This document shows positions 1 through 38,559 of a stretch of 38,559 nt of DNA, piece by piece (the stretch's first letter is position 1; each line of letters begins with the position of its first letter). The translations under genes and the position numbers were made by a program. This stretch comes from Desulfobacteraceae bacterium (GTDB taxonomy: Bacteria > Desulfobacterota > Desulfobacteria > Desulfobacterales > Desulfococcaceae): positions 1 to 38,559 of the forward strand of contig JAABSQ010000609.1 in assembly GCA_011390315.1 (NCBI GenBank), in the 5' to 3' direction. A model generated the notes under the pieces. That model worked only from the letters and a program-made list of their open reading frames with translations. It had not been told where the DNA came from and did not search any database.

Positions 1-108
1 TGGGAGGGGAGCGTGTCGGTCTCGGGTGAAAGGGGGGCAGGGGCGGTCACCGGGGCCGGATATGTGGAACTGACCGGGTACGAAACCAAATTCGACGCCC
101 CCATGTGA
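1..108 (+). CDS. C-terminal fragment of a lipocalin-like / AttH (CrtC-like hydratase) family protein, truncated at the window edge
   Basis: Frame 1 reads WEGSVSVSGERGAGAVTGAGYVELTGYETKFDAPM* with TGA at 106-108. The W-E-G-x-V ... V-T-G-x-G-Y-V-E-L-T-G-Y ending resembles the C-terminus of lipocalin-like/AttH proteins. Absent from the ORF track because the start is outside the window. Confidence 0.7.
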   Translation, partial: WEGSVSVSGERGAGAVTGAGYVELTGYETKFDAPM

Positions 109-251
109 CAAATCGACGGGGCCGGCATTCAAAATGTTGACAGGATAGGGGATTTTCTCTATAGTCCGTGCCCAGACATGAACACGACCGTGACCGAATC
201 GACATCAGGGCCGGCACCACAGACCGCAACCGCCCTCCCGATCGCAATTCC

Positions 252-968
252 ATGAAAACGACCCATCCGGAAAAAACCCCGGTGAGACTGAAGGGGGTCG
301 GCAACAGCCTCTGTGTCATGCTGGACCCGATGACCTCCGCCGACCACCTGCGCACGGAGCTGGAAAAGCTCTTTACCGGTCTCAAGAACGAGGTGGAGAA
401 CGCCAGGGTGACCATCGACGTCGGGGCCCCGGAAGGGTATGACGAACTGATCGACGAACTCGGCCGGTATCTCAAGGAGACCTTCAAGGTCGGTTCGGTC
501 GAACGGGCCCGGCGGAAAAAACCGCGCAGCCGCCGAATCGCCGCCGAATCCAAGGTCGATCGGCTGCGCCGGCGCGACATGGAACGTTCCTGGCACGATT
601 ACCGGACCGACGTGCTGATGCTGACCGGCCGGGTCCGCTCCGGGCAGAAGGTGACCGCCCGCAAGCATCTGCTGATTCTGGGGGACGTCAACCCGGGGGC
701 CGAGGTGATGGCCGGGGGCGACATTCTGATCATGGGCAGCCTTCTGGGGACCGCCATCGCCGGACACCCGGAAGGCAACGAGAACATCATTCTGGCCCTC
801 GATTTTCGGCCCACCCAGGTTCAGATCGGCAGTTACGTGGCGGCCGGTCTGCCCGCGTCGCCGGTGAAGGTGACCGAATTCGCCCATGTCGAGAACGGCA
901 ACATTGTTGTGGAAAATTACCTTGAGGCCAATCCCTTCGGCCGCTTACCATGGCCCCAGGCGCGTTGA
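252..968 (+). CDS. minC: Septum site-determining protein MinC
   Basis: ORF 168..968 with likely start at ATG 252 (MKTTHPEKTPVRLKG...). C-terminal beta-helix-like region (GDVNPGAEVMAGGDILIMGSLLGTAIAG). Immediately upstream of minD and minE. Confidence 0.93.
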   Translation: MKTTHPEKTPVRLKGVGNSLCVMLDPMTSADHLRTELEKLFTGLKNEVENARVTIDVGAPEGYDELIDELGRYLKETFKVGSVERARRKKPRSRRIAAESKVDRLRRRDMERSWHDYRTDVLMLTGRVRSGQKVTARKHLLILGDVNPGAEVMAGGDILIMGSLLGTAIAGHPEGNENIILALDFRPTQVQIGSYVAAGLPASPVKVTEFAHVENGNIVVENYLEANPFGRLPWPQAR

Positions 969-1024
969 CCCGCGGCGCCGTGATGATCTTCACGGCATGA
1001 CTGGATTAACATCTTTGAACGAGG

Positions 1025-1831
1025 TTGACATTGGACGGTAAAATCATCGTAGTCACTTCCGGCAAGGGAGGGGTCGGCAAGACCACCGCCACCGCCTCCA
1101 TCGGAGCGGCCCTCGCGCTCGAAGGCAAGAAGGTCGCCGTGGTGGATATGGATATCGGTCTTCGGAACCTGGACGTGGTCATGGGGCTGGAAAACCGCAT
1201 CGTGTTCAATATCGTGGATGCGGTCAAGGGGCGGTGCAAACTGAAGCAGGCGGCCATCAAGGACCGGCGCATCGACAACCTGTTTCTGATCCCCGCCTCC
1301 CAGAGCGACAACAAGAACGTCCTTGATCCGGAAGAGATGGTCCGGTTCAGCAGCATGCTGCGCCGCCACTTCGACTATGTCTTCATGGACTGCCCGGCCG
1401 GCATCGAACGCGGGTTCGAAAATTCGGTGGCGGCCGCCGACGAGGCCCTGGTGATCTGCACCCCGGAGGTGGCGGCGGTGCGGGATGCCGACCGCGTCAT
1501 CGGGCTTCTGTATGCCCGCTCCATCACCCCCAAGCTGGTGGTCAACCGGATCGTGCCGGCCCTGGTGGAAAGAGGGGATATGCTGAGCCATGTGGATATG
1601 GTGGATGTTCTGTCGGTGGAATTGATCGGACTGGTGGAGATGGATGATCAGGTGGTGGTCTCAACGAACACCGGAGTGCCGCTGGTGATGCAGAAGACGT
1701 CCAAGGCCGGTGCGGCCTTTCGACGGATCGCCATGCGTCTGAACGGCCAGGTGGACCTGCCGATCCAGGTGCCGGAGGCCTCGGGCGGGCTGTTCAAGAA
1801 ATTCCGGTCCAAATTCGGTCTCAAAAAATAG
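1025..1831 (+). CDS. minD: Septum site-determining ATPase MinD
   Basis: Deviant Walker A motif SGKGGVGKTTATAS; MinD family sequence. TTG start at 1025 or 1031. C-terminal basic amphipathic tail FKKFRSKFGLKK. Confidence 0.96.
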   Translation: MTLDGKIIVVTSGKGGVGKTTATASIGAALALEGKKVAVVDMDIGLRNLDVVMGLENRIVFNIVDAVKGRCKLKQAAIKDRRIDNLFLIPASQSDNKNVLDPEEMVRFSSMLRRHFDYVFMDCPAGIERGFENSVAAADEALVICTPEVAAVRDADRVIGLLYARSITPKLVVNRIVPALVERGDMLSHVDMVDVLSVELIGLVEMDDQVVVSTNTGVPLVMQKTSKAGAAFRRIAMRLNGQVDLPIQVPEASGGLFKKFRSKFGLKK

Positions 1832-1840
1832 GGAGGCCCC

Positions 1841-2131
1841 ATGATCGCTAATTTTTTCAAGAATATATTTGGTAAAAAGAATGAGAGCAAAAATGTCGCC
1901 AAACAGCGGCTCAAGTTTGCGCTGATCTACGATCATCTGGAGGTGACCGAGGATATCCTCGAGGCCCTGCACAAAGACATGGTGGAGGTCATCTCCAAAT
2001 ACTTCGAGATCGATCAGGAGGCCTTTAAACTGGATATCCGTCGCTCGGACGAACTGTCCGCGCTGGTCGTCAACACCCCCATTCTGTCCGCCAAACGGAA
2101 ACGGAAGCAGGCCCAACCCGACCCGACGTGA
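1841..2131 (+). CDS. minE: Cell division topological specificity factor MinE
   Basis: 96 aa; AKQRLKFALIYDH motif typical of MinE; directly follows minD. Confidence 0.96.
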   Translation: MIANFFKNIFGKKNESKNVAKQRLKFALIYDHLEVTEDILEALHKDMVEVISKYFEIDQEAFKLDIRRSDELSALVVNTPILSAKRKRKQAQPDPT

Positions 2132-2165
2132 GGCCGGCGGCCTGCCCGATCTCTTCTTTCGGGTG

Positions 2166-2204
2166 AATTCAGGAATCAGCGCCTCGGCCACTCATTCCTG
2201 AATT
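2166..2204. terminator. Inverted repeat between convergent genes, possible terminator
   Basis: AATTCAGGAAT ... ATTCCTGAATT, 11-bp perfect stem between the minE and ferredoxin stop codons; no clear U-tract. Confidence 0.35.
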
Positions 2205-2241
2205 TCCCCTGATTCATTCCCCGACACGCTTTTTCAGCGGA

Positions 2242-3009
2242 TCAGGCCAGCCGGGCCATCTTGGGCCGGTCGGTCACCTGCTCGCCTTTTCGGCTGACCA
2301 CCACGTCGGTCACCGGCACCTTCACCCCCGCTTTTTCCATTCCCTTTCGCACGATTGTCGGCAAACCGGAGCAGCAGGGCACCTCCATGTAGACGGTGGT
2401 GACGCTGTTGACGCCGGCGGTTTTGAAAATGTCCGCGAACCGGTTGATGTATTCCCGGGCGTCGTCGAACTTGGGGCAGCCCATCATCACCACCTTGTCC
2501 TTGACCAGGTCCTCGTGCAGATTGGCATATGCAACAGCGGAGCAGTCGGCCAGGACCAGCAGGTCCGCGTTCTTGAGAAACGGCGCGTGGGGCGGAATCA
2601 GCCGAATCTGAATCGGCCAATTGGTCAGCTCCGACCGGGGCGGTGCGGCAGCGCCTTTCTCCGTCGGCTGAATCGCTTCCCGAGGTTTCTGGTCCGGGGC
2701 GAAGACATGGACCCGGGCCGAGGGGCATCCCTTATGCATGGCGGCGGGCGCTCCCTCCTTTTCCATCTCGGCCAGCCGTTCCTCCACCGCCTCTTCGTCA
2801 AAATCCTCCGCTTCCCGCTCCACAATGCAGAGCGCTCCGGTGGGGCATTCGCCGATGCAGGCGCCCAGCCCGTCGCAATATTTGTCCGCCACGACCTTGG
2901 CTTTTCCTTCCACAATCTCCAGCGCGCCCTCGGCGCACCCGGTGATGCACTGTCCGCAGCCGTCGCACAGGTCTTCGTCGATTTCGATGATTTTTCGCAG
3001 TACCTTCAT
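2242..3009 (-). CDS. 4Fe-4S dicluster ferredoxin-like protein with C-terminal cysteine-containing domain
   Basis: Two CxxCxxCxxxC/CxxCP-type clusters (CDGCGQCITGCAEGAL; CDGLGACIGECPTGAL) near the N-terminus. ATG at 3009 with SD-like GGGAGAAACC upstream. Confidence 0.88.
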   Translation of the reverse strand: MKVLRKIIEIDEDLCDGCGQCITGCAEGALEIVEGKAKVVADKYCDGLGACIGECPTGALCIVEREAEDFDEEAVEERLAEMEKEGAPAAMHKGCPSARVHVFAPDQKPREAIQPTEKGAAAPPRSELTNWPIQIRLIPPHAPFLKNADLLVLADCSAVAYANLHEDLVKDKVVMMGCPKFDDAREYINRFADIFKTAGVNSVTTVYMEVPCCSGLPTIVRKGMEKAGVKVPVTDVVVSRKGEQVTDRPKMARLA

Positions 3010-3092
3010 GGTTTCTCCCTTATATGGTTTGAAAATGTTTGATTTTTTCGGTCTGTTTGGCTTCTTTTTAACGCATAAGGTATGGTTCGGCA

Positions 3093-3106
3093 TTGATTTA
3101 TGTCAA
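3093..3106. promoter_or_regulatory. Candidate FNR/CRP-family operator upstream of the 4Fe-4S gene
   Basis: TTGATttatGTCAA is a 9/10 match to TTGAT-N4-ATCAA, about 84 bp upstream of the ferredoxin start codon. Confidence 0.3.
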
Positions 3107-3207
3107 AAGGGGGGATTTTATTTCGGGGCGGAGAGAAAAGGAGAGGGGGAGATGGTGTTTGATACTTGCATCCGGAAATAAGGAGGGATATAAGATTTTA
3201 TTGTCTT

Positions 3208-3311
3208 GAACTGTGATTCGTCTGATTAATTTGATTACGCTGATTTTCGGCAGCGTCGAGATGGTTTTGTCGAGGAGGGACGCGCGAAGCAGGGCGGAAT
3301 CATCCAGGCCA
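3208..3311. repeat. ~100-bp direct repeat, copy A
   Basis: GAACTGTGATTCGTCTGATTAATTTGATTACGCTGATTTT ... GGCGGAATCATCCAGGCCA. The 40-bp head matches copy B at 3361 with one mismatch; the tail is also shared. Confidence 0.85.
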
Positions 3312-3360
3312 TCAGATGAATCAGACGCATCCGGGTTCAGATATTCAGCGGTATTTGTCT

Positions 3361-3459
3361 GAACTGTGATTCGTCTGATTAATTTGATTTCGCTGATTTT
3401 TCGAAGGTGCGCGGAGGTCCTTTAACATAGGGAAATCCGAGGCGGAATCATCGAGGCCA
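3361..3459. repeat. ~100-bp direct repeat, copy B
   Basis: GAACTGTGATTCGTCTGATTAATTTGATTTCGCTGATTTT ... GGCGGAATCATCGAGGCCA. Confidence 0.85.
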
Positions 3460-3497
3460 GGATGCAATTGAAAAAGGAAACCCCTCTGCAAGATCGA

Positions 3498-4085
3498 CTA
3501 AGTGCGTGAAACCTTGAAAACCGCATCCAGATCCACCCCTAATTCCGGCAAAGTCGCTGGTCGAATCTCCCCCCGTCCTTCCAGAATCTCGGGTATCCCG
3601 TATCGGCCCTTTTCATCCAGCCGGCGAATGGTCAGAAGATTGTCAATGGGGTGGATAATCCAGTATTCTTGAACCCCGTGGGTTTCGTAGAGGGCCACCT
3701 TCTGAATCTGATCCCGGGAGGCGGTGGCCGGTGAGGTGATTTCCACCACCCAATCCGGGGCGCCCCGGCACCCCCGGTCGTCGAGTTTGGCGGAATCGCA
3801 AACCACGGAAATACCCGGCTGCACTACGGTGGTGGTGTCTTCATCCTGTTCCTCGGATAGGGGAAGCCGCACGTCAAAGGGCGCCGCATAGACCCTGCAC
3901 TCTTTTTCGGTCAGAAAATTGGCGATCTGGCGAAATAGCTCTCCGCAGATTTCCTGATGTCGGCGGGATGGCGCCGGACTCATGTCGTACACCACGCCCT
4001 CGATCAGCTCCAGCCGGTGCTCACCGGTCCAGGTCAGGTATTCCCCGTAGGTGTGGAGATCGGGTTTTTGCAGGATTTCAGCCAT
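3498..4085 (-). CDS. Uma2 family (DUF820) putative endonuclease
   Basis: 195 aa; RLELIEGVVYDMSPAPSRRHQEICGELFRQIANFL ... PDWVVEITSPATASRDQIQKVALYETHGVQEYWIIHP is the characteristic Uma2 pattern. Confidence 0.9.
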   Translation of the reverse strand: MAEILQKPDLHTYGEYLTWTGEHRLELIEGVVYDMSPAPSRRHQEICGELFRQIANFLTEKECRVYAAPFDVRLPLSEEQDEDTTTVVQPGISVVCDSAKLDDRGCRGAPDWVVEITSPATASRDQIQKVALYETHGVQEYWIIHPIDNLLTIRRLDEKGRYGIPEILEGRGEIRPATLPELGVDLDAVFKVSRT

Positions 4086-4100
4086 TTCCGAAGTATCCGG

Positions 4101-4928
4101 TTAATCCATTCGGCGGACGGTCTTGTCGAATTTGCCCAGGGCCCGGTTGAGGCTCTTTGCGGTTTCCCACATGGCGGTGGAATCATCGGGATGCTCCGTT
4201 GCAGTGCGGGCCAGTTCGATAGCGGCCCGCACCACTGAATAAACCGGCGTCAGTATCACCGGTTTTCCGGTTCCGCCCCGCAGGTTTTTGGCGATATCCG
4301 CAAGCGTGTCCAGATGTTTTAGATCTTGTGCATTCGGCGCGGTTTTTTTGGTTTTGGTCGGCGAAGCTCTTTTTTTCGGCTTTTCCGCGGGTTCAAGGGT
4401 GTGGATGATCCGGTTGTTCTGTTTTGCGGTCATGTAGGTTTCTTTAAGTCTTCTTTTGGTGCCGCCGCCGAAAAAGATGCTGTAGTAATTCATGCTCCCG
4501 TCGTAAATAATCCTCCCCTTGAACGGCAGCAGCACCGCGTCGACCATGGCCGGGGTCTGGGGAACGATCAGGTCCAGGGGCTCTCTCAGTCCGTGGACGG
4601 CATACACCTGATCTTCGGAGATAAATATCGCATATTTCTTCAGAAAACGTTCGATAAAAAACGAAGTCCGCAGGAAATGTTTCCAGCTCCCGACAATGGC
4701 CAGTTCCTCTGCCGAAAAGCCGTTCGGATTGTCAGCCGTGAATTCATCGATAATCGCCGGGTCATCATAGATGGCGTCCCGCGGACCCATTCTGTCGATT
4801 TGGGGAAGGGCGATGAACTCATCCAAGGTTTTAATTTCGGAAAGGATGCCGCGTTTTTGATTGGCATAAAACTGAAGCGGCTGCATCAGCTTAAAATAGA
4901 GGTCTTCATCCTGTTGGTCTAAAATCAT
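4101..4928 (-). CDS. Uncharacterised protein, possibly two-domain with a basic linker
   Basis: ATG at 4928 with SD-like AGAAAGG. Contains KGRIIYDGSMNYYSIFFGGGTKRRLKETYMTAKQNN and a KKRASPTKTKK linker. Ends 15 bp before the Uma2 start codon on the same strand. Confidence 0.75.
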   Translation of the reverse strand: MILDQQDEDLYFKLMQPLQFYANQKRGILSEIKTLDEFIALPQIDRMGPRDAIYDDPAIIDEFTADNPNGFSAEELAIVGSWKHFLRTSFFIERFLKKYAIFISEDQVYAVHGLREPLDLIVPQTPAMVDAVLLPFKGRIIYDGSMNYYSIFFGGGTKRRLKETYMTAKQNNRIIHTLEPAEKPKKRASPTKTKKTAPNAQDLKHLDTLADIAKNLRGGTGKPVILTPVYSVVRAAIELARTATEHPDDSTAMWETAKSLNRALGKFDKTVRRMD

Positions 4929-5113
4929 CTCAAACCTTTCTTGTTGAAAAAACGGTAAAATACCGGGCCGGTATCTGACATTTGCCACCCTGAGGGTACG
5001 GATGTCAACCATTGAATGAGGTCTAAAATCCGAAAAGCGAGGTGCCTTCCCTTGACCCGAGGTGAGAAATGGGGCAGAGTCGGTCTGAACCATCACCACA
5101 GCGAGGCATGTCA

Positions 5114-7379
5114 ATGAAATCGGATGGATGGAAGTACGGATTCGGTAAAAACAGATTCGGAGGCGGAATAAATCCGCTGGTGATCTCCGCCGTCGCCCTG
5201 ATTGCCGGGCTGCTGGCCTATGGGATCGGGATTCCGCCGCTGCACCGGATCGAGCTGGACACGGTCGACCTGCGGTTCAAGATTCGCGGGGAACGGCCGG
5301 CCCGGCCGGAGGTCGTCCTGGCGGTGGTGGATGAAAAGAGCATCGCGCAAGAGGGAAAATGGATCTGGCCCCGGGCCAAGATGGCGGCTCTGGTGAATCG
5401 GCTGTCCGAAGCCGGGGCCCGGGTCATCGCCTTTGATATCGGGTTTTTCGAATCGGATGAAAGCGACACCCGGGTGATTCAGGCCCTGGACCGAGTGGCG
5501 GACCGGATCGACCGCCTCGACAACCCGCCCGCCGAGATCAAAGCCTACCTGGCCCGACTCAAATCCGAAGCCGACCAGGACCGGCTTCTGGCCGATGCCA
5601 TTCGGAATTCCACGGCCGAGGTGGTGTTGGGCTATTTTTTCCATACCCGGCTGGACCACCCCGAGGCCATGGCCGAACCGCTGGTGGCATACCATCAGGA
5701 AAACATCGCCGGGTCCGAATACCGGATCGCCCGAATCGGTCCCGATGCCGCTTCGGCGCCCATCCTGAAGGGGATTCTGCCCCAGTCCAACATTCGGCCG
5801 ATTTCCGAGGCGGCCCGGTATGCCGGCCATTTCAATATGGAGCCGGACCGGGACGGGGTGGTCCGGTTCATCCCCACCGCCGTCTTTTTTCGGGACCGTC
5901 TGTATGCCCGCCGCCGCCTACCTGGAACAGCCCCTGGCCATCGAGGTGAACCGGGACGGGGTGGTTTCCGAGACGATCGGATCCATGTCCCTGCCGGTCA
6001 ACCGATTCGGGCAGATGGAGGTCAATTACCGGGGCCGGGAGCGGAGTTTTCCACATGTGCCGGTCACCGACATTCTCCGGGGGGAAGCCTCTCCGGACCT
6101 GCTGCGGGACAAGATCGTTCTGGTGGGGGTGACCGCCATCGGGGTCTACGATCTTCGGGTGACCCCCTTTGAAAACAATTTTCCGGGCCTGGAAATTCAC
6201 GCCAATGTGGTGGACAATGTCCTGAGCGGGGAATTTCTTCGGCGGCCCGAATGGATGGCGGCCGCGGATACGGCCGCCATCCTTTTTTCGGTCATCCTGC
6301 TCGGGTTTGCGCTGCCCCGCACCGGCGCCGGCGCCGGTACCCTGATCACCGCCGGTCTGGCCGCGGCCTATCTTCTGCTGGCCCAATACCTCTTTTCAGC
6401 CCGGGGGCTGCTCCTCAACCTGGTGTATCCGTTATCCATGATGCTGGTCATGTACATCGTCATCACCGTTTACGGGTATTTCCTGGAAACCCGGCAAAAG
6501 CGGTTTATTCGGGATGCCTTTTCCCATTACCTGGCGCCGGCCGTGGTGGAGCGGCTCATCGAATCCCCGGAAAATCTGGTCCTCGGCGGCGAGGAACGGG
6601 TGATCACCGCCTTCTTTTCAGACCTTCAGGGATTCACCTCTGTTGCGGAATCCATGAAACCGGCCCTTCTTGTGAATTTGCTCAATGAGTTTCTCACGGA
6701 AATGACCGACATCATTCACCGATACGAAGGCACGGTGGATAAATTCGAGGGGGATGCCATCATCGCTTTTTTCGGGGCCCCCAACCCCCTGAAAGACCAC
6801 GGCCGAATCGCCTGCCGGGTCGCGGTGGACATGCAGAAACGGCTGGCGGTCCTGCGGCGGATCTGGCGCGATCAGGGGCGGCCCGATCTGCGGATGCGGA
6901 TCGGAATCTGCTCCGGCCCGGCGGTGGTGGGGAACATGGGCTCCAAAACCCGAATGGATTATACGATGATCGGGGATACCGTCAATACCGCCTCCCGGTT
7001 GGAGGGGCTCAACAAGATCTACGGCATCGACATGCTGATCAGTGAAACCACGGCCCGGGCGGCCGAGGATACGGTGGTGATTCGGGAGATCGATGCCATC
7101 AGCGCGGTGGGGAAACGAAAACCGGTGACGGTTTACCAGATCATGGGCTATCCCGAAGATGTGAACGCATCGGTTCGGGAAGGAATCCGATATTATGAAG
7201 AAGGGCTTGGGGCCTACCGGTCCCGGAACTGGGAGGAGGCCCTGGCATGTTTTCAGAAGACGCTGGAATTCATTCCCGATGACGGTCCCGCCCTTGTGAT
7301 GTCGGAGCGGTGCCGGGCGTACCGGATCACCCCGCCCGAAGCGGACTGGCGCGGGGTTTTTGCGGCGCGGCGGAAATAA
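5114..7379 (+). pseudogene. CHASE2 domain-containing adenylate/guanylate cyclase, disrupted by an apparent +1 frameshift near 5906-5912
   Basis: ORF 5069..6172 carries the CHASE2 N-terminal part (DTVDLRFKIRG..., VDEKSIAQEGKWIWPR). ORF 5820..7379 carries the rest of CHASE2, TM segments, and the class III cyclase domain (FFSDLQGFTSVAE, DKFEGDAIIAFFGAP, IGDTVNTASRLEGLNK). Homology-like text runs continuously across a frame change at 'tat gcc c gcc gcc gcc tac'. Confidence 0.85.
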
Positions 7380-7408
7380 AAACCCGCTCTCGGGAAGCAA
7401 GAGCGGGT
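7373..7408 (-). terminator. Rho-independent terminator of the panC-metK operon
   Basis: Stem ACCCGCTCT (7382-7390) / AGAGCGGGT (7400-7408), followed on the minus strand by TTTTTATTTCC. Confidence 0.7.
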
Positions 7409-7432
7409 CGGAGAAAGGGCAGGGACTAAAAA

Positions 7433-8600
7433 TCAGATGCCCGCTTTTTCCCGCAGGACGTCGGCCATGTTGGTCTTTTCCCAGGTGAAATCGGGGTCGT
7501 TTCGGCCGAAATGGCCGTACACCGCGGTTTTTTTGAAGATAGGGCGCAGCAGATCCAGGTACTCGATAATGGCCGCCGGTCGCAGGTCGAAGGTCTCGGA
7601 GACGATCTCCTTCAACCGCCGGTGAGAGATCTTGCCGGTGCCCATGGCGTCGATCAGCAGCGACACCGGTTCAGCCACCCCGATGGCATAGGCGATCTGG
7701 ACCTCGCATTTTTCGGCCAACCCGGCCGCCACGATGTTCTTGGCCACATGCCGGGCCATGTAGGAACCGCTTCGGTCCACCTTGGAGGGGTCCTTGCCCG
7801 AGAAGCATCCCCCGCCGTGGCTGCCGTGGCCGCCGTAAGTATCCACGATGATCTTGCGCCCGGTCAGGCCGCAGTCGCCCATGGGGCCGCCCACCACGAA
7901 CTTGCCGGTGGCGTTGATGAAATACCGGGTGTCGCCGTCCACCATCTCTTTGGGAATCACCTTCTTGATCACCGAGTCGATAATCGCCTCCCGCAGCTCG
8001 TCATAGGTGATGTCCGGCTTGTGCTGGGCCGCGATGACCACCGTATCCACCCGCTTGGGGGCGCCGTTTTCATACTCGATGGTCACCTGGGATTTGCCGT
8101 CGGGCCGAAGAAAATCGAGTGCTCCGCTTTTTCGCACCCGGGCCAGCCGTTTGCAGAGCTTGTGGGCGAAAATGATCGGCATGGGCATCAGTTCCGGGGT
8201 CTCATTGGCGGCGAATCCGAACATCAGCCCCTGGTCTCCGGCCCCCTGCTCCAGATAAAGCCCCTGACCGGCATTGACCCCCTGGGCGATATCGGGGGAC
8301 TGGTGGCCGATGCTGGTGACCACGGAGCATGTCTGGTAATCGAATCCCATCTGTGAAGAATGGTACCCGATGTCCCGAATCGTATCCCGCACCACCCGGG
8401 GCATGTCCACGTAACACTCGGTGGTGATTTCACCGGCGATAAAGGCCAGGCCGGTGGTGACCAGGGTTTCGCAGGCCACCCGGCCGTTCTTGTCCTGGGC
8501 CAGTATGGCATCCAGGACGGCATCGGAAATGGAATCGGCCACTTTATCCGGATGGCCCTCGGTCACCGATTCCGAGGTAAAAAAGTATGGTTCGCTCATG
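7433..8600 (-). CDS. metK: S-adenosylmethionine synthetase
   Basis: [33 protein letters not shown] ... [12 protein letters not shown] ... [28 protein letters not shown]; MetK signatures. Start ATG at 8600. Confidence 0.98.
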
Positions 8601-8646
8601 ACGGTTCTCCTTTTCAAAAAACCTGAAGCAATACCTGTTGAATGGA

Positions 8647-9498
8647 TTATGGGCGCGGGTCTAGAATCCGGTTGTCGATCAGCCGGGTCTTCCCGAATTT
8701 GACGGCGAGGGCCATCAGGACCGGTCGGTTCAGGGTGGACACCGGTTCCAGGGTATGGGGATCACAGAGGGTGACGTAATCCACCACCGCGTCCGGCCGG
8801 GCTTCGATGGACTCCAGGGCTTCCCGGCGGATTCGGTCGGGGTCGGTTTCGCCCGCTTGAACCCGCTCCCGGGCCCGGTCGAGGGAACGGCTGAGGCAGA
8901 GCGCCTGACGCCGATGGTCCGGGGTCAGATAGGTGTTGCGAGAACTCATGGCGAGACCGTCGGGTTCTCTCACGATGGGGGCGCCGATGATGTCGATATC
9001 GAAGTTGAGGTCCCGCACCACCCGTTGAATGACCAGAAGCTGCTGGTAATCCTTTTGTCCGAACACCGCCGCATGGGGTTTGACGATGTTGAAAAGCTTG
9101 GTCACCACCGTGGCCACCCCTCGAAAATGGACCGGTCTGGAGAGACCGCAGAGGTGTTGAGGAAGCTTTTCCAGGGTCACATAGGTCTGGTAGCCGGGGC
9201 CGTAGATAGTGTCCGGGTCCGGCGCGAAAATGACATCGGCTCCGGCTTCCCGGCAAAGCGCCCGGTCCCGGTCGAAATCCCGCGGATAGGCTTCGAGGTC
9301 TTCTCCGGGACCGAACTGGGCGGGATTGACGAAGATGCTCACCACCACCTCGTCCCCGTGTTTTTTCGCTTCGGCGACCAGCGACAGGTGGCCCGGGTGA
9401 AGGTATCCCATGGTGGGAACCAGAACCACGGTTTTTCCCGAAATTCGGGCCTGATCCGAATGGGCCTGCATGTCCGGTATGGATCGTATGATTTTGAT
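8647..9498 (-). CDS. panC: Pantothenate synthetase (beta-alanine ligase); the first standard start codon is ATG at 9471, but homology-like sequence extends to an ATC at 9498
   Basis: [26 protein letters not shown] ... [21 protein letters not shown] ... [16 protein letters not shown]. The nine upstream in-frame codons ATC AAA ATC ATA CGA TCC ATA CCG GAC read (M)KIIRSIPD, with AAAGGGG 7 nt upstream. Confidence 0.95.
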
Positions 9499-9651
9499 GG
9501 CGGCACCCCTTTCTTTCTGAAAAACCGGGGGGATGTTAATTCACCGGATTGCAAAAGTCAATCCCGGGATCGGCGCTTTCCGAGGGTTTTTCATCGGCGG
9601 GCAAATATCCGTTGAACCGCTTGTATCATCTATGTTACCATGTATTTATAT

Positions 9652-9774
9652 GCCGAACAGGCCTTGATCATCGTTTCGGCCAATGGATGCCGCGGAGTGG
9701 AAGCGACCAACCAATGCGCCCCGAAGGGGCGCGGGCAGGTGAATGGCCGAAACGATGATCAAGGCCGCCGAACA
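9652..9774. mobile_element. MITE-like element: 107 bp (9660-9766) with 23-bp perfect TIRs, flanked by 8-bp direct repeats GCCGAACA
   Basis: Left TIR GGCCTTGATCATCGTTTCGGCCA (9660-9682); right TIR TGGCCGAAACGATGATCAAGGCC (9744-9766) is its exact reverse complement. GCCGAACA occurs at 9652-9659 and 9767-9774. Internal hairpin GCGCCCCgaaGGGGCGC at 9716-9732. Confidence 0.8.
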
Positions 9775-9858
9775 AGACTGCACATGCGGTTTGCCCGGGG
9801 TTCACCGCGGGGTTGAATTCGCAGATGACCGATATTTGAAGACCCGGAGTGTGACGCT

Positions 9859-10239
9859 ATGGAAATACAAAACGATGAATTGGATCGGGTGACGATCCTG
9901 TTGGCTTCATTTTATCTGCTGAGCTTTCTCATCAGCCCGATCCTGCTGATCTGGTCCCTCAACACCCTGTTTAAGACCGGCATCGCCCTGACCCTCAAGA
10001 ACTGGCTGGCCGGGCTTGTATTGATGGGAATCATCAAGTTCCTGCTGAGGGGTAAGGAACGGGTCCGGGAGATGTACGAGGATTACTACGGGGAAGATGA
10101 GGAAGAGGATGAGGAAGACCCCGAGTGGGATTACGGATACGATTTTCCCGAGACGGACAAGAACCGTCGCAAAGCCAAGTTGATCCTCTACCAGAATCCC
10201 AAGAACAGCCACAAGTCCCCGCCGGAAGAGAAATCCTGA
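9859..10239 (+). CDS. Small membrane protein of unknown function with an acidic C-terminal segment
   Basis: Two hydrophobic stretches (ILLASFYLLSFLISPILLIWSLNTLF; NWLAGLVLMGIIKFLL) followed by YYGEDEEEDEEDPE. Confidence 0.65.
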   Translation: MEIQNDELDRVTILLASFYLLSFLISPILLIWSLNTLFKTGIALTLKNWLAGLVLMGIIKFLLRGKERVREMYEDYYGEDEEEDEEDPEWDYGYDFPETDKNRRKAKLILYQNPKNSHKSPPEEKS

Positions 10240-10241
10240 GG

Positions 10242-11015
10242 ATGGCCGAGGCATTGACAGCCCATGCGGCCGGGGCCCGGTGCCGCCGGTGCGGCATCTG
10301 CTGCCGAAAAGGGGGGCCGGGGCTGCATCTGGAAGACAGGGCACTGGTGGAAACGGGCCGCATTCCCCTGGAACAACTCTATACGATTCGGGCCGGGGAA
10401 ACGGTCTATGACAATGTTCAGGAAAAGCTTCATCGGACTTCCCGGGACATCATCAAGATCAAAAGCCGACCGGACCGGTCCGAATGCGTTTGGATGAATC
10501 CTGCGGGAAACGGTTGCGACCACTATGACGACCGGCCCCTGGAGTGCCGGGTGCTGGATTGCCGGGATACGCATGAAATCGAGGCGGTCTATGCCCGAAA
10601 ACGGCTGGTCCGGGAGAACCTGGTAGGGGAGATCCAAGGATTGTGGAACCTGATCCGCGACCACCAGGACCGGTGCGATCCGCGACAGGTGGAACTTCGC
10701 ATTCGGGCGGTCGATCGGTCGCTTCCATCCTCCCCGAAATCAAACCGGAATGATCCATCCGGTTTACATTCCCGTTCCGATTCATCCTTCGGGGATTCCG
10801 AGTCGATGGCCGAATTGAACCTGATCCTGCAATACGATCTGCATCTCAGGGAAGTCCTCACGGAAGATGGCCGTGTGCATCCGGATCGGTTGGAATTTCT
10901 TCTGGGCCGCCCATTGTATAAAATACTTCGGCCGTCGGGCATCGATATCCGTCTGAAAAACGGGCGTCTGTTTTGGATGACGACAAGCCGGAAGGGGGAA
11001 GAACCGCCGTGTTGA
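10242..11015 (+). CDS. YkgJ family cysteine cluster protein
   Basis: CRRCGICCRKGGPGLHLEDRAL ... CVWMNPAGNGCDHYDDRPLECRVLDC. Start at ATG 10242, immediately after the upstream stop. Confidence 0.8.
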   Translation: MAEALTAHAAGARCRRCGICCRKGGPGLHLEDRALVETGRIPLEQLYTIRAGETVYDNVQEKLHRTSRDIIKIKSRPDRSECVWMNPAGNGCDHYDDRPLECRVLDCRDTHEIEAVYARKRLVRENLVGEIQGLWNLIRDHQDRCDPRQVELRIRAVDRSLPSSPKSNRNDPSGLHSRSDSSFGDSESMAELNLILQYDLHLREVLTEDGRVHPDRLEFLLGRPLYKILRPSGIDIRLKNGRLFWMTTSRKGEEPPC

Positions 11016-11911
11016 ATCTGCATCGACTGATTGCCGATCCGTTCGTGAAAAAACTGTCTGCGCTCTACCGGGAAACCTATGGACCGGCGGCGCCCCGATA
11101 CGCCTCCATGATCGAGTGGTCCGGCCATTTCGCCCTGGAGACCATCGCCGATTCCGACGCCCTCTATCACAATGTGGAGCATACCGTCATGGTCACCCTG
11201 GCCGGGCAGGAGATCCTTCGGGGAAAGCACCGAATGGAAGGGGGCGTCACCCCGGATGACTGGCTTCATTTCCTGATGGCCCTGCTGTGCCACGACATCG
11301 GCTACGTAAAGGGCATCTGCGGGTCCGACCGGGACGGCCGCTATGCCACCGGTATCCAAGACAAGACGGTGGCGCTCGGTCCCGAATCCACCTGCGCCGC
11401 CCTGGCGCCCTACCATGTGGATCGAAGCAAACGGTTTGTTATCGAGCGGTTGGGTGAAAACATGCTCTTGAAGGAACTGGATGTGGACCGGTTGATCACC
11501 TATATTGAAATGACCCGGTTTCCGATCCCCAAGGAGGACGGTTATGAAGACACCCGCGGCTACCCGGGGCTGCTGCGGGCCGCGGATCTGATCGGTCAGT
11601 TCGGCGACCCCGGATATCTTCGCAAAATCCCCGCGCTGTTTTATGAATTCGAAGAAAACGGCGGCAACCGGGCCGCCGGTTACGCCAACCCCGGGGACAT
11701 GCGACAGCGCTACGCCGGCTTTTATTGGCAGGCGGTGAGCCCCTATATTCAGGATGCCCTGGGCTATCTTCAGGTTACCCGGGAGGGCAAAGAATGGATC
11801 GCCAATCTTCAGGCTCATGTTCTCACCGTCGAACATGAACAGAAGCAGGAAATACCCGACGCCAAAACGCCGGATATCAATATGCCGGATATCAATATGA
11901 TTGACGAATGA
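11009..11911 (+). CDS. HD-like / cyclic-nucleotide phosphodiesterase-type metal-dependent phosphohydrolase
   Basis: LYHNVEHTVMV ... LMALLCHDIGYVKG (HNxxH...HD arrangement). GTG at 11009 with SD-like GAAGGGGG, overlapping the upstream stop codon. Confidence 0.75.
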   Translation: MLNLHRLIADPFVKKLSALYRETYGPAAPRYASMIEWSGHFALETIADSDALYHNVEHTVMVTLAGQEILRGKHRMEGGVTPDDWLHFLMALLCHDIGYVKGICGSDRDGRYATGIQDKTVALGPESTCAALAPYHVDRSKRFVIERLGENMLLKELDVDRLITYIEMTRFPIPKEDGYEDTRGYPGLLRAADLIGQFGDPGYLRKIPALFYEFEENGGNRAAGYANPGDMRQRYAGFYWQAVSPYIQDALGYLQVTREGKEWIANLQAHVLTVEHEQKQEIPDAKTPDINMPDINMIDE

Positions 11912-11930
11912 AAATGATTGACGAATGAAA
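11870..11930. repeat. Two adjacent tandem duplications at a gene 3' end
   Basis: CCGGATATCAATATG x2 (11870-11899) and ATGATTGACGAATGAAA x2 (11897-11930). Confidence 0.9.
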
Positions 11931-11946
11931 AAGGGAGGACTGTGAG

Positions 11947-12723
11947 ATGGAATTTGAAGCGGTGAATGTGGAAATGGAAGGCGCCGTCGGGTTTATCACC
12001 CTCAACCGTCCGGACCAGTACAATACCTTCAGCACCCCCCTGGCCCGGGAACTCAATGAAGCCCTGGTTCAGTTGGACCGGGATGAGGCGGTCCGGGTGG
12101 TGGTGGTCAAAGGCGCCGGCAAGGTCTTTTCCACGGGAATCGATTTAAGTGAATTTCCGGAGAAGAAACCGGAGGAGTTCAAACCCTGGATTTCCCTGAT
12201 GGATCAGATGCATAAAACCATCGCCGATATGGGCAAACCGGTGGTGGCCATGGCCCACCGGTATGCGGTGGCCAACGGCGCCGGTCTGCTTTTTGCCGCC
12301 GATTTTGCGATCGTATCCGAAGACACCCGGATCGGCACCACCGCCATCAACCTGGGGCTGCTCTGTACCGGGCCGATCATTCCGGTTTCCTATGGATTGG
12401 GCAAAAAGAAAGGTCTTGAAATGCTCCTGGCCGGAGACATGATCGATGCGCAGGAAGCCGAGCGGCTGGGCCTGGTCAACAAGGTGGTGCCGGCGGAGAA
12501 CCTGGAGGCCGAAACCCGGGCTTTTGCGGAAAAACTGGCCCAAAAGAGCCCGGTGGCCATGGCCATGGGCAAGCGGTTTTACTACCGCATGCTGGATATG
12601 GATTTCGACCGGCGCCTGGAGTACGGCAGCGAGGTCTTTTCCGAGTTGTGCATCACCGAAGACGCCCGGGAAGGGGTGGCGTCTTTTTTTGAAAAACGAA
12701 AACCGAAGTGGAAGGGAAAATAA
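11947..12723 (+). CDS. Enoyl-CoA hydratase/isomerase family protein
   Basis: GFITLNRPDQYNTFSTPLARELNEAL ... VKGAGKVFSTGIDLSEF ... VAMAHRYAVANGAGLLFAADFAIVSEDTRIGTTAINLGL; crotonase-fold signatures. Confidence 0.92.
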   Translation: MEFEAVNVEMEGAVGFITLNRPDQYNTFSTPLARELNEALVQLDRDEAVRVVVVKGAGKVFSTGIDLSEFPEKKPEEFKPWISLMDQMHKTIADMGKPVVAMAHRYAVANGAGLLFAADFAIVSEDTRIGTTAINLGLLCTGPIIPVSYGLGKKKGLEMLLAGDMIDAQEAERLGLVNKVVPAENLEAETRAFAEKLAQKSPVAMAMGKRFYYRMLDMDFDRRLEYGSEVFSELCITEDAREGVASFFEKRKPKWKGK

Positions 12724-12773
12724 TCGGTCCAACCGATCACTTCCATACCGAAACCAACCGAAACGGAGGCGAT

Positions 12774-13340
12774 ATGGCGGAAATCAAGGCCAAGGTGGTA
12801 CTGAAACAGAAAGGGGAAGAGGCGTTCGTTCCCATCAAGCAGCTGATGGTGCAGCTGAACTGGACCCAGGGGGTGGACCTGGATCTGCTGGCGTTTTACA
12901 AAACCAAGGACGGCCGGGTCGGCGGGGTGTTCTCCGATCAATACCCCGGCGGCAGTCGGGGGGACCTGAACGCGTTTCCCTATATTCAGCTGGATAAAGA
13001 TGCCGGAGTGGGCGGCGCCGGCGGAGACCATGCCGAGTGCATGCGGATCACCCGCCTGGACGACATGGCCGAGGTCTTCATCTGCGCCCTCAACTACACC
13101 GATGCGGTGGCCGGACGGGAAATCTCATTTGCGGCATACGACGGGCATGTCATGCTCATGGATGATACCGGCGAATCCTTCGGGGTGCCGCTGGATGCGA
13201 CCGAAAAAGGAAATGTGATCGTGATCGCCCGGCTGGACAACACCAACCCGATCGGCGCCAAGCTGGTCAATGAGAACCGGGTGCTGGGTCTGGGGGAGTT
13301 TTTCGACACCGTTCCCGGGGCGGATGTCCTGAGCAACTGA
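12774..13340 (+). CDS. TerD/TerZ-like (tellurium resistance/stress) family protein
   Basis: MVQLNWTQGVDLDLLAFYKTKDGRVGGVFSDQ ... VFICALNYTDAVAG resembles the TerD domain pattern (W...DLDL...; aliphatic beta strands). ATG 12774 with GGAGGC upstream. Confidence 0.65.
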   Translation: MAEIKAKVVLKQKGEEAFVPIKQLMVQLNWTQGVDLDLLAFYKTKDGRVGGVFSDQYPGGSRGDLNAFPYIQLDKDAGVGGAGGDHAECMRITRLDDMAEVFICALNYTDAVAGREISFAAYDGHVMLMDDTGESFGVPLDATEKGNVIVIARLDNTNPIGAKLVNENRVLGLGEFFDTVPGADVLSN

Positions 13341-13470
13341 CATCGGGGGCTTGGACGGGGTATCGGCGCGGGCATCTTCATTCGATGTCCACCCCGGCGC
13401 CGTCTTCAAACCGAAGCACCTCGGCGCCGAACTCGGAAGGGTAGGCATCGGTTTGGGCGGAGTCAAAGAA

Positions 13471-13507
13471 GAAAACGGGCCGGAATGGAAGAACCATTCC
13501 GGCCCGT
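13471..13507 (-). terminator. Terminator hairpin downstream of the DASS transporter gene
   Basis: ACGGGCCGGAATGG (13475-13488) / CCATTCCGGCCCGT (13494-13507), 14-bp perfect stem, 5-nt loop, followed on the minus strand by TTTTCTTCTTTG. Confidence 0.65.
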
Positions 13508-13513
13508 CTGCGT

Positions 13514-15007
13514 TTATCCGCCCGCCGGAATGGTAATGGGCATGCCCATGAGCGGCCAGAGGACCGCGGCCGCAAACCCGGTGACGAGCATCAGCATGAT
13601 GCTGGCGGGGATGCCGTACAGGAAGAATTCCCCGGTGGTGAACTGCTTCGAATCATAGGCGATGGCATTGGGCGCCGCGCCCACCAGAAGCAGAAACGGC
13701 ATGCCGGCCACCACCAGCGAGGAGAAGAGGATCACCTCAGGGGCCACCCCCAGGTAAGGGGCGATCACCAGGGCCACCGGCAGCGAGATGGCGATGGCCG
13801 CCACGTTCATGATGAAGTTGGTCATCATCATGACGAAAAAGGAGATGCCCATCACGAAGACGAACCAGTTGGCTTTTTCGAACATGACCAGCCAGTTCAC
13901 CGCCAGCCATTTGGCCGCGCCGGTCTCCCACAGGCAGAAGCCGATGGACATGGCCCCGGCGAACAGCAGAATGATGTTCCAGGGGATCTCCTCGAGATCG
14001 TTGATGTCCAGAATGCCGAGAATGAAAAAGAGGATGGTGGAGATGAGAATGATGGCGGTCTTGTCGATGGCATAGAGGGCGGGGAAAAAGGAGCGCATCG
14101 ACATCACCCCGATGCAGCCGAAGATGATGACCGCGGCGACGATCTCTTTGGTGGTGACCCCCCCCTGTTCTCTCGCCAGCTGGCGGGCTTTTTCACGAAG
14201 CCCGGGGATTACCCTTTTCTCGGGCTTGCAAACCACCATGAAAAATCCCCACAACAGGAAGGTCATCAGCCATCCGACCGGAAACATATAATAGGTCAAC
14301 TCAAAAAAGGTGATATCCATATTCACCACGTCTTTGTAAAACCCGAGAGCCACAGCCCCCCGGGCCGCTCCCAGAAGGGTGACGATACTGCCGGCGCCGG
14401 CCACATAGGCCATGCCCATGAAGAGCCCCTTGCCGAATTTGGTTCTCCTGTCCCCTTCGCCGTAGAGGCTGTACACCGCCAGGAGGAGCGGATAGATGGT
14501 GGCGGCCACCGCGGTATGGGCCATGATATGGGTCAGGGCCGCGGTGACCACGAAGCAGCCGAGATAGATCATGCTGGTCTTCTCGCCCACGATGGTCAGC
14601 ATCTTATAGGCCATCCGCTTGGTGAGCCCGGTTTTGGTGAAGACCATTCCGATCACGATGGAGGCAAAAATAAACAGGACCGAGGGGTCCATGAAATCTT
14701 TGAACGCCACCTTGGCGGGCCGAATCAGAAAGAGCGCCTGAAGCACCCCGATGGTGATGCTGGTCACCCCGATGGGGACTACCTCCAACACCCACCAGGT
14801 GCCCGCCAGCAGAAAGACGGCGAGGGCGCCCTTGCCTTCCCGGGTCAGCACGAAATGTTCCCCCATCGGGTCCACGGCATCCGGCCATGAGGGGGAAAAA
14901 TAGACGACGCAAAACAGGAGTACGCCGATGCTTATAAACAGATATCTCTTCCAGTTCAGATCAATGCCCAGGTTTTCCGAGCCGGTAGTCGTGGTTTCGC
15001 TCGACAT
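13514..15007 (-). CDS. DASS/SLC13 family anion (dicarboxylate/sulfate) : sodium symporter
   Basis: 497 aa, multiple TM segments; GTWWVLEVVPIGVTSITIGVLQALFLI ... MTNFIMNVAAIAISLPVALVIA ... VGAAPNAIAYDSKQFTTGEFFLYGIPASI. Confidence 0.88.
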   Translation of the reverse strand: MSSETTTTGSENLGIDLNWKRYLFISIGVLLFCVVYFSPSWPDAVDPMGEHFVLTREGKGALAVFLLAGTWWVLEVVPIGVTSITIGVLQALFLIRPAKVAFKDFMDPSVLFIFASIVIGMVFTKTGLTKRMAYKMLTIVGEKTSMIYLGCFVVTAALTHIMAHTAVAATIYPLLLAVYSLYGEGDRRTKFGKGLFMGMAYVAGAGSIVTLLGAARGAVALGFYKDVVNMDITFFELTYYMFPVGWLMTFLLWGFFMVVCKPEKRVIPGLREKARQLAREQGGVTTKEIVAAVIIFGCIGVMSMRSFFPALYAIDKTAIILISTILFFILGILDINDLEEIPWNIILLFAGAMSIGFCLWETGAAKWLAVNWLVMFEKANWFVFVMGISFFVMMMTNFIMNVAAIAISLPVALVIAPYLGVAPEVILFSSLVVAGMPFLLLVGAAPNAIAYDSKQFTTGEFFLYGIPASIMLMLVTGFAAAVLWPLMGMPITIPAGG

Positions 15008-15048
15008 GAATTTTCTCCTCCGTTTTAGCTAATCTGTTGATTCTTGCT

Positions 15049-15615
15049 TTATCCCGGTAGTTTACATTCAGCGATTTCCTTGACCACCGCTTCAAACACG
15101 TCGGTGAGCCGAAGAATGCCGATAATTTCCCCGGTATCATGGGAGGTCACCAGAAGCGACTGGTGGCTGCCCATCACCAGTTGATGAATCCCCTCATTCA
15201 GATTGGCATCGGCCTCGATGAATTCCCCCTCTTCCGGTTTGATCATAAAGAATTCCACCTTTTTTTCGGCCACCTTTTTGCAAAGGTGGTCCAGGGGCGC
15301 GTCCCAAAGCCGCAGCTGTTCCAGCATCGATTTCTGAAAATTCCGGGAGAAGCCCATTTGAAAGGATTTTCTTCCACCGGTCAACATTTCATCATACTTG
15401 GGTTCCAGGGATCTCAGGACATCAAGCTGGCTCACCTTTCCGATGATTTTATTGTTTTCGTCGTAAATCAAAACGGCCCGATGGCGATACCGGTTTTGAT
15501 CAAACTCCTCCTGGGATTTTTCCAGGGCCAGTACCGTTTCACTGAGGGTGGCCGTTTTGGGGACCGTGGCATATTCCGACAACGGAACCATAAGGTCTTT
15601 GACAAGCAGGTTCAT
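15049..15615 (-). CDS. CBS domain-containing protein
   Basis: MNLLVKDLMVPLSEYATVPKTATLSETVLAL ... HRAVLIYDENNKIIGKVSQLDVLRSLEPKY ... SLLVTSHDTGEIIGILRLTDVFEAV; two CBS motifs. Lies 5' of the transporter on the same strand. Confidence 0.88.
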   Translation of the reverse strand: MNLLVKDLMVPLSEYATVPKTATLSETVLALEKSQEEFDQNRYRHRAVLIYDENNKIIGKVSQLDVLRSLEPKYDEMLTGGRKSFQMGFSRNFQKSMLEQLRLWDAPLDHLCKKVAEKKVEFFMIKPEEGEFIEADANLNEGIHQLVMGSHQSLLVTSHDTGEIIGILRLTDVFEAVVKEIAECKLPG

Positions 15616-15950
15616 AATCTTCCTCCGTCTTTCAGGGTTATCGTGTGGCGGATGATCTCCGCCGGTATTCCGGCAATCCGGCTTCAAATTCGTTTTAAAC
15701 CGGTTGAACGGCAATAGGTCGGGTTACTCGATTTAAACCATCATTTTTTGAGGTATCCAACCATTTGCCTGGATTTAGATAAAAAGATTTTCTGATATCA
15801 CAAGTACAGGCATGATTTCAATGGTTCAATCAGGATCATTTAAAAAAAGCGAAAAAGTCGATAATCGGTTCCGTTGATTTGGCATTTTCAATTTTGATCC
15901 TTACTGTTGGAAAGCCAATGTTTACAAATGCGCATTGAAGGAGAAAGAAA

Positions 15951-16541
15951 ATGGATACACATCGTCTGGATCGGCAATTGGCCTTCATCTTGGAAATCGA
16001 CGGATTGAAGGAGGTGGCCCGTCAATCCTATCTGCTGAGCGGAAAGCGGCGGGAAAACACGGCGGAGCACAGCTGGCATCTGGCGGTCATGGCCTCCGTT
16101 CTAACGGAATATGCCGATGCACCGGTGGATGTGGGCCGAGTCATTCGCATGGTGCTGATCCATGATATTGTTGAAATCGATGCTGGTGATACCTATTGTT
16201 ACGATGCGTATGGACATTTAGATAAGGCGGAGCGGGAAAAACGCGCCGCCGACCGCATTTTCGGGCTTCTGCCTCAGGACCAGGAGATTCAGATGCGTAC
16301 GCTGTGGGAAGAATTCGAAACCGGGAATAGCCCGGAAGCCCGGTGGGCCCGGTCTCTGGATCGTTTCATGCCGCTGCTGCACAATTTTCATACCGGCGGC
16401 AAGTCCTGGCGGGAGCACGACATAACCCGGCCTCAGGTGAGGGAGCGGATGCGGCCGCTTCAAGGCGGATCCGAAGCGCTCTGGAAGCTTGCGGAATCCA
16501 TCATCGATCAGGCGGTGGAGCGCGGGTATCTGGCCCCCTGA
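15951..16541 (+). CDS. HD domain-containing phosphohydrolase (YfbR-like 5'-nucleotidase type)
   Basis: RENTAEHSWHLAVMASVLTEYA ... RMVLIHDIVEIDAGDTY; H...HD...D motif. Confidence 0.9.
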   Translation: MDTHRLDRQLAFILEIDGLKEVARQSYLLSGKRRENTAEHSWHLAVMASVLTEYADAPVDVGRVIRMVLIHDIVEIDAGDTYCYDAYGHLDKAEREKRAADRIFGLLPQDQEIQMRTLWEEFETGNSPEARWARSLDRFMPLLHNFHTGGKSWREHDITRPQVRERMRPLQGGSEALWKLAESIIDQAVERGYLAP

Positions 16542-16568
16542 GGCCCAAATATATTATGAGGTGATATC

Positions 16569-17789
16569 ATGAACATAATGAATAAAACGACGACCGATTC
16601 GTTTGCGGATATATTGTTTCAAATGGAGTGGGAAAGCGACCACGCCCTTCACCGGGATTGCTACCGGGCCCAGAAGGTGAATATGTGGCGGGACTGTTTT
16701 CCGGAATCCATGTACCGGGAGATTCTGGATCGACCGGTGGGGACTCGAACCGATCTGAGCTTTGAACCCGGCCAGGCCCTTCCGAAATACCTGTCCCAAA
16801 AGGTTTTCAACATCAAATCCGTCCAGTTCGACCGGGATTTTCATCCTGAAATGACCATTCATCCGCGGGAAGGACGGTTCTATCCCAAAGGAATTCTCCG
16901 AGAGGTGGATCATGTCTTTCGGAACAATATCTCTCCTTTCCGATGCGGGAGAATTCACGACGGGCAAATCGAGGTGGATTTCAATCATCCCATGGCCGGA
17001 CGGGAGGTTCGCGTCCATGCGGAGATCAAACATATATGGGAAAAATTTTCGGATACCGGGGGAAGCTGCACCGATTGGATGGAAGCCGTGGCCGAAGGGC
17101 CGGGAATGCAGGTCCGGTGGCGGGACCGGCCGACCGACTTCTTCTCGGATCAGCCCTTTGTTCGCGAGGATGAAGCCTCCGACAGCCGGTTTTACCGGGA
17201 GCCCCGGCTGGTGAACCATATCGACGATACCGCGATCGGGGTGCTTTCAGCACTGTATGGGCAAATCCTGACGCCTGAATCGGAGGTGCTGGATCTGATG
17301 AGCAGTTGGACCTCCCATCTTCCCGATGATCTTGCCGTAAAGCGGGTGGTCGGGCTCGGGCTCAACGGGCCGGAACTGGCCCATAACCGGCGGCTTTCCG
17401 ATTATACGGTGCATGATCTGAATGAAAATCCGGTTCTGCCGTTTGAAGACCGGCGCTTTGATGCGGTCGTCTGCAGCATGTCCGTGGAATACCTGACCCG
17501 GCCTTTCGAGGTGTTTCAGGAGGTCCGGCGGGTGCTGAAACCGGGCGGCGTGTTTGCGGTCACCTTTTCCAATCGGTGGTTTCCGCCCAAGGTGATCCGA
17601 ATCTGGAAAGAGACCCATGAATTCGAACGGATCGGTCTGGTAATGGAGTATTTCCTGAATATGGGCGGTTTTACCGATCTCAATACCTATTCCATGAGGG
17701 GGTTGGCCCGGCCGGAAGATGATAAGTATTACTGGGAAATCCCCTATTCGGATCCGATCTACGGGGTCTGGGGGCGGAAACAAGGATAA
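16569..17789 (+). CDS. FKBP/SlyD-like N-terminal region fused to a class I SAM-dependent methyltransferase
   Basis: N-terminal GRIHDGQIEVDFNHPMAGREVRVHAEIKHI resembles the FKBP/SlyD 'D-x-N-H-P-L-A-G-x-x-L' motif. C-terminal VLDLMSSWTSHLP ... FDAVVCSMSVEYLTRPFEVFQEVRRVLKPGGVFAVTFSNRWF is a Methyltransf_11-type core. Confidence 0.85.
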   Translation: MNIMNKTTTDSFADILFQMEWESDHALHRDCYRAQKVNMWRDCFPESMYREILDRPVGTRTDLSFEPGQALPKYLSQKVFNIKSVQFDRDFHPEMTIHPREGRFYPKGILREVDHVFRNNISPFRCGRIHDGQIEVDFNHPMAGREVRVHAEIKHIWEKFSDTGGSCTDWMEAVAEGPGMQVRWRDRPTDFFSDQPFVREDEASDSRFYREPRLVNHIDDTAIGVLSALYGQILTPESEVLDLMSSWTSHLPDDLAVKRVVGLGLNGPELAHNRRLSDYTVHDLNENPVLPFEDRRFDAVVCSMSVEYLTRPFEVFQEVRRVLKPGGVFAVTFSNRWFPPKVIRIWKETHEFERIGLVMEYFLNMGGFTDLNTYSMRGLARPEDDKYYWEIPYSDPIYGVWGRKQG

Positions 17790-17857
17790 GCCAGGTTTTA
17801 GGAACCGCGTCGAAGTTTAAAGACGGAAATTCAATCGAAGTCAAAGGAGAGAATTAC

Positions 17858-18247
17858 ATGAATGAAGATCTGAACAGCTATTTCGAGAACAACAAAGGCA
17901 CCGGCATCCTGGCCACGGCCGACGGAGACGGAAAAGTCGATGCGGCGGTCTATGCCAGACCCCATTTTCTGGAAGACGGCACGGTGGCCATGATCATGCG
18001 GGATCGGCTCACCCATGCCAACATCCAGTCCAATCCCCATGCCGCCTATCTTTTCATCGAAGCGGGCCCCGGATATAAAGGAAAGCGTCTTTTTCTGACC
18101 AAGGTGCGGGAAGAAGAGGAGAGCGAACTGCTGTACGAACTCAAACGAAAAGACCGTTCCCCCCGGGAGGACGCCAAAAAAGGGGATAAATTCCTGGTGA
18201 TTTTCAAGGTCGACAAGGTCCTGCCCCTGATCGGGTCGGGGGAGTAG
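17858..18247 (+). CDS. Pyridoxamine 5'-phosphate oxidase-like FMN-binding family protein
   Basis: GTGILATADGDGKVDAAVYARPHFLEDGTVAMIMRDRLTHANIQSNPHAAYLFIEAG. Confidence 0.85.
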   Translation: MNEDLNSYFENNKGTGILATADGDGKVDAAVYARPHFLEDGTVAMIMRDRLTHANIQSNPHAAYLFIEAGPGYKGKRLFLTKVREEEESELLYELKRKDRSPREDAKKGDKFLVIFKVDKVLPLIGSGE

Positions 18248-18274
18248 TCCCGATTCGTCTGATTCGGCAATCGG

Positions 18275-18302
18275 CCGGGGGGATTCCGATGAATCCCCCC
18301 GG
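18275..18302. terminator. Strong hairpin between convergent genes, possible terminator
   Basis: CCGGGGGGATTC cgat GAATCCCCCCGG, 12-bp perfect stem, 4-nt loop, between stops at 18247 (+) and 18309 (-). No U-tract. Confidence 0.45.
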
Positions 18303-18308
18303 TCCCCC

Positions 18309-18824
18309 TTACCGCTCCCCTTCGTAGGGGAACCAGTCTGCGGTGCGGAGCTTTTCAACCTTGATGACCGCCACCTCGTTGGTATGGGTGTTGAAAACCA
18401 CTTTCCTGCCTTTTTCGCCGCCCACATCCTCCGATACGATGCGAATCCGTTTTCTGGCCAGAAGTTTACGGGCCACCTGAATGTTTTCCTGGCCGATGTT
18501 CTTTCCGGAGATCCCGGGATTGTAGGCTCCGCCGATGATCTGGGCTTCCAGGTGTCTCGGCTTGGACCCGTGGTCGGTCATCATCTGGACCAGGGTGAGG
18601 GTGGCGACATTGCCGTACCGGGCCGTTGCCAGGTGTTTCTCTTTGGTGAAGGGCAGCTGAAAATGGTTCATGCCCCCGATCCGGCGCTTGCGGTCATAGA
18701 TGCAGACCGCGACACAGGAGCCGAGCACGCCGGAGATGACGGTCGGTTTGGCGGCCAGAAAAATATACCCGGGTTCAAGGAAATAATTGATCGGGATCGG
18801 TTCTTTGGTGTGGGTGTTCGCCAT
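18309..18824 (-). CDS. cheD: Chemoreceptor glutamine deamidase CheD (copy 1)
   Basis: VLGSCVAVCIYDRKRRIGGMNHFQLP with catalytic Cys/His region; GGAYNPGISGKNIGQENIQVARKLL. Confidence 0.9.
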   Translation of the reverse strand: MANTHTKEPIPINYFLEPGYIFLAAKPTVISGVLGSCVAVCIYDRKRRIGGMNHFQLPFTKEKHLATARYGNVATLTLVQMMTDHGSKPRHLEAQIIGGAYNPGISGKNIGQENIQVARKLLARKRIRIVSEDVGGEKGRKVVFNTHTNEVAVIKVEKLRTADWFPYEGER

Positions 18825-18843
18825 AGTTCAAGGTGTCTGATAT

Positions 18844-19899
<1,056 letters not shown>

Positions 19900-20427
19900 T
19901 CAGAAGGCGTCCGAGGCATCCGCACCGGAATCGGTTTGGAAGAACCGGTCGGGGATGCCGCCGATGCCGTAAAGGCGAAGCTCGCATTTTTCATCTTCCA
20001 CCAGCAGGGCGGTGTCGCCCAGAAGGGTTTCTTCGGCGGCCGGGGCCGCCCCTTCGGGTTCGATGATTTTCGGGGTACCCACGTTGAAGATGGCCTGTTT
20101 GCCGGCGATTTCGGGCAAAAGGTTGCCGCAGACGACGTTGATCAATTCCTTCAAGGCGTCATACCGCTGGTCCGGGGTGGTGGCCTCGTTGTCATCCGCC
20201 CCCAGCATGTTTCCGGCCAATTCCGGAAGGAGCCGAGGCGACAGAGACATCACCAGCCGCCCCGAGAAGGGGCCCTCGAAAAAAACCTCGGTCACCACCG
20301 GCGGTTCGGCGGCGGATGGTTCGATCTCCGGTTCGAACCCTTCTTCGGGAAAGGAAAACATGAACGCGAGTTTTTCGAAAATCGCTTCCGTGACCCGACT
20401 TAGAATGTGATCAATCCGTTCCCGCAT
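19900..20427 (-). CDS. CheX/CheC-like chemotaxis phosphatase family protein
   Basis: FSGRLVMSLSPRLLPELAGNMLG ... DALKELINVVCGNLLPEIAGK; conserved E-x2-N helix. Overlaps the upstream cheY-like gene. Confidence 0.75.
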   Translation of the reverse strand: MRERIDHILSRVTEAIFEKLAFMFSFPEEGFEPEIEPSAAEPPVVTEVFFEGPFSGRLVMSLSPRLLPELAGNMLGADDNEATTPDQRYDALKELINVVCGNLLPEIAGKQAIFNVGTPKIIEPEGAAPAAEETLLGDTALLVEDEKCELRLYGIGGIPDRFFQTDSGADASDAF

Positions 20428-20809
20428 CGCTGCCCCCCAGGTTCATTATGTCTTTGACCGTATCCCGAATGGTTTCGGGCGTGAACGGTTTGTGAATGAA
20501 TGCGGCCCCTTTCCGGCGCAGCCGATCGATTCGGGCGTCGCTGCCCTCTGTGGAGATGATGATGATGGAGATGTCCTTGAGTTCCGGGTTGGCCCGCACC
20601 CGGTCGATCATCTCCTCGCCGTTCATGACCGGCATGTTGATATCCACAATGATCAGATCGATCCAGTGGCCCGACAGGACCTCGAGGCCTTCCTGTCCGT
20701 TGGCGGCCTGGTAGATCTTTCCCAAGGGCAACCCGCTCAGGCCCATGGTTTTGGATATCATCGCCCGCATGACGCTGCTGTCGTCCACGACCAGGACATT
20801 AATTTCCAT
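20411..20809 (-). CDS. CheY-like response regulator receiver protein
   Basis: VLVVDDSSVMRAMISKTM ... DLIIVDINMPVMNGEEMI ... IIISTEGSDARIDRLRRKGAAFIHKPFTPE. Confidence 0.92.
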   Translation of the reverse strand: MEINVLVVDDSSVMRAMISKTMGLSGLPLGKIYQAANGQEGLEVLSGHWIDLIIVDINMPVMNGEEMIDRVRANPELKDISIIIISTEGSDARIDRLRRKGAAFIHKPFTPETIRDTVKDIMNLGGSDAGTD

Positions 20810-20907
20810 GTGATTACCCCTCTATTCCTCCTTGACTTTTTCTCCAAACGCCCGGGACCCGGCCCTTGCGGTGGTTTCCTGAAAACGGACTCGGCGGCTC
20901 GACGGCT

Positions 20908-21381
20908 TTACAGTTCCCATTTCACATTGCTGCTGCTGACCATGATGCTGCCGGTGGCCAGTTCAAAATGGATGGTGCGGCTGGCGGTGCCGCCGATATC
21001 CTCCGCATCCAGAAGAACATTGTTTTTCCACAGGATTTTTTTGAGGACGATGTAGTTGCGTTCCCCGATCTTGAACATTTCATTGTTGCTCAGCGGGCGG
21101 CCGCACCCCGCGGCCTTGACCACCATCCGGTCTTTTTTTCCGCCCAGTTCGTAGACCGCCCTGAACAGCCTGGGCACCCCGGTATCCACGAACATGTAGG
21201 GTTTCTCAACGGCTTTTTCCGCATTGATTTTTGACAAGGGAAGCATGGCATGCAGGAGCCCCCCCACCCGGGCCACCGGATCATAGATCATCAGCCCCAG
21301 ACAGCTGCCCAGGGCGTGGGTGATTAACATATCTTCCCGGGTACCGACCTTCATATCCCCCACATACACGATGTGTTTCAT
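20908..21381 (-). CDS. cheD: CheD family protein (copy 2)
   Basis: ITHALGSCLGLMIYDPVARVGGLLHAMLPLSK; CheD catalytic region. Divergent from copy 1. Confidence 0.88.
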   Translation of the reverse strand: MKHIVYVGDMKVGTREDMLITHALGSCLGLMIYDPVARVGGLLHAMLPLSKINAEKAVEKPYMFVDTGVPRLFRAVYELGGKKDRMVVKAAGCGRPLSNNEMFKIGERNYIVLKKILWKNNVLLDAEDIGGTASRTIHFELATGSIMVSSSNVKWEL

Positions 21382-21408
21382 CTACCCAACCCACATTTGT
21401 CCATTACA

Positions 21409-22224
21409 TCATTTCCTGTAAACCGCCGGTCGAACGTACCGAAACTTGTGCTGAACCGCGGAGAGCCCTTCAGAGTGGCCCACAAACAGATATCCCCCTG
21501 AATCCAGCAGGGCCCAGAACCGGTTGATGAGACGTTGCTGGGTCTGCCGGTCGAAATAGATCATGACGTTGCGGCAGAAAATCACATCGAAGGGTCCTTT
21601 CATGGGCCAGGGGTCCATCAGATTGAGCCAGGCCAGTTGGACCATCCGGCGAACCTCCTCCTTGAGCCGATACTGCCGGCCGCCGGATTGCCGGCGTTTG
21701 GTAAAATATTTTTGAAGGAACATGGGGGGGACATCCCGAAGGACCTCTTCCCCGTATACCGCCTGTCTGGCCCGTTCCAGCATCCTCATGGAGATATCGG
21801 TGGCCAGTATTTTGATATCCGGGCAGCTGATCTCCTGAATATGCTCCCGCAGCAGAATCGCCAGAGAAAACGGCTCCTCCCCGGAAGAACAGGCGGCGGT
21901 CCAGAACCGCATCCGTCGCCGGTTCAGTTCGGGAAGGATGTGATCGCACAGGTAATTGAAGTGTTCGGGTTCCCGGAAAAAATGGGTTTTGTTGGTGGTC
22001 ATGACATCGACCATGAAACTCAATTCGCCCTGTCCTTCTTGGCTTTCGATGTAGTCCATGTATTCGTCGAAGCCGATCATCTTCAGTGCCCGGAGCCGTT
22101 TCATGAGCCGAGCCCGGACCAGGGCCTGTTTGCCGTCTTTGAGATTGATTCCGCAGAGCGAGTAGACGAGCTGAGCGACTTTTCTGAACTGTTTTTCAGA
22201 CAGTTCGGCAGAGTTGAGGTGCAT
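21409..22224 (-). CDS. cheR: Chemotaxis protein methyltransferase CheR
   Basis: TTNKTHFFREPEHFNYLCDHILPEL ... FWTAACSSGEEPFSLAILL ... DVIFCRNVMIYFDRQTQQRLINRF. Start taken at MHLNSAELSE (22224); ORF opens at 22242. Confidence 0.96.
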   Translation of the reverse strand: MHLNSAELSEKQFRKVAQLVYSLCGINLKDGKQALVRARLMKRLRALKMIGFDEYMDYIESQEGQGELSFMVDVMTTNKTHFFREPEHFNYLCDHILPELNRRRMRFWTAACSSGEEPFSLAILLREHIQEISCPDIKILATDISMRMLERARQAVYGEEVLRDVPPMFLQKYFTKRRQSGGRQYRLKEEVRRMVQLAWLNLMDPWPMKGPFDVIFCRNVMIYFDRQTQQRLINRFWALLDSGGYLFVGHSEGLSAVQHKFRYVRPAVYRK

Positions 22225-22254
22225 TGAATTCGGCTTTCCCAATATCCAAAGTCT

Positions 22255-24705
22255 CTAATCGGTATTGGCCAACCGCACCAATCCCCCCACATCCAGTATC
22301 AGCCCGACCCGACCGTCGGGCATAATGGCGCTTCCGGAAATGCCGGTGATGTTGCCCAGGGATTCCCCCAGGGTTTTGATGACGATCTGCTGGCTTCCGA
22401 TGAGTTCGTCCACCACCAGGCCGGCCTGGTGACCATCGTTTTCCACCACCACCGTGATCGCCTTGGGCAGTTCCGATTGGGCCTCCCGAACATCGAAAAG
22501 CTCGGCGATTCGAAACAGGGGAATCAGTTTGCCCTGAAGCTTGAGCATTTCCCCTTTGTGAAGCACCGTTGAGATATCTCCGGGGTTCGGCTGAACCGAG
22601 CGGATGATGGAAATGGTGGGAATGACGTATTTTTCGGGGCCCACACCCACGACCATACCGTCGATAATGGCCAGGGTCAGCGGAAGGCTCATTTTGAACA
22701 CCGCGCCCCGGCCCGGGGTGGCCTGGATCTCGACCTGGCCCCGAATGGCTTCGATATTCCGCCGGACCACATCCATTCCCACCCCCCGGCCGGAGACATC
22801 GGATACGATTTCGGCGGTGGAAAACCCCGGTTCGAAGATCAGGTTGTAAACCTCCCGATCGCTCATACCGCCGCCGTTTTCGATCAACCCCCGCTCCCGG
22901 GCCTTGGCGAGAATGGCCTCCCGGTCGAGACCCTTTCCGTCGTCCCGAACCTCCACCACCACGTTTCCGGCCGAATGGAAGGCCGACAGGTGAAGGGTGC
23001 CGTAGCGGGGTTTGCCCATCTTCTCCCGGACCTCGGGCAGTTCGATCCCGTGATCCAGGGCATTGCGAACCATATGGACCAGCGGGTCGTTGATGATGTC
23101 CACCATGTTGCGGTCGATTTCGGTGTCTTCCCCCTCGGTGATGAAGGAGACGTCTTTTCCTACCTTGCGGGAAAGGTCCCGGACCAGCCGGGCCATCTTC
23201 CGGAAGGTGGTTTTGAGGGGAATCATCCGCATGGACATGGACATGTTCTGAAGCTCCCGAACGATTTTGGTGGTGTGGGCCACCTTTTTCTGAAGCTCGT
23301 GGTGGGTTCCGCCGGCCACCAGTTGGTCCTGGGCCACCATGGAATGGGACACCACCAGTTCACCGACCATGTCGATGAACCGATCCAGTCGGTCGATGGG
23401 AACGCGAATGGAGGATTCCACCACCTGTTTGCCGGTCTGAAGCTTGGGCCGGCGGGTCAGGGCATCCGGTGAAGCCGCAGCCGGTTCGGCGACGGACGTC
23501 TCCGCTTCGGCGGATGAGGGCGGCGGAGAAACCGGTCGGGGCGCCGCCGGTTCGGAAACGTCCGAAATACCGGCCGCTTCCGGGGCGGCCAGAAGCCCGG
23601 TCAGTTCGTCATAGCCCTGAGGCTTGAGAAAGGGGCTGCCGTTGAGGGCGTCCTGCAGCAGGCGAAAGAGCTCCTTGAGCATGTCCACCGAACGCAGGGC
23701 CAGATCGGGATATCCGCCGGCATACCGGATTTCCCCGTCCCGAACCCGGCTCAGGAGGGATTCGGCGTGATGAGCCAGTTCGGTCATCAGGGCGAGTTCG
23801 AAAAAAGCCGATGTGCCTTTGATGTTGTGGAAGGCCCGAAACACGGTACTGACCGCTTCGATGTCTTCCGGATCGGATTCGAGGGTCAGCAGGGCCTCCT
23901 CCGCATTGGTGATGAGGTCCCCGCTTTCGGTGATGAAGGCGCCGATCAGGTCGAGGTCCGCATCCTCGGGAAGGTAGTCGGTGGATTCGGCTCCCGGCGC
24001 AGGTTTTTCAACCGCGGGTGTGTCGGTCGAAGCGGTATTGTTTTCCGATAGAGACGAGAGCGCTTCTTCCAGCGCCAAGCCGATATCGGTGATGGCATCC
24101 TCGGGAATGGTGAAGTCGGGATCGGCTTTTCTTTTGTCTACGACCTGGACCGCCAGGTGCAGGGCCTGTTCCGAGATTTCCCGGCAGGGGGCCGGACATT
24201 CCCGGGCGGCGACCACGGCGTCGATCATTCGACACAGCCGCTCCATTTCGGGGAAATCATCCGAATCGATCTGAAGCAGACAGGCGGCCGCGTCATTGAG
24301 GGTCATTTCCACAAATTCTTCGGGGTGGATCTCCTCCGAATCCGTTTCGGCGCGCGCGCTGTTTTTACTCAACACGCTGTCCAGGAGCTGTCCCGCCTCC
24401 CGGACCAGTACCTCCTTGTTGGGTCGGTCCTGAAGATAATGTTCCGCCGCGTCCAGGGATTCGATAATCGCATCCACCGATCCCAGGGTATCGGCGGCCC
24501 GGAGTTCGTTGACCGCCCGAATCCCTTTGACGCAAAGGCCCAGAAGCCGGTTGAGGTCCGATTTTTCCCCGTCCATTTCCCGAATCAGATCTTCGAGACC
24601 GGCGACCGCCTCCTTGAGCGCCGCCGGTTCGGTGAGGCCCCGATGATCGATTTCTTCTCTGATCCCTCTCAGGCGAGCGACAATGTCTTCATGGCTCGTT
24701 GGCAT
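22255..24705 (-). CDS. cheA: Chemotaxis histidine kinase CheA (copy 1) with a long N-terminal extension before HPt
   Basis: HPt FRAFHNIKGTSAFF, dimerisation/N/G boxes (HMVRNALDHGIE; DDGKGLD; FSTAEIVSDVSGRGVGMDVV) and a C-terminal CheW-like domain. Start at ATG 24705 (MPTSHED); the longer ORF overlaps cheY and is rejected. Confidence 0.95.
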   Translation of the reverse strand: MPTSHEDIVARLRGIREEIDHRGLTEPAALKEAVAGLEDLIREMDGEKSDLNRLLGLCVKGIRAVNELRAADTLGSVDAIIESLDAAEHYLQDRPNKEVLVREAGQLLDSVLSKNSARAETDSEEIHPEEFVEMTLNDAAACLLQIDSDDFPEMERLCRMIDAVVAARECPAPCREISEQALHLAVQVVDKRKADPDFTIPEDAITDIGLALEEALSSLSENNTASTDTPAVEKPAPGAESTDYLPEDADLDLIGAFITESGDLITNAEEALLTLESDPEDIEAVSTVFRAFHNIKGTSAFFELALMTELAHHAESLLSRVRDGEIRYAGGYPDLALRSVDMLKELFRLLQDALNGSPFLKPQGYDELTGLLAAPEAAGISDVSEPAAPRPVSPPPSSAEAETSVAEPAAASPDALTRRPKLQTGKQVVESSIRVPIDRLDRFIDMVGELVVSHSMVAQDQLVAGGTHHELQKKVAHTTKIVRELQNMSMSMRMIPLKTTFRKMARLVRDLSRKVGKDVSFITEGEDTEIDRNMVDIINDPLVHMVRNALDHGIELPEVREKMGKPRYGTLHLSAFHSAGNVVVEVRDDGKGLDREAILAKARERGLIENGGGMSDREVYNLIFEPGFSTAEIVSDVSGRGVGMDVVRRNIEAIRGQVEIQATPGRGAVFKMSLPLTLAIIDGMVVGVGPEKYVIPTISIIRSVQPNPGDISTVLHKGEMLKLQGKLIPLFRIAELFDVREAQSELPKAITVVVENDGHQAGLVVDELIGSQQIVIKTLGESLGNITGISGSAIMPDGRVGLILDVGGLVRLANTD

Positions 24706-24733
24706 ATCTCGTCCTTGTGGCGGGAACCCGCAT

Positions 24734-25120
24734 TTATTTACCGAGTATTCGGTTGATTTTTTCTTCCAGCTCATCCGACTTGAACGGCTTGGCGATGTAG
24801 CTGGTGAGGTCGGCCTTTCCGGTCTCGAAATCGATCTTGTCCTTGCCCTCGGCCGTGACCATGATGAAGGGGATGTCGGACAGGCGCTCATCGGAGCGCA
24901 CCTTTTCCAGCAGTTCCATGCCGGTCATGCCGGGCATGTTCCAGTCGCAGATAATCAGTTCGATGGGCGGATCGGTCTGGGCGTTGAGTTTTTCCCAGGC
25001 GCTGATTCCGTTATCCGCCTCAACCACGTTTTCGATCTGAATGCCTTTAAGTACCTTTTTAATAATCCTTCTCATGGTCGAAAAATCATCGACCACCAGT
25101 ACGCAGATGTTCTCCGTCAT
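24734..25120 (-). CDS. cheY: Chemotaxis response regulator CheY
   Basis: VLVVDDFSTMRRIIKKVLKG ... ELIICDWNMPGMTGMELLEKVR ... IMVTAEGK ... YIAKPF; classical CheY sequence. Confidence 0.95.
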   Translation of the reverse strand: MTENICVLVVDDFSTMRRIIKKVLKGIQIENVVEADNGISAWEKLNAQTDPPIELIICDWNMPGMTGMELLEKVRSDERLSDIPFIMVTAEGKDKIDFETGKADLTSYIAKPFKSDELEEKINRILGK

Positions 25121-25147
25121 GGGTCGCTCCTGTTTTTTTCGGAATCG

Positions 25148-27736
25148 TTAATGTGTTTTCGCCTGCCGCGGCTTTTCCTCTTCGTGGATCCGTTCGGCCA
25201 GTTCCATAATGCCGCCCGTATCCAGAATCAGTCCGACCTCTCCGTTGTTCAGAATGGTGCATCCCGACACCCCGGCGGTGTTGCCGATGTATTCGGGAAC
25301 CGACTTGATCACCGCCTGATGATGCCCGATAATTTCATCCACGAAAAGACAGAAATGTCTTGAATCCGATGCCGCGTTGATGAGAATGCCCTGGTCCAGG
25401 GCCTCGGTATCGGGTACCAGATTGTAAAGACGATGCAGCCGGATGACCGGCATAAAGCTGTCCCGCACCCGGACCCATTCCTGCCCGCCCGGAGTGGTGG
25501 TGATCTGTTCGGGGGTGGGCCGAAAGGATTCCCGAATGGTATGGATGGGCAGGGTATAAGAGACCGGACCGACCCGGATCAGCATTCCGTCCATCACGGC
25601 CATGGTCATGGGAATTCGAAGTGCGACTTCGGTCCCTTCTCCGGGGGTGGAGGCGATGTCGACCCGCCCCCGCAGTCTTTCGATATTCTTCTTGACCACC
25701 GCCATACCGATTCCGCGACCCGGGATATCGGCGATATCCTCCCGGGTGGAGAACCCGGATTCGAAAATGAATCGATACACCTCCTGGTCGGAACGGGCCC
25801 CGATGTCGTCCCCTTCGGCCAGTCCCCGGGCCACCGCCTGGGCCCGGATTTTTTCCGGATTCAGACCCGCACCGTCGTCGGAAAACCGGATCAGAATTTC
25901 CCCGCTCTCCTGCCGGGCCTCGATGCGGATCATTCCGGAAGCCTCCTTGCCTTTGGATCGGCGCACCTCCCGAGGCTCGATGCCGTGGTCGATGCTGTTT
26001 CGAATCAGGTGCATCAGGGGATCGACGATCTGTTCGAGGACGGTTTTATCCACCTCGGTATTCTCTCCCGCCACCGTCAAATTCACCGGTTTCCCGGTTT
26101 TGGAGGAGAGGTCCCGGACCAGTCGATTCAGTCGGCGAAAGGCGCCGGAGAGGGGAATCATTCGAACCGACATGGCCACATCCTGAAGTTCGGATATGAT
26201 CCTTCGCAGGCTATGGGCGGCGCGTTCGAAGTTGGTCAGGGTGAGGCCCTCCAGATCGGTGTTCCGGGTCACCATGGATTCGGCGGTGACCAGTTCCCCC
26301 ACCAGGTTGATCAGGAGATCCAGTCTGCCGAGGTCTACTCGAATGTCCTGCCGCATCACCCCGAGAGAGGATGGCAGACCGGCGGAACCGGGAAGGGTGG
26401 AGATTCTTTCCACCCCGGATTCGGCCGGTTTTTCCGGCACCATGCCGGCATCGGGTCCGGCGGCCGTGGCGGGAAAAAAAACGGCGGCCTGCGGAAAAGA
26501 GGCGGCGCCGCGGACCGACAACTCCCACAATCCTTCCTGAAGCAGATCGACCCCTTTCAGAAGCAGGTCCCGTTCGGTGTCCCCTATCTCCGCCGGTCCG
26601 TTCAAAAAACCGTTGAGAAAACGGGCCATTTCCCGGCTGAACCGTTCAAAAGATGTCAGCCCCAGAAGCCCGGCATGCCCCTGAAGACTGTGAATCAGGG
26701 GGAATGCCTCGCCGATTCGCTCTCGGTTTTTTTCCGGATCTTTGCCCATCCCGCTGAGGTGACGTTCGACCTTTTCCAGAAGATCATCCGAATCCAGAAC
26801 GAACTGGGCGATGGTATCGGAAGCGGGGGATTCGGGTTCCGGCGCTTCCGGGGGACCTGAATCCGGGCGGTCTTGATCGGCCTCCTCGTATGCTGCGGAG
26901 GGCTGGTGATCCGATTCGATCAGAGAGACCTCCCCTGAATCGCCGCTGATGAGAAGGGCATCGACATCCGGCAGGACTTCGATATCCAGGGCGAATATGC
27001 GATCCTCGGGAAGACCGGCGGCTTCATCGAGAAAATCGGGCCCCAAAATGGTGGAATAGAGGACGATGCACCAGAGGGGGCCGTCCGGAAGCGGTTCCGA
27101 CGGATCGATATCGGGCGGCGGCATGACCGCGTCTACGATCGTGCCGAGGCCCTGAAGGTCTTTGAAGATCCTGGCGGGGCTTTTGCCGCCGGTCTGCTCC
27201 GCCTGAATCAGATCATACCTCAATACATACAGGTATTCATGGGAAATCGGGATTTTTTTCAGGGTTTCCGGGGACATATCGAACCGGACATTCGAAAACC
27301 CCGTTCCGCCCGTGAAGCCGGAATCCGTCCGGTCGAAGGCGGGTGCCTCCGCGCCGGAGGCGGTCCATTCACAAAGCCGACGGTGAACCGGGTCGATATC
27401 GATCTCATCGCTGCGGAGGATATCCTCCATCATCGCCTTCAGCAGATCCACCCCGTCGAGGAGCACATCCACCATTCCCGGCCGCAGGGTTCCGGGGTCG
27501 TCCCGCACCTGATCCAGAAGGGTTTCCATCTCGTGGGCCAGGGTCTGCATTCGGGGAAGGGGAAGAAAACCGGCGCTCCCCTTGATGGAATGGATGTCTC
27601 GAAAGACCTGATGAATCAACTCCGCATCGGGGCCTTCTTTTCCCTGGGCGATCAGGAGAAGGTCCTGTTCAACCCTCTCGAGATGCTCACCGCCTTCCAG
27701 GGCGAATTCGGTCAAAATCGATTCATCGAAGTCCAT
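25148..27736 (-). CDS. cheA: Chemotaxis histidine kinase CheA (copy 2) with two HPt-like domains
   Basis: HPt1 FRDIHSIKGSAGFL (His49), second HPt-like FPLIHSLQGHAGLLGL (His349), kinase boxes (HLIRNSIDHGIE; DDGAGLN; FSTREDIADIPGRGIGMAVV) and a CheW-like C-terminus. Confidence 0.94.
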   Translation of the reverse strand: MDFDESILTEFALEGGEHLERVEQDLLLIAQGKEGPDAELIHQVFRDIHSIKGSAGFLPLPRMQTLAHEMETLLDQVRDDPGTLRPGMVDVLLDGVDLLKAMMEDILRSDEIDIDPVHRRLCEWTASGAEAPAFDRTDSGFTGGTGFSNVRFDMSPETLKKIPISHEYLYVLRYDLIQAEQTGGKSPARIFKDLQGLGTIVDAVMPPPDIDPSEPLPDGPLWCIVLYSTILGPDFLDEAAGLPEDRIFALDIEVLPDVDALLISGDSGEVSLIESDHQPSAAYEEADQDRPDSGPPEAPEPESPASDTIAQFVLDSDDLLEKVERHLSGMGKDPEKNRERIGEAFPLIHSLQGHAGLLGLTSFERFSREMARFLNGFLNGPAEIGDTERDLLLKGVDLLQEGLWELSVRGAASFPQAAVFFPATAAGPDAGMVPEKPAESGVERISTLPGSAGLPSSLGVMRQDIRVDLGRLDLLINLVGELVTAESMVTRNTDLEGLTLTNFERAAHSLRRIISELQDVAMSVRMIPLSGAFRRLNRLVRDLSSKTGKPVNLTVAGENTEVDKTVLEQIVDPLMHLIRNSIDHGIEPREVRRSKGKEASGMIRIEARQESGEILIRFSDDGAGLNPEKIRAQAVARGLAEGDDIGARSDQEVYRFIFESGFSTREDIADIPGRGIGMAVVKKNIERLRGRVDIASTPGEGTEVALRIPMTMAVMDGMLIRVGPVSYTLPIHTIRESFRPTPEQITTTPGGQEWVRVRDSFMPVIRLHRLYNLVPDTEALDQGILINAASDSRHFCLFVDEIIGHHQAVIKSVPEYIGNTAGVSGCTILNNGEVGLILDTGGIMELAERIHEEEKPRQAKTH

Positions 27737-27750
27737 GCACGTTCACCCTG

Positions 27751-28056
27751 TCAGGCGATTCGATAGGTTCGGTCGAGCCGCGTCAGACGAAACAGAATTT
27801 CAATATCCCGATCGGTGTGGATCATTTCGATTCGGCGGTCGGGGAATCGCCTGCCGATGAGATCGGAAAACACGACAAACACCCGAAGCGCTGCGGCATC
27901 GATGTCCCGAACCTTGGACAGATCAAACCGAATCCGCTTATGCCCGTTGTTCAAAAGGTCGAGGAGCAAGCGTCGAAAATCCTCCGACTCCCGGGAGACG
28001 ATATCTCCGGTCGGCTGAATCACCATCCAGTTCGATTGATCAATTATTTTGAACAT
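27751..28056 (-). CDS. STAS domain (anti-sigma factor antagonist-like) protein
   Basis: MVIQPTGDIVSRESEDFRRLLLDLLNNGHKRIRFDLSKVRDIDAAALRVFVVFSDLI; STAS fold pattern. Confidence 0.78.
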   Translation of the reverse strand: MFKIIDQSNWMVIQPTGDIVSRESEDFRRLLLDLLNNGHKRIRFDLSKVRDIDAAALRVFVVFSDLIGRRFPDRRIEMIHTDRDIEILFRLTRLDRTYRIA

Positions 28057-28092
28057 TTCCTTCTTCAGAACGACACTCGGTCGGCGGCCTCG

Positions 28093-28605
28093 TTAAGCGG
28101 TTTTTTCCAACAAAAGGATTTCTTCGGATTTCAAGACCTTGTCGATTTCGAGCAGGATCTTGACGCCGCCCTCGGCCTTGGCGATTCCCATGATGTAATC
28201 GGTGTCCAGTTTGGTCCCGAACCGGGGCGGCGGTTCAATCTCGTCCTTTCGAATGTTGAGAACTTCCGATACCGTATCCACCACCAGACCGATCATGATG
28301 TCGCCGGTTTCTCCTTCGATTTCCACCACGATGATGCAGGTCCGATCGGTATAATCGATGGCTTCCAAGCCGAATCGAAGCCTCAAATCGAGCACCGGAA
28401 TCACTTTGCCCCTGAGATTGATCACTCCCTTGACGTACTTCGGAGTCTGCGGAACCGAGGTGATGGGCATCATTCCGATGATCTCCTTGATCTTCAGAAT
28501 GCCGATGCCGTATTCTTCGTCCGACAGGGTAAAGGTCAGATATTTTCCTTCCTTATCTTGCACGTCTTTCGAGGTCTGGTCAAATGACTTTACCGACTTT
28601 TCCAC
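28093..28605 (-). CDS. cheW: Chemotaxis adaptor CheW
   Basis: YLTFTLSDEEYGIGILKIKEIIGMMPITSVPQTPKYVKGVINLRGKVIPVLDLRLRFGL; canonical CheW. Confidence 0.96.
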   Translation of the reverse strand: MEKSVKSFDQTSKDVQDKEGKYLTFTLSDEEYGIGILKIKEIIGMMPITSVPQTPKYVKGVINLRGKVIPVLDLRLRFGLEAIDYTDRTCIIVVEIEGETGDIMIGLVVDTVSEVLNIRKDEIEPPPRFGTKLDTDYIMGIAKAEGGVKILLEIDKVLKSEEILLLEKTA

Positions 28606-28779
28606 AGTTTGTCTCCTCCTTTCGGGATTTGAATGCGAGCCCCGAATCCCAGATGAATATCATGAAGCCGTGACACCCGACTTTGTACAGCCATCTTTCC
28701 CCCTTTTCAAGAGAATTTGTAACCATTTTGCCGGAATATAGAGATTCACCAAAGGGTATCGGCAAATTAATACTTTGAG

Positions 28780-28808
28780 TTGATAGAAAATGGATTGTCT
28801 TATATAGT
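28780..28808 (+). promoter_or_regulatory. Putative sigma70-type promoter for the + strand cheY-cheY-cheX genes
   Basis: TTGATA (28780-28785) - 17 bp - TATAGT (28803-28808), in an AT-rich divergent intergenic region. Confidence 0.5.
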
Positions 28809-28984
28809 ATAATAATTTATTTTGATTATCAATCATACCCTTCAGGAAGTCTTTCCAGGGGGGCAGGGGGGATGGGAGCCGGAATTCTTAAAACGCATCC
28901 TCGCTACCGGGAAAGATCGGGCGGGTTCGGCGCCGGATGACGGGAATTCGGATATTCATCGGTTTTTCAATCGAGGGAAGCGCA

Positions 28985-29371
28985 ATGTATGATGATTTCT
29001 GTATATTGTTGGTCGATGATTTTTCAACCATGCGCAGGGTGATTCGACGGATGTTGAGGGATCGGGGAATCGAGAATGTAATCGAGGCGGAAAACGGAAA
29101 GCAGGCTTGGAAACTGTTGAACGATCGGAAGATCGATCTTGTGATCTGTGACTGGAATATGCCGAACATGAAAGGGGTGGATCTTCTGGAGCTGGTTCGT
29201 TCCCATTCCCAGCTGTCGGCGCTTCCCTTTGTGATGGTGACCGCCGAGGGCAAAAAAGACTTCATCGAACATGCCCTTCAAAAGGGGGCTACGGGATATG
29301 TGACCAAGCCCTTCAGCTCCGAAGAACTGTTCTCCGTCCTGGGCAATATCTTTCCGGGCGAGGCGAAATAG
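28985..29371 (+). CDS. cheY: CheY-like response regulator
   Basis: MYDDFCILLVDDFSTMRRVIRRMLRDRGIENVIEAENGKQAWKLLNDRKIDLVICDWNMPNMKG ... VMVTAEGKKDFIEHALQKGATGYVTKPF. Start at ATG 28985. Confidence 0.95.
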   Translation: MYDDFCILLVDDFSTMRRVIRRMLRDRGIENVIEAENGKQAWKLLNDRKIDLVICDWNMPNMKGVDLLELVRSHSQLSALPFVMVTAEGKKDFIEHALQKGATGYVTKPFSSEELFSVLGNIFPGEAK

Positions 29372-29457
29372 AGAATCCGGTTTTGCCGACGCCGATCCTT
29401 TTCCGTAACCGACACCCGGATTTGAATGCATATGATAAATGTTTTGAGGAGCAGGTA

Positions 29458-29841
29458 ATGGCGCAGGAGGACTTCTGTATTCTGATTGTGGACGATTTTC
29501 CGATCATGCGGGGCATCATTCGCCGAATGCTGACCAAGCGGTTCGGTGTATCCAACATTCTCGAGGCCGAGGACGGGGTGATCGCCTGGGATATTCTGAG
29601 CCGCGAAAAGGTGGACCTGGTGATTTGCGATTGGAATATGCCCAATATGACCGGCATCGCCCTGCTGAAAAAAATCCGGGCCGACAAGCGTTTGCAGGAT
29701 CTGCCTTTTGTCATGGTCACGGCCGAGGGAAAGAAGGAGAACGTCATCGAGGCGACCAAGGAAGGGGTCACCGGATATATCACCAAACCCTTCACGGCCA
29801 AGGATCTGGGGAAAAAATTGAGGCTTATTCTTCCGGAATAA
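29458..29841 (+). CDS. cheY: CheY-like response regulator (tandem paralogue)
   Basis: MAQEDFCILIVDDFPIMRGIIRRMLTKRFGVSNILEAEDGVIAWDILSREKVDLVICDWNMPNMTG ... VMVTAEGKKENVIEATKEGVTGYITKPF. Start at ATG 29458, preceded by GAGGAGCAGGTA. Confidence 0.95.
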   Translation: MAQEDFCILIVDDFPIMRGIIRRMLTKRFGVSNILEAEDGVIAWDILSREKVDLVICDWNMPNMTGIALLKKIRADKRLQDLPFVMVTAEGKKENVIEATKEGVTGYITKPFTAKDLGKKLRLILPE

Positions 29842-29971
29842 AATTTGGAAGTATTCGTAAAAAGCTTGACACCACGGGTTTAAAAAATGATGAATGGACC
29901 TTTCGTGAACCCCCGGGCTTGTAAAGTCCGACGGCGGTTTTTTCAATATTCCTCTTCATCGGGAGAAAGAC

Positions 29972-30478
29972 ATGGCTAAAAAAGAAAAAATGGACTTTAA
30001 TCTGATTCAACCCTTCATCAATGCCACACTGACCGTTCTGAAGACCATGGCCTTTACCGAGGCCCATTCCAAACCCCCGTATCTCAAAGATCAAAACACC
30101 GCAAACGGGGATGTGTCGGGGGTGATCGGGCTCACCGGCGACAGCTCGGGATCATTGTCGGTCAGTTTTCCGGAAAAGACGATTCTGGTCATCGTGTCCA
30201 ATATGTTCGGAGAGCGGATGAGCCAGGTCGACGACGAAATCAAGGACGCCGTCGGAGAGATCACCAATATGATTTCCGGCCAGGCCCGCCAGGAACTGGA
30301 AGGCATGGGGATGTCTCTCGAATCGGCCATACCCACCGTGATCTCCGGAAAGGATCATACCATCAAGCACATCACCACCTACCCGATTCTGGCCATCACC
30401 TTTTCCCTGGATGAGGGGGAGTTTCTCAGCGGCCAGGGCGAGGAGTTCACTATCGAGGTCTGCATCGAGGAAGAGTGA
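29972..30478 (+). CDS. cheX: CheX-like chemotaxis phosphatase
   Basis: INATLTVLKTMAFTEA ... GDSSGSLSVSFPEKTILVIVSNMFGE ... DEIKDAVGEITNMISGQARQEL; conserved E-x2-N helix. Confidence 0.9.
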   Translation: MAKKEKMDFNLIQPFINATLTVLKTMAFTEAHSKPPYLKDQNTANGDVSGVIGLTGDSSGSLSVSFPEKTILVIVSNMFGERMSQVDDEIKDAVGEITNMISGQARQELEGMGMSLESAIPTVISGKDHTIKHITTYPILAITFSLDEGEFLSGQGEEFTIEVCIEEE

Positions 30479-30500
30479 ATCCGGCGGTTTTCATCATGTC

Positions 30501-30529
30501 TTGACACCCCTACCCAAATGGAATACCAT
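30501..30529 (+). promoter_or_regulatory. Putative sigma70-type promoter for lysS and downstream genes
   Basis: TTGACA (30501-30506) - 17 bp - TACCAT (30524-30529), 58 bp upstream of the lysS start. Confidence 0.45.
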
Positions 30530-30586
30530 CCCCTGCTTAACTTTTTTGCACATAACCCCTGACGGCAGGACAGGCACCGGAGCCCC

Positions 30587-32062
30587 ATGGAAAAGACAGG
30601 CGATCTGATCGAGAGACGAAAACAGAAGATTTCAGAACTCAAGGAAAAAGGGATAAACCTTTTCCCCAATACCATCACCGTCACCCATACGGTGTCGGAA
30701 ATACAGCAAAAAGTGGAACAATCCCCCGAATCCCTGACGGCGGACGAGCCGGTCTTTACGGTCGCCGGCCGAATGATGGCCGTCAACCGGTTCGGCAAAT
30801 CCACCTTTATTCGATTTCGGGACAGAACCGGTCAGCTTCAGGCTTATATCCGTAAAGACAAGGTGGGCGATGACGCCTATGCCCTGTTCAAGCAGCTGGA
30901 CGTCGGCGATTTTATCGGGCTCACGGGGGGGATGTTTCAGACCAAAACCGGGGAATGGACCCTGTTAGCCCGGGAGATTCGACTCATTTGCAAGGCCGTT
31001 CGCCCCCTGCCTGAAAAATTTCACGGCCTCCGTGACCCGGAAAAGCGATACCGTCAGCGGTATGTCGACCTGATTATGAATCCCGAGGTTCGGGATCTCT
31101 TTCTCAAGCGAAGCCGGATCATTCAATCGGTTCGCCGGTTCCTTCTGGACCGGGATTTCCTGGAGGTGGAAACCCCCATGATGCAGCCCATTCCCGGCGG
31201 GGCCGAGGCCGAACCCTTTGTGACCCATCACAAGGCCCTCAATATGGATCTCTTCCTGCGGATCGCACCCGAGCTTTACCTGAAGCGGCTGGTGGTGGGC
31301 GGATTTGAACGGGTTTTCGAGATCAATCGAAATTTTCGAAACGAAGGGATCTCCACCCAGCACAATCCGGAATTCACCATGCTCGAATTCTATCAGGCCT
31401 ACGCCACCCATGAGGACCTGATGAACCTGACGGAAGAGATGATCCGCCATTCGGCGCTCGCGGTGCTGGGGACGGAAACCATCGAATATCAGGGACATAC
31501 CATCGTCCTGTCCGGCCGGTGGCGGCGAATGACCTTGTCCGGCGCGCTGGAAGAATTGGGGGGTCTCGATCCGGCGCTGCTCTCGAATAAGGAGGGGCTT
31601 CTTGAATTCGCCGCCGCACAAGGGGTTCGGGTCACCAAGACCGGTCGGTTGGGCAAGGTCATCACCAAGCTCTTCGATGCCCTGGTGGAACCGAAATTGA
31701 TTCAGCCCACCTTCATCACCGGGTATCCGGTGGAGGTCTCTCCGCTTTCCCGCAGAAGCGATACCGAACCGGACCTGACCGACCGGTTCGAGCTGTTCGT
31801 GGCCGGGCGGGAAATCGCCAACGGGTTTTCCGAGCTCAATGACCCCGAAGACCAGCGATCGCGCTTCCTTCAGCAGGTGGAAGACCGAACCGCCGGGGAC
31901 AAAGAGGCCCACTATATGGATGAAGACTACATCGAAGCCCTGGAATACGGCATGCCCCCGACCGCCGGCGAAGGCATCGGCATCGATCGGCTGGTGATGC
32001 TGCTGACCGACGCCGCCTCCATTCGCGAGGTGATTCTGTTTCCCCACATGAAAGCGAAATAA
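30587..32062 (+). CDS. lysS: Lysyl-tRNA synthetase (class II)
   Basis: GLRDPEKRYRQRYVDLIMNPEVRDLFLKRSRII ... VETPMMQPIPGGAEAEPFVTHHKALNMDLFLRIAPELYLKRLVVGGFERVFEINRNFRNEGIS; class II motifs. Confidence 0.98.
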   Translation: MEKTGDLIERRKQKISELKEKGINLFPNTITVTHTVSEIQQKVEQSPESLTADEPVFTVAGRMMAVNRFGKSTFIRFRDRTGQLQAYIRKDKVGDDAYALFKQLDVGDFIGLTGGMFQTKTGEWTLLAREIRLICKAVRPLPEKFHGLRDPEKRYRQRYVDLIMNPEVRDLFLKRSRIIQSVRRFLLDRDFLEVETPMMQPIPGGAEAEPFVTHHKALNMDLFLRIAPELYLKRLVVGGFERVFEINRNFRNEGISTQHNPEFTMLEFYQAYATHEDLMNLTEEMIRHSALAVLGTETIEYQGHTIVLSGRWRRMTLSGALEELGGLDPALLSNKEGLLEFAAAQGVRVTKTGRLGKVITKLFDALVEPKLIQPTFITGYPVEVSPLSRRSDTEPDLTDRFELFVAGREIANGFSELNDPEDQRSRFLQQVEDRTAGDKEAHYMDEDYIEALEYGMPPTAGEGIGIDRLVMLLTDAASIREVILFPHMKAK

Positions 32063-32139
32063 CAACCATTGTTGATGACGGCCGGTAAAGCGATTTTTTT
32101 TCCAGAATGAAGATTCCGGCTCCGATTCACCGGGCATCC

Positions 32140-33375
32140 ATGTCTTTCGAACTGTTCATAGGCCGCCGCTATCTGCGAACCAAACAGAAACAGGCTTTTA
32201 TCTCTTTGATCACCCTGCTTTCCATCGCCGGGGTGATGGTGGGGGTGATGGCCCTGATCGTGGTCATCGCGGTGATGGCCGGGTTTGAATCGGATCTGAA
32301 ATCCCGAATTCTGGGGGTGGAATCCCATGTGGTGGCGACCCGGCCCGAAGCGCCTTTCACCGACTACGAAGACGTGCTGACCGCAGTAAAAGACTTCGAG
32401 GGCGTTGTGTCGGCAGACCCTTATGTCTATTCCCAGGTGATGCTGCGTTCTTCGGCAGGGGTTTCAGGCGCGGTCCTGCGGGGGATCGATCCGGCCTCGG
32501 CCGACCGCGTCATTCGGAATATAGATGGCGCCGCTCTCCATCAGCTTTCCGCGCCCGAAGGTTCGAACGGGAAGGAGGCATCCGGGCCCGGAATCATTCT
32601 GGGTCGTGAACTGGCCAACGGCCTGGGGGTGTTGGAGGGGGACCGGGTCTATCTGATCACCTCCCGGGGGATGATTTCTCCCATCGGCCATATGCCGGCC
32701 ATGAAGCGTTTTCAGGTGGCGGGATATTTCGAATCCGGAATGTACGAATACGACGGCAGCCTCGCCTTTGTCCGGCTTCAGGATGCTCAGCAGGCGCTTC
32801 GAATGGGGGATGCGGTCACCGGAATAGAAATCCGGGTGGAGGATGTCTACGCGGCGCGCCGAATCGCCGATCGCATTTCCGAAGCGGTAGGATCTTCCTA
32901 TGAGGTGCGGGACTGGATGGAGATGAACCGGAATTTCTTTTCCGCCCTCAAGCTGGAAAAGACGGTCATGTTCATTATTCTCACCCTGATCGTCCTGGTG
33001 GCCGCCTTTAATATCGCCGGCTCCCTCATCATGATGGTAATGGAAAAGACCCGGGATATCGCCATCCTCAAAACCATGGGCGCCGCCGATCGCAGCATTC
33101 GACGCATTTTCATGTTCAAAGGGGCGGCGGTGGGCGGCATCGGTACGCTTCTGGGGGCGGGGCTCGGGTGTCTGCTCTGTTTTCTTTTAAAGCGATACCG
33201 GTTTATTCAACTCCCGTCGGATGTTTATTACATTACCACCCTGCCGGTTCAGCTCGAACTGTGGGATGTGATGCTTATCGCCGCGGCCGCCTTGGGGATT
33301 TCCTTTCTGGCCACCCTCTATCCGGCCTATCAGGCATCCCGGTTGAATCCGGTGGAGGCGTTGCGGTATGGATAA
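32140..33375 (+). CDS. Lipoprotein-releasing ABC transporter permease LolC/LolE
   Basis: MSFELFIGRRYLRTKQKQAFISLITLLSIAGVMVGVMALIVVIAVMAGFESDLKSRILGVESHV ... TRDIAILKTMGA ... [12 protein letters not shown] opens at 32107. Confidence 0.93.
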   Translation: MSFELFIGRRYLRTKQKQAFISLITLLSIAGVMVGVMALIVVIAVMAGFESDLKSRILGVESHVVATRPEAPFTDYEDVLTAVKDFEGVVSADPYVYSQVMLRSSAGVSGAVLRGIDPASADRVIRNIDGAALHQLSAPEGSNGKEASGPGIILGRELANGLGVLEGDRVYLITSRGMISPIGHMPAMKRFQVAGYFESGMYEYDGSLAFVRLQDAQQALRMGDAVTGIEIRVEDVYAARRIADRISEAVGSSYEVRDWMEMNRNFFSALKLEKTVMFIILTLIVLVAAFNIAGSLIMMVMEKTRDIAILKTMGAADRSIRRIFMFKGAAVGGIGTLLGAGLGCLLCFLLKRYRFIQLPSDVYYITTLPVQLELWDVMLIAAAALGISFLATLYPAYQASRLNPVEALRYG

Positions 33376-34090
33376 AACCGTGGAGACCGCCCCGGAGGCC
33401 GCATCACAGCCGGACGGTCTGGTTAGGGCCGCCGGCCTGTTTAAAAGTTTCGGGAGCGGAAATGACCGGATCGAGATTCTGAAAAACCTCGATTTCCATC
33501 TGAATGCCGGGGAAACAGTGGCTATTCTCGGTCCTTCGGGCATCGGAAAATCGACCCTTCTGCACATCCTGGGGACCCTGGATCGACCCGACCACGGAAC
33601 CCTGCTGTTTCGAGGCCGGGAGGTGTTGACATACAATTCGGAAAAGCTGGCCCGATTTCGGAATGAGTTCATCGGTTTCGTGTTTCAGTTTCACCATCTC
33701 CTGCCCGAATTCAGCGCGCTCGAGAATGTGATGATGCCGCTGCTGATCAACGGCCTTCAAAAAGAGAAGGCGACGGCGGGGGCGGCGGCGCTCCTTGACC
33801 GGGTGGGGTTGAACCGGCGGCTCCATCACCGGGTCAATGAACTCTCGGGCGGAGAACAGCAGCGGGTCGCCCTGGCCCGGGCCCTGGTGCTGAAACCGCC
33901 GCTGCTTTTGGCTGATGAGCCCACGGGAAATCTGGATAAGCGCAACAGCGAGCAGGTGCATGAACTGCTCTGTCAATTGAATCGTGAATTCGGCATGACA
34001 TTGGTGGTGGTCACGCACAGCGCGGAACTGGCGGCTTACATGTCCCGCCGCGTGACCCTGGTGGACGGACAACTCGTCGAAACGAATTGA
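33368..34090 (+). CDS. lolD: Lipoprotein-releasing ABC transporter ATP-binding protein LolD
   Basis: [24 protein letters not shown] ... [32 protein letters not shown]. Start overlaps the permease stop. Confidence 0.93.
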
Positions 34091-34097
34091 GGCAGAC

Positions 34098-36761
34098 ATG
34101 TTGAGATCCCCGGAATTTAAAAGGCTGAAGCTGCTCCTCCTTATCCCTCTTCTTTTGTGGATCGCATGGGCGGGACAACCCCGACCGGTGTTCGGTCTCG
34201 AAACGGTCCAGGTGGCGGTGCTCCCATTCCAGATCAACGCTCTCGAGGGCCGGGACTACCTTCGGGAACGGCTTCCGGAGGTGGTTCGCTCCTTTCTCGA
34301 ACAGGAGGGCGCCGGGGTGGTCGATCCGAACCTTCCCGAAGGGGTCTCCTGGACCGACGCGACCCGCCAGGCCGGAGGGATTCGATCCTTCGGACTGCGT
34401 CAGGGCGCCGACTATGTCATCTGGGGGAGCCTGACCCGGGTCGGACAGAAGATCAGCATCGATGCCAAAATGATACCCACCTTCGGTCAGGAGCCGCCGT
34501 CGGTCTTCTATGTGGAGGGGACCGGCATCGAAAACCTGACCCGAATCGTGCGGCAGCTGGTGGATGAGCTCTCCTCCCGCCTGTTCAAGCAGGAACGGGT
34601 GACCCGGATTCGAATCGAAGGAAACCAGCGGATCGAATCGGACGCCATCGACCGGGTGATTAAAACCCGTCCCGGGGATGTTTTCCTGGCCAAAAGCCTG
34701 TCCGAGGATCTGAAGGCGGTCTATCGAATGGGATATTTCGAAGACATCCGCATCGAAGCCGAGGATTCCCCTCAAGGAAAGATCATTACCTTTCGGGTGA
34801 CGGAAAAGCCGACCATTCGACGGATCGAGGTCACCGGCAACCGCCTCTATAAAGATGATGAGATTCGAGAGAGCCTCAATATTCGAACCGGTTCCATTCT
34901 CAATATCTTTATGATCCGGAGCAATCTCCGGCGCATCGAATCCCTGTACCGGGAGAAAAACTATCACAATGTGCGGGTGGATTATGAAATTCATCCGCTC
35001 GACAACAACCAGGCCGATCTCGAATTCATCATCGATGAAGGGGAAAAGGTTCGAATCCGGGAGATCCGGTTCGCGGGCAACAGCGCCTATTCGGAGGATG
35101 ACCTCAAAAACCTGATGAAGACCTCCGAAAAGGGGTTCTGGTCCTGGATCACCGCCTCCGGAGAGCTGAACCAGGAAGACCTCAACCAGGATGTGGCCCG
35201 GCTCACCGCCTTCTATCACAACAACGGGTATATCGAGGCCCGGGTGGGGGATCCCCGGGTAGAGTACCAGGGGAACTGGATCTATGTTACCATCAGAATC
35301 GATGAGGGGTCCCGGTTCCGGGTGGGAAAAGTGGACCTCAGCGGGGACCTGGTCATCCCGGAACCGGTCCTGATGGATCAGCTCGGGATTACCGATGAAA
35401 CCTTTTACAACCGCGAGGTGGTTCGAAATGATGTCCTGAAGCTGTCGGATATCTATTCGGACGAGGGATACGCCTATGCCGACATCACCCCCCGGATCAA
35501 CAAGAATCCGGAAGCGTTCACGGTGGATCTCACCTATCAGATCGACAAGAAAGCCCTGGTCTATTTTGAAAGGATCATCATCTCCGGGAACACCAAAACC
35601 CGCGACAAAGTGATTCGGCGGCAGCTGGAGGTTTTTGAAAAAGGGCTGTACAGCGGCCGGCGCCTGAAACGGGGGGTTCGAAATCTTCACCGCCTCGATT
35701 ATTTCGAAGACATCAACATCAACACCGCCAAAGGCTCGGCGGAGGATCAGATGATTCTGGAAATCGGCGTGACCGAAAAACCCACCGGCACCTTCAGTTT
35801 CGGCGGCGGGTACAGCAGCGTCGACAATCTCTTCGCCATGGCCTCCATATCCCAGAGAAACCTGTTCGGCCGGGGCCAGGTTCTTCAGTTCCGGGCCGAC
35901 GTGGGCGGCAAATCGAGCCGGTTCACCCTCAGTTTTACCGAACCCTGGCTCTTTGATATCCCTCTGTCTGCAGGTATCGACCTCTACAACTGGGAGCGGG
36001 ACTATGATACCTATGACCGGGAGAGCATGGGGGGCGCGGTCCGGTTCGGATATCCGGTCTTCGATTTCACCCGGGCCTATCTCAGCTACCGGTATGACAT
36101 CAGCGATATCACCGATATCGATGAAAACGCCTCCTCCCAGATCAAGGACCTGGAAGGCGAAAACGTGACCAGCAGCATTACCGCCTCCCTTCGGTATGAT
36201 TCCCGGGACCGGGCCTTTAACCCGACCGAAGGGGGAAGCCACAGCGTCAGTGTGGAATACGCCGGGTTGGGCGGGGATATCGCCTTTACCAAGTATCTGG
36301 CCGAGACCGGTCAATACATCCCCCTTTTCTGGGAGACCGTGGGGTTTCTCCATGCCGAAGGCGGATACGTGACCGAAAATTCCGGCGGAAACCTGCCCGA
36401 CTACGAAAGATTTTATCTGGGCGGCATCAATTCGCTTCGGGGCTTCGACTGGCGGGATATCAGCCTCTTCGACGAAGACGGCGCTCAGGTCGGCGGGTTC
36501 AAATATATTCAGTTCAATGCGGAATTCATCCTCCCGCTGATCAAAAAAGCGGGATTGGTCGGGGTGCTCTTTTACGATACCGGAAACGTCTTTGACGACT
36601 CCGAAACCATTCGATTCGACGAGCTTCGTGAAAGCGCCGGATTCGGTTTTCGGTGGTATTCTCCCATGGGGCCGATTCGAATCGAATACGGGTATGTGCT
36701 GGATCAGCAGGAAGGTGAAGACAGCGGGCGATGGGAATTCGCCATGGGAAGCGCCTTTTAG
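34098..36761 (+). CDS. bamA: Outer membrane protein assembly factor BamA
   Basis: 887 aa; repeated POTRA segments (IRIEGNQRIESDAIDRVIKTRPGDVF ...), GGGYSSVDNLFAMASISQRNLFGRGQ, GGINSLRGFDWRDIS (RGF motif), terminal F in FAMGSAF. Confidence 0.96.
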   Translation: MLRSPEFKRLKLLLLIPLLLWIAWAGQPRPVFGLETVQVAVLPFQINALEGRDYLRERLPEVVRSFLEQEGAGVVDPNLPEGVSWTDATRQAGGIRSFGLRQGADYVIWGSLTRVGQKISIDAKMIPTFGQEPPSVFYVEGTGIENLTRIVRQLVDELSSRLFKQERVTRIRIEGNQRIESDAIDRVIKTRPGDVFLAKSLSEDLKAVYRMGYFEDIRIEAEDSPQGKIITFRVTEKPTIRRIEVTGNRLYKDDEIRESLNIRTGSILNIFMIRSNLRRIESLYREKNYHNVRVDYEIHPLDNNQADLEFIIDEGEKVRIREIRFAGNSAYSEDDLKNLMKTSEKGFWSWITASGELNQEDLNQDVARLTAFYHNNGYIEARVGDPRVEYQGNWIYVTIRIDEGSRFRVGKVDLSGDLVIPEPVLMDQLGITDETFYNREVVRNDVLKLSDIYSDEGYAYADITPRINKNPEAFTVDLTYQIDKKALVYFERIIISGNTKTRDKVIRRQLEVFEKGLYSGRRLKRGVRNLHRLDYFEDININTAKGSAEDQMILEIGVTEKPTGTFSFGGGYSSVDNLFAMASISQRNLFGRGQVLQFRADVGGKSSRFTLSFTEPWLFDIPLSAGIDLYNWERDYDTYDRESMGGAVRFGYPVFDFTRAYLSYRYDISDITDIDENASSQIKDLEGENVTSSITASLRYDSRDRAFNPTEGGSHSVSVEYAGLGGDIAFTKYLAETGQYIPLFWETVGFLHAEGGYVTENSGGNLPDYERFYLGGINSLRGFDWRDISLFDEDGAQVGGFKYIQFNAEFILPLIKKAGLVGVLFYDTGNVFDDSETIRFDELRESAGFGFRWYSPMGPIRIEYGYVLDQQEGEDSGRWEFAMGSAF

Positions 36762-36832
36762 AGCACCATTATCTTAAAACCTGAAAGCGGAACCGGAACA
36801 CGGTTCCTGAATTTAAATGAGGAGGGTATTCC

Positions 36833-37348
36833 ATGAAAGCAGTCCGAATCGCTTTTGTGACGGCGATCATCAGCCTGATGTGGGTGAGTGTTTCTTTGGG
36901 CGCCGATGCCAAAATCGGCATCGTCGATTTTGAACGCATTATCCAGGAATCGACCGCGGGCAGGGCCGCCCGGGCCGAAATCGAAAAGGAGAAAGAGCGG
37001 ATCGAGTCGAGTTTGAGGGAGACCGGCCGGGAAATCGAGGATCTCAAAAGCAAACTGGAGGCCGAGGCCCTGGTGATGAGCCGGGAGATGCGGGAGCAAA
37101 AAGGACGTGAGTTCCGGATCAAGGTCAACGACTTCAAAGAGCTTCAAAAGAAAAACGCCCAGGATTTCAGGATTTTCGAAGCCAAAATCATCCAGCGGAT
37201 ACAAAAGGACGTATATGAGATTGTCAAACAGATCGGAGAAAAAGGGAATTATCTTTTGATCATTGAAAAGGGTGCGGTGCTCTATTATCCGAATGCCATC
37301 GATGTCACGGATGAGCTTCTGAAACGGTATAACGCCAAAAGCCGGTAA
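36833..37348 (+). CDS. skp: OmpH/Skp family outer membrane chaperone
   Basis: Signal peptide MKAVRIAFVTAIISLMWVSVSLGADAKIGIVDFERIIQESTAGRAARAEIEKEKERIESSLRET; located between bamA and lpxD. Confidence 0.9.
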   Translation: MKAVRIAFVTAIISLMWVSVSLGADAKIGIVDFERIIQESTAGRAARAEIEKEKERIESSLRETGREIEDLKSKLEAEALVMSREMREQKGREFRIKVNDFKELQKKNAQDFRIFEAKIIQRIQKDVYEIVKQIGEKGNYLLIIEKGAVLYYPNAIDVTDELLKRYNAKSR

Positions 37349-37379
37349 TCGAGCATTTCTTAAATTGAGGTGGGTTTAC

Positions 37380-38402
37380 ATGCGGATATCCCTGAAAGAG
37401 ATCGCCGATGCGGTGGACGGACGGCTGAACGGAGATCCGGATATGAGGATCGAGGGGGTGTCTCCCTTTGAAAGCGCCGGGCCGGACCAGATCACAATGG
37501 CCGGAACCCCGAAGTTTCTGAAGCGGATCAGTGACACCCAAGCCGGGGCCGTGATCGTGCCCATGAAGTGCGAAGCTGCCGAAAAACCGCTGGTTCGGGT
37601 GAAAAACCCCCAGGTGGCCTTCGCCCGGGTGGTGGAGTTGTTTCACCCCCGCCCGGTTCCCGAAGACTTCATCAGCCCCCGCGCCCATATCGGCGACCAT
37701 TTTTCGGCCGGTGAAAAGGTTACGGTATCCCACGGGGTGGTCATCGGCGACCGGGTTTCCGTAGGAGACCGGGTCCGACTGCATCCCGGGGTGGTGATCG
37801 GGGATGGGGTGATCATCGGCAGCGATGTGGAAATTTATCCCAATGTCACTATTCGGGATAAATGCTGTATCGGGAGCCGGGTGATCATCCATGCGGGCGC
37901 CGTCATCGGAAGCGACGGGTTCGGTTTCGCTCCGGACGGGGAACGATACCACAAGATTCCCCACACCGGCATCGTTCGCATCGACGATGATGTGGAAATC
38001 GGAGCGCTGAATGCCATCGACCGGGCGACCTTCGGAGAAACCCGGATTCAAAAGGGGGTCAAGACCGACAACCTGGTTCACATCGCCCATAATGTAACGA
38101 TCGGCGAAAACACGGTGCTGGTGGCCCAGGTGGGGATTTCCGGATCCACCACCATCGGCCGGCACGCCATTCTGGCGGGCCAGGCCGGGGTTTCAGGCCA
38201 TTTGAACATCGGAAACAACGTCACCATCGGCCCTCAGGCCGGGGTTGCCAAATCGATTCCCGATGACAGTATCATGTCCGGTTCTCCGGAGATGCCCCAT
38301 TCCCGATGGCTTCGCGTGCAGACGGTCGTTCCCAGACTGCCGGAGATGAAAAAACAGATTGCCGAACTGGAAAGGCGATTGAAAGCCCTGGAGGACAAAT
38401 GA
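37380..38402 (+). CDS. lpxD: UDP-3-O-acylglucosamine N-acyltransferase LpxD
   Basis: Hexapeptide repeats ([38 protein letters not shown]) and [37 protein letters not shown] 37380 preferred over TTG 37365. Confidence 0.96.
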
Positions 38403-38559
38403 AAGAAGAGGCCAAGGAAGCGGTGAACCGTCGGTACGGGATCGGGGAGATCATGCGGTTTTTGCCCCATCGATATCCTTTTCTTCTGGTGGATCGGATT
38501 CTGGAAGTGGTTCCCGGAGAGAAGATCATCGCCCTGAAGAACGTGACCTTCAATGAGCC
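38399..38559 (+). CDS. fabZ: 3-hydroxyacyl-ACP dehydratase FabZ, N-terminal part, truncated at the window edge
   Basis: [65 protein letters not shown] is the FabZ signature. ATGA overlap with the lpxD stop. Confidence 0.94.

Follow-up and report, generated by a model that had tools for sequence, protein, structure and literature searches.

A non-coding element of 107 bp upstream of panC in Desulfobacteraceae bacterium (GCA_011390315.1) is a MITE, as seen from its ends, the 8-bp duplications, its multicopy dispersal and an empty site involving a close relative. It would have transposed into the intergenic region at positions 9660-9766 of the window (the whole stretch of 38,559 nucleotides analysed), duplicating the 8-bp target GCCGAACA, in a form that would have lost 37 internal bp of a 144-bp MITE from other Desulfobacterales. 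A DDE-type transposase, annotated only as DUF6399 (PF19936), would mobilise the family in trans; it is encoded by insertion sequences (IS) of ~1.8-1.9 kb whose ~22-bp ends are the same. Judging from sequence comparison, we consider this explanation as a whole highly likely. In this host the transposase would once have been active, although its gene is no longer seen in the assembly.

Structure and location of the element

The element and its neighbours are laid out as follows.

8647-9471, - strand: panC (pantoate-beta-alanine ligase), left neighbour; Pfam PF02569 Pantoate_ligase, 2.8e-104
9652-9659, no strand: left copy of the target-site duplication, GCCGAACA; read from the sequence, 8/8 identity to the right copy
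9660-9682, + strand: left terminal inverted repeat (TIR), GGCCTTGATCATCGTTTCGGCCA; from the sequence and pattern search
9683-9743, + strand: non-coding interior of 61 bp; from blastn and an alignment to four Desulfobacterales relatives of 144-145 bp
9716-9732, + strand: internal hairpin GCGCCCC-gaa-GGGGCGC with a perfect 7-bp stem; from the sequence, fold and alignment
9744-9766, - strand: right TIR, TGGCCGAAACGATGATCAAGGCC; from the sequence and pattern search
9767-9774, no strand: right copy of the target-site duplication, GCCGAACA; read from the sequence
9859-10239, + strand: ORF of 126 aa, right neighbour; ORF call, no Pfam match

The arrangement of TIRs, duplication and hairpin described in the initial annotation is exact to the base (23/23 for the TIRs, 8/8 for the duplication), and the element, with its 107 bp and no coding capacity, is indeed too short for a transposase. 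With up to three mismatches allowed, the TIR pattern occurs twice in the whole window, both times at the element, with none expected. For the element strand, the folding energy is -69.9 kcal/mol (z = -7.1). Searches inside the element gave neither a promoter-like nor a terminator-like match, and an Rfam scan of the window gave no match at gathering score.

The called start of panC is 188 bp from the element, which lies upstream of it, and the sole promoter-like match for panC (9561-9533) falls between the two. On the other side, the element lies ~90 bp upstream of the 126-aa ORF, for which a Pfam search gave no match; its hydrophobic N-terminus makes a membrane protein plausible. The initial annotation suggested that the element could affect the expression of both genes.

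Copies in the host genome

The host assembly (4.33 Mb in 673 contigs, 88% complete) contains 49 TIR matches at up to three mismatches, compared with none for the reversed control, and a variant right-end pattern has 30 matches compared with none in the control. The element is thus no single copy, the case that the initial annotation had named as speaking against mobility. At ~58-66 bp, most units do not reach the length of the window copy; their layout is GGCTTTGATCATCGTTTCGGCCA-agcctgaatgata..-CGAAACGGTGATCATGGCC, and they are dispersed over unrelated contexts. Among the 34 end-bounded units collected (two contigs enter with alternative right ends), the 8-bp flanks are alike in at least seven of eight bases in 15, including 8 exact pairs. 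When flanks are paired at random between units, such similarity arises in 0.7%. Flanks of this kind are the mark of a transposition that duplicates 8 bp of the target.

A longer host subfamily of 135-155 bp (L020, L025, L026 and L237, on contigs C651, C213, C243 and C457) has the common interior CCCCGGGATCTTTTCCCGGG...GGGAAGCTGTTTGAGCGACAGTGAGTTCTTGCCGGGCC.

Copies in other bacteria

The exact pattern GGCNTTGATCATCGTTTCGGCCA is present in at least 115 stretches of GTDB genomes. The matches listed include Desulfobacterales, Magnetococcales, Chromatiaceae (Thiohalocapsa, Thiodictyon, Lamprocystis and Thiocystis) and Anaerolineales. Among these listed matches, 71 end-bounded units were delimited, mostly of 80-173 bp, and their flanks agree in at least seven of eight positions in 39/71 and in all eight in 32/71; the rate at seven or more for shuffled flank pairs is 0.36%. 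The ends are constant, and the interiors vary by lineage.

The largest number of copies quoted here, 141 end matches in one genome, belongs to G155, in which no DUF6399 gene was found. Its 80-bp MITEs (L275-L277) have a REP-like interior, TTATCGCGGCTGGAAGCCGCTCCCACAA, which we take to resemble the REP of Pseudomonas. Long end-to-end spans in G155 were considered as other autonomous elements and set aside, since the two that were opened consist of ordinary genes between separate 80-bp MITEs.

Two side observations concern the ends and the arrangement of the copies. Many copies in G103 and G171, which are of one family and both contain DUF6399 remnants, have a TIR variant specific to that lineage, GGCCTTGATCTTCGTTTCGGCC (A to T); co-evolution of ends and transposase is possible there. 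At L162:1-492, two to three MITEs lie within 500 bp with near-identical spacers, as if a MITE had been tandemly duplicated together with its flank.

The parent element and its empty site

The window copy aligns along its whole length with four units of 144-145 bp (blastn and alignment): one on contig C356 of G028, two in Desulfobacteraceae S23.Bin075 (L093 and L144), and one in Desulfobacteraceae S20.Bin143 (L097). Relative to the 144-bp MITE, 37 internal bases are missing from the window copy, the gap being at 9699/9700. The counterpart of the hairpin at 9716-9732 in these parent MITEs, GCGCCCTgaaGGGGCGC, is conserved in the alignment.

In L093, the 144-bp MITE is inserted within another palindromic repeat, as ...ACTACAAGGATTTG-[144-bp MITE]-AGGATTTGGGATAAGC..., and on the host contig C216 the same repeat is uninterrupted, ACTACAAGGATTTGGGATAAGC, with a single AGGATTTG instead of two. 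The comparison of C216 with L093 is therefore an empty site for the MITE family, located at a copy of a repeat and not at an orthologous locus. The interrupted repeat, CTACAAGGATTTGGGATAAGCAAGGATT...AATCCTTGCTTATCCCMAATCCTTGTAG, is itself dispersed and palindromic; the copies at L232 (on C216 of the host) and L093:5980-6245 (in S23.Bin075) are ~98% identical.

At the window locus itself, no alignable region that could provide an orthologous empty site upstream of panC was found in five other genomes of the family, and the insertion's own evidence of target duplication is the exact GCCGAACA pair only. A non-autonomous mobile element with 8-bp target duplication, as initially proposed, is borne out by the dispersed copies, the duplication statistics and the empty site of the close relative. 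The insertion was also called recent; the insertion of a MITE stands, and it may be recent, judging by how exact the TIRs and the duplication are in the window copy.

The stretch of the parent MITEs that is for the most part deleted in the window copy is a match to Acido-Lenti-1 (Rfam RF01687), an RNA listed in PMC2864571. In all four parent MITEs, which are mutually related and so do not count as independent cases, the match covers the whole 46-nt model but scores 32.8-34.4 bits against a gathering score of 37 (E about 1e-4). The sub-threshold matches are:

L041:898-943, - strand: Acido-Lenti-1, Rfam RF01687
L097:4708-4753, - strand: Acido-Lenti-1, Rfam RF01687
L093:6071-6116, + strand: Acido-Lenti-1, Rfam RF01687
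L144:1264-1309, + strand: Acido-Lenti-1, Rfam RF01687

The Acido-Lenti-1 family may consist in part of mobile-element cargo.

Insertion sequences with the same ends

In contig C333 of G028 (L178), from the same order as the host, a pair of these ends encloses an ORF of 537 aa that matches Pfam DUF6399 (PF19936) at 2.1e-42 and no other family over its cut-off. Since a MITE of the 144-bp type forms its right end, this copy is probably chimeric and was not accepted as cleanly autonomous. Cleaner copies were obtained by searching for DUF6399 in end-carrying genomes:

L180, 1918 bp: Lamprocystis purpurea; same ends, 8/8 duplication GCGCATTG
L200, 1793 bp: same genome as L180; same ends, 8/8 duplication GGAATTGC
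L206, 1916 bp: plasmid pTs417 of Candidatus Thiodictyon syntrophicum; same ends, 8/8 duplication GTCCAACC
L185, 1824 bp: Desulfobacteraceae GH14; same ends, no duplication

On pTs417, a 160-bp MITE with the duplication GTTGCGCC lies a few hundred bases from the IS. Across several genera, the ends on DUF6399 elements are near-identical over ~22 bp. No matching 8-bp duplication is present at L181, L183, L185, L189 and L178, and the order also contains DUF6399 genes for which these ends could not be recognised.

The initial annotation held that the mobilising family cannot be named. Its account of the element is correct, but its caution over the mobiliser was excessive: an IS with the same ends, for which it suggested looking, exists in the form of the DUF6399 elements above, with the same 8-bp duplication, although none is in the host assembly.

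Of 146 genomes sampled from the order, 35 have the ends (at most two mismatches) and nine have DUF6399, and 9/9 of the latter are within the 35 (hypergeometric p = 1.1e-6, a value that ignores the relatedness of the genomes, two of which are of one genus, and counts the IS's own ends). DUF6399 is absent from the remaining 26/35. Nor was a DUF6399 gene or a relative of the L178 protein found in the host assembly; because this is 88% complete and fragmented, the partner has possibly been lost or left unassembled. Neither viral contigs nor phages yielded DUF6399 relatives.

Other ends, GGCTACCYACCTAAGCCGGGACAA, with the TIR GGC..CCCAC.TAAGCCGGGACA, mark a second subgroup of DUF6399 elements:

L251:232-1989 (contig C215 of G120): second-subgroup DUF6399 element, exact 8-bp duplication GTAAACTA
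L179:1449-3222: second-subgroup DUF6399 element

The recurrence of an 8-bp duplication with other ends (L251) lends independent support to DUF6399 as a transposase.

The DUF6399 protein

All eight aligned members match PF19936, and D138, D192 and E464 (L178 numbering) are invariant in them, the E lying within the motif VEGRNG. Most members have an N-terminal helix-turn-helix (HTH_23, 4.7e-5). Weak profile matches to the IS481 transposase (1.2e-3) and the rve integrase core (0.025) span the stretch from the first acidic residue to the second. These sub-threshold matches, together with the D-D-E pattern, suggest DDE chemistry. No curated IS family of NCBIfam was reached over its cut-off, the best match being IS481 at 18.5 bits against a cut-off of 224, and a sequence-profile search of the PDB gave no meaningful relative. 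In Pfam the family is carried as of unknown function, and the RefSeq name is 'DUF6399 domain-containing protein' only. Within the collection of papers searched, there was no paper mentioning DUF6399, and none on MITEs with Desulfobacter and transposase. Taking the ends, the duplications and the residue pattern together, we infer that the protein is very probably a transposase acting on these ends.

Alternative explanations

The MITE may be genuine and yet have been made by a transposase other than DUF6399, with the DUF6399 elements sharing similar ends by chance. Neither the host assembly nor most of the genomes with the ends contain DUF6399, and the 26 of 35 without it leave some room for another helper, although they could also be explained by MITEs outliving their helper. 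Chance similarity is difficult to reconcile with near-identical 22-bp ends and 8-bp duplications on DUF6399 elements of several genera, or with the complete co-occurrence in the order sample. Moreover, even in G155, with its 141 ends and no DUF6399 gene found, the two longer spans that were opened hold ordinary genes and no transposase. Another helper is thus unlikely, with a small but real chance of being correct.

The strong fold (z = -7.1) and the likeness of the parent interior to Acido-Lenti-1, below gathering score, are what might be expected if the element were not mobile but a conserved structure acting in cis or as RNA (a terminator, operator or sRNA). Such a reading is largely refuted by the copies in unrelated contexts, the target duplications and the empty site, and neither the terminator- and promoter-like searches of the element nor the Rfam scan of the window at gathering score gave it a match; it is very improbable. 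We consider it just as improbable that the element is a REP/BIME-type repeat whose mobility depends on a RAYT (TnpA_REP) tyrosine transposase. The units are small, palindromic, dispersed and intergenic, and some have REP-like interiors, but they are bounded by perfect TIRs with 8-bp target duplications, and there is an empty site; to our knowledge, target duplication is not expected for REP elements moved by RAYT.

Significance and comparison with known systems

Mobilisation by DUF6399 elements would account for a repeat that reaches up to ~140 copies per genome in some bacteria and is found in several phyla. The MITE itself is of a known type; the more interesting part is the probable function of DUF6399, which, so far of unknown function, gains a testable role as a transposase with defined ends and a defined length of target duplication. 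It also raises the question of whether the Rfam sRNA family Acido-Lenti-1 is in part mobile-element cargo. More tentatively, and at somewhat less than an even chance, DUF6399 may represent an undescribed IS family (judged against NCBIfam) that comprises two or more subgroups by TIR, GGCCTTGATCATCGTTTCGGCC and GGCTACCYACCTAAGCCGGGACAA, and whose transposase would drive MITEs with near-constant ends in several phyla, their interiors being exchangeable hairpin modules (Acido-Lenti-1-like or REP-like); on this reading, at least some Acido-Lenti-1 'RNAs' may be carried by MITEs and not be independent sRNAs.

The proteins of the IS named here are members of DUF6399 (PF19936); their genes lie within the shared ends, with 8-bp duplications as well, but Pfam and RefSeq annotate them as of unknown function and not as transposases. 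They share an N-terminal helix-turn-helix and weak similarity around the first two acidic residues with DDE transposases of the IS481, IS630 and retroviral-integrase types. They differ from these types in a spacing of ~270 residues from the second D to the E, and from IS481 in falling far under its curated cut-off. The ISNCY subgroups of ISfinder, such as IS1202 and ISDol1, are unclassified DDE IS of similar size; no NCBIfam ISNCY model matched DUF6399, but the DUF6399 elements may correspond to an entry in ISfinder. ISDol1 comes from Desulfosudis oleivorans.

The MITEs themselves resemble other bacterial MITEs, e.g. MITEAba12, in being short, non-coding, TIR-bounded, target-duplicating and dispersed. 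MITEs of that type are derived from and mobilised by an IS (PMC6382973). The present family differs in its ends and in its partner, which would be an IS whose protein is annotated DUF6399, and also in that its ends are near-identical across Proteobacteria, Desulfobacterota and Chloroflexota.
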